In this document: piece after piece, positions 1-64,000 of the stretch
How positions within the stretch are numbered: position 1 is the stretch's first letter
Layout of the letters: every line of letters starts with the position of its first letter
Assembly: GCF_018613875.1 (NCBI RefSeq)
Contig: NZ_JAGGPJ010000027.1
Span: 186,001 to 250,000, forward strand
Direction of reading: 5' to 3'
Length of the DNA stretch: 64,000 bases
Source: Arthrobacter sp. ISL-28
Lineage (GTDB): Bacteria; Actinomycetota; Actinomycetes; Actinomycetales; Micrococcaceae
Position numbers and translations under genes: made by a program
Notes under the pieces: generated by a model
The model's input: only the letters and a program-made list of their open reading frames with translations
The model's database searches: none
What the model was told of the DNA's origin: nothing

Positions 1-145
1 ATCCCCGTATTAGGGAGGACACTTGACCCGTGCATGTTGCGCGTAATGGGAGACGCTGCCGAGGAAGACACGGCCGTTCTGACAGTTGATTCCACCTCTG
101 TGGTGAGTCGAGACATCCTTCACGGATGAGTCGAGTCATCGGTAA

Positions 146-175
146 CACCCCGGTCTTAAGACCGGGGTGTTTTTC
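146..175 (+). terminator. Hairpin terminator inside IS481 remnant A
   Basis: An uninterrupted inverted repeat CACCCCGGTC/GACCGGGGTG (146-169) is followed on the plus strand by a T-rich tract. It overlaps the transposase stop. It should stop rightward transcription entering the element, and an equivalent hairpin occurs in remnant B at 3789-3812. Confidence 0.6.
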
Positions 176-1035
176 TTTGTCTGGGTTGGTAGTCCCGGGT
201 GGGGTCGATGGTGAGTTGCCGGATGATCTCGCCGGTGGCGGTATCGCTGATAGTGACGTCGGTGTCGTGGATGAGCATCAGGACGTGTTTGCCGGCGTGG
301 GCCCGGCCGATGCCGATGTGGCGGAGCCGGCCTGCGTGGCGGAGGGTGAGTTTGCCGAACCGGTCCACGCGGTCGATGCGCTGTCGCCAGTGGTCTCCTT
401 GTCTGGCTCCTGCGGGGGGCGGCTTTGGGTGTTGAGCTGTAGGCGCCGGCTGGGGTGCGCCGGTCCAGGGCGCGGTGGGGGCGTTCGTGGTTGTAGATCT
501 GCCGGAACTTGTCCAGCTGTTCGTTGAGGTCCTCGATGGTATGGGCGCGGGCCTGTCCGATCAGCCAGCGTTTGAGGGTCTGGTGGAACCGTTCGATTTT
601 GCCTTGGGTCTGGGGGTGGTTCGGGGCGCCGTTCTTCTGGGTGATGCCCAGGGCGTGGAGCTGGTGTTCGAAGGCGTTCCGTCCGCCTCTGCCGCCGGCC
701 AGGCGGGTGGTGTAGACCATGCCGTTGTCCGTCAGTGTCGAGGCAGGTAGCCCGTACTCGGCGGCGCAGGCCAGGAACGTGGCCACGACCGCGGTGACGG
801 TGACGGGCCGGTAGGCGGTGCAGGCGAGCAGGTAGCGGGAGTGGTCATCGAGGAAGTTCAGGATCTCGGTGTCGGTGCCGTCGGCCAGGGCCCAGTGGGT
901 GAAGTCGGATTGCCAGGTTTCGTTGGGCTGGTGCGCTTCGAAGCGGTGCAGCGAGGCTTTCGGGCGCTTCTTCGGTTCCGGGGTGATCAGCCCGTTGCTG
1001 TGCAGGATCCGGCGAAAGCGTGTCTCGCGGTGATC
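156..1035 (-). pseudogene. IS481-family transposase, 5'-truncated and frameshifted
   Basis: The readable product has the RNase-H-like DDE core of IS481 transposases: an aspartate in ETWQSDFTHWALADG, a second in TDNGMVYTT, and the glutamate in QGKIERFHQTLKRWL, followed by the family's typical EDLNEQLDKFRQIYN and HRALDRRTPAGAY. The N-terminal helix-turn-helix part is missing; the frame runs out of IS481 sequence at about 1030. A second lesion lies near 400-417, where a run of six Gs sits at the point where the reading frame shifts. The C-terminal segment (LTLRHAGRLRHIGIGRAHAG) is found in another frame at 156-368. Both lesions make it non-functional. Confidence 0.85.
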
Positions 1036-1195
1036 CCTCGCACCCGCACCGCCGGCACCACCGGTCCGGCTCCACGACCCGGCAGGCCAGCACTGTCCGG
1101 TCAGGCTCAAGGCGCTGTCCAACGACTTCGAGGCCCAGCCCGTCGAGACGGGCGAACGTGGTCAGGTCAGGGCAAACGAAGGTAGCGTTAGGCAC
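1027..1195 (-). pseudogene. ISL3-family transposase, N-terminal fragment
   Basis: About 56 residues starting at 1195 look like the N-terminus of ISL3-family transposases: a short lead-in, then VVEPDRW followed by a CxxCG zinc finger (CRRCGCEG). The reading frame then enters IS481 sequence out of phase at about 1030, so the zinc-finger N-terminus is all that is left. The remaining 350 or so residues, including the catalytic core, are gone. Family assignment rests on the CxxC finger context and on a matching terminus at 1301-1317; it is an inference. Confidence 0.6.
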
Positions 1196-1300
1196 GTCGA
1201 GGTCTTCCGGATGGGCAGTGTGAGAACTTCCATCATCGGAAGACCTCGATCGTTATCCGGCCACCGACGCGCCGACCGCTCTCACACCCCGACTACACCC

Positions 1301-1317
1301 TCATCTGTGAAGAGCCC
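1301..1317 (-). repeat. Probable ISL3-family terminal inverted repeat
   Basis: On the minus strand this reads GGGCTCTTCACAGATGA, the GG(G)CTCTTC-type start common at ISL3 ends. It sits about 105 bases upstream of the ISL3-like N-terminus at 1195, as expected for the left end of such an element. The other end was not found. An inverted repeat GAGGTCTTCCG/CGGAAGACCTC (1199-1246) lies between the two. Confidence 0.45.
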
Positions 1318-1331
1318 GATAACGTTGCCTT

Positions 1332-3455
1332 ATGACCGGTATCAACCAAACGCTCAGCTACAGGACCCGCGCGAACCACTTCAAGAACGGGATCGCGATG
1401 GGCGGACACCTCTGGCTTCAGGAAGGACCTCAGTCGGAACTGGTTTTCCGTGCGCACGGCATCTTCCAGCGTCGATATGAGCTGCGCCTCATGCTCTCGA
1501 AAGTCAGGTCCTTCGTTGGCGGCACGGGAGGTGCGGTGACGGGCTCGCGCTGGACCCTGACACTGGCGGATGGGACTGTCGAGGAGTTCCTTGTGGCAGG
1601 GCGCACCGGACTCCGAGAGGCGCTGCTGTCCGTCCACTCCAACGCTAGGAACCACTCGATTCCTACGGGCGACCCGTCGGACTTACCTCGCTCTCGCCCC
1701 GACCAACCTGCCAGCCTTCCGGCGGGGACTGCCAACAGCCACGTCCGCCGGGTTGAGACTGCGTCGGCGCAGTCTCAAAAGGATTCCGAACTGCCCTTGA
1801 GAGCCGCGATCACCGCGACCCCGCAACTCCCGGGCTTCAAGCACCTGCGCGTAATCGGATTCTCCACGGCGCTCAAGAGGTTCGCCCAGGCTGTCCCTCG
1901 GAGCGAAGGGGGTTACGGACTCGACGTCGAAGGAAGCGTTATCAGTTGGGAGTCGCGTACTGGCCTCGTCAGCGAGTCGCAGAACGACGTGTACGAACCC
2001 GTGCGCCTCCCTGCGCGTTGCCTGGTGATTCCAGGCAAAGTCGTTCAGATCGCTGGCTCGCGGGACGGGATGCTCGCACTCACCGAGCATGGCGATGTTT
2101 ACGCCTGGGGTGAGGACTACTTCGATGAGATCGGTGAAGATGGGCGAAACGAAGAGTCGCCGCTGCACATCAACGGCCTCGACGGAATCGTCTCGCTGGC
2201 TTCGACCGGTAGCACCCACTTCGCAATTGGCGCGCGGGGAGAGGTTTGGTCCTGGGGATCTAAATACGGTGGGTGTTTGGGTGACGGGTCGGAGGCAAAT
2301 CGCAGTGTGCCCGCTTTGGTTCCGCACTTGAGCGATGTCAGAGAGGTGCGGTGCTCGGAGCAGCGAGACCAGGTCGTTGCTCTGACGACGGGGGGTGCTG
2401 TCCTGGTCTGGGGTTACGGGTACTCGTTTGACGGAGACAAGGTCGCGCGGAGCATTCCGACTGAGTTGATCGATCTCCCGAAAATCCGATCCTTGGGCGA
2501 CGGCGAAACGGCGATCGATGGCGATGGGCACGTCTGGAGGTGGGGCGAAGACCTCGCAGTGAAGCAAGTCCCTGATCTGACAGACATTGTCGCCATCGTC
2601 CACGGAAGCAACTCGATTAGCAATGATGGCACCTGGCATGCTCTCGACCGCGACGGACGCGTCTACGGCTGGGGATGCAACAACTTCGGGCAGATCGGAG
2701 ACGGAACGACAATCGACCGTGACCACCCCGTCCCGGTGACCGGTCTCACCGACGTCGTCGCGCTCGTCACCAACAGCGCCGAGGCCTATGCACTTACATC
2801 AAGCGGGACGGTGTGTGCCTGGGGCGGATTCCCGAGTGAAGGTGTTCTTGAAAATTACGGGAACATGGAGACCATCCACGGTCCCGTGCCACAGCGAATC
2901 CCCCTGCCACACTTCACCGAGTCGCGCATGCAGCGCTGGGCAACCCTGGAGCTAGCAAGCCTCGGCTCCAGCGAGCTGCGTCAGACATTCTTCGACTTCC
3001 GAAATGGACGTACACCCCTCATGCAGTGCGCTGCGGCCGGCCTAGACGACGAAGTTTCCGTCATGCTTGCGCAGAGCGGAGACGTTAACGCCGTTGACAC
3101 TGATGGGGACTCAGCCCTCTTCTATGCCGCGAGCAAAGGTCAGATGCGCAACGTCGAGCTGCTTCTACGGGCAGGAGCAAACCCGCATATTCATCGACCC
3201 GGCGGCAACTCCGCGCTCGCGCAGGCCGCGGGGATGAGTGTGGCGTTCGGCAGCGACGGCGGCGACTACTGGCAGGTGGCCCTGCTGCTCCTCAGGCGTG
3301 GGGCCGATCCCTCGGACATGTATTCACGTGGCATCGCTCCTGCAAGGCACACAGACCGTGGCATGCTGGTGATCCGACCGGAGAATCTATATAGCTACCT
3401 GGCGTACGACGACACGTTTCCGATTCGAGTCGTTCGTGAGTCGTTTGTTGGGTAA
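1332..3455 (+). CDS. GRAM-like/RCC1-propeller/ankyrin repeat fusion protein
   Basis: A 707-residue protein with three parts. Residues 14-100 resemble a bacterial GRAM/PH-like domain (RANHFKNGIAMGGHLWL, then LTLADGTVEEFLVAGR). Seven blades of RCC1 type recur about every 45-50 residues: VISWES (203), VYAWG (256), VWSWG (305), VLVWG (357), VWRWG (401), VYGWG (444), VCAWG (494). Seven is the blade number of the RCC1 propeller. Residues 558-660 hold two clear and one degenerate ankyrin repeat (NGRTPLMQCAAAG; DGDSALFYAASKG). No signal peptide or membrane segment is visible. The first ATG keeps the whole GRAM-like domain, although no Shine-Dalgarno is evident. Composition looks less GC-rich than the rest of the window. 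It lies alone between two IS481 relics. All three domains mediate binding rather than catalysis, so a scaffold or regulatory role is possible; function is unknown. Confidence 0.8.
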   Translation: MTGINQTLSYRTRANHFKNGIAMGGHLWLQEGPQSELVFRAHGIFQRRYELRLMLSKVRSFVGGTGGAVTGSRWTLTLADGTVEEFLVAGRTGLREALLSVHSNARNHSIPTGDPSDLPRSRPDQPASLPAGTANSHVRRVETASAQSQKDSELPLRAAITATPQLPGFKHLRVIGFSTALKRFAQAVPRSEGGYGLDVEGSVISWESRTGLVSESQNDVYEPVRLPARCLVIPGKVVQIAGSRDGMLALTEHGDVYAWGEDYFDEIGEDGRNEESPLHINGLDGIVSLASTGSTHFAIGARGEVWSWGSKYGGCLGDGSEANRSVPALVPHLSDVREVRCSEQRDQVVALTTGGAVLVWGYGYSFDGDKVARSIPTELIDLPKIRSLGDGETAIDGDGHVWRWGEDLAVKQVPDLTDIVAIVHGSNSISNDGTWHALDRDGRVYGWGCNNFGQIGDGTTIDRDHPVPVTGLTDVVALVTNSAEAYALTSSGTVCAWGGFPSEGVLENYGNMETIHGPVPQRIPLPHFTESRMQRWATLELASLGSSELRQTFFDFRNGRTPLMQCAAAGLDDEVSVMLAQSGDVNAVDTDGDSALFYAASKGQMRNVELLLRAGANPHIHRPGGNSALAQAAGMSVAFGSDGGDYWQVALLLLRRGADPSDMYSRGIAPARHTDRGMLVIRPENLYSYLAYDDTFPIRVVRESFVG

Positions 3456-3741
3456 ACGTTCTGTCGAACTTCGGGCTATGGACCTGTATCCCCCCTCCGA
3501 TCCGGTACCGTCGAGGTCACTTCCAAACGGACTCAAAAACGGAGCAGCCAAAGAGCAGATCCGTGCAGTGACATTGCTGGCTAAGCGACCACGATCGGAC
3601 TTCGCCGGACTGGAGAGGCAACCATGGCGGAACCTTACTCAACACGGCCGGTAGAAGGAAGACACTGGGCTACCCACCGGTCTGCAGATGAGGAAGACAC
3701 AGTACTGGAAGACACCGCGTTTCTGACAGTTGATTCCACCG
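3456..3741. other. Intergenic, no gene recognised
   Basis: The sequence lies between the RCC1-ankyrin gene and the left end of IS481 remnant B. A 72-codon open frame (3436-3654) overlaps the end of the upstream gene and has no recognisable content, so I do not call it. The stretch GGAAGACAC...TTCTGACAGTTGATTCCACC at its right end is shared with the flank of remnant A. Confidence 0.5.
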
Positions 3742-3781
3742 TGTGATGTAGCGGGACATCCTTTACGGATGTGTCGGGACA

Positions 3782-4565
3782 TCATTGACACCCCGGTCTT
3801 CGGACCGGGGTGTTTTGTTTTTTCGGTTGGCAGCCTCGGGCGGGGTAGATGGTGAATTCGGCGAGGATTTCGCCGGTGCCGTGCTCGACGGCGGTTATCT
3901 CGTTTCCATGGGCGAGCAGGATGATGCGTTTGTGTTTGTGGGCTCGTCCGATACCCAGATGGCAGAGCCGTCCTGCGTGGCGGAGCGTGACCTTGCCGTC
4001 GGTGTCGACGCGGTCGGTGCGCACGCGCCAGTGTTCGCCTTGGGCGGTGGTGGGGCTGCTTTGGGCGTTGCCGTGTAGCCCTCGGCAGGGGTGCGCCGGT
4101 TCAGAGCCCGGTGGGGGCGTTCGTGGGTTGTAGATCTGCCGGAACTTGTCCAGCTGTTCGTTGAGATCTTCCAGCGTGTGTCGGGGTGTCCGTGCAGTCA
4201 TTTCTTCAGGTTCTGATGGAAGCGTTCGATTTTGCCCTGGGTTTGCGGGTGCCCGGGGTGGCCGTTCTTCTGCGTGATGCCCAGGGCCGAAGGTGGGAGG
4301 CGATGGTCTCAGCGCCGGCGTCCAATCCTTTTCGGGTGAGTTCGAGTCGCAGTGCCAGGATCCTGTCCCTGACTGGCGCCGGGGTGGTGCGGGGCTCGTG
4401 CCCGGACGTCTGGAGCGGGATGCCCAGGCCGGCTTCACCCGCCTGGGCATGGCGCCGGAGGAGTTCGTGGACCCATTGCCGGCTGACTCCGTACCGGCGG
4501 GCAGCCTCTGATTTGGACATTCTGCCCTCGAGTACAGCCAGGACGATGACCTTGTTCTTCGACAT
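3782..4565 (-). pseudogene. IS481-family transposase, internally deleted and frameshifted
   Basis: The start at 4565 gives MSKNKVIVLAVLEGRMSKSEAARRYGVSRQWVHELLRR, the helix-turn-helix N-terminus of IS481 transposases. The reading then jumps from AETIASHL straight to GITQKNGHPGHPQTQGKIERFHQ, so the central block holding the first two catalytic aspartates is missing. A further frame change follows: the C-terminal part (EDLNEQLDKFRQIYN, KVTLRHAGRLCHLGIGRAH) continues in a different frame to the stop at 3782. The remaining parts are similar to remnant A, so the two belong to closely related elements. Confidence 0.85.
3789..3822 (+). terminator. Hairpin terminator inside IS481 remnant B
   Basis: The inverted repeat CACCCCGGTC/GACCGGGGTG (3789-3812) has a TTCG loop and is followed on the plus strand by GTTTTGTTTTTT. 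It corresponds to the hairpin of remnant A and would block readthrough from the upstream RCC1-ankyrin gene into the element. Confidence 0.65.
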
Positions 4566-4618
4566 GGCCCAGCCCATCAGGCTAAGTGTCGTCTGTGTCC
4601 GCGACATGCCGAGACCGT

Positions 4619-4711
4619 CAACGATGTCCCGCCACAGCAGTCAACTATCACCTGTCAACGATGTCCCGCCACAGCAGTCAACTATCACCTGTCAACGATG
4701 TCCCGCCACAG
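4619..4711. repeat. 37-base tandem repeat at IS481 right end (2.5 copies)
   Basis: The unit starts CAACGATGTCCCGCCACAGC and is 37 bases long. Copies lie at 4619-4655, 4656-4692 and, partial, 4693-4711, with a further diverged box AACGATGTCCTG just after it. Each unit contains the rightward IS481 terminal box, so the element's right end has been tandemly duplicated. Confidence 0.85.
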
Positions 4712-4758
4712 GTGCAAACGATGTCCTGAAATCACACACCCCCATCTCCACCGTTTCA

Positions 4759-4794
4759 CCTATAGCCCGGACTCCCGTCCGGGCTATAGGTTTT
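4759..4794 (+). terminator. Strong hairpin terminator
   Basis: Perfect 13-base arms CCTATAGCCCGGA/TCCGGGCTATAGG (4759-4790) are followed by TTTT. The hairpin separates the IS481 relic from the htrA-like gene. Confidence 0.7.
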
Positions 4795-4917
4795 AAACAC
4801 CCGTTCATGCGGCCCTGTTCACCCACGGCGTAGCCCGCAAGGGACTAGGCAGGCGGCTCCAGGGGTTGTGCCAGATAGCACTCAATCCGCAACAGGTACG
4901 GCCAAGGGAGGCGGGCC

Positions 4918-5901
4918 ATGTCCACGGCACCTGCAACTGCATCAGGTCCCGACAGGGACGACGACGCCCTGGATTCATACTCCGAGACGGTCATCAGGGT
5001 GGCCAGGACCGTCACGCCGCACGTCGCAGCCATCGAAATGACCGGTAACCGACGCAACGGAAGGTTCCGGGTGGGAGCCGGCTCCGCGGTGCTCTTTACC
5101 GAGGACGGATTCCTCCTGACTAATTCGCACGTCGTGGCGGGTACGCAGAAAGGCCGCGCAGTCTTTGCCGACGGCTCGGCGACGGACATTGAGCTGGTGG
5201 GGGCGGACCCCCTGTCAGATCTCGCAGTGGTCCGGGGCCGCTCGCCCCGCGTAGCCCCGGCGGAATTCGGTGATGCGGAATCCCTCCGCGTGGGCCAGCT
5301 GGTCATCGCGGTGGGCAATCCTCTCGGCCTCTCCGGCTCAGTGACGGCGGGAGTGGTAAGCGGTTTGGGCCGTGCCATCCCCGTCTGGGCCGGGCGTAAC
5401 CGCCGGGTCATCGAGGATGTCATCCAGACAGACGCTGCGTTGAATGCGGGCAGTTCGGGCGGCGCCCTCGCCGATGCCCGCAGCCGCATCATCGGAATCA
5501 ATACTGCCGTCGCCGGCGCCGGGTTGGGACTGGCCGTGCCGATCAACAAGACCACCCGACGGATCATCTCCGCGCTCCTGGCTGACGGTCGCGTCCGGCG
5601 CGCCTATCTGGGCCTAGTCAGCACCCCCATCCGGCTCGGCCCCAGCATGGTAGTCCGCACCGGCCAGCGCAATGGCCTGCGCGTGGTGGAAGTTCTCGCC
5701 GGGTCCCCTGCCGAAAAGGCAGGCGTGCAGGTGGGCGACGTCCTGCTGCGGGCGGGGTCGCGGCCGGTGAGCAATGCCGAAAGCCTGCAAAAGCTGCTCT
5801 TTGCCGATGCCATCGGCGTCCCCATGAGCATTGTGGTGCTGCGTGACGGCCACGAGCTCGAGATTGCTGCCGTACCAGCGGAAATGGCGGACACTGGCTA
5901 A
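4918..5901 (+). CDS. HtrA-like trypsin-type serine protease with PDZ domain
   Basis: A 327-residue S1C (HtrA/DegP-like) protease. The catalytic triad is visible: His71 in LTNSHVV, Asp101 in LSDLAVV and Ser180 in NAGSSGGAL. A single PDZ domain follows (about 228-320; YLGL, then GSPAEKAGVQVGDVLL), which in this family binds exposed C-termini and regulates activity. Unlike DegP and most actinobacterial HtrA proteins it has no signal peptide and no membrane anchor, so a cytoplasmic quality-control role is inferred. The ATG at 4918 has a GGGAGGCGG ribosome site at good spacing. It appears monocistronic, closed by the hairpin at 5937-5986. Confidence 0.9.
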   Translation: MSTAPATASGPDRDDDALDSYSETVIRVARTVTPHVAAIEMTGNRRNGRFRVGAGSAVLFTEDGFLLTNSHVVAGTQKGRAVFADGSATDIELVGADPLSDLAVVRGRSPRVAPAEFGDAESLRVGQLVIAVGNPLGLSGSVTAGVVSGLGRAIPVWAGRNRRVIEDVIQTDAALNAGSSGGALADARSRIIGINTAVAGAGLGLAVPINKTTRRIISALLADGRVRRAYLGLVSTPIRLGPSMVVRTGQRNGLRVVEVLAGSPAEKAGVQVGDVLLRAGSRPVSNAESLQKLLFADAIGVPMSIVVLRDGHELEIAAVPAEMADTG

Positions 5902-5936
5902 GCCCCGAACGAAGAGCCTGGCTAGGGGCTCCCAGG

Positions 5937-5986
5937 AAAAGCAAACAAGAACGGAGCCGGAACCGGCCCCGTTCTTGTTTGCTTTT
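5937..5986. terminator. Bidirectional terminator between htrA-like gene and small ORF
   Basis: Perfect 18-base arms AAAAGCAAACAAGAACGG (5937-5954) and its complement (5969-5986) give A-runs and T-runs on both strands. It can serve both convergent genes. Confidence 0.8.
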
Positions 5987-5992
5987 ATGTGG

Positions 5993-6130
5993 CTAAGACC
6001 GTTTCTTCAGGTGCGCAACAGGATCCGGAGCTCCCTCAACGGGCCCCTTGGCCTTCTTGTCCGCGCGTTTTTGTTTGATGGTCTTGCCCGCTTTTTTCTG
6101 CTGATGCGTGTGTGGTGACTTGTCCGGCAT
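5993..6130 (-). CDS. Small lysine-rich protein, 45 residues
   Basis: A 45-codon gene: MPDKSPHTHQQKKAGKTIKQ, then KRADKKAKG, ending in PVAHLKKRS. It is very basic, about one quarter lysine, and without hydrophobic segments, so it is likely a soluble nucleic-acid- or ribosome-associated protein; that is inference. A GAGGGAG ribosome site lies 8 bases before the ATG, and the stop lies directly against a strong bidirectional terminator, which supports a real gene. It resembles short lysine-rich hypothetical proteins common in Micrococcaceae; I know no assigned function. Confidence 0.65.
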   Translation of the reverse strand: MPDKSPHTHQQKKAGKTIKQKRADKKAKGPVEGAPDPVAHLKKRS

Positions 6131-6228
6131 GGCGTGCTCCCTCGTCCGAGGAGCAGGAGTGCCCCTCCCTACGTAAATTACGCCTGTTTCGCCACGAATG
6201 TAATGCCCCGGAACGGGAGCCAGAAGGC

Positions 6229-6591
6229 TTAGACCGAAACGTCCGAGATGCCCACGAAACGGGTGCCCACGCCGTCGAACTCGCTCCTGACGAACCCCGG
6301 TGCGGGCGCCGGAATCTCGGCCGGACTATGGTGGCTGCAACTGACGTAGGTAAACTCAGGCCACCATTTCTTCGGCCTGGCGGCCTCCTCATATCCGCAG
6401 ACATCACAGCGCAGATGGACCCAGACCGGGCGCTTTCCGGTCCGGTTCGCCCGGGACTGGAGGAGCCACTGGGGAGGATTGTCAAGGATTTCGCCCAGTT
6501 CGGCTTCGGTCATCCGGCTGGGAATGCCGTGGCGCTGGGCCATCTCCAGTGGTACATCAAGGGCAATTGCCGCATCGCGTCTGCTAATCAT
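6229..6591 (-). CDS. Hypothetical protein with zinc-ribbon-like CxxC
   Basis: A 120-residue protein. The start ATG at 6591 gives MISRRDAAIALDVPLEMAQR. The middle has a segment LDNPPQWLLQSR, followed by VHLRCDVCGYEEAARPKKWW and TYVSCSHHSP. The CxxC plus CSHH pattern suggests one structural zinc site. The ribosome site is weak. The NPPQWL stretch is reminiscent of DUF5997-type proteins, but I cannot assign a family with confidence. It is the first gene after the crcB pair on the same strand, 59 bases downstream of it. Confidence 0.6.
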   Translation of the reverse strand: MISRRDAAIALDVPLEMAQRHGIPSRMTEAELGEILDNPPQWLLQSRANRTGKRPVWVHLRCDVCGYEEAARPKKWWPEFTYVSCSHHSPAEIPAPAPGFVRSEFDGVGTRFVGISDVSV

Positions 6592-6650
6592 CACAGTCCA
6601 CGATACGGGAAGACATGACCGATGCTGCCTCCGCGAACCGTTCCCGCCGG

Positions 6651-7046
6651 TTACCCGCCGCCCAGCGCAATCCCTGCCGCTGCAATCCCTGCCGCCGCAG
6701 CCGCGAAGCCGGCCAGCAGGTTGGCGCCAACGTTGATGACCGCGGCGAAGTACCGCCCCTCGCTGACGAGCCTCACGGTGGCGGTGGTCCAGGAACTGAA
6801 GGTCGTGAGGCCGCCGGCCAGACCCGTGGCGAGCGCGGTGTGCCACTCGGGTGCGAGCACGCTGCTGAGGCCAATGGAGAGTCCTATGATGAAGCACCCT
6901 GCGACATTGACCAGCAGCGTGGCCCATGGCCAGTGGCGGCGGGGCGTGGGGCGGCCGGCCAGCAAAGTGTCCACGGCAAACCTGATCAGGGCGCCGGCAA
7001 TGCCGAACAGTCCCACCAGCAGTGGCGCCAGAACTCCCGCCGTCAC
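6651..7046 (-). CDS. Fluoride channel protein CrcB (second subunit gene)
   Basis: A 131-residue CrcB/Fluc family membrane protein. It has four hydrophobic segments, the NVAGCF segment of TM2 and the family's GGLTTFSSW motif (the TTFS polar track of the fluoride pore). I place the start at GTG 7046, which overlaps the upstream crcB stop by four bases (GTGA). A longer frame exists upstream but would overlap the first crcB extensively. Paired crcB genes encode heterodimeric fluoride exporters in many Gram-positive bacteria. No fluoride riboswitch is visible before the pair. Confidence 0.88.
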   Translation of the reverse strand: MTAGVLAPLLVGLFGIAGALIRFAVDTLLAGRPTPRRHWPWATLLVNVAGCFIIGLSIGLSSVLAPEWHTALATGLAGGLTTFSSWTTATVRLVSEGRYFAAVINVGANLLAGFAAAAAGIAAAGIALGGG

Positions 7047-7495
7047 GGACTGCCCGATTTCCCTGCGCCGAACGCCTTGCCGGCCTTCCAGCCTGCAGCT
7101 GCGGCGCCGAGCCCCAGCAGGACGGACAGGACGAGGTAGAAAATCCACACGGTGTGGAGCCCACCGCCTGCCAGCTGGTCGACTGACCCCACGACCGCGG
7201 AGAAGGTGGTGAAGGATCCCAGCAGGCCGGGTCCGATGGCGGCGCGAAGCCAGAAGGCAGTGTGCGGCCGCGCGATCCAGATGGTGGTGAGCATGCCGAG
7301 GACGAAGCTTCCGGCCACATTAATGGCCAGCGTGGCCCACGGCACGGCACCGGTGGAATCGGGAAACAATACGCCCAGCCCGTACCGGAGTTCGGTGCCC
7401 ACCAGTCCACCGGCGGCGACGGCGGCCCAGACCCGCCAGCCGTGGCCGCTGGGTGCCTTCACCTTCGGTCCCTTGTCAACGGCCGCAGTCTTCAT
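7043..7495 (-). CDS. Fluoride channel protein CrcB (first subunit gene)
   Basis: A 150-residue CrcB/Fluc family protein with a short charged N-terminus and four hydrophobic segments. The motifs GGLVGTELRYGLG, NVAGSFVLG and GPGLLGSFTTFSAV match the glycine-rich first helix, the Asn pore residue and the TTFS track of fluoride channels. It overlaps the second crcB by four bases, so the two are co-translated. Spacing to the upstream DtxR-family gene is only 41 bases, so all may be one transcript. Confidence 0.88.
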   Translation of the reverse strand: MKTAAVDKGPKVKAPSGHGWRVWAAVAAGGLVGTELRYGLGVLFPDSTGAVPWATLAINVAGSFVLGMLTTIWIARPHTAFWLRAAIGPGLLGSFTTFSAVVGSVDQLAGGGLHTVWIFYLVLSVLLGLGAAAAGWKAGKAFGAGKSGSP

Positions 7496-7536
7496 GCGGC
7501 TTCAGCATTCACCGGCAGCCCACGACGGGAGCCTGC

Positions 7537-8253
7537 TCACCTGGAGACGGCCATCCGGCACCCCGGGTGCACCCCTTCGCTGTGCACCCACAGTGCCGAG
7601 GCGACTTCGTCGGCGAGATCGAAGTCGCGGCTTCTCCCGGCCGATCCGATGCGCACAACGAGCGCTCCGCCGAAAGGCTTGCGCCCCATGACCTCGACGT
7701 CGGCGTCCAGGTCAATCTCCTCGGCGGCAAGGTAGCGCAGCAGCTCGGGATTCTCGTCGCTGATGCGGGTGATCAGGCCTGTATGGCCCTCATCGAGTTC
7801 GCTCAGGCGGTGGGCGCGCGGTACCTGCACTGTGCCGTCCGCGGACGGGATGGGGTCACCGTGAGGATCCCTTGACGGGTTCCCGAGCCTGGCGGCCATC
7901 CGCTCGATAAATGTATCGGAGACGGCATGCTCGAGCTGCTCGGCTTCGTCGTGCACTTCATCCCAGCTGTATCCGAGATCCTGCACGAGGTAGGTCTCAA
8001 TGAGCCGGTGCCGGCGGACCATGGAAAGGGCAAGGCGCACCCCCTCCTGTGTCAGGGTGATGGCGCTGTAGGGCTTGTGGAGAACGAGGCCCTGATCCTT
8101 GAGCTTGCGCACCATCTCTGAGACCGAGGAATTGGCGACGCCGAGGCGCTGCGCCAGCTGCGTGGATGTAATGGGCTTGTCCTGCCACTCCGTGAAGGAG
8201 TAGATGACCTTGACGTAGTCCTCAATCGAGGAGGAGGGCGTGCTGGTCTTCAC
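7537..8253 (-). CDS. DtxR-family metal-dependent transcriptional regulator
   Basis: A 238-residue iron/manganese-sensing repressor of the DtxR/IdeR/MntR family. It has an N-terminal winged helix (about 10-65: IEDYVKVIYSF, then LAQRLGVANSSVSEMVRKL), a metal-binding dimerisation domain (HDEAEQLEHAVSD, then a conserved HGDPIP) and a C-terminal SH3-like/FeoA domain ending near VHSEGVHPGC. The length fits DtxR/IdeR. I start it at GTG 8253 because family members begin a few residues before the SSIEDYVK segment. GGAGG lies only one base before that GTG, so translation may be leaderless. Whether it senses iron or manganese cannot be told from sequence alone. Confidence 0.85.
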   Translation of the reverse strand: MKTSTPSSSIEDYVKVIYSFTEWQDKPITSTQLAQRLGVANSSVSEMVRKLKDQGLVLHKPYSAITLTQEGVRLALSMVRRHRLIETYLVQDLGYSWDEVHDEAEQLEHAVSDTFIERMAARLGNPSRDPHGDPIPSADGTVQVPRAHRLSELDEGHTGLITRISDENPELLRYLAAEEIDLDADVEVMGRKPFGGALVVRIGSAGRSRDFDLADEVASALWVHSEGVHPGCRMAVSR

Positions 8254-8284
8254 GCCTCCAAGCCTACCTGCTGTAGAGGCGGCA

Positions 8285-9043
8285 TCATGATCTGACGGCC
8301 CGCCATGTCTGGGTGAGGTAGGGGAGGCGCAGCACTTCGTCCTCTGCGTGCCCCAGATGGTCATGGAGGTACCAGCCGAGGTTGTTGGCGACCTTGTCTC
8401 TCGTGGCCGCGTTAGCGGCGAGGTAATAGCTGCGCGATTTGGTGAGTTCCAGGATGTCCGCTGTAGTGACTGGATCCTCCCACCGGGTGAGATGGCTTTC
8501 CAGGCCGGTGAACTCCGGACCGACCGGGGGACGGAAATGCGGTTTGTGGACGTCCCCTGCATGCATGATGCGTGAGAGCCTGTGGACCCAGGGCACGGAG
8601 GTGTCCAGCTGGTTCCAGATCAGACCAAGCACGCCGCCGGGCCTCAGGATCCGGGCGATCTCAGTACTGGCCCGCAGGGGCTCGCACCAGTGCCATGCCT
8701 GCGCCACCGTCACGACGTCGAAGGCAGAGTCCGGCAGCCCCGTTTCCTCTGCCGTGCCCTCCAAAGCCGTGACCGTCGGGTAGGCGCTGCGGAGCTGGTC
8801 AAGCATGTCGGGGGAGGGGTCGACGGCGCTGACGGTCAGGCCACGGTCGACGAGTAAGGCCGTGAACTTGCCGGTGCCGGCGCCTATGTCAGCGGCAGCC
8901 CGTGCTCCGGCAGGAACGAGCCAGTCCGCGGATTCGGCAGGATAACCGGGACGGACACGGTGGTAGTGCTCGCCGCCGTCCTGAAAACTTTGACCGAGTT
9001 CCTGCCGCCGCCCATGGTCGAGTTTGGGACCACCCCGTGCCAC
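8285..9043 (-). CDS. Class I SAM-dependent methyltransferase
   Basis: A 252-residue Methyltransf_11-type enzyme. It has the SAM-binding motif I (AADIGAGTGKF), an acidic residue at the end of strand 2 (VSAVDPSPDML), and motif LPDSAFDVVTVAQAWHW followed by ILRPGGVLGLIWN. The N-terminal SFQDGGEHYHRVRPGYP is typical of the class that acts on small molecules, but the substrate is unknown. It lies 31 bases upstream of the DtxR-family gene, probably in the same transcript. Confidence 0.85.
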   Translation of the reverse strand: MARGGPKLDHGRRQELGQSFQDGGEHYHRVRPGYPAESADWLVPAGARAAADIGAGTGKFTALLVDRGLTVSAVDPSPDMLDQLRSAYPTVTALEGTAEETGLPDSAFDVVTVAQAWHWCEPLRASTEIARILRPGGVLGLIWNQLDTSVPWVHRLSRIMHAGDVHKPHFRPPVGPEFTGLESHLTRWEDPVTTADILELTKSRSYYLAANAATRDKVANNLGWYLHDHLGHAEDEVLRLPYLTQTWRAVRS

Positions 9044-9119
9044 GTGCCGTCTCCTTAGGGCAGGCTGGAAATTTACCCTTCGAATTTACCGCATTTGTGA
9101 CTGCGCCGTTTGGCGGCCG

Positions 9120-10529
9120 TCAGTCCAGGGCGCAGGGTGCTGCCCCTGCTGTGCCGGGCGTGTTGGGTGCCCAGTGCGGGTAGCTGCGGGTGTCGTTGGC
9201 GGGAACCCAGCGGCCCGAGTCCACCACGTAGTCCCAGCCGAGGCCGCTGCCGCGCAAATCCTCGATGCCGGCGAGGAGGCGCTGGGCGTCCTCAAGCCGG
9301 GATCCGAGGCCAAAGCTCGCGCGCAGGGAGCCCGAGGGCAGGCCCAGGCGCTTCAGGAGCGGGTGGGCGCAGAAGCGGCCGTCACGCAGTCCGACACCAT
9401 GCTCAGCGGACAGGTAGGCAGCCACCAGGCCGGCGTCGTAGCCTTCCACCGAGAAGTTCACCACACCGATGGTGTCGGTATCCGGGTCGGTGTCCGAGAA
9501 GATCTGGTGCACCGTGACACCCTCGATCCTCTGCAGCCCCTCGACGAGGAACGACCGGATGGCGGTCTCATGCGCGTGCCAGTTCGCCTGGTCCAGGGCA
9601 GCGATCACCTGGGTTGCACGGGCGAGGGTGGCGGCGCCCAGGACGTTGGGTGAGCCGCCTTCATGGCGGGCAGGGCCGGTGGTCCAGCTGACGCCGTCGA
9701 GGCGGGCTTCGCTGACTGCGCCACCACCGGCGAGGTGCGGGGTGCCGGCGTCGAGCCAATCGGGGCGTCCTACCAGGACGCCGGAGCCGAACGGTGCGTA
9801 GAGCTTGTGACCGGAAAAGGCGAGGTAGTCGACGTCGTCCGCGGCGATGTCGATCCGGCGGTGCGGCGCGAGCTGTGCCGCATCCACCACAATCCGGGCA
9901 CCGAATTCGTGCGCCAGCGCGGCGAGCCGGCGGATCGGCAGGATTTCGCCGGTGACGTTGGACGCGCCGGTCACGGCGAGGAGGCTGACGTCGCCGTTCT
10001 CGAGCTCCGCGCGGAGGCTGGCCACCGTTGCCTCAAGGGTGTCTGATGCCACGATGCTCCGGTGCGGCACTCCCTGCCACGGCAGCAGGTTGGCGTGGTG
10101 TTCGATGTCGAGATACAGGACTTCGCCCGTGTGCCGCTGGTCCTCAACGGGAAGGCAGCCCGCCAGCAGGTTGAGGGAATCAGTGGTGTTGCGGGTGAAG
10201 ATCACGGAGTCGTCCGGGCGGCCTCCGACAAATTCGCGGACGATGTTCCGGGCATTTTCATAGACCGACGTGCTGATCTGAGAGGCGTAGCCCGCGCCGC
10301 GGTGCACACTGGCGTAGAACGGCAGGATCTCGTTCAGGTACGCCGAAACGACGGACAGCGCAGGGGCCGAGGCGCCATAGTCGAGGTTGGCGTAGCGCAC
10401 GTGGCCGCCCTGGATCAGCGGAGCCTGGATCTCGGCGCCGGTAACTGCTGCCAGCGGCCGTCCGGCGGCGGCGAAGCGATCGTCGAGCAGGCCGGCGCCG
10501 GTGTTGGAGGAGAAGGTTGCAGTAGTCAT
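9120..10529 (-). CDS. SufS-like class V aminotransferase (cysteine desulfurase-related)
   Basis: A 469-residue fold-type I PLP enzyme. The PLP lysine is in FSGHKLYAPFGSG, the ring-stacking His in DIEHHANLLPW, the cofactor Asp in VVDAAQLAPH, and a Cys in RFCAHPLL aligns with the catalytic Cys of SufS/CsdA-type desulfurases. The ATG at 10529 follows a GCGAGG-type site and keeps the family N-terminus (VRYANLDYGASAPA). The leader contains a SAM-IV-type riboswitch, so the enzyme is tied to sulfur amino acid status. It is monocistronic here, without other suf genes. Its in vivo substrate is inferred to be a sulfur-containing amino acid, not shown. Confidence 0.85.
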   Translation of the reverse strand: MTTATFSSNTGAGLLDDRFAAAGRPLAAVTGAEIQAPLIQGGHVRYANLDYGASAPALSVVSAYLNEILPFYASVHRGAGYASQISTSVYENARNIVREFVGGRPDDSVIFTRNTTDSLNLLAGCLPVEDQRHTGEVLYLDIEHHANLLPWQGVPHRSIVASDTLEATVASLRAELENGDVSLLAVTGASNVTGEILPIRRLAALAHEFGARIVVDAAQLAPHRRIDIAADDVDYLAFSGHKLYAPFGSGVLVGRPDWLDAGTPHLAGGGAVSEARLDGVSWTTGPARHEGGSPNVLGAATLARATQVIAALDQANWHAHETAIRSFLVEGLQRIEGVTVHQIFSDTDPDTDTIGVVNFSVEGYDAGLVAAYLSAEHGVGLRDGRFCAHPLLKRLGLPSGSLRASFGLGSRLEDAQRLLAGIEDLRGSGLGWDYVVDSGRWVPANDTRSYPHWAPNTPGTAGAAPCALD

Positions 10530-10597
10530 GGGACCTCGCTGTGAAAGGACCCCTTGTGACGGGGATCCGCGCTTGCCGTGTCCGTTCCGGACCGGCC

Positions 10598-10678
10598 TGG
10601 TCGTCACCCGGGGCACCCCACCGCGAATGGAGGGTTGCCGGCCAGCAAACCGGGGTTTCACGCTGGCACTCGTGACCT
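10598..10678 (-). ncRNA. SAM-IV-type riboswitch aptamer
   Basis: On the minus strand the leader reads GGTCACGAGTGCCAGCGTGA, then CCCCGGTTTGCTGGCCGGCA, ACCCTCC, GCGGTGGGGTGCCCCGGGTG and ACGACC. This is the S-adenosylmethionine aptamer consensus of actinobacterial SAM-IV leaders: P1 GGTC/GACC closing pair, GCCAGC/GCTGGC arm, and the GGGTGCCCCGGGTG segment. Between aptamer and gene lies a hairpin GGATCCCC/GGGGTCC (about 10544-10566) that can act as the expression platform. SAM binding should switch off the SufS-like gene. Confidence 0.85.
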
Positions 10679-10780
10679 GTAAAGAGCGTAGAACATGACC
10701 GCGGCCCATGAAAAAGACGGACGTGATTGTTAAGCCGTTTGTTACAGCACTGCTTCATATGGGCAGTTTGGTGAACATAC

Positions 10781-10816
10781 GACGGCGGACGCCTCCGTGA
10801 GGGGGCGTCCGCCGTC
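10781..10816 (-). terminator. Hairpin after hisN
   Basis: Perfect 13-base arms GACGGCGGACGCC/GGCGTCCGCCGTC lie 32 bases past the hisN stop. There is no strong T-run on the minus strand, so termination efficiency is uncertain. Confidence 0.5.
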
Positions 10817-10847
10817 GAATATTTCTTTGGGAGGCTCTTGAGCCGAA

Positions 10848-11660
10848 CTACAGCAGATCGTCCAGCTGCGGGTTGAGTCGCTTGAGAACCTCCGAATGAA
10901 GGATGGAATTGGTGGCCAGGGCGTTGCCGCCAAACGGGCCGTCGGTTCCTTCAAGCGAGGTGAAGCGGCCGCCCGCTTCCGTGACGATGGGCACCAGGGC
11001 GGCCATGTCATACAGGTTCAGTTCCGGCTCGCAGGCGATGTCCACGCAGCCTTCGGCCACCATGCAGTAGGACCAGAAGTCGCCGAAAGCGCGCGTACGC
11101 CACACATCTTCGGTGAGGGCGAGAAATTCGTCCAGGTTCCCGCGCTCCTTCCAGCCGCCAAGGCTGGAGTAGGACAGTGATGCGTCCGACAGCCTTGAGA
11201 CATTCGAGACCTTCAGCCGGGTGGCTGCGGCAAGCGAACGGCCCATGTAGGCGCCGGCGCCCTTGGCTGCCCACCAGCGCTTTCCGAGCGCCGGTGCGCT
11301 GACCAGGCCCACGACAGGCTCGCCTTCGTCAACCAGCGCGATCAGTGTGGCCCAGACGGGGACTCCGCGGACGAAGTTCTTGGTTCCGTCGATGGGGTCA
11401 ATGATCCAGCGCCGGGAGCCGTGGCCGGAACTGCCGAACTCCTCGCCGAGCACGGCATCGCGGGGGCGGGAACGGGACAGCTGGCCGCGGATGGATTCCT
11501 CGGCGGCTTTGTCGGCATCGGTCACCGGCGTCAGGTCGGGCTTGGTTTCGATCTGAAGATCAAGCGCCTTGAACCGGCTCATGGTCTGGTCGTCCACGGA
11601 ATCCGCCAGTACATGGGCCAGGCGCAGGTCGTCGTTATAGCTCGAAGCGGGTTGGGTCAT
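10848..11660 (-). CDS. hisN: Histidinol-phosphatase of the inositol-monophosphatase type
   Basis: A 270-residue member of the IMPase superfamily. Metal-binding motifs are clear: GEEFG (glutamate), [15 protein letters not shown] and a C-terminal [16 protein letters not shown] with the third metal aspartate. The segment [20 protein letters not shown] matches HisN of Corynebacterium/Mycobacterium, which removes phosphate from L-histidinol phosphate in histidine synthesis. It is the last gene of the DoxX-aroA-rsgA-hisN run, 66 bases after rsgA. A generic inositol-1-phosphatase is the alternative; the length and conserved C-terminus favour HisN. Confidence 0.88.
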
Positions 11661-11726
11661 GGTTACAAACTACCGTCAAAAAACCGGCGGGGCGGGGATG
11701 TCCGTACGCCGGGGGCGCTGGGAAGC

Positions 11727-12842
11727 CTAGCTGACGCTTCCCAGCTCCTTCGTTTCCTGGGCCTCCAGGCGGGGATCAGTGCCGAGCAGACGGCGCAGGG
11801 AGGCAAGACGTGCAGGGCCGGAGGGACCGGCATGGCCGGCCTCAACCCAGGCGTCCACACCGCAGTTGACGGCGGTGGCGTCGTGCTTGCAGCCGCGTTC
11901 ACAGGCCTCAGTGCCGGGCTCCAGATCGGGGAAGGAGTGCAGGATCCGGTCCGGATCCACGTGGGCCAGGCCGAAGGAGCGGATCCCCGGCGTGTCAATG
12001 ATCCAGCTCCCGGTGGGTGCGTCCGCCAGCTTGAGAGCAAGGGCCGACGACGACGTGTGCCGGCCGCGCCCGGTGACCGCGTTGACGCCTCCGGTTGCCC
12101 GCTCCGCGCCGGTCAGCGCGTTCACCATGGTGGATTTGCCGACGCCGGAATGGCCCAGCATGACGGTGACCTTGCCGTCCAGATGGGCGCGCAGCTGGGA
12201 CACGGCGTCACGGTCGAGGCGTGCGGACAAGCCGTCATCAGAGCGGGCATCGATGCCGGACGCCGCCGAATCAGCCGTACGGCTGATGATGACGGGGAAG
12301 TCGAGGTGACGGTAGTTGTCCAGCAGCTCCGACGGGTCCTTGACATCGGCTTTGGTGACAAGCAGCAGGGGCTCGATGCCGGCGTCGTAAGCGGCCACGA
12401 GTGCGCGGTCGATGAATCCGGTGCGGGGCTCAGGATTCGCGGCCGCAACCACCACCACCAGCTGGTCCGCGTTGGCGACCACTGCACGTTCAATCGGGTC
12501 TGTATCATCCGCGCTGCGGCGCAGCAGCGTCTTCCGGTCCTGGATCTTCACGAGGCGGGCCAGCGTGTGCGGAGCTCCCGATACGTCACCCACGAGGGAA
12601 ACGAAATCCCCGGCAACCACTGGCGAGCGGCGGAGTTCGCGGGCGCGGGCCGCGATCACTACCCGCTCGTCACCGGAACCCTCACCCACCACTGCCGTGT
12701 AGCGGCCGCGGTCAACGGTGATGATGCGTCCGGTGACGGCATCCTCATAGGCGGGCCTGTCCTTGGTGCGGGGCCGGGTCCCCTTCTTGTTCGGCCGGAT
12801 CCGGACATCGGACTCGTCCCAGGAGTCAGTGCTGCGCGCCAC
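11727..12842 (-). CDS. rsgA: Ribosome small-subunit-dependent GTPase A
   Basis: A 371-residue circularly permuted GTPase that checks 30S subunit maturation. Motifs come in the permuted order: G4 (TKAD in [11 protein letters not shown]), G1 ([14 protein letters not shown]), G3 ([10 protein letters not shown]). An OB-fold precedes them ([17 protein letters not shown]) and a zinc knuckle follows ([16 protein letters not shown]). I start at GTG 12842, inside the 3' end of aroA, giving a 17-base overlap; a longer frame would run deep into aroA. The N-terminal basic tail ([15 protein letters not shown]) is usual in actinobacterial RsgA. Confidence 0.93.
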
Positions 12843-14202
12843 CGTTGGTCCCTGTTCCGTTCCCCTGCGCGAGCATGTCCGCCCACAGCCGCGGGAAGTC
12901 CGGCATGGTCTTGGCCGTCGTGCCGATGTCCTGGACTTCGACGCCCTTAACAGCCAGCCCCAGGATGGCGCCGGCAGTGGCCATCCGGTGGTCCGCGTAG
13001 CTGCGCACCACGCCGCCATGGAGCTTTGCGGGGCGGATGATCAGTCCGTCGCCCGTCTCTTCGGCGTCCCCGCCGAGCCTGTTGATTTCCGTGACGAGCG
13101 CCGCCAGCCGGTCCGTCTCGTGGCCACGGAGGTGCGCAATGCCGCTGAGCCGCGACGTGCCCGAGGCAAGCGCGCAGAGCGCGGCGACGGTAGGGGCGAG
13201 CTCGCTGGTTTCCGCGAAGTCGGCACCCCTGATTTCGCTGCCGCCGGTGACCGTCAGCGTTCCGTCCTCCAGCGTCACGGTGGCGCCCATCTCCGGCAGG
13301 ATGCTCCGCCACATATCGCCCACCTGGGTGGTGTGCTCTGGCCAGTCCGGAATCCGGACAGTGCCACGGGAGGCGAGGGCCGCGGCCAGGAAGGGCCCGG
13401 CGTTGGAAAGGTCCTGCTCGATCCTCTCGTCAAACGCCCGGACCGGGCCCGGGCTGACGATCCAGTTGTTCGGCAGGGAGTCGTCCACCTCCACGCCGAC
13501 GCCGCGCAGCACGGCCACGGTCATGTTGATGTGGTCCAGGCTCGGCACGGACTCGCCAGCATGTTCAAGGTGCAGACCTTCGGTGAAGCGTGCACCGACG
13601 AGCAGCAGTGCCGAGACAAACTGGGATGACGCGCTCGCGTCGATGACCAGATGGCCGCCGCGGACCTCTCCGGTTCCCTCGACACGGAAGGGCAGCGATG
13701 AGGGTGTCCCGCCGTCGTCGCCGCGCACGGCGACGCCGAGCGCCGTCAGTGCCTCGATGATGGTGCCCATCGGCCGCTCCCGGGCGTGGGGGTCTCCGTC
13801 GAAAACGGACACCCCGTTTCGCAGTGCGGCCAAAGGCGGAACGAAGCGCATGACCGTGCCGGCCAGCCCGCAGTCAATGGCGGTGTCCAGCGCGCCGGAA
13901 GCCGAGGAGATGGGCGTTATCTCGAGGTCGGGGCCGAAGGCGCCGTCGCCCGGCACCTCGCGGACATCTGCACCGAGCTGGCGCAGCGCACCAATCATCA
14001 GCGCGGAATCCCTCGAGTGCAGCGGGGCCCGCAGCCGTGACGGCCCATCTGCCAACGCAGCGAGCACAAGATATCTGTTGGTCAGCGATTTCGAACCGGG
14101 GACGCGAACGGTGGCGTTAACCGGCCGCTCCGCAAACGGCGCGGACCAGTTCACATCAGCGCTGGTGCGGTCAGGGGACGCGTCCGTGGTGGATTCTGTC
14201 AT
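12826..14202 (-). CDS. aroA: 3-phosphoshikimate 1-carboxyvinyltransferase (EPSP synthase)
   Basis: A 458-residue EPSP synthase: transfers enolpyruvate from PEP to shikimate-3-phosphate in the aromatic amino acid pathway. Signature regions are present: [22 protein letters not shown] near the N-terminus, [16 protein letters not shown] in the middle, and [20 protein letters not shown] near the C-terminus followed by [13 protein letters not shown]. Length is typical. It starts six bases after the DoxX gene and overlaps rsgA, so the genes are translationally coupled. Gly-Thr in the LAGT motif is the ordinary form. Confidence 0.95.
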
Positions 14203-14208
14203 TCCTGC

Positions 14209-14757
14209 CTATGCCCCTACCGCTTGGTCTACGACCTTGCGCACTGCTTTGTCAGCCTTGTGCAGCTTCTTGCCAGTGGTCTTGCGGGCGTCCGCAGCCA
14301 GATGGCTGGCAGTTTTCCGGGCATCTGCGGCAAGGTGTTCAGCGCGCCAGGCCAGGCTCGGCTTGCCTGCGGTGTCCACGGAGGCCAGCAGCACACCACC
14401 GGTCAGGGTGACGTTCTTGAGCAGCTGGGTGCGGCGCGCGTCCCGGCCTTCCTTGCTGCTGATGTCGGCACTGCGCCACTCAACGAACGCGTTCAGCCCT
14501 GAGATAAGAGCCAGGAGGGTTGCCGACAACCGCGCGAACTTGCCGGTGGCGAACAGGACCCCGGCGCCCACCTGGGTTCCGCCGATGACCCGGGCCAGGA
14601 CTTTCTCATTGGCCTGGAATGGCAGCGCATCCGCTGCACGGCGCAGGAGGGGGGACAGCTGTTCCACAGTGTCGTCCGAATTCTTGAGCTTCTCTACGCC
14701 GGCGAGGACAAAACTTGAAGCCAGCATCGGCCGGGCGAGAAAACGGACAAAGGACAT
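14209..14757 (-). CDS. DoxX-family membrane protein
   Basis: A 182-residue DoxX-like protein. The ATG at 14757 has a perfect AGGAGGAAATTC leader and starts MSFVRFLARPMLASSFVLAGVE, the family's first membrane helix. Three more hydrophobic segments follow (ARVIGGTQVGAGVLFATGKF; LSATLLALISGLNAF; NVTLTGGVLLASVD). The C-terminus is a long charged helix with repeated AADARKTA(S/T) units (AEHLAADARKTASHLAADARKTTGKK), unusual for DoxX and likely cytoplasmic. DoxX proteins are linked to redox defence and thiosulfate or quinone chemistry; the role here is open. It is divergent from sigR and heads the aroA transcript. Confidence 0.85.
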   Translation of the reverse strand: MSFVRFLARPMLASSFVLAGVEKLKNSDDTVEQLSPLLRRAADALPFQANEKVLARVIGGTQVGAGVLFATGKFARLSATLLALISGLNAFVEWRSADISSKEGRDARRTQLLKNVTLTGGVLLASVDTAGKPSLAWRAEHLAADARKTASHLAADARKTTGKKLHKADKAVRKVVDQAVGA

Positions 14758-14898
14758 GAATTTCCTCCTGGATGGACGAGCCGCGTGCCGCGGCGGAGTC
14801 GGTTCTAGTCTTGCACTTTTGCGGAATATTTGCCCGCGCCGTGTCGTTGTGCTGTTCAGGTCCGGAGCATCCCGGGACAGTAGTCCTGGACCGTCACC

Positions 14899-14924
14899 GG
14901 GATTAAACATGGTTGGGCAGTGTT
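14899..14924 (+). promoter_or_regulatory. Candidate SigR-type promoter
   Basis: GGGAT (14899-14903) and GTT (14922-14924) are exactly 18 bases apart. This fits the SigR/SigH consensus GGRAT-N18-GTT and would let the sigma factor drive its own gene, as in Streptomyces and Mycobacterium. It lies about 100 bases before the proposed coding start. Confidence 0.45.
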
Positions 14925-15025
14925 TTGGCTGGCCCCTGCGGCGAAGCCTTCGTGGAAGTTTTCACGGGGCCGGGCGGGGAGGCACAGGCACTTGACCGGT
15001 CTGGGATGCATGGCGTTCCAGGCCA

Positions 15026-15985
15026 ATGGGTGCCCGGCATGCGGAAAAGTGGAGTGGAGATGGAGCTTTGGCTTTGGTGAAAGACGCTATGGACCTGCGG
15101 GGACCGATTGACATGTCGGAGTTTGACGCGCGCGTGTTCGACGTGGCGCTGGCGGAGCCGGCTGCCGACTCCTATGGGGCCGCGCCCGGCGCCACGGCGG
15201 ACTCCAGGGCTGCTCCACGCGTGACAGTAGACTTGAAGGCAATGAGCACCGTGGATCCGGCCCTAGAGGCCACGCAAGAGGGCGCCGGGAACGGCGCCGA
15301 CGACATCGGCACGCCGGGCACCGGCATGCCGCAGCCAGCAGAGCCGGCGGAGGAAATCGACGTCGCCACCGAAAGTGCGGAAGCGCGCCGCGTCCGGTTT
15401 GAGCGCGATGCCATGCAGTACGTGGACCAGCTGTACTCGGCTGCCATGCGCATGGCCCGGAACCCCTCAGACGCGGAGGATCTTGTCCAGGAGGCCTACA
15501 CCAAGGCGTTCTCAGCCTTCCACCAATACAAGCCCGGGACCAATCTGAAGGCCTGGCTGTACCGGATCCTGACCAACACCTACATCAACCTTTACCGGAA
15601 GCGGCAGCGCGAGCCGCTGCAGTCTAATTCGGACACCATCGAGGACTGGCAACTCGCCCGGGCTGAGTCGCACACGTCCAGCGGTCTCCGTTCGGCAGAG
15701 GCTGAGGCCCTGGACCACCTGCCTGATTCCGACGTCAAGCGCGCCCTGCAGGCGATTCCGGAGGAGTTCAGGCTGGCAGTCTACTTCGCCGACGTCGAGG
15801 GCTTCGCCTACAAAGAAATTTCAGACATCATGAACACCCCCATCGGCACTGTGATGTCGCGGCTCCACCGCGGCAGAAAGATGCTGCGGGACATGCTGGC
15901 GGATTACGCCGCCGAGCGGGGATTCAAAGCTGCTGCCGACCCCAACGCAGCAGCGGAAAGCAACAAACAGGAGAACAGGAAATGA
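15026..15985 (+). CDS. sigR: Redox-responsive ECF sigma factor SigR/SigH
   Basis: An RNA polymerase sigma factor of the ECF SigR/SigH group, controlling the thiol-oxidative stress regulon. Region 2 is clear ([20 protein letters not shown], then [19 protein letters not shown]) and region 4 follows ([40 protein letters not shown]). The C-terminal segment and the partner gene define the SigR class. The N-terminal ~120 residues before region 2 are low-complexity (Ala/Pro/Gly/Glu) and longer than usual, so the true start may be an internal codon such as GTG 15076 or ATG 15115. Its stop overlaps rsrA by four bases (ATGA). Confidence 0.9.
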
Positions 15986-16242
15986 GCGACTGCCAGGGAT
16001 TGGGCGATTGCGACGACGCCCGGATGCAACGTATCTACGAGTATCTGGATGGTGCCCTGACCCGCAGTGACATTGCGGACATCAAACAGCATCTGGATGA
16101 GTGCCCGGAATGCACGGAGCAGTACGACCTCGAGTGCGTCATCCGCAACATGGTCAAGCGGTCCTGCACCGAGGCCGCTCCGGAAAACCTGAAGCACGCG
16201 ATCCTGGACAGAATCCACAACATCCGGCCGGTGGAGGCCTGA
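15982..16242 (+). CDS. rsrA: Zinc-binding anti-sigma factor RsrA
   Basis: An 86-residue ZAS-family anti-sigma factor that holds SigR inactive under reducing conditions. The zinc motif is H37-x3-C41-x2-C44 (HLDECPEC), and an N-terminal Cys10 (with Cys4) supplies the fourth ligand; Cys44 and Cys10 correspond to the disulfide-forming trigger pair known from Streptomyces RsrA. Further cysteines are at 52 and 62. Oxidation releases SigR. The gene overlaps sigR by four bases, which fits a one-to-one partner supply. A strong hairpin terminator follows 17 bases after the stop. Confidence 0.93.
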
Positions 16243-16259
16243 CCCAGGCCGTCACTCCA

Positions 16260-16305
16260 AAACGAAGTGTCCCCGCAACCGAGAGGCTGCGGGGACACTT
16301 CGTTT
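16260..16305. terminator. Terminator after rsrA
   Basis: Perfect 18-base arms AAACGAAGTGTCCCCGCA (16260-16277) and its complement (16288-16305). The A- and T-ends allow function on both strands, serving rsrA and the convergent bL37 gene. Confidence 0.8.
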
Positions 16306-16327
16306 AAGCTTCGGTTCAAGCCGTGGC

Positions 16328-16402
16328 TTAGGTGTTGGGGCGCTTCCCGTGGTTAGCGCCGCCACGCTTACGGTCACGACGTTTACGTGCACGTTTGCTC
16401 AT
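16328..16402 (-). CDS. 50S ribosomal protein bL37 (24 residues)
   Basis: A 24-codon gene giving MSKRARKRRDRKRGGANHGK followed by RPNT. The basic N-terminus and the invariant ANHGKRPN ending match the actinobacterial large-subunit protein bL37, first seen in mycobacterial ribosome structures. An AAGGAGG site is placed 6-7 bases before the ATG. It sits convergent to rsrA with a shared hairpin between them. It is easily missed because of its length. The family call rests on the recognised C-terminal motif and size. Confidence 0.8.
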   Translation of the reverse strand: MSKRARKRRDRKRGGANHGKRPNT

Positions 16403-16509
16403 AGCTGGCCTCCTTAATATCGGTACTCAAAAGAGCTGCCCTCAAGTCTCCCACATCAGGGGACGGGCCGCGAACCGGCGACCGGGGAAGTCCGGACATC
16501 GTGAGTGGC

Positions 16510-17124
16510 TCAGCTTTTCAATGAATTCCGGATCGAAATGCGCGCCTGATCCAAGACGGTCCGGACCGTCTCCAAGGTCACCGGAGTGAGGGGCTGCATG
16601 CCTGCCCGTGTGCGAAGTTCCACCCGCAGATCGTCCCTGAAGGTCTGGAGCAGCATCTCCGCTTCCTTGAGCATGCGCTGGGCATCGGCGGATGACCGCG
16701 GGGTAGACGGGCGCTGATCCGACGATGAGGCGGCGGATCGCGCGGCTTCCGCCGTGGCCGCCAAGTCGGCCCTGAGCCCGCGCATGTTGCTGCGGATATC
16801 CGCACGGAGGTCGTCTGCCAACCGGCGAACGGATGTCGAGATGTCATTCTCGACGCCAGCGAGCTCGTCCCTGCGGCTGTTAAGCTCGGCCAGGCCTGCC
16901 GCCGTGATCCGGTAGTTGGTGCGCCGCCCTTCGGATTCCGTCGCTACCAGCCCCTCTTCCTGAAGCTTGCCCAGCCGCGGGTAGATGGTGCCGGCGCTGG
17001 GGGAGTAGGTCCCGCCGAACCGCTCGCTGAGCGCCTTGATCAGTTCATAGCCGTGCTTGGGGCCGGACTCAAGGAGCGCCAGGAGGTAGAGGCGCAGTGC
17101 CCCATGGGCAAACACCGGCGGCAT
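16510..17124 (-). CDS. PadR-family transcriptional regulator
   Basis: A 204-residue PadR-type repressor. The N-terminal winged helix is typical (ALRLYLLALLESGPKHGYELIKAL, then GTYSPSAGTIYPRLGKLQEEGLV and YRITAAGLAEL). The long C-terminal half (about 95-204) is a predicted helical, partly coiled-coil extension rich in Ala, Arg and Glu, with an S-S-D-Q linker near 135. Its start codon overlaps the stop of the DUF4097 gene by one base (TGATG), so the two are coupled and the regulator probably controls this operon through the operator at 17967-18031. Confidence 0.88.
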   Translation of the reverse strand: MPPVFAHGALRLYLLALLESGPKHGYELIKALSERFGGTYSPSAGTIYPRLGKLQEEGLVATESEGRRTNYRITAAGLAELNSRRDELAGVENDISTSVRRLADDLRADIRSNMRGLRADLAATAEAARSAASSSDQRPSTPRSSADAQRMLKEAEMLLQTFRDDLRVELRTRAGMQPLTPVTLETVRTVLDQARISIRNSLKS

Positions 17125-17951
17125 CAGAGGCCCGCTTCGGCGTCCGCGGGGGCTGGGCTGTGGAAGATGGACGTCTTGCCGGACACCGAATTGGTGCGGA
17201 CCAGCATCAGCTTCGCGTCCGGCCCGGCAATGGTCTGCACTTTGCCGCCGGGCTGACTGTACTTCTGATCATCGATCACCACGGCGCCGCTGGCCGCTTT
17301 GGCGACGATGTCCACGCCCACGTCGTGAGGAAGCCTGATGGTCAGGTCGCCGGACACCGAGTTGGCTCCGAAGTCCTGGGTGAAGTCCTGCAGGTCAAAG
17401 CTCATGCCGCCGCTCACCGTGTTGGCCCGGATATGGCTGAACCGGCCCGACGCCGTTACTTCGCCTGAGACGCTCTTTGCGGTCAGCACTCCGCGGTGGT
17501 TCCTGGCAATGACCTCGCCGCTGACGGTGTTGACATGCAGGTCACCGGATGTGCCGTCCGATATGACCGAGCCGGAGACGGTGTTGAGCCTGATGTGGCC
17601 GGTGATCCCCGACACGAGTCCGTCGCCACTGACGGTTCCGGCCTCGACGTCAACTCCGGACGGCAATGCAAGGCTGACCACCACTAAGTTGGGGCTGCTG
17701 TTGTTGACGGAGCCCATCAGGTTCTTGAACCAGCCCTGCGGGCCGTGCAGCTGGTGCCTGACTTCCAGCCTGCCGTCACTCACCGTAACTGCCAACGGGT
17801 CCCCGTGGACCTCCGAGATCTCGATCCGGACCACGTCTTCGTCATGGGTGACGATGTCGAACCGGCCCCGGACAATGCCAAGCTTCAATGATGAGACGCC
17901 GTCGACGTCAATGGTTTGCGGACCGGTGACGGCCCACGAATTCTCTGCCAT
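17124..17951 (-). CDS. DUF4097 beta-strand-repeat (adhesin-like) protein
   Basis: A 275-residue DUF4097-family protein. The middle consists of short parallel beta-helix-like rungs, each holding TVSG or SVSG (AGTVSGDGLVSGITGHIRLN; NTVSGSVISDGTSGDLHVN; SVSGEVTASG; NTVSGGMSFDL; NSVSGDLTIRLP). At least seven such rungs are visible. There is no signal peptide, so it is probably cytoplasmic. In Firmicutes and Actinobacteria such proteins are commonly paired with PadR regulators, as here. No enzymatic residue is recognisable; the function is unknown. Confidence 0.82.
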   Translation of the reverse strand: MAENSWAVTGPQTIDVDGVSSLKLGIVRGRFDIVTHDEDVVRIEISEVHGDPLAVTVSDGRLEVRHQLHGPQGWFKNLMGSVNNSSPNLVVVSLALPSGVDVEAGTVSGDGLVSGITGHIRLNTVSGSVISDGTSGDLHVNTVSGEVIARNHRGVLTAKSVSGEVTASGRFSHIRANTVSGGMSFDLQDFTQDFGANSVSGDLTIRLPHDVGVDIVAKAASGAVVIDDQKYSQPGGKVQTIAGPDAKLMLVRTNSVSGKTSIFHSPAPADAEAGL

Positions 17952-17966
17952 GGTTTCCTCCGCTTG

Positions 17967-18031
17967 CGATATATCGTGACTATGGGGCCACGATATACCG
18001 TCGCGGGAGCACGATCAAGATATATCGCGAG
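17967..18031. promoter_or_regulatory. Clustered PadR operator sites
   Basis: CGATATATCGTG (17967-17978) and CACGATATACCG (17989-18000) form an inverted pair, and AGATATATCGCG (18019-18030) is a third related box. They lie immediately upstream of the DUF4097-PadR operon (start 17951), over the probable promoter. Each box is itself near-palindromic (CGATATATCG), as expected for a dimeric PadR repressor. Confidence 0.65.
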
Positions 18032-18041
18032 TCGTCTTTCC

Positions 18042-18641
18042 CTATTCGGGAGTGTCCATGCCCAGCCACTGGAACCAACCGCGGTGGAGAACCAGCCACG
18101 CCATGAGCCCGTAGCCTGCCTGGCCGGGAGTGCCCCCGTTGGCGGCGAGGTCCTGGCGCCATTGCTCGTGGTTCAGCAACGGTGAAAACGTGTCCACGTA
18201 GAGGTGCTTGCGGCGCGTGGTGACGTCCGCGAATGCAGTGTTCAGCTCCCCGAGCCGGCGGTTGTGCACCGGATCCAGCGCGGGCGGCGGTCCGACGACG
18301 AACACCTCAAGCCTCTTCTGCGTGGCCGAATCAAGAATGTTGGCGAGGTTGAGCCTGCTGCGTGCGGTCGTGAGGCCGAATTCAACGTCGCGCCCCGAGA
18401 GGCCGATCACCAGCCGGTTCTCGTGCTGGTCGCTGAACCTCCGGCCGGCTTCCTCAAGCCACCGCCCGGCGAGGCCCTCGGTGCCTTCCTGGGGGCAGGG
18501 AAGGGCATAGCTCTCAACGGTCATGCCGTCCTGTGGAGTGCGGGCCAGGACACGGCCAAGCCAGCCCAGCGCCCGAGGATCCCCGAGTCCGGCCAGCAGT
18601 TCATCTCCAACAGCTGCAATCCGCAGCTTCCTGTCTTCCAC
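18042..18641 (-). CDS. SGNH/GDSL-type hydrolase
   Basis: A 199-residue SGNH-like hydrolase. From GTG 18641 (preceded by AGAGG) the protein begins VEDRKLRIAAVGDELLAGLG, where GDELLAG takes the place of the GDS(L) nucleophile motif. So the usual Ser of GDSL is replaced by Glu-Leu, and catalysis through that residue is doubtful. Block III-like VIGLSGRDVEFGL and the C-terminal LYVDTFSPLLNHEQWRQDL with GYGLMAW resemble the DxxH-containing end of the fold. It may be a diverged member; annotation as lipase or esterase would be premature. A longer frame upstream exists but lacks support. Confidence 0.7.
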   Translation of the reverse strand: MEDRKLRIAAVGDELLAGLGDPRALGWLGRVLARTPQDGMTVESYALPCPQEGTEGLAGRWLEEAGRRFSDQHENRLVIGLSGRDVEFGLTTARSRLNLANILDSATQKRLEVFVVGPPPALDPVHNRRLGELNTAFADVTTRRKHLYVDTFSPLLNHEQWRQDLAANGGTPGQAGYGLMAWLVLHRGWFQWLGMDTPE

Positions 18642-18766
18642 TACTACCTCTTCACTTAAATTGAGGGCGTGCCCCTGAGTTCCGGACATTCCTGCGCGGC
18701 GGCCTGGTCCGCAGACTGCGCCGGCGAACCTGGCTGTGTCCATTAACTCATGCCGATTAAACAGAA

Positions 18767-18806
18767 CTGCCCGGCTGGAACGGTATGTCACCGTCCGGCC
18801 GGGCAG
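18767..18806 (-). terminator. Terminator of odhA
   Basis: Arms CTGCCCGGC.GG.ACGGT and ACCGTCCGGCCGGGCAG (18767-18806) pair around a short loop. On the minus strand they are followed by TTCTGTTTAA. It starts eight bases after the odhA stop. Confidence 0.75.
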
Positions 18807-18814
18807 CTGCCCTG

Positions 18815-22630
<3,816 letters not shown>

Positions 22631-22896
22631 TTGAAATACGCCTCTTCCATGAGTTTGAATTCCCTCTGGTCGCCACGGTGCAACGGCACAACAATCGAAC
22701 CAGTTTCTGTGGCCTATGAACCCAGACCTCTGCCAGTCTAGTTACGTTCCCGGCTTAACTGCCAATAAGGGTGACCCAAATCATGTAGCCGGTGAATTGT
22801 GGCAGAAGTACGGCTGAAAGAGGGCGGATTCCGGCCTCCCCGGACCTGCTGCGCCCACCGCCGGACCCGTTCCCGCTCCTGTAGACTGCAATTCTT
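22631..22896. other. odhA upstream / divergent intergenic region
   Basis: This 266-base stretch separates the odhA start from a possible leaderless transcript on the plus strand (TAGACT at 22882-22887, 9 bases before ATG 22897). I see no gene in it. Apart from these two promoter-like elements no structured motif was recognised. Confidence 0.4.
22735..22765 (-). promoter_or_regulatory. Possible odhA promoter
   Basis: On the minus strand TTGGCA (22760-22765) and TAGACT (22735-22740) are separated by 19 bases, about 105 bases upstream of odhA. The long spacing makes this tentative. Confidence 0.25.
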
Positions 22897-23148
22897 ATGG
22901 ACAGTAAATCTAGGTGCCGGCCTGGGGGTTGTCAGCGGAGCAAAATCAGCACCGCCGCACAGTCCACCCGCAGAGCCGGCAAACCCCGTTCACGATTCCA
23001 CCAATGTCCGTCGCTCCACGTCGCCGGGACTTCCCAGAACGCAGCACAGGCTACGGCCGACCATCCTCCGCCTGGCCGTTCAGCAGGCCATCGCAGCTGC
23101 CAAGGATCCCGGAACTGCCGGGTCCTGCCCACCCAGGCAGGCCGCTAG
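22897..23148 (+). CDS. Possible 83-residue leader ORF before CNNM gene
   Basis: An open frame of 83 codons begins at an ATG placed 9 bases after a TAGACT box, the geometry of leaderless actinobacterial transcripts. Its stop TAG is immediately followed by the ATG of the downstream CNNM-type gene. The product is basic, Pro/Ser/Arg/His-rich and without recognisable domains, so coding is doubtful. It may instead be an untranslated leader. Competing frames overlap it. Confidence 0.25.
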   Translation: MDSKSRCRPGGCQRSKISTAAQSTRRAGKPRSRFHQCPSLHVAGTSQNAAQATADHPPPGRSAGHRSCQGSRNCRVLPTQAGR

Positions 23149-24618
23149 ATGGAGTGGCTTTTTCTGGCAGCAGGTTTTCTGCTTATTTTGGGCACCGGTT
23201 TTTTCGTCGCCGTCGAATTTTCCCTGATAGCCCTTGACCAGCCCACCGTGCAGCGCGCGGTGGACGACGGCGATGCGGCGGCAGTCCCGCTGTTGAAATG
23301 CCTTAAGTCGCTGTCCACGCAGCTGTCCAGCTGCCAGCTCGGCATCACGATGACGACGTTGCTGACCGGCTATGTCATGGAACCGTCGGTCGGTGCACTG
23401 ATTGAAGGCCCGCTCATCGCCGTCGGAGTTCCCGAAGCGGCTGCTGTATCCGTCTCCCTTGTCATCGCCATGGCGATTGCCACCCTGCTCTCCATGCTGC
23501 TCGGCGAACTGGTCCCCAAGAACATGGCCATCGCCCTGTCCTTCCGCGTCGGGCGGGCGCTGGCCCGGCCCCAGCTCGTATTCACGGCAATCTTCAAGCC
23601 CGCCATTATTGTCCTCAACGGCTTCTCCAACAAGGTACTCAACGTCTTCGGCCTTGAAGCGAAAGAGGAGATCTCCGGGGCGCGCACCCCCGCGGAACTT
23701 GCCTCCCTGGTGCGCAGGTCAGCCGCCATGGGAACCCTCGATGCCGGCACTGCAAACTTCATCGCCCGGACCTTGAATTTCTCGGGCCGCACAGCCGCGG
23801 ATGTGATGACGCCTCGCATCCGGGTGGAAACCATCGATGCCGACCAGCCCGTCTCGGACATCCTGGATGCGGCCCGCCGGACCGGATATTCCCGGTTCCC
23901 GGTGATCGGCGATTCAGCGGACGACATCCGCGGACTGGTCCATGTCAAGAAAGCCATTGCGGTACCTGCCGACCGGAGGCCCAACCTGGAAGCAGGCGCC
24001 ATCATGACGGACGTCCTCCGCGTCCCGGAAACCATTCACCTTGACGCCCTGCTGGCCGAACTCCGGGAAGGAAACCTGCAGCTTGCTGTGGTGCTGGACG
24101 AGTACGGCGGAACCGCAGGCATCGCCACCCTCGAGGACCTCGTTGAGGAAATCGTGGGGGAAGTGGCCGACGAGCACGACAAAGTCCGTCCGGGCCTGTT
24201 GCAAAGCGCCTCGGGTGACTGGTACTTCCCCGGCCTCATGCGGCCGGACGAACTGTCCGAACAGATTCCGGGGCTCAGCGTTCCGGATGAATCCGCCTAT
24301 GAAACGGTGGGTGGCTTCGTCATGAGCGAGCTTGGACGCATCGCCGTGGTGGGGGACACCGTCGACGTCGGCGGCGGAACGCTGAGTGTCACCCGTATGG
24401 ACGGCCGCCGGATCGACCGGATCTGCTTCAAGCCCCACAGTGAGGGCCACGCCGGTTCCGCCGCGGACACGCAGCGAGAGCACGCCAAGTCCGGAAACGG
24501 GAAGCCCGGAAACTCGAAGTCCGGCAATGGGAAGTCCGGAAACCCGCGGTCAGAGAGCTTTGGGTCAAGGAGATCGAACTCCGGCAAAGCAGGCTTCCGA
24601 AACGGAGGCACGGCATGA
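23149..24618 (+). CDS. CNNM/CorC-type membrane protein with CBS pair (hemolysin family)
   Basis: A 489-residue member of the DUF21-CBS-CorC_HlyC family, linked to magnesium or cobalt efflux. Residues 1-180 form the DUF21 (CNNM transmembrane) domain with about four helices (FLAAGFLLILGTGFFVAVEFSL; CQLGITMTTLLTGYVMEPSVG; LLGELVPKNMAIAL). Two CBS motifs follow (AADVMTPRIRVETIDADQP; DVLRVPETIHLDALLAELRE), then the CorC/HlyC domain (DEYGGTAGIATLEDLVEEIVGE). The C-terminus (about 445-489) is a low-complexity tail with repeated KSGNGK/PGNSKSGN units. Possible ribosome site AGGCAGG is 8 bases upstream. The stop overlaps the next gene by four bases (ATGA). Confidence 0.92.
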   Translation: MEWLFLAAGFLLILGTGFFVAVEFSLIALDQPTVQRAVDDGDAAAVPLLKCLKSLSTQLSSCQLGITMTTLLTGYVMEPSVGALIEGPLIAVGVPEAAAVSVSLVIAMAIATLLSMLLGELVPKNMAIALSFRVGRALARPQLVFTAIFKPAIIVLNGFSNKVLNVFGLEAKEEISGARTPAELASLVRRSAAMGTLDAGTANFIARTLNFSGRTAADVMTPRIRVETIDADQPVSDILDAARRTGYSRFPVIGDSADDIRGLVHVKKAIAVPADRRPNLEAGAIMTDVLRVPETIHLDALLAELREGNLQLAVVLDEYGGTAGIATLEDLVEEIVGEVADEHDKVRPGLLQSASGDWYFPGLMRPDELSEQIPGLSVPDESAYETVGGFVMSELGRIAVVGDTVDVGGGTLSVTRMDGRRIDRICFKPHSEGHAGSAADTQREHAKSGNGKPGNSKSGNGKSGNPRSESFGSRRSNSGKAGFRNGGTA

Positions 24619-25685
24619 GCGACTGGGCCGGGATTCTGTGGCTGGTTGTGCTGCTGTTCGGCAACGCGTTCTTCGTGGCGGCCGAATTTGCTGTCATGTC
24701 GGCACGGCGCAGCCAGATCGAGCCGCTGGCAGACACCGGCTCCCTGCGCGCGCAGACGACCCTGAAGGCCATGGAGAACGTTTCGTTGATGCTGGCCTGT
24801 GCACAGCTGGGGATCACTGTCTGCTCCCTGCTGATCCTGCTGGTTGCGGAACCGGCAATCCACCACCTGCTGGCTGTTCCCCTGGCGGCACTGGGCGTGC
24901 CGATGGAAATCGCCGACGTCGCCGCATTCGGCGTGGCGCTCATGATGGTGACGTTCCTCCACGTGACGTTCGGTGAGATGGTGCCGAAGAACATCTCCGT
25001 GTCCGTAGCGGACAAGGCGGCACTGCTCCTGGCTCCGCCGCTTATGTTCATCGCCAGGATCGTTAACCCGGTCATCCTGGCGCTGAACTGGTCCGCAAAC
25101 CACGTCCTGAAGCTGATGAGGATTGAGCCGAGGGCTGAGGTCAACTCCTCGTTCACCCTGGAGGAAGTCCAGTCCATCGTGCAGGAATCCACCCGGCACG
25201 GGCTCGTGGATGATGACGCGGGGCTCATCACGGGCGCGCTCGAGTTCTCGGAACATACGGCCGCCGATGTCATGGTCCCGCTGGACAAGCTGGTCATGAT
25301 GAAGCCCTCCACCACGCCGCTTGAATTTGAAAAGGCGGTCAGCCGCACCGGGTTCTCCCGGTTTCCGATGCTCGACGACGACGGCATGCTCAGCGGCTAC
25401 CTCCACATCAAGGATGTGCTGTCCATCCCCGAAGCCGGCTACCAGCACCCGGTTGCGGAAAGCCGCATCAGGTCACTGGCGAACCTCTCGAGGGACGACG
25501 AAATCGAGAAGGCGATGTCCGTCATGCAGCGCACTGGCTCGCACCTGGCCCGGGTGATCGGACCCGACGGGCGGACGGAAGGTGTGCTGTTCCTCGAAGA
25601 TGTGATCGAGCAGCTCGTGGGCGAGATCCGCGACGCCACCCAGGCCAAGGGCATCCGCCGGCTAGGCCAGCCGGACGGCGGATAG
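24615..25685 (+). CDS. Second CNNM/CorC-type membrane protein
   Basis: A 356-residue paralogue of the preceding gene and co-translated with it. The DUF21 domain occupies about 1-190 (WLVVLLFGNAFFVAAEFAVMSARR; ACAQLGITVCSLLILLVAEPAI; FGEMVPKNISVSV). Two CBS motifs follow (AADVMVPLDKLVMMKPSTT; SNLSRDDEIEKAMSVMQRTG region), ending in LFLEDVIEQLVGEIRDA. Compared with the first protein it lacks the C-terminal CorC/HlyC domain. Tandem long/short pairs of this family are common in Actinobacteria and may form heteromers; that is inference. Confidence 0.9.
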   Translation: MSDWAGILWLVVLLFGNAFFVAAEFAVMSARRSQIEPLADTGSLRAQTTLKAMENVSLMLACAQLGITVCSLLILLVAEPAIHHLLAVPLAALGVPMEIADVAAFGVALMMVTFLHVTFGEMVPKNISVSVADKAALLLAPPLMFIARIVNPVILALNWSANHVLKLMRIEPRAEVNSSFTLEEVQSIVQESTRHGLVDDDAGLITGALEFSEHTAADVMVPLDKLVMMKPSTTPLEFEKAVSRTGFSRFPMLDDDGMLSGYLHIKDVLSIPEAGYQHPVAESRIRSLANLSRDDEIEKAMSVMQRTGSHLARVIGPDGRTEGVLFLEDVIEQLVGEIRDATQAKGIRRLGQPDGG

Positions 25686-25798
25686 CAGGACCCGAAGCGG
25701 CGGAAGCCCAGATCGAGCCCGGCCGGTGTGGCGCCCGCTCCGGGTCCGCCCGAGCCGGGCGCGGCGGCCTCAGGCCCGGCTGATCGCGGGCTGCCGGG

Positions 25799-26272
25799 TC
25801 AGGCGGACGGCGTCGCTGCGGCCTTCCGAGCTGCGCAATCGGGGCACAGCCCGTAAATCTCGACTGTGTGCGCGACTTCGGTGAAGCCATGATCCTCGGC
25901 CGTCCGGGAGGCCCAGGTTTCGACGGCCGGCGCTTCGATTTCCACGGCCTTGCCGCAGCTCCGGCAGAGGAGATGGTGGTGGTGCCCGGTGACGGCGCAG
26001 CGGCGGTACACGGCCTCGCCTTCGCCGTTGCGCAGCACGTCAACCAGTCCGTCATCAGCAAGTGACTGCAGAATACGGTAGGCGGTGGCCAGGGATACGG
26101 AGACTCCCTGGTTCTGCAGAATGCGGTACAGCTCCTGGGTGCTCACGAAGTCATCCAGATCGTCCAGGGCGGCGCTGACTGCCAGCCTCTGCTTGGTGAC
26201 GCGCTGCTCTTTTCCGCCGGAAGCCGCCAAAGGGGTTAGCGGCCTGCCGCCAGCGCTGGCGCCGTGTGGCAT
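25799..26272 (-). CDS. Fur-family zinc/iron regulator (Zur-like)
   Basis: A 157-residue Fur-superfamily repressor from ATG 26272 (a TTG at 26305 would add 11 residues). The winged helix spans about 25-90 (TKQRLAVSAALDDLDDFVSTQELYRIL, SVSLATAYRILQSLADDGLV). The metal sites are HHHH at 97-100 with Cys103 and Cys106 (LLCRSCGK) and a second structural pair Cys143/Cys146 (GLCPDC). This pattern, with VYRRCAVTGHHHHLLCRSCG, is characteristic of the Zur (FurB) branch in Actinobacteria. No zinc transporter gene is adjacent, so the assignment to zinc is inferred. Confidence 0.85.
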   Translation of the reverse strand: MPHGASAGGRPLTPLAASGGKEQRVTKQRLAVSAALDDLDDFVSTQELYRILQNQGVSVSLATAYRILQSLADDGLVDVLRNGEGEAVYRRCAVTGHHHHLLCRSCGKAVEIEAPAVETWASRTAEDHGFTEVAHTVEIYGLCPDCAARKAAATPSA

Positions 26273-26367
26273 GGAGGGACTCGCTTCACTAAGGGATACT
26301 GGCAATGTCCAAGATTACCAGCCGGAGGTCCGTGGACACGGATCGGGCGGTTCCCTAGGCTGGCCAG

Positions 26368-27024
26368 ATGAAGCTGACAAAATTCACCCATGCCTGCGTC
26401 CGCCTCGAAAAAGACGGGCGTGTGCTCGTGCTGGATCCCGGCTCCTATTCCGAGTCCACCGAAGCGCTCGACGGCGCCCACGCCGTCCTCGTCACGCACG
26501 AACACCCGGACCACATCGATGTGGAGGCCGTGAAATCCGCCCTCGCGGAGAACCGGAAGCTGGAGCTCTACGCACCGGCTGGCGTGGCTGAAAGCCTTCG
26601 CAGGGAAGCACCTGATGCTGCAGCACGGGTCCATGCCGTGGATCCCGGAACGTCCTTCGAAGCTGCCGGGTTCGGGATCAGGAGCTTCGGCGGCCAGCAT
26701 GCCCTGATCCACCCCCAGGTCCCGATCGTTGCCAACATCGGCTACCTCGTGGATGAAAACGTCTACCACCCCGGCGACTCGTTCATCATCCCGGACGGCA
26801 TCAGCGTCCGCACCCTCCTGGTGCCCGTCCACGCACCCTGGAACAAGGTCAGCGAGGTGGTGGACTTCGTCATCGGCGTCCGCGCTCCGCGGGCCTTCCC
26901 GATCCATGATGCGCTCCTCAACGGCACCGGCCAGAACCTGGTGGAGGGCCACGTCAGGCGGCTGGGGGCCAAATACGGCACAGCGTACACACACCTCTCC
27001 GCCCGTGAGTCGGTGGACGTCTGA
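26368..27024 (+). CDS. MBL-fold metallohydrolase (UlaG-like)
   Basis: A 218-residue metallo-beta-lactamase-fold protein. The metal-binding motif THEHPDHID is at residues 43-51. Additional expected ligands are His in FGGQHALIH, Asp in YHPGDSFIIPDG and His in FPIHDALL. The short length and the KLTKFTHACVRLE start fit the UlaG-like group. Substrate is not predictable. It is a single gene, divergent from the Zur-like regulator 95 bases away and convergent with the Cds1-like gene. Confidence 0.85.
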   Translation: MKLTKFTHACVRLEKDGRVLVLDPGSYSESTEALDGAHAVLVTHEHPDHIDVEAVKSALAENRKLELYAPAGVAESLRREAPDAAARVHAVDPGTSFEAAGFGIRSFGGQHALIHPQVPIVANIGYLVDENVYHPGDSFIIPDGISVRTLLVPVHAPWNKVSEVVDFVIGVRAPRAFPIHDALLNGTGQNLVEGHVRRLGAKYGTAYTHLSARESVDV

Positions 27025-27047
27025 TTCTGCTGGCCATCTCAGGGAGG

Positions 27048-28130
27048 CTACGGGTTCCAGACTCCGAAATCGAAGAACTCCGTGATCGTGCGTTCGTGCG
27101 GCTCGGGATCAAGTCCCTGCACTGCCAGCCAGTCACGGTTGTAGTAGCTGCCCGCATAGCGGTCGCCGCCGTCGCACATCAGCGAAACGATGCTGCCCCG
27201 CTGCCCCTCGACGACCATCTCCGACACGAGCTGCCACACGCCCCACAGGTTGGTGCCCGTGGAGGGCCCGGCGTGCAGCCCCGCGAGGGCGTGCAGGTGC
27301 CGCATCGCGGCGACTGAAGCGGCGTCCGGAACCTGGATCATGCGGTCGATCACGGCCGGTATGAAACTCGGCTCCATCCGGGGCCGGCCGATGCCCTCGA
27401 TCCGGGAGGGAAGGCCCGTGCTGAAATCGGCGGAACCGCTGCGCCAGCCCGGGTAAAAGGCCGAGTTCTCCGGATCCACCACGGTCAGCTCCGTCTCATG
27501 CCGGTGGTAGCGCAGGTAACGGCCGATGGTGGCACTGGTCCCGCCCGTCCCCGCACCCACCACGATCCACCGGGGGACCGAGTGCTCCTCCAAGGCGAGT
27601 TGCTGGAAGATGGACTCGGCGATGTTGTTGTTGCCGCGCCAGTCCGTGGCACGCTCGGCGTAGGTGAACTGGTCCATGTAATGGCCGTTGCTGGTGGCAG
27701 CCACCTCCTCCGCAGCGGCATACACCTCCGAAGCGTGATCCACCAGCAGGCACGCACCGCCGAACTGCTCTATGAGGGCGATCTTCTCGGGACTGGTGGT
27801 TCGGGCCATGACGGCGACGAACGGCAGCCCCAACAACTGTGCAAAGTACGCCTCAGAGACCGCAGTGCTGCCGCTGGACGCCTCCACAATGGTGGTGCCC
27901 TCGTTGATCCAGCCGTTCACCAGGCCAAAAAGGAACAGCGACCGGGCCAGCCGGTGCTTCAGGCTCCCGGAGCGATGGGTGGATTCATCCTTGAGGTACA
28001 GCTGCACGCCCCAGTGCTCCGGCAGCGGCACCGAATACAGGTGGGTGTCCGCCGACCGGTTGTTCTCCGCATTGATCTTGCGGACGGCCTCATCGGCCCA
28101 GGCCCGGTCCTTGCTTCGTGCTCTGCTCAC
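27048..28130 (-). CDS. PLP-dependent cysteine lyase/synthase-family protein (Cds1-like)
   Basis: A 360-residue fold-type II PLP enzyme. The PLP lysine is in the motif SGSLKHRLA ([17 protein letters not shown]); the phosphate loop is [15 protein letters not shown]; the Asn-binding segment is [14 protein letters not shown]. It differs from ordinary CysK (SIKDR-type) and matches the Cds1 group of M. tuberculosis, an L-cysteine desulfhydrase releasing H2S. A role in cysteine breakdown is therefore likely. It is divergent from a rhodanese-type sulfurtransferase gene, 94 bases away, which supports a sulfur theme. Confidence 0.8.
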
Positions 28131-28224
28131 CGGATCAGCCTACCGGTGGCAGGGGTGTCGCACGGCTAGAGTTGGTGCTGCACCGTTCAGCCAGCCACAG
28201 TTCGCCCCAGCCGAAGGAGACCCA

Positions 28225-29079
28225 ATGGATACCCTCATGGATGTGTCCGCGCTGCACGCCCGGATGGCCTCCGGACAGCGCACTGTATTGCTTGATGTCC
28301 GCTGGGCGCTGGGCGACCCCGAAGGCCGCGCGCACTATCTTGAGGGACATATTCCCGGCGCCGTGTATGTGGACCTTCCCACGGAGCTGGCCGAGCCTGC
28401 GGAGCCCGCCCGGGGGCGCCATCCCCTGCCGTCACGGGACAAATTCCAGGCGGCCGCGCGGCGCTGGGGGATCAGTGCCGATGACGTTGTGGTCGCCCAT
28501 GACGATGCCGGCAACACCTCGGCCGCCCGCCTTTGGTGGATGCTCCGCAACGCCGGCTTTCGCAGCGTTTGCCTGCTCGACGGCGGCCTGGCCGCCTGGC
28601 GGCAGGCAGGGCTGCCGCTGCAGGCCGGACCGGTGGAGGCAGTCCCGGGGAATGTGACACTCGCCGGCGGCGGCATGGGCGTCATCGACGCTGCCCAGGC
28701 GGCGGACTGGGCAAACCGCGGCGTGCTGCTGGATGCCCGCGCCGGCGAACGCTACCGCGGCGAGATAGAACCCGTGGACCCTCGGGCCGGCCATATCCCC
28801 GGCGCTGTCAGCGCTCCCACCGCCGGTAACCTCGACGACGCCGGACGCTTCCTGCCCGCGGAGCGCCTCCGCCTCCGTTTCTCCCGGCTGGGGGTCGACG
28901 CGGCAACGCCGACGGCGGTCTACTGCGGCTCCGGCGTTACCGCCGCCCATGAGATCGCGGCACTCGAAATCGCCGGAATCCCCGCAGCCCTGTTTCCCGG
29001 ATCCTTCTCGGAGTGGTCCAACGACGTCTCGCGCCCCGTGGCCACCGGTGCCGAACCGGGCGGAGCAGCGGCAGGCTAG
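28225..29079 (+). CDS. sseA: Two-domain rhodanese-type sulfurtransferase
   Basis: A 284-residue tandem rhodanese. The start ATG at 28225 has an AAGGAG site six bases upstream; a longer frame would read back through the divergent gene. The first rhodanese domain (about 5-125; LLDVRWALGDPEGRAHYLEG) is catalytically empty, having AHDDAGN where the Cys loop would be. The second domain (about 150-270) carries the active Cys in the loop YCGSGVTAAHE. CGSGVTA loops are typical of 3-mercaptopyruvate sulfurtransferases; thiosulfate as donor is the alternative. It probably acts with the neighbouring cysteine lyase. Confidence 0.88.
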   Translation: MDTLMDVSALHARMASGQRTVLLDVRWALGDPEGRAHYLEGHIPGAVYVDLPTELAEPAEPARGRHPLPSRDKFQAAARRWGISADDVVVAHDDAGNTSAARLWWMLRNAGFRSVCLLDGGLAAWRQAGLPLQAGPVEAVPGNVTLAGGGMGVIDAAQAADWANRGVLLDARAGERYRGEIEPVDPRAGHIPGAVSAPTAGNLDDAGRFLPAERLRLRFSRLGVDAATPTAVYCGSGVTAAHEIAALEIAGIPAALFPGSFSEWSNDVSRPVATGAEPGGAAAG

Positions 29080-29142
29080 GAGGAGCCCGGGTTTGATCGT
29101 CCCGGCTGGCGTCGGGCCGTGAACGGAGGGTAGCGTCGACCT

Positions 29143-30336
29143 ATGACTCCTGGACGCCCTGTACCGCCGCCGCTTGCCCTGCACATCCCGCTTGCCGAAG
29201 ATGTTGCCGGCGAACTGCGCCCGGGGCCGGCAGTAGACGGCATCGACGATCCCCGTCAGGGCAGACTGGCCGCCGCACGGGGTGCGGTGTCCAGCGACGG
29301 CGGACTGGTTCCGCTGACGGTGGCCCGCCGCGCACCCAAGCCGGACGACGTCGAAATCGCCATCGAGTTCTGCGGTCTGTGCCATTCCGACGTGCACGCC
29401 ACGCGCGGGGAATGGGGCACGCAGAACTATCCGCTGGTGCCCGGTCACGAGATCGTGGGAAGGGTCAGCCGTGTAGGGTCAGACGTCGACGATTTTGCCC
29501 CCGGCGACCTCGTGGGCGTGGGCTGCATGGTGGACTCGTGCCGCGAATGTGAAAGCTGCCTTGACGGATTGGAGCAGTACTGCGAGCGGGGCCTGACCGG
29601 CACCTACGGTGCGAAGGATGCCCGGAACGGCGATTCCATGACCCAGGGCGGCTATGCATCATCTGTGGTGGTGGACCGCCGCTACGTCCTGCGCGTCCCG
29701 GAAAACCTCGACCCCGCGGCGGCGGCGCCGCTGCTGTGCGCAGGCATCACCACGTTCTCGCCGCTTCGCCACTTCGGCGTCGAGGAAGGCGACGTGGTGG
29801 GCGTCGTGGGCCTCGGCGGCCTGGGCCACATGGCCGTCAAACTCGCCAAGGCCATGGGCGCAGAGGTCAAGGTCTTCACGACCTCAGAATCAAAGGTCAC
29901 GGCGGCCCTGGAACTCGGCGCCGACAGCGTCATCCTTTCCCGCGACGCGGATGCCATGGCAACTGCAAATCGCAGCATCGACCTCATCATCGACACCGTG
30001 GCAGCACCGCACGACCTTAACCCGTTCTTCCGGACGCTGCGCCGGGACGGGGCGCTGTTCCAGCTCGGGCTTCCCTCCGAGGCCATGCCGCCCGTGAACC
30101 CCGGCGCACTGATCAGGCGCCGCATTGCCTACGCCGGCTCCCTGATCGGCGGCATCGCGGAAACCCAGGAAATGCTGGACTTCTGCGCCGAGCACGGCGT
30201 GGTTTCCGACATCGAAATCGTCGGGGCAGACCAGCTGAACGACGCCTACGACCGGATGGTCGCAGGCAGCGTCAAGTACCGTTTCGTTCTGGATACAACC
30301 ACCCTGCAGGCACCGGCGGAAAGGGCTGACGCATGA
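29143..30336 (+). CDS. Zinc-dependent alcohol dehydrogenase (YahK/CAD-type)
   Basis: A 397-residue medium-chain NAD(P)H-dependent alcohol/aldehyde reductase. Catalytic zinc ligands are Cys in EFCGLCHSDVHA and the His-Glu of PGHEIVGRV. The structural zinc site has four cysteines in CMVDSCRECESCLDGLEQYC. The cofactor loop is GVVGLGGLGHMAVKLAKAMG. The closest group is YahK/cinnamyl-alcohol-dehydrogenase-like, usually about 350 residues. The 48-residue N-terminal extension (Pro/Ala/Gly-rich) is not typical; a GTG at 29287 would give the usual start (VSSDGGLVPLTVARR), although a GGAGGG site supports the upstream ATG. It overlaps the HIT gene by four bases. Confidence 0.85.
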   Translation: MTPGRPVPPPLALHIPLAEDVAGELRPGPAVDGIDDPRQGRLAAARGAVSSDGGLVPLTVARRAPKPDDVEIAIEFCGLCHSDVHATRGEWGTQNYPLVPGHEIVGRVSRVGSDVDDFAPGDLVGVGCMVDSCRECESCLDGLEQYCERGLTGTYGAKDARNGDSMTQGGYASSVVVDRRYVLRVPENLDPAAAAPLLCAGITTFSPLRHFGVEEGDVVGVVGLGGLGHMAVKLAKAMGAEVKVFTTSESKVTAALELGADSVILSRDADAMATANRSIDLIIDTVAAPHDLNPFFRTLRRDGALFQLGLPSEAMPPVNPGALIRRRIAYAGSLIGGIAETQEMLDFCAEHGVVSDIEIVGADQLNDAYDRMVAGSVKYRFVLDTTTLQAPAERADA

Positions 30337-30757
30337 GCACGCTGTTTACCAAGATTCTCAACGGGGAAATCCCCGGCCGGTTTGTGTGGCGTGAACCGGA
30401 CGTCTCGGCGTTCCTGACCATGGGCCCGCTGGCTGACGGCCACACGCTCGTGGTCCCCACGGAGGAAGTGGACCGCTGGACGGATGCGTCCCCGGAGACC
30501 CTGGCCAAGGTCATGGAGGTGGCCCGCCGCATCGGCGCGGTCCAGGTTGAGACGTTCGGGGCAGCCCGGGCAGGCCTGATCGTGGCTGGCTACGAGATCA
30601 ACCACATGCACGTCCACGTTTGGCCGTCCAACAGCATGGCCGAGTTTGATTTCACCACCGCAGACCACAACCCGGACCCTGCCCGGCTCGACGCCAACGC
30701 GGAAAAGCTCCGCGGCGGGCTGCGCGACGCCGGGTATGGCGAATTCGTTCCCGACGC

Positions 30758-30761
<4 letters not shown>
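30333..30761 (+). CDS. HIT-family nucleotide-binding protein
   Basis: A 142-residue histidine-triad protein. The signature HMHVHVWP (residues about 90-97) and the N-terminal LFTKILNGEIPGRFVWRE identify the HIT hydrolase branch that acts on adenosine phosphoramidates or dinucleotides. It overlaps the alcohol dehydrogenase stop by four bases (ATGA). Its own TAA stop overlaps the TAG stop of convergent hrpA in the four bases CTAA, so no intergenic terminator exists between them. Confidence 0.9.
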
Positions 30762-34786
<4,025 letters not shown>

Positions 34787-34799
34787 GGCTGGAACAAGT

Positions 34800-37697
34800 C
34801 TACTGCCGCCCGCGGTGCCCTTTAGGATCGGCCGGGGCCGGGCCGGGAGAGGGACCAAGGCCGGGGCCGGGGCCGGGGCCGGGGCCAGACCGGGCAGCGG
34901 CCGAGCTGCCCGGGTAGACGGCCGCCAGACCCGAACGGGACGTGACGCCAAGCTTGGAGTAGATCCGCGTCAGGTGGTACTGGACGGTTTTCACGGACAC
35001 ATACAGCTCAGCCGCGGCTTCCTTGTTGCTCAGGCCCGACGCAACGAGCGCCGCCACGGCCTTCTCCTGTTCCGTGAGATCGGGCGGTCCGGCTGCCTGG
35101 CCCTGGGCAGCCCGGCCGGCGCCTCCGCTGCCCGGATGTTCGTCGGAAGCGACGCCGGCGGCGCGCATTTCACGTGAGCAGCGGTCCACATAAGCCCCGG
35201 CGCCGAGCACGGCGAAGAGATCCCGGGCTTCCGTCAGTACCGCCGCTGCTTCCCGCCGCTTGCCGGCGCGGCGGAACGACTGGCCGTAGGCGAATTTAAC
35301 CCGGGCGCGCGCGAACGGCAGGGGCAGCCCGTCGAGTTGGGCGAGACCGCCGAGGAAGCTGGTCCGGGCGGCGTCGATGTCGCCGTTGGCGGCGTGGATA
35401 CGGCCCCGGACATAGGCCAAGCGCGCCCGGGTGGTTCGGTGGGCCCGCCGCTCCGCCAGCTGTTCGTGGGGAACAAGGAAGGCATCCGCCTCCTCCACGC
35501 GGCCGGTCATCACCAGGGCGTTGGCGTAGTGATCCTGCCAGGGCCAGAACCCGGGTTCATCGATGCCCCCGCTGCGCTGCATCCGCAGCACCGGCATCAG
35601 GGCCCGGATGACACCGTCGTAATCCGCCTTTGTCTCCGCCACCTGGGCCTGGGCAAGGCAATAGGGCAACAGCATGGCCGGGTAGCCGTCGCTTGCCACG
35701 GCACCCCGCTCCAAATGGCCGGCGGCGGCGTCCCAATTTCCCCGGAGGGCCTGGATCTGGGCACCGCTCCAGTGCAGAAGCGGCCGCAGCAGCTCAATGC
35801 CGGACTCCTCCTGCATGGCCACCGCCGACTGCACGGTCCGTAGTGCATCGTCCCAGGCACCAAGGGCGAAGTCGGCCCTGGCCAGCCAGCCCTGGGCCCA
35901 GAGCGAGATGCGCTGCGATCCGTGGGCGAATTCGGTGGGGACAGCCCCGGCGAGTTCGGCCCTGGCCTCCTCCACCCGGTCCATGGCCAGGTGCAGCCAG
36001 CCCTTGCCCATCTCACGGCGCTGGTGTTGGGCCCCGTGCTCGGGCAGGCGGTCCGCCTCCCGGTAACTTTGCTCCGCCTCGTCGTAGCGGCCCATGAAGC
36101 CCAGGCCCAGTCCTTCAATGGCCCGCGCCTCCACGGCTGCCGGGCTGCCCGCCGGGGCGATTCGCTGTGCGCGCTCCGCCCAGGTCACGAGATCCCGGCC
36201 GTTGAAGCGGGCCAGCGCGTGGAGGACCTGGCGCTGGCAGATTCCGGCCGCTGTGCCGGGATCTGTTGCGGAGTCGACGGCGGTCCACGCCTTGTGGAGC
36301 AGCGCGTCCGCCTGCGCCGGACGGCCGCGGAGAATGGCGAGGTGGCCGCGGACAGCGTCGCTCCGGGGACCGGGGGCGAAGGATTCGAGGGCATCGAGCG
36401 CAGCCACGGCCCGGGGCAGCTCGCCCGCGCCCACCATGGCGTCCACCGCCTTGACCAGCAGCGATTCGCGGTCCTCGGGCTCCGGATTCAGGCGCGCTGC
36501 CTGGGCATAGGCTTCGGCGGCGGGGCGCCATGCGCCAGCTGAAGCGAAGTCCTCGGCGGAGGCCTCAAGCTCGGCCGCCAGGGCAGCATCAGGCAACAGG
36601 GCTGCGGCGGCCCGGTGCTTCAGGCGCTGGACTGGCGCAGTCATGATGCGGGCGGCGGCCGTGTGCAGGGCGGCACGGCGGGCCGGCCCGAGATGCTCAT
36701 ACACGGCGGCACGGTAAACGGGCAGTGGGAATTCGAGTCGGGTTTCCGCCCCGGTGATGCTGATGTGCAACAGACCGGCCGCATGGGCCGCGTCCACCGC
36801 CGCCACCGTGTCTGTGATGCCTGCCAGTTCTGCGGCGACTGCCAGCTGGCTCCGGATGCCCAGCACCGCCGCCGCCTGTGTCAGGGCCGCTCCTTCGGCG
36901 GGCATCCGGCGGAGGGTGGCTGCGATGGACGCAAGACACGCAGAGGGCGCCGGCAGCGACTCGGGGCTGGCCGACCAGACGGAGGCAGGAAACTGTTCCA
37001 GCAGGGCCCGGATCAGGGGCGGCCGGCCGCCGGTGTGCTCCGCGAGCGCCCGGGCAGCGGGGAGCTTGAGCTCCGGCGCTCCCAAGCAGCGCCCAATCGC
37101 CCGGACTTCATCCGGTGTCAATGGATTGAGGGCGACAGTGACGGCACCGGGAAACCGGAGCAGCCCGGTGACGCCGGGATCCGGCCCGTTCAGCTCCGGG
37201 TCGAGGGAAAGGATCGTCAGAAGCGGGATCGGCCCCACCCTTCGGAGTGCGTGCAGGAGGGCCTGCAGCGACGGTGTGTCGGCCAGATGGATATCGCTGA
37301 GGCACAGGATCAGTGTCCGGCCGGTTGCTGCCACGGTGTTCATGGCGGCAAGAAGGGCGTCACCGTACTGCTGGACTGAGCCTGCCTGTGCCACTGAGCC
37401 GGGGAGCTCCCGTTCTCCACCGCCCGCTGGACACCTCGCGAGCAGCTGCTCTATCAGGCCGAAGTCAACGTGTTGTTCCCACTCCGCGCCAGCAGCCCTG
37501 AGGACCGTGGTGTCCGGGCCCGCCACGGCATCGTCGGAAAGGAAGTTCTCCAGCAGCTCGGTCTTGCCCATGCCCTGGCTGCCGCTGATCACGGCCAGGG
37601 ACGGTTCGCCGGAACGGGCAGACCGCAACAGGCCCAGCAGTTGCCGGGCCTGTGCGGTGCGTGCGCCCTGGAATGGTCGGGCGTCATTGTCGGGCAT
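34800..37697 (-). CDS. Large ATP-binding LuxR-family (LAL) regulator, BenR-like candidate
   Basis: A 965-residue LAL/MalT-type regulator. Walker A is GSQGMGKTELL (about 40-50). A helical, TPR-like middle follows, and a C-terminal LuxR helix-turn-helix (about 880-935: LTEQEKAVAALVASGLSNKE, then VSVKTVQYHLTRIYSKLGV). The tail is low-complexity GPGPGPGPGLGPSPGPAP, encoded by GGGGCC repeats. I start at ATG 37697, nine bases inside a TTG. It lies 38 bases after benK in the same direction as benABCDK. LuxR-type BenR activators sit beside ben genes in Corynebacterium and Rhodococcus, so a benzoate-responsive activator is likely. Ligand binding is not visible. Confidence 0.8.
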   Translation of the reverse strand: MPDNDARPFQGARTAQARQLLGLLRSARSGEPSLAVISGSQGMGKTELLENFLSDDAVAGPDTTVLRAAGAEWEQHVDFGLIEQLLARCPAGGGERELPGSVAQAGSVQQYGDALLAAMNTVAATGRTLILCLSDIHLADTPSLQALLHALRRVGPIPLLTILSLDPELNGPDPGVTGLLRFPGAVTVALNPLTPDEVRAIGRCLGAPELKLPAARALAEHTGGRPPLIRALLEQFPASVWSASPESLPAPSACLASIAATLRRMPAEGAALTQAAAVLGIRSQLAVAAELAGITDTVAAVDAAHAAGLLHISITGAETRLEFPLPVYRAAVYEHLGPARRAALHTAAARIMTAPVQRLKHRAAAALLPDAALAAELEASAEDFASAGAWRPAAEAYAQAARLNPEPEDRESLLVKAVDAMVGAGELPRAVAALDALESFAPGPRSDAVRGHLAILRGRPAQADALLHKAWTAVDSATDPGTAAGICQRQVLHALARFNGRDLVTWAERAQRIAPAGSPAAVEARAIEGLGLGFMGRYDEAEQSYREADRLPEHGAQHQRREMGKGWLHLAMDRVEEARAELAGAVPTEFAHGSQRISLWAQGWLARADFALGAWDDALRTVQSAVAMQEESGIELLRPLLHWSGAQIQALRGNWDAAAGHLERGAVASDGYPAMLLPYCLAQAQVAETKADYDGVIRALMPVLRMQRSGGIDEPGFWPWQDHYANALVMTGRVEEADAFLVPHEQLAERRAHRTTRARLAYVRGRIHAANGDIDAARTSFLGGLAQLDGLPLPFARARVKFAYGQSFRRAGKRREAAAVLTEARDLFAVLGAGAYVDRCSREMRAAGVASDEHPGSGGAGRAAQGQAAGPPDLTEQEKAVAALVASGLSNKEAAAELYVSVKTVQYHLTRIYSKLGVTSRSGLAAVYPGSSAAARSGPGPGPGPGLGPSPGPAPADPKGHRGRQ
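34859..34886 (+). repeat. GGGGCC hexanucleotide repeat
   Basis: Four consecutive GGGGCC units, preceded by GGCC, sit on the plus strand within the 3' end of the LAL regulator gene. Four GGGG runs in close spacing can form a G-quadruplex. On the coding strand it gives Gly-Pro repeats. Confidence 0.9.
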
Positions 37698-37735
37698 GGT
37701 TTCCAACAGTAGCGGACCGGGTCAGATCGCCGTCG

Positions 37736-39130
37736 TCAGGATCCCCACTGCCCTGACAGTTCCAGTGCGGGGACGGCCTCGGGGTCAGCCCGGTGGCGTT
37801 GGACAAACATGGTGACGAGGCCACCGGACAGGGCCACGCCGGCAAAAACCAGGAACGCGACGTTGCTGGGCGCCTGGGCGCTGATCAGGAAGCCGCCCAC
37901 CAGCGGACCCACGATGCCACCCAGGCGGCCAAAGCCGGCGCACCAGGCTACACCTGCGGTGCGGGATGCGGTGGGGTAGTAGTTGGACACGAAGCCATAG
38001 ACCAGGACCTGGGTTCCGAGGCTGCCCACGCCGGCGAAGGCCACGGAGATCAGCAGCACCGGCAGCGGGAAGCTCAGCGTCAGCAATACGAGGGAGACCG
38101 CCGCGATAACGAAGGTGCTGGACACGACCGCCTTGGGACCAAACCGGTCCGCGGAACGCGATGCCACGAGGCCGCCGATCACTGCGCCGGCATTGAGGGC
38201 CAGCAGGAACGTCAGCGAATAGGTCTTGCCATAGCCGTGCTGTCCCATGATCTCCGGCAGCCAGGTGTTCAGGCCGTAAGTGAGCAGCAGGCCGCAGAAA
38301 CTCATGCATCCGAGGAGGATGGTCGGCCGCCGGTAGTTGCCGGAGGCGAGCGCCGCGAAGCCGGCGAGGGGGCGCCCGTCCTTGCGCACTGCCGGCGGGG
38401 GCTGCACCGAGGTGCGGGACTGAGCGGAGGCCGCACCGCCGTCGGAGGAGCTGTCCTCGAGCGGAATCCCTGTTGTCGCGGAGAGACGGAAGGCGTCCTC
38501 GGCTCGGCCGCGGGCGAGCAGCCAGCGGGGTGACTCCGGCAGCTTCAGGAGTGCCAGCGGGAACAGGATCACCAGGGGCATGGCGCCGATCAGGAAGAGG
38601 CCGCGCCAGTCGGTAATACCGTTCAGCATGATGGCCAGCAGGGAGGCGAGCAGCCCGCCGGCTGGCACCCCCGAGTAGACGATCGCATTGTAGAAGTTGC
38701 GCTTGCCGGCGGGGGCGAATTCGGCCACCACGGCACCGGCGGTCGCCACCAGGGCGCCGACCCCGATACCCGTCAGGAATCGCAGGATACCGAACGCCGG
38801 GACCGTCGTGGCCAGGGCCGTCAAGGCCATGCCCACGGAGAACCAGACGATATTGATGAGCATGAGCTTCCGGCGGCCCAGGAAGTCACCCACGGCGCCG
38901 GCGGCGAGCGCACCCACCATGACTCCCATGAGGGCGTAGCTGCCCAGGGCGCCGGCCTGGGCAGCGTCCAAGGCACCGATCTGGCTGGGGTCGCGAAGCA
39001 GCGACGAAACAACGGTTCCGTACACCACGAGGTCGTAGCCGTCGAAGAGCAGGGCCGTGGCCGCGATGGCCATCACCCAGCGGACTGTCCTGGTGCGGGC
39101 CGCATCAGTTGATGGGGGCAGAGCGTTCAT
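37736..39130 (-). CDS. benK: Benzoate/aromatic acid:H+ symporter (MFS)
   Basis: A 464-residue major facilitator of the AAHS family with twelve hydrophobic segments. The family motifs LFDGYDLVVYGTVVSSLL (helix 1), GDFLGRRKLML (loop 2-3) and LPESPRWLLARGRAEDA (end of helix 6) are present. The Asp in the first helix (FDGYD) is the known proton/substrate residue of PcaK/BenK. The ATG at 39130 has GGAG six bases upstream. It follows benD and precedes the LAL regulator, giving it a clear role in benzoate uptake. Confidence 0.9.
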   Translation of the reverse strand: MNALPPSTDAARTRTVRWVMAIAATALLFDGYDLVVYGTVVSSLLRDPSQIGALDAAQAGALGSYALMGVMVGALAAGAVGDFLGRRKLMLINIVWFSVGMALTALATTVPAFGILRFLTGIGVGALVATAGAVVAEFAPAGKRNFYNAIVYSGVPAGGLLASLLAIMLNGITDWRGLFLIGAMPLVILFPLALLKLPESPRWLLARGRAEDAFRLSATTGIPLEDSSSDGGAASAQSRTSVQPPPAVRKDGRPLAGFAALASGNYRRPTILLGCMSFCGLLLTYGLNTWLPEIMGQHGYGKTYSLTFLLALNAGAVIGGLVASRSADRFGPKAVVSSTFVIAAVSLVLLTLSFPLPVLLISVAFAGVGSLGTQVLVYGFVSNYYPTASRTAGVAWCAGFGRLGGIVGPLVGGFLISAQAPSNVAFLVFAGVALSGGLVTMFVQRHRADPEAVPALELSGQWGS

Positions 39131-39223
39131 AGTGGGCTCCATTGGCCTGGGCCGCGTCATTGCGGCCGATGGGGTGCTGCGGGTGGTTGATGCCGGCAGG
39201 GCCGGCTGGCGCGGGTTCCCGGA

Positions 39224-40102
39224 TCAGCCGAGGTCGCCGCCGGCGACGGCGAGGACGCTGCCGGTGATGTACGAGGCTTCATCAGAGGCCAGGAAGGCGA
39301 TCGGTCCGGCCTGTTCATCGAGGGTTCCGTACCGTTTCAGAAGGGACGATTCGATGGTCTGGTCCACGATCTGCTGGTACCAGGCCTTCTCCCTGTCGCC
39401 TTCGGGCTCGGGGCCGCGTGCCACTTTGCGCGGAGGCGCCTCGGTGCCGCCGGGGGCGGTGGCCACCACGCGGATCCCGTGCGGAGCGGCCTCCAAGGCC
39501 AGGGCTGCGGTGATCGCCTTCACGCCGCCCTTGGCGGCGGCGTAGGGGACCCGGTTGACGCCGCGGGTAGCAACCGACGCCACGTTGACGATCACGCCTC
39601 CCTGTCGGCTGACCATATGCGGAAGGACTGCCCTGCAGGTCCAGAGCGTCGGGAAGAGGGACCGCTGTATTTCCTTGCTGATCTCGTCCGGTTCGTAGTG
39701 CTCGAACGGCTTGGCCCAGATGGTGCCGCCCACGTTGTTGATCAGGACGTCGATGCGGCCCCGGAGCGTCAAGGCTTCCTCGATGGCGGTGCTTGCGCCT
39801 GCGTAGCTTTCCAGGTCTGCAATGATGCCGACGGCGGCGGCACCGGCTGTGTCTGTTCCGGCTGCGGAGAGGCCGGCGGAGAGGTCTGCGGCAGCTTCTC
39901 GAACGAGTTCGGAGCGGTCCACCAGAACGGTGTCGGCGCCCTCGGCGGCAACCCGCGACGCCACAGCATGGCCGATGCCCTGGGCTGCGCCAGTGATAAC
40001 CACGACCTTCCCGGCAAAGCGGCCCGGGCTGATCGCCCGGGCCGGGCTGGTTTGCAGGTTGCCGGCCCCGCGGCTGACGGGGCTCAAGCTGACGGGGCTC
40101 AA
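39224..40102 (-). CDS. benD: Benzoate cis-diol dehydrogenase
   Basis: A 292-residue short-chain dehydrogenase. The NAD motif is VVITGAAQGIGHAVA (near residue 30), then NNVGG, a catalytic Ser in NVASVATRG, and YAAAKGG with Tyr/Lys. It oxidises the benzoate cis-diol (1,6-dihydroxycyclohexa-2,4-diene-1-carboxylate) with loss of CO2 to catechol. There is no ATG near the start. I place it at TTG 40102, overlapping the benC stop by four bases (TTGA), so it depends on translational coupling. A second TTG at 40087 arises from a 15-base tandem duplication and is an alternative. Confidence 0.85.
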   Translation of the reverse strand: MSPVSLSPVSRGAGNLQTSPARAISPGRFAGKVVVITGAAQGIGHAVASRVAAEGADTVLVDRSELVREAAADLSAGLSAAGTDTAGAAAVGIIADLESYAGASTAIEEALTLRGRIDVLINNVGGTIWAKPFEHYEPDEISKEIQRSLFPTLWTCRAVLPHMVSRQGGVIVNVASVATRGVNRVPYAAAKGGVKAITAALALEAAPHGIRVVATAPGGTEAPPRKVARGPEPEGDREKAWYQQIVDQTIESSLLKRYGTLDEQAGPIAFLASDEASYITGSVLAVAGGDLG

Positions 40103-41151
40103 GCGGAGGCTCCGGCAAGCGCCGGTGCTGCCGCGGTGCTGCCGACGGCGAAGCGCTCGTAGTAGAAGTTGGCGGGGGTGATGCCTTGCGTGTCCCAGTA
40201 CTTGCGGACTGCATCCACCATGGCCGGCGGGCCGCAAAGGTAGACATCCACGTCGCCGTCGTTCAGCTGGGCGGCGGTGATGTACTGGGTCACGTAGCCC
40301 TTGTTGTCCGCGGTGCTTTCGGGGTCAGCCACACAGTAGTCAAAGGTGAAGCCTTCGATGGCATCCGCGTACTGCTGGAGCTTGTCCAGCTCCACGAGGT
40401 CCTTGTCGAAGGTGACGCCGTAGACCAGATGCACCGGATGGGCCGGGACTTCTTCCAGGCCGGTGGCGATCTTTTCCAGCATGGACAGGAGCGGTGCGAT
40501 TCCGGTGCCGCCGGCCAGCATGAGCACGGGCCGCTTAATGTCCCGGAGGAAGAAGCTGCCCATGGGGCCGGTCAGGGGGAGCGCATCGCCCGCGGCGGCA
40601 CGCTCCTTAAGGTAGGTGGTCATGGCACCGTCCGGGGCCGTGCGGATGAGGAAGCGCAGCTCATCCGCTGATGGGCCGCTACTGAACGAATAGGACCTCA
40701 CGGCGTCCGTTCCGGGCACGGCAAAGTTCATGTACTGGCCAGGCAGGAACTTCAAGTCGCCGCGGTTCTCCACTGCAAGGGTGACGGCGGCGGTATTGTC
40801 CGCGAACCAGGTCAGTTCCTTGACGGTGGCATCGAAAGTGGTGGCACCCACCTTTGCCATTTCGGACGTGCCGGCGACCTGCAGCACGAGGTCGCTTTCC
40901 GGGACCATCTGGCACGGGAGGCAAAAGCCCTTCTCGGCTTCGTCCTCGGTGAGCGCCTCATCGATGTAGTCGCCGCCGTCGTATTTTCCTGATTCGCAGA
41001 ACGCCTTGCAGGTGCCGCAGGCGCCGTCGCGGCAGTCGAAGGGAATGTTGATGCGTGATTTGTAGGCGGCGTCTGCAACAGTTTCATTGGGGTTTGCCGT
41101 GACAAACCGGGTGACGCCGTCCTCGAAGCTGAGGGCAATCTGATAGCTCAT
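40099..41151 (-). CDS. benC: Benzoate 1,2-dioxygenase electron transfer component
   Basis: A 350-residue reductase delivering electrons from NADH to BenAB. The N-terminal plant-type [2Fe-2S] ferredoxin domain has Cys40, Cys45, Cys48 and Cys80 (CRDGACGTC and CLPC). The FAD-binding motif RSYSFSSGP and NADH-binding GGTGIAPLLSML follow, ending in CGPPAMVDAVRKY. The order ferredoxin-FAD-NAD is that of BenC/XylZ. It lies 27 bases after benB and overlaps benD. Confidence 0.95.
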   Translation of the reverse strand: MSYQIALSFEDGVTRFVTANPNETVADAAYKSRINIPFDCRDGACGTCKAFCESGKYDGGDYIDEALTEDEAEKGFCLPCQMVPESDLVLQVAGTSEMAKVGATTFDATVKELTWFADNTAAVTLAVENRGDLKFLPGQYMNFAVPGTDAVRSYSFSSGPSADELRFLIRTAPDGAMTTYLKERAAAGDALPLTGPMGSFFLRDIKRPVLMLAGGTGIAPLLSMLEKIATGLEEVPAHPVHLVYGVTFDKDLVELDKLQQYADAIEGFTFDYCVADPESTADNKGYVTQYITAAQLNDGDVDVYLCGPPAMVDAVRKYWDTQGITPANFYYERFAVGSTAAAPALAGASA

Positions 41152-41178
41152 GGGGTTCGATTCCAGTCGTTTGGGACG

Positions 41179-41730
41179 TTAGATGTGGTAGAGGTCCACA
41201 ACGTGGTGGATGTAGTCGTTCTTCAGGACGACCTTCTTTTGGGTAATGACGGGCTGCGTTCCGGAGTAGTCGATGGTGTAGAACGACGTTCCGAAGTACG
41301 GATCGATGGTTTGGTAGCGGTAATAGAGCGTGTGCCAGTTGAAGCGGATGTCAACCACATCGTCCCGCCACCCGATGACCTCCACGTTGGTGATGTTGTG
41401 GCCGGTGCGCGGTTCCGGCAGGCTCGTGGCGCTGGACCGGTCAGTCTTGATGCGGAAGACCCGGTCCTCCAGCCCGCCCCGGTTGGGGTAGTAGATGAGC
41501 GAAATTTCGCGCTGGGGATCGCTGGTGAGCTGGTCGTCGTCGGCCCAGGCGGGCATCCAGAACTCGGCTTCCGGGTGGTAGCAGTCCAGCCAGCGGTCAA
41601 ACTCGCGGTCATCCAGAAACCGCGCCTCGCGGTAGAGGAAGGAACAGATGTCCTCCAGGGTGGCGGGACCGACCGGAACGGCAGGCGCAGTCACAGTGTC
41701 CTGTGCTGCAGCGTCAATTGTTTGTGTCAT
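41179..41730 (-). CDS. benB: Benzoate 1,2-dioxygenase small subunit
   Basis: A 183-residue beta subunit of the ring-hydroxylating dioxygenase. The family signature is FLYREARFLDDREFDRWLDCY near the N-terminus and the NTF2-like cone follows (YPNRGGLEDRVFRIKTDRS; ITNVEVIGW). It has no catalytic centre and stabilises the alpha subunit trimer. It follows benA by 27 bases and precedes benC by 27 bases, fitting one transcript. Confidence 0.94.
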   Translation of the reverse strand: MTQTIDAAAQDTVTAPAVPVGPATLEDICSFLYREARFLDDREFDRWLDCYHPEAEFWMPAWADDDQLTSDPQREISLIYYPNRGGLEDRVFRIKTDRSSATSLPEPRTGHNITNVEVIGWRDDVVDIRFNWHTLYYRYQTIDPYFGTSFYTIDYSGTQPVITQKKVVLKNDYIHHVVDLYHI

Positions 41731-41757
41731 GGGGTTCTCCTTGGCCTTCGAGAGGGC

Positions 41758-43140
41758 CTAGTTCTGGGCTGCTGCTGCTGCTTCTTCGGCGGCTGCTGCT
41801 TCGGCGGCGGCAGCCTTGCGCATGGTCTCCACCCAGTAACCGTGCTGGATGGGGTACAGGCCTTCGTCCTCGGTCCGTGCACCGCTGGAAATGGGCTTGA
41901 GTCCGATCTTGTCGGCATTGCCGTCCGGGCCTTGGATCTGGTGCATCACGCCGCGGCTGAGGTCGTTCCACGGAGCTGCAGTGGCCAGGTATGTCTTCTG
42001 GCAGGAGCGGAACTCCTCGAGGTCGTCCGGGGTCGCCATGCCGGAGGCATTGAAGAAGTCCTCGTACTGACGGATGCGGTTGGCCCGGGCTTCGGCGCTC
42101 TCGCCCTTGGGCGCGATGCAGTAGATGGTCACCTCGGTCCTATCGACAGCGATGGGGCGGAAGTGCCGGATCTGTGAACCGAACTGGTCCATGAGGTAGA
42201 CGTTCGGGTAGAGGCAGAGGTTGCGGGAGATGTTGATCATCCAGTCCGCCTTGGCCTCGCCGTATTTCTCCACGAGTTCATCGCGGCGGTCGAACAGCGG
42301 GCGGTTGCTGGGATCCAGCCATTCCGTCCAGAGCAGCAGGTGGCCGTGGTCGAAGGAGTAGTAGCCGCCCTGCTGCTTGGCCCAGCCGCCGGCATCCATG
42401 TTCTTGGTTTCGTTGGCTGACTCGCCGGTGGTGCGGCGGGCGGTGGTGGCGGCATAGTTCCAGTGCGTGGCGGACACGTGGTAGCCGTCGGCGCCGTTCT
42501 CGGCCTGGAGCTTCCAGTTGCCGTCATAGGTGTAGCTGGAGGCGCCGCGCAGGACTTCCAGGCCGTCGGGGGACTGGTCCACGATCATGTCGATGATCTT
42601 CGTGGATTCGCCGAGGTGTTCTTCCAGCGGCTTCACATCGGGGTTGATGCTGCCGAACAGGAACCCGCGGTAGCTTTCGAACCTGGCCACCTTCGTGAGG
42701 TCGTGCGAACCTTCCTTGTTGAACTGCTCGGGGTAGCCGGCGTCGCGGGGGTCTTTGACCTTGAGCAGCTTGCCTGTGTTGTTGAAGGTCCAGCCGTGGA
42801 ACGGGCAGGTGAAGGTGGTGCGGTTGTCCGTCTTGCGCCGGCACAGCATGGCTCCACGGTGGCTGCAGGCGTTGATGAGGGCGTTCAGTCCGCCCTGCTT
42901 GTCACGCGAGATGATGATCGGCTGGCGGCCGATGTAGGTGGTGAAGTAATCGCCCACGTTGGGGATCTGGCTGTCGTGCGCCAGGTACACCCAGTTGCCC
43001 TCGAAGATGTGCTTCATTTCCAGTTCGAACAGGTCCTCATCCGTGAAGATGCTCCGCTTTGCGCGGTAAAGGCCGTTCTCGTGATCCTCCACAAGGGCCT
43101 GATCCAGGTGGGCTCGGATGCCTTCCAGCGTCTCTGTCAT
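41758..43140 (-). CDS. benA: Benzoate 1,2-dioxygenase large subunit
   Basis: A 460-residue Rieske non-heme iron oxygenase alpha subunit, adding both O atoms to benzoate. The Rieske [2Fe-2S] ligands are Cys92, His94, Cys112 and His115 (ACSHRG and CPFHGW). The mononuclear iron site lies in [16 protein letters not shown] with a later Asp. Motifs match BenA/XylX. The ATG at 43140 has AGGAG eight bases upstream. The C-terminus is an Ala/Glu run ([19 protein letters not shown]) not needed for catalysis. It heads the leftward ben operon and is divergent from catR. Confidence 0.95.
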
Positions 43141-43266
43141 GTTGGCTCCTATCGGTATCGGGCGGCGTTGCCCAGGTGCCGGGCAGCGGTGCCCGTGCGG
43201 ACCGCCGAACGTTCGGTCGGTCAATCGAATGCAGCCAACTCTGCCAGCGGGTGGCGTCCGTCACAC

Positions 43267-43316
43267 TAGGCATTTGCCTAGGCCTGCCTAGGTGCATATT
43301 GAGACTTTCAAAGTCT
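43267..43316. promoter_or_regulatory. Palindrome cluster in ben/cat divergent region
   Basis: Three inverted repeats lie in the 278-base gap between benA and catR: TAGGCATTTGCCTA (43267-43280), CTAGGCCTGCCTAG (43278-43291) and AGACTTTCAAAGTCT (43302-43316). The first two overlap. Related GTTGAA boxes follow (GTTGAATAC near 43339 and GTTGAACCA near 43369). They are candidate operators for the LysR-type CatR and for a ben regulator. A CatR box consensus match was not computed. Confidence 0.55.
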
Positions 43317-43418
43317 GAAAACCCAGCAATTGGATATTTGTTGAATACTAAATTCGGGCCTACGCTGTTGAACCAACAACCATCGACGTGGCACAGCACC
43401 GGAAAGAGGGCGGCGAGC

Positions 43419-44333
43419 ATGGAACTGCGGCATTTGCGCTATTTCATCGTTGTGGCTGAAACCTGCCACTTCGGCCAGGCAGCGGAGCGCCTGAAAATGG
43501 CGCAGCCACCGCTGTCCCAGCAGATCCGGCAACTGGAGGCCGAGCTCGGAACGGAGCTTTTTGCCCGGACCACCAGAAGTGTGAGCCTGACCCCGGCGGG
43601 TGAGGCATTTCTCGCCGATGCGCAGCGCATCCTCAGCAGTGTTGAGGAAGCCGCCCGCCGGGCCCGCCGGTTTGCGGACGGAAAGGCCGGAACACTTCGC
43701 ATCGGACTGACAGGGACTGCGTCCTACACCCAGCTTCCTGCCCTGGCGCGTCTGGTCAAGGAACAGCTTCCGGACGTGGTGCTGGACATTCACACTGAGC
43801 TCCTCACGCCGGCCATTGAACAGGCCCTGGCGTCGGGCGAACTCGACGTCGGTGTCCTCCGGCCGCCCGTGAGGGACCCTGCGCTGGCGGTGCGGCCCAT
43901 AGCGCACGAAAAGTTTGTGGTCGCCCTGCCGGAAGGCCACCGCCTTGCAGCAGCGGACACCGTCATCATCGGGGAACTCCGGGCCGAGGATTTCATCATG
44001 TATCCAGGGGGCTCCCGGTCAGTTGTCCATGATGCGGTGATCCGCGCATGCCGGGCTGCGGACTTCTACCCCCGGGTGGCCCACGAATCCGCCAAAACCT
44101 CCACCCAGCTGTCGCTCGTCGCGGCAGGACTCGGCGTGGCGGTCCTCCCGGAATCCGTCCGCGGAATCGCTTTGGCCGGAGTTCAGTACCGGGCGGTGGC
44201 CGGGGCGGACGACGTCGAGCTGGCGCTGGCATGGTGCCGCACCGGAGGGTCGCCCCTGGTTGACTCCTTCCTCGCCACCCTCGAGGACAACGGCATTTTC
44301 CTTGACTCAAGCTACTCCGGAGGACTTCCGTGA
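43419..44333 (+). CDS. catR: LysR-family regulator of catechol catabolism (CatR-like)
   Basis: A 304-residue LysR-type regulator. The start MELRHLRYFIVVAETCHFGQ has AAAGAGGGCGG upstream. The HTH spans about 1-60 (AAERLKMAQPPLSQQIRQLE). The substrate-binding domain follows (about 90-300: GTLRIGLTGTASY, VGVLRPPV). CatR/CatM/BenM-type members bind cis,cis-muconate and activate the cat (and often ben) genes. The gene overlaps catB by four bases (GTGA), divergent from benA, which is the usual arrangement of this family. Confidence 0.85.
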   Translation: MELRHLRYFIVVAETCHFGQAAERLKMAQPPLSQQIRQLEAELGTELFARTTRSVSLTPAGEAFLADAQRILSSVEEAARRARRFADGKAGTLRIGLTGTASYTQLPALARLVKEQLPDVVLDIHTELLTPAIEQALASGELDVGVLRPPVRDPALAVRPIAHEKFVVALPEGHRLAAADTVIIGELRAEDFIMYPGGSRSVVHDAVIRACRAADFYPRVAHESAKTSTQLSLVAAGLGVAVLPESVRGIALAGVQYRAVAGADDVELALAWCRTGGSPLVDSFLATLEDNGIFLDSSYSGGLP

Positions 44334-45439
44334 AAATCACGTCCATCGAGGCGATCCCCTTCGCCATCCCCTATCTGAAGCCCCTGCGCTTCGCCAGCGG
44401 CGAAGTGCACACGGCATCGCATGTGCTCGTCCGCGTCCACAGCGACGACGGTATTGTCGGAGTTGCCGAGGCGCCGGCGCGGCCCTTCACCTATGGTGAA
44501 ACCCAGGAATCCATCGTGGCGGCGGTTCAGACGCTGTTCGCACCGCAGCTTGCGGGGATGTCCATCCTGGACCGCGAGGCGATGCACGCTGCCATGGACA
44601 GAACCGTCGGCAATCCCACGGCAAAATCGGCCGTGGACATGGCGGTCTGGGACGTCATCGGAAAAACCCTGGGGCAGCCCGTCACGGCCCTGCTCGGCGG
44701 CTTCTCGGACAGCATGCGGGTCAGCCACATGCTCGGCTTTGCTGAACCCGCCAAGATGGTGGCCGAGGCAGAGCGCATGCGCGACACGTACGGGGTCACT
44801 ACGTTCAAGGTGAAAGTGGGCCGCAAGCCGTTCGGCCTGGACGTCGATGTCTGCCGCGCCCTGCGCGAGGATCTTGGCGGGGACATCGAACTGTATATCG
44901 ATGGCAACCGCGGTTGGACGCCGTCGGAGTCCTTGCGCGCCCTTAACGCCATGGCGGACCTTGACCTTACCCTCGCCGAAGAGCTGTGCCCGGCCGACGA
45001 TGTCCTGGGGCGCAAATGGCTGGTGAACCACTGTCCTGTTCCGTTCGTCGCCGACGAGAGCGCCACGAATCCCGGCGAAGTGACCCGCGAACTGCTCAGC
45101 GGCGCCGCCAATGCCGTCAGCATCAAGACAGCCCGTACAGGCTTCTCGCACTCGCAGCGCGTGCTGTTCCAGTGTGACGGCCTGGGCGCCGAGGTGGTGA
45201 TGGGTAATCAGATCGACGGACAACTTGGCACCCTGTGCTCGGTCACCTTCGGAGCCGCCTTCCAGTCCACCACCCGGCGAGCGGGGGAGCTGTCCAATTT
45301 CCTGGACATGAGCGACGATCTCCTCACGGAACCGCTGGAGATTGTGGACGGCCGGCTTGCGGCGCGACAGGTCCCGGGCATCGGGATCGACATTGACCCG
45401 GACAAGCTGGCCAAGTACCGGCTCGACCTTAATAACTGA
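44330..45439 (+). CDS. catB: Muconate cycloisomerase
   Basis: A 369-residue enolase-superfamily enzyme that lactonises cis,cis-muconate to muconolactone. The catalytic Lys is in TFKVKVG, metal ligands are in LYIDGNRGW, LAEELCPADD and VADESA, and the second catalytic Lys is in AVSIKTARTG. The start GTG at 44330 overlaps catR by four bases. The length is typical for CatB. Chloromuconate specificity is not suggested by context. Confidence 0.93.
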   Translation: MKITSIEAIPFAIPYLKPLRFASGEVHTASHVLVRVHSDDGIVGVAEAPARPFTYGETQESIVAAVQTLFAPQLAGMSILDREAMHAAMDRTVGNPTAKSAVDMAVWDVIGKTLGQPVTALLGGFSDSMRVSHMLGFAEPAKMVAEAERMRDTYGVTTFKVKVGRKPFGLDVDVCRALREDLGGDIELYIDGNRGWTPSESLRALNAMADLDLTLAEELCPADDVLGRKWLVNHCPVPFVADESATNPGEVTRELLSGAANAVSIKTARTGFSHSQRVLFQCDGLGAEVVMGNQIDGQLGTLCSVTFGAAFQSTTRRAGELSNFLDMSDDLLTEPLEIVDGRLAARQVPGIGIDIDPDKLAKYRLDLNN

Positions 45440-45500
45440 GTTCCACAACCACCCCACGGTGCCTGCGAGGCAGGCGCCGGCTGCAGAAAGTGAGTCAACG

Positions 45501-46364
45501 ATGACAACCCAGCTGACCGAATTTGACGCCAAGGCCGCGGAGTCCGGCAATGCTGCCACCGAACGTTTCCGCGAAAGCGGCAAGACGGCCGCGCTCGCGG
45601 TTCCCCAGGAGCGCGTGTCTCTGCTGGCCAACGAGGTTCTCGGCGCGGTCTACGAAACGATCCGCAAGCACAAGGTGACCTACGACGAGTTCAACGCACT
45701 CAAGTCCTGGCTGATCAGCGTCGGCGAGGACGGCGAATGGCCGCTCTTCCTTGACGTCTGGGTGGAGCACGTCGTCGAGGAAGTCTCCACGGAGGACCGC
45801 GAAGGCAACAAGGGCACGATTGAAGGCCCGTACTACATTCCGGATTCGCCGCAGCTTGAAACACCGGCCACGCTGCCGATGCGGGAAGACGAAGGCGGCA
45901 CCCCGCTGCTGTTCCAGGGCCAGGTCCGTGCCGTTGACGGCACCCCGCTGTCCGGCGCCCACGTGGAGATCTGGCACGCCGACGACAACGGATTCTACTC
46001 CCAATTCGCTCCGGGCCTGCCCGAGTGGAACCTGCGCGGCACAGTTGTGGCGGACGCCGGCGGCAACTTCGCCCTTAGCACCGTCCAGCCGGCGCCCTAC
46101 CAAATCCCGACCGACGGAGCCTGCGGCAAGCTGATCGCCGCAGCCGGCTGGCATGCCTGGCGCCCGGCACACCTCCACCTGAAAGTCTCCGCCCCCGGCC
46201 ACCAGTTGCTGACCGCGCAGCTCTACTTTGATGGAGACCAGCACCTGTCCGACGACATCGCCTCGGCCGTGAAGCCGGAACTCGTCCTGAACCCCGCAAA
46301 GCGTCCGGATGGTGTAGGCAACGAGGTCACCTATGACTTCGTGCTGGACGCCGCCCGCGCCTAG
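45501..46364 (+). CDS. catA: Catechol 1,2-dioxygenase (intradiol)
   Basis: A 287-residue non-heme Fe(III) intradiol dioxygenase that opens catechol to cis,cis-muconate. The iron ligands are visible as Tyr in EGPYYIPDSP, Tyr in DDNGFYSQF and two His in RPAHLHLKV. The N-terminal helical linker domain (about 10-105) is typical of CatA dimers. The ATG at 45501 is preceded by GAAAGTGAG. The longer frame starting inside catB is not supported. It lies between catB and catC. Confidence 0.94.
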   Translation: MTTQLTEFDAKAAESGNAATERFRESGKTAALAVPQERVSLLANEVLGAVYETIRKHKVTYDEFNALKSWLISVGEDGEWPLFLDVWVEHVVEEVSTEDREGNKGTIEGPYYIPDSPQLETPATLPMREDEGGTPLLFQGQVRAVDGTPLSGAHVEIWHADDNGFYSQFAPGLPEWNLRGTVVADAGGNFALSTVQPAPYQIPTDGACGKLIAAAGWHAWRPAHLHLKVSAPGHQLLTAQLYFDGDQHLSDDIASAVKPELVLNPAKRPDGVGNEVTYDFVLDAARA

Positions 46365-46423
46365 CCCGTTACGTCCCGCCCCATTCAGCGACGACAGACC
46401 CTCGAAACGAAGGAGCAAACCCC

Positions 46424-46708
46424 GTGCTTTTTGCAGTGCGCATGGACGTCAGCATTCCCCAGGACCTGGAGGCGGAGGCCAAAGCTGGACTCCTGGCCGC
46501 CGAGAAGGCCTATTCACAGGAACTGCAGCGCAAGGGCGAGTGGCAGAGCATCTGGCGATGCGTGGGCGAATACGCCAATATCAGCATTTTCGACGTCGCC
46601 GGCAATGACCGGCTGCACGAGATTCTCTGGGGTCTGCCGCTCTTCCCCTACATGAAGGTGGACATCACGCCCCTCGCAGTGCACCCGTCGGACGTCGCCG
46701 TCGGCTGA
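46424..46708 (+). CDS. catC: Muconolactone delta-isomerase
   Basis: A 94-residue CatC, converting muconolactone to beta-ketoadipate enol-lactone. It begins (GTG 46424, after CGAAGGAG) with MLFAVRMDVSIPQDLEAEAK. The family segment GKYANISIFDV-like (GEYANISIFDVAGNDRLHEIL) and LPLFPYMKVDITPLAVHPSDV close the fold. It is the last cat gene; the enol-lactone hydrolase (pcaD) must be elsewhere. A hairpin terminator follows 15 bases after the stop. Confidence 0.94.
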   Translation: MLFAVRMDVSIPQDLEAEAKAGLLAAEKAYSQELQRKGEWQSIWRCVGEYANISIFDVAGNDRLHEILWGLPLFPYMKVDITPLAVHPSDVAVG

Positions 46709-46723
46709 CACCCTGCAACAGCC

Positions 46724-46758
46724 AAGGACCCGGCTCGTCTGAGCCGGGTCCTTCGTTT
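46724..46758 (+). terminator. Terminator of catBAC
   Basis: Arms AAGGACCCGGCTC (46724-46736) and GAGCCGGGTCCTT (46741-46753) are perfect and followed by CGTTTT. It closes the cat transcript. Confidence 0.85.
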
Positions 46759-46790
46759 TGTGGCGGCCGGGTGGTGGGAAGTGGGCGCAC

Positions 46791-46958
46791 CTAGAAGTTG
46801 CGAGTGGTGTAGTTGCGGCTGGGCAGGTCGAGTGCGGACCAGTCCCGGATCGAGTATTCCGGCGGGGTGTGCCCGCGCCCGTCCCGCGCGACGGCGGTAA
46901 GGGAAGCAAGCACTGAGATGACGATCAGGACAACGAGGGCAATTCCGAAGATTTCCAT
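46791..46958 (-). CDS. Small single-span membrane protein, 55 residues
   Basis: A 55-codon gene giving MEIFGIALVVLIVISVLASL as one membrane helix, then TAVARDGRGHTPPEYSIRDW and SALDLPSRNYTTRNF. The hydrophobic N-terminus (about 1-25) and the polar Pro/Asp/Arg-rich tail suggest a type I/III bitopic protein. It resembles short conserved proteins I recall in Arthrobacter; no function is known. It is divergent from the GlxA-type regulator and shares its palindromic region, so it may be co-regulated. Confidence 0.65.
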   Translation of the reverse strand: MEIFGIALVVLIVISVLASLTAVARDGRGHTPPEYSIRDWSALDLPSRNYTTRNF

Positions 46959-46994
46959 AGCTCAATGGTTCTCCCGGAGAGGTGAGGAAAAAAG

Positions 46995-47029
46995 TGGCAG
47001 AAACGACTATAAAAGACAAATTTCTGCCA
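46995..47029. promoter_or_regulatory. Palindromic operator between small membrane gene and GlxA-type regulator
   Basis: TGGCAGAAA (46995-47003) and TTTCTGCCA (47021-47029) are exact inverted repeats separated by 17 bases, with an A/T-rich centre. It lies 11 bases before the regulator's ATG and 37 bases before the divergent gene. It is a candidate binding site for the dimeric AraC/GlxA regulator, giving autoregulation. Confidence 0.6.
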
Positions 47030-47039
47030 TACTGGTTTC

Positions 47040-48008
47040 ATGCTCAAGTCAGTGGCAGTCATCGTGGTTCCCAACTTCTCGATCTTCGAGTTCAGCACCG
47101 CCTTTGAGGTGTTCGGCATCGACCGTTCGGACCGGGGCACCGGCGTCCCGAAATTCGATTTCCGGGTCTGCGCGCCCGAGCCGGGGGACATTCCCCTCAA
47201 GTCTGGTCTGACCATGCACGTAAGCCTCGGTCTCGAAGCCGCGGCGGACGCGGACCTTGTGATCATGACGCCCTACGGGCGGGACGAAGACGTTCCCGAG
47301 GAAGTGCTGGAGACCCTTCGGGCTGCGCATGCGCGGGGTGCCTGGGTCATGTCCATCTGCTCCGGCGCCTTTGCGCTGGCCCGGGCGGGGCTGCTGGATG
47401 GACGGCGCTGCACCACGCACTGGCATTATTCCGGCGAGTTGGCCGCAAAGTTTCCCAAGGTCCAAGTGGACGAAAATGTTCTCTATGTCCAGGACGGCCA
47501 GATTATTTCCAGTGCCGGAACCGCAGCGGGCATAGACGCCTGCCTGCATCTGGTCCGCGTGGAGCTCGGCGCCGCGGTGGCGGCAGCCATAGCCCGGGAC
47601 ATGGTGGTTCCGCCACACCGCGACGGCGGCCAGGCCCAGTTCATTGACCGCCCCATGCCAGAATGCGGATCGCAGCCGATGGAGGAACTGCTGCGATGGA
47701 TGGTGGAGAACCTGGACGAGGAACACCCGGTCCACGAACTTGCGGCCAGGGTGCACATGTCCCCGCGAACCTTCGCCCGCAGGTTCAGGGCGGAGACGGG
47801 TGCCACGCCTGCGGCATGGCTGAATTCCCAGCGGGTGCTGCGGGCCCAGGAACTGCTTGAATCGACGGAGCTGAACATCGATGAAGTGGCACGGCTGTCA
47901 GGCTTCGGCCACCCCGTGCTGCTGCGGCACCACTTTGCGAGGGTGCTGGACACCAGCCCGCAGTCCTACCGTAGGGCGTTCCGCGGACAGCTGACGCCGG
48001 CCGGCTAG
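47040..48008 (+). CDS. GlxA-type transcriptional regulator (DJ-1/PfpI + AraC HTH)
   Basis: A 322-residue two-domain regulator. The N-terminal DJ-1/PfpI-like domain (about 5-185) keeps the family elbow SICSGAFALARAGLLDGRRCTTH with a Cys at the nucleophile position. The C-terminal AraC helix-turn-helix pair spans about 225-318 (HELAARVHMSPRTFARRFRAETGATPAAWL; IDEVARLSGFGHPVLLRHHF). FtrA/GlxA-type proteins respond to small metabolites. The regulated gene may be its own and that of the small divergent membrane protein. The start ATG at 47040 has a weak ribosome site. Confidence 0.88.
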   Translation: MLKSVAVIVVPNFSIFEFSTAFEVFGIDRSDRGTGVPKFDFRVCAPEPGDIPLKSGLTMHVSLGLEAAADADLVIMTPYGRDEDVPEEVLETLRAAHARGAWVMSICSGAFALARAGLLDGRRCTTHWHYSGELAAKFPKVQVDENVLYVQDGQIISSAGTAAGIDACLHLVRVELGAAVAAAIARDMVVPPHRDGGQAQFIDRPMPECGSQPMEELLRWMVENLDEEHPVHELAARVHMSPRTFARRFRAETGATPAAWLNSQRVLRAQELLESTELNIDEVARLSGFGHPVLLRHHFARVLDTSPQSYRRAFRGQLTPAG

Positions 48009-48014
48009 GACAGT

Positions 48015-48054
48015 CTCATCGTTGGCACCGCAAGCTCATCGTGGGCACCGCAAG
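48015..48054. repeat. 20-base tandem repeat downstream of regulator
   Basis: CTCATCGTTGGCACCGCAAG (48015-48034) is followed by the same 20 bases with one change, T to G (48035-48054). It lies seven bases past the stop. The 131 bases after it contain no recognised gene. It may be the relic of an IS end, by analogy with the repeated boxes at 4619-4711; this is speculative. Confidence 0.7.
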
Positions 48055-48185
48055 GGCCGGCTGCACTCGTGGCCGTCGTGCGGGGGGACTATGTGGCGGG
48101 TTCCTTCTCGTGGTGTGCCCGGTCGATGGCATGGATGGAAACGACTGCCCGGGGCTGGCCTCTGCGAGCCTCCTAAACCTGGTTC

Positions 48186-48503
48186 CTAGGACCGGGTGCC
48201 TTTGCGGTGCGTCTGGTTGTGAGGTGTCTGTTCGGCCGCTGCTCTGGCCGTATCCACGAGAACCCGCCACGGCCCGGTGACGGCCCTTTCGGGAAGAGTG
48301 GCGCGGTGTTCGCCAGCCCGGATGGAATACATGAACCGGTCAGGCTGTCCCTCGGCTACTTGCCGGGTGTCGGGCACTGCATCCCACGGGCAGGCCTCGA
48401 CGATAGGCTGCCAGCGGCTCTTGTCGCTGGACGTTGTGGCTTGAACTGTCCAGGTGCGGGTCAACGCAGCAATCCCGCCGCTGCGCTCGACGGTGATTTT
48501 CAT
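48186..48503 (-). CDS. Emfourin-type protease inhibitor
   Basis: A 105-residue protein resembling emfourin, the inhibitor of protealysin-like metalloproteases. From ATG 48503 it begins MKITVERSGGIAALTRTWTV and contains MYSIRAGEHRATLPERAVTG, close to the conserved E/R-x-G pattern of M4in-type inhibitors. An AGGA site is eight bases before the start. It follows the M4 protease by 62 bases on the same strand. Protealysin-emfourin pairs in one operon are known from other bacteria. It should keep the protease inactive inside the cell. Confidence 0.75.
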   Translation of the reverse strand: MKITVERSGGIAALTRTWTVQATTSSDKSRWQPIVEACPWDAVPDTRQVAEGQPDRFMYSIRAGEHRATLPERAVTGPWRVLVDTARAAAEQTPHNQTHRKGTRS

Positions 48504-48565
48504 GGCGGAGTCCTGGTTGTCCGAGGCGGCCGGACGCGCGGACGCGCCGCACACCCGGCGTTGGG

Positions 48566-49609
48566 TTAGAGCTTTACCTTCACAGTTTCCCACGCCCGGC
48601 GCACGGCGTCATGCTCTGCGGACTCCGCACCGAACAGTTCCCTCGCCGACGCAGCCGTGGCCCTGGCGAAGACGCTGAACGTGGCGGTCGGTGGCAGGGA
48701 TCCTTCCGTCAATGTCTCGTACCAGATCTGCCCCGGCGCCTCCCAGGCGTTGCCGCCCAGGGTTTGCGCCACGAGGAAGAACGCCCGGTTCGGGATGCCC
48801 GAATTAATATGGACGCCGCCGTTGTCCGCACTGGTGCGGACGTATGAGTCCATCGAGTCCGGCTGCGGGTCCTTGCCCAGGATGTCGTCGTCATACGCCG
48901 TTCCGGGGGCCTTCAGGGAACGAAGGGCCGATCCCTCAACCTGCGGGGTGAAGAGACCTTCGCCGATGAGCCAGCTGGCGTCCGCAGCAGACTGTTTCCG
49001 GAAGTACTGCTCCACCAGGGCGCCAAACACATCGGAGAACGATTCGTTGATGGCACCGGCCTGGTTCCGATAGGCGAGTCCCGCCGACAACTGCGTGACA
49101 CCGTGGGCCAGCTCGTGCCCGATCACGCTGAGCGAACGGGTGAACCGGTCAAAGATTTCGCCGTCGCCGTCCCCAAACACCATTTGCTGGCCGTCCCAGA
49201 AGGCGTTGTCATAGAGCTTGCCAAAATGAACCGTGGCATTGAGCGGCATTCCCAGGCCATCGATGGAATTCCGGCCGAAGACCTCGGCGTAGAGAGTATG
49301 GGTGTGGCCCAGGCCGTCATAGGCTTCATCGGCGGCCGGATCACCGATGGCCGCCTCGCCTTCCTTCCTGACAAGCTGCCCGGGAAGTGACTCACTCGAA
49401 TTGGCGTCGAAGACGGACCTGTTAGGCGCAGCGGGCTGAGCCTGCCTCACGCCCGGGGGAGTCGCTGGCGCGAGAGCCGTCCTGGCAGCCTGCACGGTCT
49501 TCACATGCAGCAGCGCCTCTTTAGCCGCTCTCGCCGCCGCGTTGAACCGCGGGGAATCCTGGGCGGCGAGGCGCCGGAGCATGTAGGGCGGAATGATGGA
49601 ACAGATCAT
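48566..49609 (-). CDS. Protealysin-like M4 family metalloprotease
   Basis: A 347-residue M4 peptidase of the protealysin (short propeptide) subgroup. The start ATG at 49609 gives MICSIIPPYMLRRLA with the PPY motif typical of protealysin precursors, rather than a signal peptide. Zinc ligands are His165 and His169 in HELAH with Glu166 as base, and Glu189 in GAINESFSD; the catalytic His is in NGGVHINSGIPNRAF. A processed N-terminus is expected near VFDAN (about 67). The absence of a secretion signal is usual in this subgroup. The gene precedes its emfourin-type inhibitor. Confidence 0.9.
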   Translation of the reverse strand: MICSIIPPYMLRRLAAQDSPRFNAAARAAKEALLHVKTVQAARTALAPATPPGVRQAQPAAPNRSVFDANSSESLPGQLVRKEGEAAIGDPAADEAYDGLGHTHTLYAEVFGRNSIDGLGMPLNATVHFGKLYDNAFWDGQQMVFGDGDGEIFDRFTRSLSVIGHELAHGVTQLSAGLAYRNQAGAINESFSDVFGALVEQYFRKQSAADASWLIGEGLFTPQVEGSALRSLKAPGTAYDDDILGKDPQPDSMDSYVRTSADNGGVHINSGIPNRAFFLVAQTLGGNAWEAPGQIWYETLTEGSLPPTATFSVFARATAASARELFGAESAEHDAVRRAWETVKVKL

Positions 49610-49665
49610 GCAAATGAGCCTACGAGCGGCCACCGACAATTTGCGGAGGCGCACTGGGGGTGCAG

Positions 49666-49698
49666 AAAACCCCGCTACTTATAGGAAGTAACGGGGTT
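49666..49698 (-). terminator. Terminator of tRNA-Arg
   Basis: Arms AACCCCG.TACTT and AAGTA.CGGGGTT pair around CCTAT; on the minus strand TTTTC follows. It starts just 3' of the tRNA gene. Confidence 0.75.
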
Positions 49699-49704
49699 CT
49701 TCTG

Positions 49705-49777
49705 TGCCCTCGATAGGATTCGAACCTACGGCCTTCTGCTCCGGAGGCAGACGCTCTATCCCCTGAGCTACGAGGGC
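49705..49777 (-). tRNA. tRNA-Arg (CCG)
   Basis: A 73-base tRNA on the minus strand. The acceptor arm is GCCCTCG/CGAGGGC with discriminator A. The anticodon stem TCTGC/GCAGA encloses the loop CTCCGGA, anticodon CCG. The TψC arm TAGGTTCGAATCCTA is intact. CCA is not encoded. Confidence 0.93.
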
Positions 49778-49914
49778 AGTCAGGGTTCCTGCCGTTACCG
49801 GCGGGACGTCCTAGAGCTTATCAGGAAGATGGGGCCGAATGGAAAACCGGCACCCTGCCAGCAGCCCGAGCCGCTCATTTCACATGAGTACCGCATTTCA
49901 CTTGAGCCCCGCCC

Positions 49915-51474
49915 TCAGTACCCTGCGAACGAGTCCACGTGGATCCGCCGGGCACCAGCCTGCCGGGCGGCGCGCCGCAGCGAGCCCACGCTGGCCGGGG
50001 AACCCGAGATGAAAACCCTCCGTCGGGCAATGTCGGGAACCAGCCGCTTCAGGGACGGGCCGTCCAGCCGGGCACCCCGGGCCAGATGGGTGCCGGCATC
50101 TTCGATGAAGTCCGGCGGAGCCGAACCGTCGGCAAGCCGGGCTATGATGCGGGCCCCGGACTTTTCCAACTCCGCGGCATAGGCGAGTTCGGTGGCGTTC
50201 CTGGCCAGGTAGAGAAGGACGGTGTCCCGGTCGCTGGTCAAGCCGCTGGACAGCAGTGCCAGGTACGGCGTAATGCCGATGCCGGCCGCAATCAGCAGGA
50301 CAGGACCGTTGGAGCGGCGCGGCAGGACAAAATCGCCGGCCACGGTGGTGGCCGTGAGCTCCTCACCGGGCTCAAGCGCCAATAGCTTCCTCTTGGCGGC
50401 GGAGGCTGGTTCGGCGGTCCCCACGCCGATCTTGACTTCCGGCGCATCGGGCGGGCTGGTCAGACTGAACACCCGCCGGCGGCCCTTTCCGTCGGCTTCG
50501 GCATGAGGAAGATCCAGCTCCAGGTACTGGCCGGGCTCATGGCGGAGGGGACGGCGTGGCCGGAAGACGAATTCGGTCGTCGTCGGCGTGAGCGTGCGGG
50601 AGTGGCTGAACAGCAGCCGCACGCTGCCCCGCTGGCCGGCCAGGAAGGCCAGCAGGTTCCCGATCAGCAGCGCCAGCTCCGGCGAATTTGCCACGAGGCC
50701 GAAGTTGAAGGGAGTTGCAAAAAGGAATCCGACGACGGCGGCCAGCGCCAGCTGCTGCCAGCGCCGGGGAGGCAAAGTCAGCGGTTCGGTGAGCATGAAC
50801 CCGACGAAGAAAAGCACCGGGCTCTGTGCCAGCGGCTGCCACACCGCCGCGCCCGCGTCCATGCCGGATTGCAGCAGCCCGGCCGCCACAACGGTCGTGG
50901 CCACCGCGATGAATACCGCGGCCATGGGCATCTTCCGGATCCGGTAAAGCACCAGAAGGACCCCGGGAACGATCAGCCAAAGCATGGCCGGCGTGCCTGC
51001 CCACCACGTGGCGATATTCAGCCCGGTCAGGCCCGTGATGAAGGCACCCGCGGCCGCCGGATTGAAGATGTGGCGTCCGCGCCAGGCGAGGGCATATTTC
51101 GAGGCCGAGGCGAGGACGCAGGCGAGAGCCACGCCTGCCACGTCGGCGGGCGCAAACGACGGACCGAACTCGGTGGGCCAGAACAGGAAATACAGCAGAA
51201 GTCCCGTGATCAGCGACGATTCGGAATGCGGCCGGACGCGGAACAGCGCAGCGAGGATACGGTTGGAGCCGTACGTCAGCCCGAGGCACAGAGCAAGATG
51301 GGCGAGCATGTGGGGAACACCGAACGTCAGCCAGCCAAGGACATCGAGGACCAGGCTGTAGACGGTCAGCACGGCAAGGACCAGCAGCACCAGCCGGTAC
51401 ATGGTGAAACGGCCCAGGAAGGCATCGAGCGCGGTGACGGGCGAGGTTCGCTGCCGGGAGGTTGTCGAACTCAT
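49915..51474 (-). CDS. NqrB/RnfD-like membrane protein fused to a ferredoxin-NADP reductase-like domain
   Basis: A 519-residue redox protein. The N-terminal ~290 residues form a multispan NqrB/RnfD-like domain (about nine hydrophobic segments; FNPAAAGAFITGLTG and VGFMLTEPLTLPP are characteristic). The C-terminal ~220 residues are FNR-like: FAD motif RRVFSLTSPP, then GPVLLIAAGIGITPYLALL for NAD(P) and the ending VHVDSF-like RIHVDSFAGY. It would pass electrons from NAD(P)H through flavins across the membrane. It overlaps the ApbE gene by four bases. An iron-sulfur cluster is not visible. Confidence 0.85.
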   Translation of the reverse strand: MSSTTSRQRTSPVTALDAFLGRFTMYRLVLLVLAVLTVYSLVLDVLGWLTFGVPHMLAHLALCLGLTYGSNRILAALFRVRPHSESSLITGLLLYFLFWPTEFGPSFAPADVAGVALACVLASASKYALAWRGRHIFNPAAAGAFITGLTGLNIATWWAGTPAMLWLIVPGVLLVLYRIRKMPMAAVFIAVATTVVAAGLLQSGMDAGAAVWQPLAQSPVLFFVGFMLTEPLTLPPRRWQQLALAAVVGFLFATPFNFGLVANSPELALLIGNLLAFLAGQRGSVRLLFSHSRTLTPTTTEFVFRPRRPLRHEPGQYLELDLPHAEADGKGRRRVFSLTSPPDAPEVKIGVGTAEPASAAKRKLLALEPGEELTATTVAGDFVLPRRSNGPVLLIAAGIGITPYLALLSSGLTSDRDTVLLYLARNATELAYAAELEKSGARIIARLADGSAPPDFIEDAGTHLARGARLDGPSLKRLVPDIARRRVFISGSPASVGSLRRAARQAGARRIHVDSFAGY

Positions 51475-52343
51475 GTGAACAGCGCCCCTTCGAATTCCGC
51501 GGAGTACTCCGCGCTGCCGTTGGAAAAAACCTTAAGCCAGGAAAAACGGAATTGCCGCTCAAGTACCTGCGCGGGGACAAGGAACAGCGCGGTGGCAAGG
51601 GCGTCAGCCTCCATGGCGGTTCCGGCCATGGCCCACGCGGCCACGACTGTTCTGACCGGTGTGCCCGTGGTGCCGTCCAGCACGTGATGGAGCCCGTCGC
51701 CCCACGCTCGCCGGTTGGATGCCGAGGCACAAAGCGCCCCTGGACCGAGGGAAACCGCACCGATCGCCTTGCTGGCGTCATAGGGATGCTCGAGGCCGAC
51801 CGTTACCGGTTGTTCCCCGTTGTTCAGGAGGTCGCCGCTTGCGTCGATGAAGAAGTCAGTGATGCCGTGGTCCCTCAGCATGTCCGCCAGGAGGTCCACG
51901 AGCCGGCCCTTTCCGGCAGCCCCAATATCCAGCACCAAGGGAGCGTGGGCCGTGAGAGATGTCCCGCACCATTCCAGGACATCGTCCCAGGCCGGCGGCG
52001 GGGCGGCGGCTCCCCTCGGGCGAAGGGAGTAGCCGGGATCATAGCCCAGCTGCTCCAGGCTTTCGCCGATGAGCGGTGTCATGGCACCATCGCTGAGCGT
52101 GTAGAGAACGCGGTAGAGGGCGGCGAGGCCAGCGGATTCCGCGGGCAGGTCAAATTGCCCCGGCTGGGCGGCTATCCGGGTGACCAGCGAATTGCCGCGG
52201 AAGCGGGACCATATGGAGTCGTAGCGCTCCACCTCAGCGAGCACACGGCTGCGCAGTCCTGGGTCCAGCGGTTCCGGCGTGGAAATTTCCCAGTTGGTTC
52301 CTATGCCGTCAAACCCGAAGTTCTGCCAGCCAGGATGCGGCAT
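51471..52343 (-). CDS. apbE: FAD:protein FMN transferase
   Basis: A 290-residue ApbE-family flavin transferase that attaches FMN covalently to Ser/Thr of extracytoplasmic flavoproteins. Family signatures are SRFRGNSLVTRIAAQPG near the N-terminus, LVLDIGAAGKGRLVDLLAD (metal/FAD loop), and HHVLDGTTGTPV with the conserved Thr/Asp. The start ATG 52341-52343 has AAGGAGAG. No lipobox or signal is visible, so it may act on the inner side, unlike most lipoprotein ApbEs. It sits between the FMN-binding lipoprotein and the membrane redox protein. Confidence 0.9.
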   Translation of the reverse strand: MPHPGWQNFGFDGIGTNWEISTPEPLDPGLRSRVLAEVERYDSIWSRFRGNSLVTRIAAQPGQFDLPAESAGLAALYRVLYTLSDGAMTPLIGESLEQLGYDPGYSLRPRGAAAPPPAWDDVLEWCGTSLTAHAPLVLDIGAAGKGRLVDLLADMLRDHGITDFFIDASGDLLNNGEQPVTVGLEHPYDASKAIGAVSLGPGALCASASNRRAWGDGLHHVLDGTTGTPVRTVVAAWAMAGTAMEADALATALFLVPAQVLERQFRFSWLKVFSNGSAEYSAEFEGALFT

Positions 52344-52391
52344 GGGCTCTCCTTCCGCTGCGGTTCCTGTCTGAGTCCATGCCGCCGCCGC

Positions 52392-52856
52392 TTACCGTGC
52401 TTGCGTCTTGATCGCTTCGACGGCCTGGTTGAAGCCCCCGCTGGTCAGTGAGGAGCCCGCAATCTTGGAGACTTTGATTTCGTCGAGGCTCTTGCCGACC
52501 ACCTGCTCGGCGATCCCGCCGGCGAACTCCCCCTGGAACTTGCGCGTGTTCGGGTTGGACGGGTGCTGGGTGATGTCAACAGCCGACACTTTGCCGCTGG
52601 CCAGTGTCAGCTGCACGCCCACGGTCTCCGTGCCGTTCGGCGACTTGTAGGTTCCGTCTGCAGTGTAGGTGCCGTCCTTGTAGCTTGCGCCGGAACCCTC
52701 CGCACCGGACGATGCAAGGGCAGACGAACCAGGTGCTGCGGTCTCCGAGGCGGCGGACGGGGTTTCCTGGGCGGAGGGCGCACAGCCGGCTACAGTTCCG
52801 GCCAGCGACAGGCCGGCCATGCCAGCGAAAAGACTATGACGGAGCGATGGATTCAC
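52392..52856 (-). CDS. FMN-binding domain lipoprotein
   Basis: A 154-residue exported flavoprotein. A signal peptide with lipobox (MAGLSLAGTVAGC, Cys at about 25) is followed by a Ser/Ala/Gly linker (to about 65) and a small FMN_bind domain. The conserved flavinylation motif is near the C-terminus: AGSSLTSGGFNQAV, where a Ser/Thr should carry FMN added by ApbE. The start is GTG 52856; a longer frame upstream is less likely. It begins the three-gene operon, divergent from argS. Confidence 0.85.
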   Translation of the reverse strand: MNPSLRHSLFAGMAGLSLAGTVAGCAPSAQETPSAASETAAPGSSALASSGAEGSGASYKDGTYTADGTYKSPNGTETVGVQLTLASGKVSAVDITQHPSNPNTRKFQGEFAGGIAEQVVGKSLDEIKVSKIAGSSLTSGGFNQAVEAIKTQAR

Positions 52857-53020
52857 GGGTGTCTCGTTTCGTTTCGTACGGGCACTTACCGGGGCGGACG
52901 ATGCTGGAAACAGGGTAAATGCTGAATCTGTGAATTTGCATAGTATTTGCTGTGGATGACGCCTCTCACACCGTAACCCGGAATTCCGCTGCAAGGCGGG
53001 CCCCCCGGTAGTCTAGGAGT

Positions 53021-54670
53021 GTGACTCCCGAAGAACTCTCCCTCGCCATATCCGCCTGCCTGAAGGACGCCGTCGCCGCCGGCGAGATCGCGCTTTCCGA
53101 GTCGGCGGTTCCGGACGCCGTCCTCGTCGAGCGCCCGAAGAACCGGGAGCACGGCGACTGGGCCACAAACATTGCCCTGCAGCTGGCCAAGCAGGCAGGC
53201 ACCAAGCCACGGGATTTCGCCACCGTACTCAGCACCCGCCTGCAGAAGATCAGCGGAGTGGCGGCAGTGGAGATCGCCGGGCCCGGCTTCATGAACATCA
53301 CCGTTGATGCAGCCGCCGCCGGTGCACTCGCCAAGGCGATCGTGGAAGCAGGCCCGGAGTACGGCACCAACTCCGCGCTCGCAGGCCACACGGTCAACAT
53401 GGAGTTCGTCTCGGCCAACCCCACCGGACCGCTGCACATTGGTCACACCCGCTGGGCGGCACTCGGGGATTCCATTGCCCGCGTGCTGAGGGCGTCCGGG
53501 GCGGACGTCACGGCCGAGTACTACATCAATGACGCCGGCTCGCAAATGAACGTTTTTGCCAACTCCGTCCTGGCCCGCCTGCACGGCAGGGATGTTCCCG
53601 AGGGAGGCTACCCGGGGGAGTACATCCGCGACCTCGGCCATGAAGTGCTCACCCAGCACCCCGACATCCGCGAACTGACGGACGTGGCGGCCCTTCCCGT
53701 GATCCGGGCAGCGGCGTACCAGGCGCAGCTGAAGGACATCAAGGACACGCTGGCCGAGTTCGGCGTCTCCTTCGACGTGTTCTTCTCCGAACAGGAGCTT
53801 CACGACGCCGGCGCCATCGAAGATGCCGTGGCCCGCCTTCGCGAGCAGGGCCACGTGTTCGACGACGGCGGCGCCGTCTGGCTGCGCACCACCGACTTCG
53901 GCGACGACAAGGACCGCGTGATGATCCGGGCGAACGGTGAACCCACGTACTTCGCCGCCGACGCCGCGTACTACCTGTCCAAGAAGGACCGCGGCTACAC
54001 CGAAAAGATCTACCTGCTGGGTGCCGACCACCACGGCTACATTCACCGGCTCAAGGCGATCGCGGCCGCCGCAGGCGATGACCCCGAGGTCAACATCGAG
54101 GTGCTCATCGGCCAGCTGGTCTCGGTGAACGGGGCCAAGCTGTCCAAGCGCGCCGGCAACATCATCGAGCTCAAGGACCTGATCTCGTGGCTGGGGAAGG
54201 ACGCCGTGCGCTACTCGCTGGCCCGCTTCCCGGCCGACTCCCCGCTCACCTTGGACCCGGAGCTGCTCAAGAAACACAGCAACGAAAATCCGGTGTTCTA
54301 CGTGCAGTATGCCCATGCCCGGTCCCGTGGCGCAGCGCGCAATGCAGTGGCGGCGGGCGTGGACCGCAGCGCCTTCGATGCTTCCCTGCTGGACCACGCG
54401 ACCGAAAATGAGCTGCTGTCCTACCTCGGCAGTTACCCGTCCATCGTGGCCAAGGCCGCGGAACTGCGCGAACCCCACCGCGTGGCCCGCCACCTTGAGG
54501 TCATCGCCGGGGCCTACCACCGCTGGTACGACGCCTGCCGCATTGCGCCACTGGGCGATGAACCCGTCACCGATCTCAACCGCACCCGGCTGTGGCTCAA
54601 TGACGCCACCAGCCAGGTGCTCGCCAACGGCCTGGATCTGCTGGGCGTTTCCGCGCCGGAACGGATGTGA
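53021..54670 (+). CDS. argS: Arginyl-tRNA synthetase
   Basis: A 549-residue class Ia aminoacyl-tRNA synthetase. The HIGH signature appears as HIGHTRWAALGD and KMSKS as AKLSKRAGN. The N-terminal Add-1-like tRNA-binding domain (about 1-110) and C-terminal DALR anticodon domain (ARNAVAAGV onward, with YHRWYDACRI) are complete. It starts at GTG 53021. Stop overlaps the lysA start region. The argS-lysA pairing is known from Corynebacterium, where arginine controls the promoter. Confidence 0.96.
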   Translation: MTPEELSLAISACLKDAVAAGEIALSESAVPDAVLVERPKNREHGDWATNIALQLAKQAGTKPRDFATVLSTRLQKISGVAAVEIAGPGFMNITVDAAAAGALAKAIVEAGPEYGTNSALAGHTVNMEFVSANPTGPLHIGHTRWAALGDSIARVLRASGADVTAEYYINDAGSQMNVFANSVLARLHGRDVPEGGYPGEYIRDLGHEVLTQHPDIRELTDVAALPVIRAAAYQAQLKDIKDTLAEFGVSFDVFFSEQELHDAGAIEDAVARLREQGHVFDDGGAVWLRTTDFGDDKDRVMIRANGEPTYFAADAAYYLSKKDRGYTEKIYLLGADHHGYIHRLKAIAAAAGDDPEVNIEVLIGQLVSVNGAKLSKRAGNIIELKDLISWLGKDAVRYSLARFPADSPLTLDPELLKKHSNENPVFYVQYAHARSRGAARNAVAAGVDRSAFDASLLDHATENELLSYLGSYPSIVAKAAELREPHRVARHLEVIAGAYHRWYDACRIAPLGDEPVTDLNRTRLWLNDATSQVLANGLDLLGVSAPERM

Positions 54671-54675
54671 GTGGA

Positions 54676-56178
54676 ATGACTGCAAACGCCTCGATTAATG
54701 CACATACGCTGAACGCTGGTTCCCCCCTCGCCCCGGACTGGCTTGCTGTCCCGGCGGACCTGAACGCGCTGCAGGAGCCCCTGTGGGCTGCCGGCGTCGA
54801 GCGCAACCCCGACGGCGAACTGGCCGTTGACGGTATTCCGGTCAGCAAGCTGAAGGAACAGTTCGGCACGCCGCTGTTCGTCATGAGCGAGGCCGATTTC
54901 CGGGCCCGCGCCCGCTCCTTCAAGGACGCCTTCGAGGACGCCTTTGCCGACATCTGCGGGGGAGTGGATGTCTACTATGCAGGCAAGTCCTTCCTCTGCA
55001 CTGCTGTGGCACGCTGGGCGGCTGACGAAGGCCTGCGCCTGGACACCTGCTCTGGCGGCGAACTTGCTGTCGCCGCCCGTGCGGGCATCAACGGCGCCGA
55101 CCTGAGCCTGCACGGCAACAACAAGTCCGACGCCGAGATCAACCGCGCGCTGGACATGAAGCTGGGCCGGATCGTGGTGGACAGCCTGGACGAGCTGGAG
55201 CGCGTGGCCAAAATCGCCTCCGGACGGGGCGAGACGGCCAAAGTCATGCTGCGGCTCACCCCCGGCGTGCATGCCCACACCCACGAGTTCATCGCCACCG
55301 CCCATGAAGACCAGAAGTTCGGCCTGTCCATGGCCGGCGACTCGACGGACCAGGCCGGTCTCTCGGCAGCAGAGGAAGCCGTGGCCGCTGCCACGGGCTA
55401 CGCCGGCATTGACCTGCTGGGCCTGCACTGCCACATCGGTTCGCAGATCTTCGAACCCGACGGGTTCGCGCTCGCCGCTGAGAAGCTGCTGGGTTTTCTG
55501 GCAGAGATGCAGCAGAAGTATTCGATTAGCCTTCCCGAACTCGACCTTGGCGGCGGATACGGAATTGCCTACACACCGGTGGACACGCCCCGGCCGCCTG
55601 CCGACATCGCGCAGGCGATGGCCGCCGTCGTCCGGTCAAAGTGCGCTGAACTGAACATTTCCGCGCCGCGGATCTCCATCGAACCGGGGCGGGCGATCGT
55701 GGGCAGCAGCACCTTCACGCTGTACGAGGTGGGCACCCTGAAAACCGTCCGCGTCGACGCTCCCGCCAACGGTGGTGCGGAATCCGCGGGTGAAGCGGGT
55801 GAAAACGTTACGCATCCGCGCCGCTATGTGTCGGTGGACGGCGGCATGAGCGACAACGCCCGTCCGGTGCTGTACGACGCGGATTATTCGGCGATTCTGG
55901 CCTCAAGGACCTCCGAAGCGGCTCCGCAGCTGTCCCGCGTAGTGGGCAAACATTGCGAGAGCGGCGACATAGTTGTTAGAGATGTATATCTGCCCGAGGA
56001 CGTGGCAGCCGGTGATCTGCTCGCTGTACCGGGTACCGGCGCCTACTGCTGGGCCCTGTCAAGCAACTACAACTATCTGGCCCGGCCTGGCGTTGTCGCT
56101 GTGCGCGATGGATCTGTCCGGCTGATTGTCCGCGGGGAAACCGAAGAAGATTTGCTGAACCGCGACATGGGAGTCTGA
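54676..56178 (+). CDS. lysA: Diaminopimelate decarboxylase
   Basis: About 500 residues, fold-type III PLP enzyme making lysine from meso-diaminopimelate. The PLP lysine is in VYYAGKSFLC; HGNNKSDAEI and the GGGYGIAY loop bind the phosphate; the C-terminal Cys in KHCESGDI contributes to the active site of the dimer. Two starts are possible: GTG 54667 (overlapping argS) and ATG 54676, which I prefer. It ends at 56178, immediately next to hom. Confidence 0.95.
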   Translation: MTANASINAHTLNAGSPLAPDWLAVPADLNALQEPLWAAGVERNPDGELAVDGIPVSKLKEQFGTPLFVMSEADFRARARSFKDAFEDAFADICGGVDVYYAGKSFLCTAVARWAADEGLRLDTCSGGELAVAARAGINGADLSLHGNNKSDAEINRALDMKLGRIVVDSLDELERVAKIASGRGETAKVMLRLTPGVHAHTHEFIATAHEDQKFGLSMAGDSTDQAGLSAAEEAVAAATGYAGIDLLGLHCHIGSQIFEPDGFALAAEKLLGFLAEMQQKYSISLPELDLGGGYGIAYTPVDTPRPPADIAQAMAAVVRSKCAELNISAPRISIEPGRAIVGSSTFTLYEVGTLKTVRVDAPANGGAESAGEAGENVTHPRRYVSVDGGMSDNARPVLYDADYSAILASRTSEAAPQLSRVVGKHCESGDIVVRDVYLPEDVAAGDLLAVPGTGAYCWALSSNYNYLARPGVVAVRDGSVRLIVRGETEEDLLNRDMGV

Positions 56179-57495
56179 ATGACCGAATTGCGAACCCTGA
56201 AAGTAGCCCTGCTGGGCTGTGGCAACGTTGGGGCCCAGGTCGCGCGGATTCTCATTGACGACGCTGAGAACCTGGCTCCCCGGACCGGTGCCCACCTGCA
56301 GCTCGCCGGCATCGCCGTGCGCAACCTGGAAACGGAACGCGACGTTGAGCTCCCGCGCGAGCTGTTCACCACCGACGCCGAAACCCTGGTCAAGGACGCC
56401 GACCTCGTGATCGAGCTGATGGGTGGCCTCGAGCCGGCCCGCTCGCTGATCCTTGCAGCCATCCAGAACGGTGCGAGCGTGGTGACGGGCAATAAGGCGT
56501 TGCTCGCCGCGGATGGCCCCACCCTTTACGAAGAGGCAGACAAGGCCGGCGTTGAGCTGTCCTATGAAGCAGCCGTCGCGGGAGCCATTCCCATCCTTCG
56601 CCCCATCCGCGACAGCCTGTCCGGGGACCGCATCACGCGGGTCCTGGGCATTGTCAACGGCACCACCAACTTCATCCTGGATCAGATGGATACGACGGGC
56701 GCCACGTTTGCCGACGCCCTTGCCGAGGCGCAGCGCCTGGGCTACGCCGAAGCCGACCCCACCGCGGATGTCGAAGGCCTTGACGCGGCAGCCAAAGCGG
56801 CGATCCTCGCTTCCCTCTCCTTCCACACGCGCTTCGACCTGGCGCACGTGTACTGCGAAGGCATCACCCGCGTCAGTGCCGCGGACATCGCCGCAGCCAA
56901 GGACGCCGGATTCGTCATCAAGCTGCTGGCCATCGCCGAGAAGCTGACCGACGCCGACGGCGGCGAAGGAGTCTCGGTGCGGGTCCACCCCACGCTCCTT
57001 CCGCGGGAACACCCCCTGGCCGCTGTCCGCGGCGCCTTCAACGCCGTCTTCATTGAGGCCGAGAACGCCGGGGAACTGATGTTCTACGGCCAGGGCGCCG
57101 GTGGAACCCCCACGGCGTCCGCTGTGCTGGGTGACCTCGTCTCGGCGGCCCGCCGGATCGTTTTGGGCGGACCGGGCCGCATCGAATCCACCACCGGCCA
57201 CGTCCCCGCGCTTCCGATCGACGCTGCGACCACCAGCTACTACATCGGCCTGGACGTCGCGGACCAGCCCGGCGTCCTGGCGAAGATCGCCCAGCTGTTC
57301 GCCGAGCACGGTGTATCCATCGAAATCATGCGCCAGACCATCCATCGCGATGCCGACTCCAATGTGGAGTCCGCTGAACTGCGGATCGTCACCCACCGCG
57401 CAAGCGAAGCTGCACTCGCAGCGACCGTCGAAGCCGTCAAGGGCCTTGACGTGATTAATTCCGTTACATCCGTACTGCGGGTAGAAGGAGCTTAA
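56179..57495 (+). CDS. hom: Homoserine dehydrogenase
   Basis: A 438-residue enzyme of the aspartate pathway. The NAD(P) motif GCGNVGAQVARIL begins the protein. Catalytic core segments GNKALLAADG, AAVAGAIPILRPIRDSLSGD and YAEADPTADVEGLDAAAKA follow. The last ~85 residues form an ACT domain (YYIGLDVADQPGVLAKIAQL), the usual site of threonine feedback inhibition. It is directly fused in phase to lysA and thrC, forming an operon. Confidence 0.96.
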   Translation: MTELRTLKVALLGCGNVGAQVARILIDDAENLAPRTGAHLQLAGIAVRNLETERDVELPRELFTTDAETLVKDADLVIELMGGLEPARSLILAAIQNGASVVTGNKALLAADGPTLYEEADKAGVELSYEAAVAGAIPILRPIRDSLSGDRITRVLGIVNGTTNFILDQMDTTGATFADALAEAQRLGYAEADPTADVEGLDAAAKAAILASLSFHTRFDLAHVYCEGITRVSAADIAAAKDAGFVIKLLAIAEKLTDADGGEGVSVRVHPTLLPREHPLAAVRGAFNAVFIEAENAGELMFYGQGAGGTPTASAVLGDLVSAARRIVLGGPGRIESTTGHVPALPIDAATTSYYIGLDVADQPGVLAKIAQLFAEHGVSIEIMRQTIHRDADSNVESAELRIVTHRASEAALAATVEAVKGLDVINSVTSVLRVEGA

Positions 57496-58602
57496 GTGGC
57501 TCACCAATGGCGCGGGGTCATCCGCGAATACGCTGATCGTTTGCCTGTCACAGAAAACACCACGGTCATCACCCTCGGTGAGGGCGGCACGCCGCTGGTC
57601 CACGCGCAGAAGCTGTCCGAGCTCACCGGCTCCGAGGTATACCTCAAAGTCGAAGGCATGAACCCCACGGGATCCTTCAAGGACCGGGGCATGACCATGG
57701 CCATGACCGCAGCCGTGGAGTCCGGAGCCAAGGCCGTTGTGTGCGCCTCCACCGGCAACACATCCGCATCGGCTGCCGCCTACGCCACCGCCGCGGGCCT
57801 GAAGTGCGCGGTGCTGGTGCCGGAAGGCAAGATCTCCATGGGCAAGCTCAGCCAGGCGATCGCCCACGGTGCCACGCTGCTGCAGGTGGACGGCAACTTC
57901 GACAACTGCCTCGACATCGCCCGCAAGCTCGGCGAGTCCTACCCGGTCTTCCTGGTGAACTCCGTCAACCCGGCCCGCATCCAGGGCCAGAAAACGGGCG
58001 CCTTCGAAATCGTGGACGCCCTCGGCGATGCGCCGGACATCCACGTCCTGCCCGTCGGCAACGCCGGCAACATCACGGCGTACTGGAAGGGCTACAAGGA
58101 GTACTCGGCGCCTTTCGACTCCGCAACGGCCGGCACCCTTCCCGCCGTCTCCACCAGGACACCCCAGATGTGGGGCTTCCAGGCCGCCGGCGCGGCACCG
58201 TTCGTGGCGGGCCACCCCATCACTGAGCCGGACACCATTGCCACGGCAATCCGGATCGGCAACCCCGCGTCATGGGACGGCGCCATCGCCGCCCGCGATG
58301 AGTCCGGCGGCTTCATCGATGCCGTGACGGACGACGAGATCCTGGCCGCGCACCGCTGGCTGTCCTCCAAGGAGGGCGTCTTCGTGGAGCCCGGCTCCGC
58401 CGCCGGCGTGGCGGGCCTGCTCAAGAAGCACACTGCCGGCGAGGTTCCTACCGGCAAGACCATCGTCATCACCGTTACCGGTCACGGACTCAAAGATCCG
58501 CAGTGGGCCCTGCGGACCCTGGACGGCAGTGACGTTCAGCCCGTCAAGGTGTCCAATGACGTGGTCACCGTCGCGGCGGAACTGGGACTGGAAGTCAAAT
58601 AG
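57496..58602 (+). CDS. thrC: Threonine synthase
   Basis: A 368-residue fold-type II PLP enzyme, class of short threonine synthases. The PLP lysine is in [27 protein letters not shown] binds the phosphate; [13 protein letters not shown] closes the pocket. It starts with GTG at 57496, one base after the hom stop. It converts O-phosphohomoserine to threonine. Confidence 0.95.
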
Positions 58603-58613
58603 CCTTGGAAACC

Positions 58614-59579
58614 ATGCTGCCGCAAACAGCCCAGCTGCCCGCCATCCAAGGCGGGCAGCAGGTCACCGTCCGGGTGCCGGCCACGAGCGCCAACCTCGGC
58701 CCGGGCTATGACAGCCTCGGACTTGCCCTGACCCTGCACGACACCCTGACCGTGGAGAGCCTGGACAGCGGTGAATTGCTCTTCGAGCTCAGCGGTGAAG
58801 GCGCTGAATCCCTGCCCCGTGATGCCAGCCACCTGGTGGTGCGGGCCATGAACGCCGCCTTCGAGCGCCTCGGCTACCGGCACAACGGCCTGAAGATCAC
58901 GGCCGAAAATGTGGCCCCGCACGGCCGCGGCCTGGGTTCCTCGGCGTCAGCCGTGGTGGCTGCAGTGACGGCGGCAAACGCCCTGCTTCCCGCGGGAGGC
59001 CAGCAGGACCGCGAGTGGATCCTGCAGCTGACCAGTGAGATGGAGGGCCACCCGGACAACGTCGCCCCAGCCATATTCGGCGGTCTGGCGCTGTCGTGGC
59101 AGGACAGTGACCGGTACAGGAGCACGTGCGCAACGGTGGATGAAGCCGTTATTCCCATCGTGGCTGTGCCGGACTACGAGCTTTCCACCGAGGCGGCGCG
59201 CGCGTTGCTGCCGGCATCGGTGGGCCACCACGCCGCGGCCATGAACTCTGGCCGGGCAGCCCTCCTGATCCACGCGCTGACGCACAAGCCGGAGTTCCTG
59301 CTTGCCGGCACCGAGGACTACCTGCACCAGAGCTACCGGGCAGAAGCCATGAGGCCCAGCGCCGCCTTGATCAAGGCACTGCGGGGAGCCGGGCACGCAG
59401 CCGTGGTTTCGGGTGCCGGGCCCACCGTCCTGGTGCTCGCAAACAGTGAGACGGATGCTGCGGCCGTGCTGCAGTTCATTGACACGTACACCGGAACAAA
59501 CACGCCCGACATCAACTGGCGTGTGATGAAGCTGGCAGTGGACGTCGAAGGTGCTAAAGTGGGAGTGCACCGGCGGTAA
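58614..59579 (+). CDS. thrB: Homoserine kinase
   Basis: A 321-residue GHMP kinase. The ATP loop is HGRGLGSSASAVVAAV, the N-terminal motif VPATSANLGPGYDSLGLALT, and the C-terminal GAGPTVLVL loop is complete. I choose ATG 58614; a TTG at 58605 would add three residues. It phosphorylates homoserine for ThrC and ends the argS-lysA-hom-thrC-thrB series. Confidence 0.95.
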   Translation: MLPQTAQLPAIQGGQQVTVRVPATSANLGPGYDSLGLALTLHDTLTVESLDSGELLFELSGEGAESLPRDASHLVVRAMNAAFERLGYRHNGLKITAENVAPHGRGLGSSASAVVAAVTAANALLPAGGQQDREWILQLTSEMEGHPDNVAPAIFGGLALSWQDSDRYRSTCATVDEAVIPIVAVPDYELSTEAARALLPASVGHHAAAMNSGRAALLIHALTHKPEFLLAGTEDYLHQSYRAEAMRPSAALIKALRGAGHAAVVSGAGPTVLVLANSETDAAAVLQFIDTYTGTNTPDINWRVMKLAVDVEGAKVGVHRR

Positions 59580-59980
59580 ACCCGCATTCAGTCACCGCAG
59601 TTTATGCAGTCAGACAGCGACTCTGTAGTCGGAGGCCCTGCAGCCAAGAGACCGTGCAGTCAAAGACCCTGATTATTGGCCATGTTGCCGATTCTGGTCC
59701 GGACCTGCTCAGATCTGCTGCTGCTTCGTTCTCGTAATGCGCAGTATTTTCCGGTGTCGCCTCCTTGGCCTGACCAGGATCCACAGAAACTTTTCTGTTT
59801 CCTGAACCGTCAGGCCAACGCCCCGTTTTATTCGGAGCGTTGAAGGTGATCAGTATCCGGCCCTGCCGCGAATTCCATCCGGCAAGGCCGAAATCCCGGC
59901 TGCAGATCTGAACTGCAGCCCAGATCAAATCATCGCGTCCAGCTCCCAGTCTGGACGCCGTCGAGGGGGAAGGATCCTTC
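59580..59980. other. Long leader of rho
   Basis: These 401 bases carry no gene. They include repeats of GCAGTC and AAGACC/AGAGACC type near 59606-59680 and a C-rich, weakly structured stretch, and near the end the ribosome site GAGGGGGAAGG before GTG 59981. A long untranslated leader is known for rho in Actinobacteria and other groups, where Rho controls its own transcription. Confidence 0.5.
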
Positions 59981-62152
<2,172 letters not shown>

Positions 62153-62162
62153 CTAGGTTTAC

Positions 62163-62278
62163 GCCGCTCAAAATATGCCGGCCCCGCCCCTACGCCGGGT
62201 GGCTAACGATCTGCGATCGTTAGCCACCCGGCTCCGGCAGGCCCGAAGCCACTCCCTGGCCGGCATATCTTGAGCGGC
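62163..62278. repeat. Nested inverted repeat between rho and prfA
   Basis: Outer arms GCCGCTCAAAATATGCCGGCC (62163-62183) and its complement with one mismatch (62258-62278) enclose inner arms GCCGGGTGGCTAACGATC (62194-62211) and its perfect complement (62215-62232) with a three-base loop TGC. The whole is 116 bases and can form a two-tier hairpin or cruciform on either strand. There is no T-run on the plus strand. It lies 11 bases past rho and may terminate it, or be a mobile palindromic element. Confidence 0.85.
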
Positions 62279-62307
62279 TGCTGGTTTAACCGGAATTCCT
62301 GGCCTGA

Positions 62308-62372
62308 GCAACGCGAGGTCAGATACAGCCCATCACAGCCACGGGAATGGGCGCTAAGTGACCCCTCGTTGC
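62308..62372. repeat. Imperfect inverted repeat in prfA leader
   Basis: GCAACGCGAGGTCA (62308-62321) and TGACCCCTCGTTGC (62359-62372) pair with two mismatches, and GCCCAT/ATGGGC forms an inner stem. It lies 40-105 bases before the prfA start and may be a second terminator or a leader structure. Confidence 0.5.
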
Positions 62373-62411
62373 AGTAACTAGACTTGTAAGAGTCGAAAGA
62401 GGTTTTGAAAA

Positions 62412-63485
62412 ATGTTTGATTCCGTACAGGGACTGCTTGATGAGCATGATGCTATCCAGGCGCAGCTGGGGGATCCTGCTGTTTATGCTGACCAGCGGCT
62501 TGCGCGTAAGTTGGGGCGGCGGTCTGCGCAGCTGAACGGCATTGTTGAGGCCTACCACAAGTGGCACGGGATTCAGGATGACCTGGCTGCTGCCAAGGAA
62601 ATGGCATCCGAGGATCCCGAATTTGCTGCCGAAGTGCCGGAGCTGGAGGCTGCCCTTGAGGAAGCAGCGGCCAAGCTGCGGCGGCTGCTCATTCCGCGCG
62701 ATCCGGATGATGCCCGCAACGTGATCCTTGAGGTCAAGGGCGGCGAAGGCGGCGACGAAGCTGCCCTGTTTGCCGGCGACCTCCTGCGCATGTACACGCG
62801 GTATGCGGAGTCCCGCGGCTGGAAGACCGAGCTCATTTCCGCCACTGAATCGGACCTGGGCGGCTACAAGGACGTCCAGATGGCGGTCAAGGGCAACTCG
62901 AACGATCCTGCCGAGGGCGTCTACGCGCGGCTGAAGTTCGAGGGCGGCGTGCACCGCGTGCAGCGCGTTCCGGTGACCGAGTCGCAGGGCCGTATCCACA
63001 CGTCCGCCGCCGGCGTACTGGTGCTTCCCGAGGTGGATGAGCCCGAAGAGCTCGAAATCAGCCCGAACGACCTCAAGATCGACGTCTACCGGTCCTCGGG
63101 CCCCGGCGGCCAGTCCGTCAACACCACCGACTCCGCGGTGCGCATTACCCACCTGCCGACCGGAATCGTGGTGGCCATGCAGAACGAGAAGTCACAGCTG
63201 CAGAACCGCGAAGCCGGCATGCGCGTTCTTCGTGCCCGTATCCTGGCCCACCAGCAGGAACAGATCGACGCCGAAAACTCGGCCCAGCGGAAGTCGCAGA
63301 TCCGCACCATGGACCGCTCCGAGCGGATCCGGACCTACAACTACCCGGAAAACCGGATCGCGGACCACCGCACCGGCTACAAGGCGTACAACCTGGACCA
63401 AGTCATGAACGGCGACCTCGAACCGGTAATCCAGTCGGCCATCGAGATGGATGAGCAGGCACGCCTGGACGCCATCGGCGACTAG
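62412..63485 (+). CDS. prfA: Peptide chain release factor 1
   Basis: A 357-residue class I release factor for UAA and UAG. The GGQ catalytic loop is [16 protein letters not shown]; the tripeptide anticodon region is [17 protein letters not shown] with PVT in place of the PxT motif that marks RF1. The N-terminal coiled domain (about 1-110) is complete. The ATG at 62412 is preceded by GAAAGAGG. prmC follows 14 bases after the stop. Confidence 0.96.
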
Positions 63486-63499
63486 GTGAACCGCTGCAC

Positions 63500-64000
63500 A
63501 TGACGTCCGAGCACAACAACAACACGGCGCACGATTCGGCCGAAACAGTCCAGTCCCTGGCCGACGCCGTCCGCTGGGCGGCCGCGCTGCTGGGGGAGGC
63601 CGGCGTTCCCAGCCCCAGGGTCGACGCCGAACTGCTGGCGGACCACCTGCTCGGCGTCGGCCTGGGCAGGCTGCGGGCCATGATGCTCGGCGATGCGCCG
63701 GCCCCAGCGGGCTACGCGGAACTGGTGGCCGAGCGTGCCCGGCGCATTCCGCTGCAGCACATCACCGGCATCGCGCATTTCCGCTACCTTCAGCTTGCTG
63801 TGGGCCCTGGGGTCTTCATTCCCCGCCCGGAAACGGAATCGGTGGTCCAGCTCGTCATCGACCGTCTCCACGCCCTGGTCCGTGCTGGGGTGCTCCGCCC
63901 CAAAGTGGTGGATTTGGGTACCGGTTCGGGGGCCATTGCGGGTTCCGTGGCCCACGAGGTGCCCGAGGCCGAGGTCCATGCGGTGGAGTACAGCGAGTTC
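63500..64000 (+). CDS. prmC: Release-factor glutamine N5-methyltransferase (partial)
   Basis: Only the first 167 codons lie in the window; the gene runs off the right edge. The N-terminal helical domain is present (SLADAVRWAAALLGEAGVPS; then RIPLQHITG), followed by the start of the methyltransferase fold (FIPRPETESVVQL; VVDLGTGSGAIAGSVA). The catalytic NPPY motif is expected beyond the end. PrmC methylates the GGQ glutamine of RF1/RF2, so its place after prfA is functional. The start is ATG 63500; a GTG at 63486 is closed by a stop after five codons. Confidence 0.92.
   Translation, partial: MTSEHNNNTAHDSAETVQSLADAVRWAAALLGEAGVPSPRVDAELLADHLLGVGLGRLRAMMLGDAPAPAGYAELVAERARRIPLQHITGIAHFRYLQLAVGPGVFIPRPETESVVQLVIDRLHALVRAGVLRPKVVDLGTGSGAIAGSVAHEVPEAEVHAVEYSEF

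Follow-up and report, generated by a model that had tools for sequence, protein, structure and literature searches.

What does a single bacterial gene that joins an RCC1-type propeller to a stack of ankyrin repeats do for the genome that carries it, and how did it come to stand between two damaged insertion sequences? The question is raised by a short piece of the window, by which we mean the whole stretch of 64,000 nucleotides that was analysed, where an intact open reading frame of 707 codons runs from ATG to stop on the forward strand. A sequence-only reading of this piece had described the product as a GRAM/PH-like N-terminus, seven RCC1-type blades and a C-terminal ankyrin block, and the gene as an acquired one. 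The gene and the parts of its product are delimited here as follows.

1332..3455, + strand: RCC1-propeller/ankyrin gene, 707 aa, with an orthologue in Leucobacter edaphi at 78 % identity
1332..1652, + strand: N-terminal module, residues 1-107, with six predicted strands and a C-terminal helix; no Pfam match
1653..1853, + strand: linker, residues 108-174, of low model confidence (pLDDT about 28-37) and faster-evolving
1854..2837, + strand: RCC1-type propeller, residues 175-502, with seven blade marks; from Pfam, AlphaFold model, superposition and sequence marks
2961..3368, + strand: ankyrin stack, residues 544-679; from Pfam, AlphaFold model and superposition

The two large parts are recognised directly in the 707-aa product. 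Pfam matches to RCC1 (PF00415, 2.8e-24) and to Ank_2 (PF12796, 8.6e-16) lie above their cut-offs, and the RCC1 and ankyrin matches are far beyond chance; WD40_RLD (PF25390) matched at 9.6e-38 with 130.9 bits, which is below its cut-off of 150. The count of seven blade marks spaced 43-53 residues apart was reproduced, with marks at W206, W259, W308, W360, W404, W447 and W497 and spacings of 53, 49, 52, 44, 43 and 50 residues; the first mark (W206) is without the usual WG. The GRAM/PH-like assignment of the N-terminus found no backing at this level. Residues 1-107 gave zero Pfam matches at E<=1 and a single chance-level row (E 0.56) in a profile search of PDB sequences. The product had also been said to hold no enzyme and no membrane segment, and this agrees with our results: no enzyme or catalytic domain and no DNA-binding module was recognised in the 707 residues, the best 19-residue mean hydropathy is 1.24, with no segment of membrane strength, and no signal peptide or other export signal is evident by eye. 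The native start of the gene could be upstream of the annotated ATG, since about 16-20 bp 5' of the ATG are kept in both known copies (window 1312-1331; L003:9981-10000 in the L. edaphi locus) and the L. edaphi frame is open upstream to a GTG at 9971; the frame in the window is not.

We predicted the structure of the product twice with AlphaFold. The first job had two alignment rows and returned a poor model (mean pLDDT 44), the fold search of which was set aside. The second had 20 rows, namely the gene and its orthologue from L. edaphi together with 16 RCC1 and 2 ankyrin rows of viral origin. The viral loci were used only as alignment rows (16 of 43 RCC1 loci and both ankyrin loci were taken in), and some of these rows have stray fragments of short length aligned to the N-terminal or ankyrin part. 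The 20-row model has a mean pLDDT of 65.7 and a pTM of 0.49. Its ankyrin part (residues 561-670) reaches pLDDT 75-96 and residues 231-500 show 10-residue means of 57-94, while blade 1 (residues 191-230) stands at only 36-68. The N-terminal part is at 50-73 over residues 21-90 and lower outside. There the model places strands at 26-30, 36-42, 48-54, 58-63, 73-78 and 83-87 and a helix at 94-104, at moderate to low confidence; these predicted strands and helix suit a GRAM/PH-like module without proving one. The model supports an RCC1-type propeller. The seven-blade arrangement is not contradicted by the prediction, although blade 1 is of low confidence. In the C-terminal part of the model an ankyrin fold is present, with residues 558-659 superposing on the designed three-repeat ankyrin 1n0q (Z 18.1, 93 aligned, rmsd 0.9), and the ankyrin block of the sequence-only reading thus stands both as a Pfam family and as a predicted fold.

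The closest fold of the modelled propeller is the RCC1-like domain (RLD) of HERC2, on which residues 178-492 superpose with Z 28.2 (294 aligned, rmsd 3.2; VIA-align 2); UVR8, HERC1, RCC2 and RCC1 are the next fold matches by the same method. The superpositions on the HERC2 RLD, UVR8 and RCC1, which have seven blades, span Z 24.7-28.2 over about 290 residues. The likeness is that of the RCC1-type propeller fold. Identity to these proteins is 22-29 %, and the present protein differs from them in being bacterial and in that its propeller shares one chain with an ankyrin stack and with an orphan module at the N-terminus. A viral structure library also returned RCC1 proteins of phages and giant viruses as matches, many of the rows with large rmsd. 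The eukaryotic origin of the top folds, HERC2 and UVR8, would be in keeping with a protein that acts in bacteria-grazing protozoa, RCC1 and ankyrin modules being typical of eukaryotic-like effectors. Excerpts of two papers describe RCC1-repeat effectors in Legionella (PMC7157520, PMC3777869), and of five weak NCBIfam matches given by the ankyrin stretch, four are to ankyrin effectors of Legionella. These matches are, however, generic: they score 12-26 bits where the cut-offs are 500-800, and the remaining one is to MzaA, which is associated with anti-phage activity. Many other bacterial proteins, moreover, have RCC1 repeats, as our congener and plasmid searches found, no export signal is seen by eye, and no secretion genes were recognised next to the gene. 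We consider a eukaryote-directed role quite unlikely. A single chain with both modules is known from eukaryotes: IBTK, in the excerpts consulted, combines ankyrin, BTB and RCC1 (PMC5133848, PMC4447969). It is alike in uniting ankyrin and RCC1 and unlike in being eukaryotic and having BTB domains, and the likeness carries no claim of orthology.

A bacterial propeller lies further down the fold matches. The beta-lactamase inhibitor 3qi0, which we take to be BLIP-II, a bacterial RCC1-like beta-lactamase inhibitor, superposes on model residues 183-500 with Z 17.3 (224 aligned, rmsd 3.2), which suggests a similar bacterial RCC1-type propeller fold. BLIP-II is secreted, consists of a propeller alone and acts purely through binding. 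By analogy, our protein might be an immunity protein or inhibitor, of which the propeller or ankyrin surface would block one enzyme, as BLIP-II does with beta-lactamases or Imm-Ank proteins with polymorphic toxins. Unlike BLIP-II, which is secreted, the present protein is three-part and shows no evident signal peptide, and 707 aa is big for an immunity protein. Excerpts of one paper (PMC3482391) list ankyrin repeats among the immunity classes of polymorphic-toxin systems, where they serve Imm-Ank as a binding device; the product shares that device and differs in having an extra propeller. No toxin gene was recognised beside either copy of our gene among the subset of neighbouring ORFs scanned. 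Immunity or inhibition of this kind appears unlikely.

Where the gene came from is recorded in the sequence around it, of which the following features are needed.

63..1122, - strand: damaged IS481-type copy, upstream of the gene and inside the island, matching profile positions 99-283 of 284 only
3707..4711, - strand: IS481-type remnant, downstream of the gene and inside the island, with a short direct repeat at its end; its matching ORF covers positions 5-89
4738..4753, + strand: right end of the island (attR), a copy of the tmRNA 3' end with 14 shared bases at 4739-4752; host sequence after it
4918..5901, + strand: host trypsin/PDZ gene, which comes after the tmRNA gene in relatives whose junction is uninterrupted

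The gene had been taken for the only intact one between two decayed IS481 elements. Both flanking IS481-type copies are indeed damaged, and they are 76-77 % alike in DNA. The pair is nonetheless not the unit of acquisition, and a 519-aa SEC-C protein and a 186-aa ORF are cargo of the same island. An IS481-bounded transposon was ruled out, as the island ends at the tmRNA copy that lies outside both IS481 copies. Two minor observations concern these flanks: at the end of the second remnant (window 4614-4711) a direct repeat of 61-62 bp occurs twice, the copies overlapping at an offset of 36 bp, and on the 5' side of the gene a short ORF (window 845-1195, - strand) resembles by eye the start of an ISL3-family transposase, with no NCBIfam match. 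The gene had also been seen as less GC-rich than its flanks. This is so on one side, where its 61.8 % compares with 65.6 +/- 1.9 % in 286 overlapping stretches of the same length right of the island, 0.3 % of which are as low. Host DNA left of the island is at 61.3 %, and low GC is therefore a weak argument for acquisition.

In the part of the contig left of the window lies the tmRNA gene (L062:9694-10062), and 3' of it stand three tandem ORFs that overlap and encode 497, 568 and 661 aa. A tyrosine integrase is encoded by the first (PHROGs 2.1e-20, with NCBIfam and Pfam matches below cut-off). The second had no family match in PHROGs, NCBIfam or Pfam, and the third a marginal PHROGs match only (0.012). 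After this trio come the 186-aa ORF, the SEC-C protein, the damaged IS481 copy, our gene and the second IS481 remnant, in that order. The SEC-C protein (L062:16214-17773, - strand) has its SEC-C motif at the N-terminus and only generic SEC-C-type matches; a 122-aa ORF after the trio has no Pfam match and overlaps an ORF on the opposite strand. The 3' end of the tmRNA recurs at window 4739-4752 with 14 shared bases. The motif on its own is not rare, two being found in the window against 1.43 expected by chance, and the right end is placed by the alignment of the flank: beyond 4752 the sequence matches the tmRNA-trypsin/PDZ junction of two relatives (G036 and G028). At that junction both relatives are without the island, which, noted at L062:9694-15314 and on to window 4753, measures about 12,690 bp. 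A scan of the short flanks of eight trypsin-gene loci found a tmRNA in four, all relatives, and none in the other four, the source genome among them. The unit acquired is this island of about 12.7 kb in a tmRNA gene, and the RCC1/ankyrin gene is not its sole cargo.

The gene is rare and not a core gene of the genus; a fixed core gene would have spoken against the sequence-only reading. This follows from the distribution of full-length matches, which were found in one of 198 congeners and one of 395 genomes of the family sample, in both cases the source genome itself, in one of the 398 genomes sampled from a further family within the order, namely L. edaphi, and in none of the matching plasmid and phage records. 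The samples partly overlap, so the counts are not additive, and per genome only the best first-look candidates were scored (up to five in congeners, two in the family and two in the other family). The best match in the other 197 congeners is a partial RCC1 match (E 2e-19), and the source genome has one further weak ankyrin match (29 %). A search for the same architecture elsewhere yielded one relative, the 78 % identical L. edaphi protein among other neighbours, and none in those 197 congeners. The L. edaphi locus was also obtained from a GTDB contig scan (10 pattern matches, 1 confirmed), and its protein is letter for letter that of the 398-genome sample; the scan depends on exact matches to short peptides, and distant relatives would escape it. 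No close relative was seen in viral contigs (27 pattern matches, 0 confirmed). Among the best 30 of 52 plasmid rows and the 7 phage rows, none had one place covering more than 80 % of the query. The best plasmid row, from Deinococcus with 69 % covered, was considered as the same architecture and rejected, being an RCC1-repeat protein with no ankyrin part by eye. Searches with the N-terminal module matched 3 of 297 genomes of the order sample and, with a two-row profile, 2 of 396 of the phylum sample, the source genome included in each. The three other matches were taken for chance, as they overlap ORFs that by eye resemble PEP synthase, a periplasmic binding protein and an ATP synthase region.

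When the 5.1 kb L. edaphi locus was compared with the first 8 kb of the window and with L062, DNA similarity was confined to window 1316-3438 (82.8 %), beginning 16 bp before the ATG and ending 14 bases before the stop codon; the comparison spans 1.5 kb either side of the copy, with the sequence further out compared by eye. The L. edaphi copy is followed on its 3' side by an HNH_5 protein encoded on the opposite strand and by a TetR-domain ORF; also on this side, 2.2 kb from the gene, is the ORF of a large serine recombinase, which extends into tRNA-Ala. The HNH_5-domain protein (L003:12147-13055, - strand) ends about 25 bp from the end of the orthologue, and none such was recognised in the window. 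Among the best 20 of 26 repeat families at this locus, no att repeats bounding an element were recognised. That a different family carries a copy as well, with new neighbours and with similarity limited to the gene, argues for horizontal movement, and the earlier view of an acquired accessory gene is upheld by this copy and by the island at the tmRNA gene.

Comparison of the two copies gives a dN/dS of 0.249, which marks a real gene; by part it is 0.56 in the linker (residues 108-168) and 0.137 over the ankyrin residues 531-640. The two genomes have a dS of 0.50 in this gene and of 1.07 in gyrB, which served as the one control gene; differing four-fold sites number 105 of 329 in the former and 152 of 262 in the latter. 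By these lower values the common ancestor of the two copies is younger than that of the genomes, which is what transfer would produce, and both copies have been kept functional. The same figures bear on the view that the gene is an ordinary passenger, drifting between islands with no selectable role. Its rarity and its position between damaged insertion sequences would fit a passenger, but the frame is open in both copies and dN/dS is 0.25 overall and 0.14 over the ankyrin part, which makes this reading highly improbable. A further view is that the gene serves the islands rather than the host, for instance by controlling recombination or by excluding a second element, since it shares an island with the recombinase trio here and neighbours the serine recombinase at tRNA-Ala in L. 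edaphi. The recombinases at the two loci are, however, of different types, no DNA-binding module was recognised, and a relative of the third trio ORF occurs in one of 195 other congeners, a genome with no full-length match to our gene. We regard a role in element biology as very unlikely.

Taken as a whole, the evidence makes it rather probable that the gene is horizontally moving accessory cargo encoding a soluble binding protein, perhaps with a role in conflict. In the source genome it rides in the island of about 12.7 kb at the tmRNA 3' end, behind the integrase-led trio. Its product would most likely be a soluble, presumably cytoplasmic binding protein, in which the propeller and the ankyrin stack offer two protein-binding surfaces and a flexible linker ties both to the small, beta-rich N-terminal module. 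Because no enzyme or catalytic domain was recognised and no membrane segment is evident, its probable mode of action is to occupy or bridge a target protein. The different neighbours in the two families suggest that no dedicated partner gene is needed; the support for such autonomy comes from the L. edaphi locus, since the source island also carries the SEC-C protein and the 186-aa ORF. Rare, moving, selected and island-borne genes are often conflict genes. As our gene has these properties, our leading guess, held tentatively, is a defence or immunity role, by which the gene would pay its way as cargo; the target would then most likely be a component of a phage, of a competing mobile element or of the toxin of a competitor. 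More speculative still is the specific form of a single-gene, effector-less clamp, which would bind an invader protein via its two surfaces, neutralise it, and be passed between actinobacteria by integrative elements that sit at RNA genes. PADLOC (2023) returned only the generic PDC-M72A and Ankyrin matches, over the ankyrin stretch. To our knowledge, the functions of bacterial RCC1 propellers are mostly unknown. If protective, the gene would add a binding-only defence or immunity protein and provide a test case for such propellers in bacteria. RCC1 and ankyrin modules are known, as is their union in IBTK; within the excerpts and collections searched, the bacterial combination as mobile cargo was not found, nor was an RCC1-ankyrin fusion with an orphan N-terminal domain in plasmid and phage collections or in the literature on bacterial RCC1 and on RCC1 repeats in anti-phage defence, nor any literature on RCC1 combined with a GRAM domain and ankyrin.

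The island as a whole is GInt-like by its sequence organisation. GInt islands, in the excerpts consulted, carry three integrases, ginD (a small helix-loop-helix protein encoded after the integrases) and variable cargo (PMC5385486). Likenesses to that description are a tandem trio of ORFs at one end, the first of them an integrase, the short direct repeats and an attL over a gene end (PMC5385486). The variable cargo is matched as well, by the different genes that stand behind a related trio in another congener (G118). Differences are that the second and third trio ORFs are not clearly recognised as integrases, that ginD was not recognised, the 122-aa ORF behind the trio being free of Pfam matches, and that the target is here the tmRNA gene, tmRNA and ssrA having 0 occurrences in the main text of PMC5385486. 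The G118 trio was found through its third ORF (42 % identity), in the one genome other than the source with such a relative among the 196 congener genomes searched, source included, and it too stands at the tmRNA gene. Behind the trio, in the locus L080:4562-17932, come a metallophosphatase gene, a gene of which the 1358-aa product is a possible STAND NTPase, and one for a protein with a helicase-associated domain. Some STAND NTPases are known as anti-phage sensors. The match of this one to nSTAND_NTPase5 (7.4e-7, 29.5 bits) is below the curated cut-off of 34, and PADLOC gave no match for it; the G118 locus is a possible defence island. We flag tmRNA-gene islands with a recombinase trio as a place in which to seek new cargo in the genus. 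The metallophosphatase of G118 gave a weak PADLOC match to PDC-S10 (9e-5).
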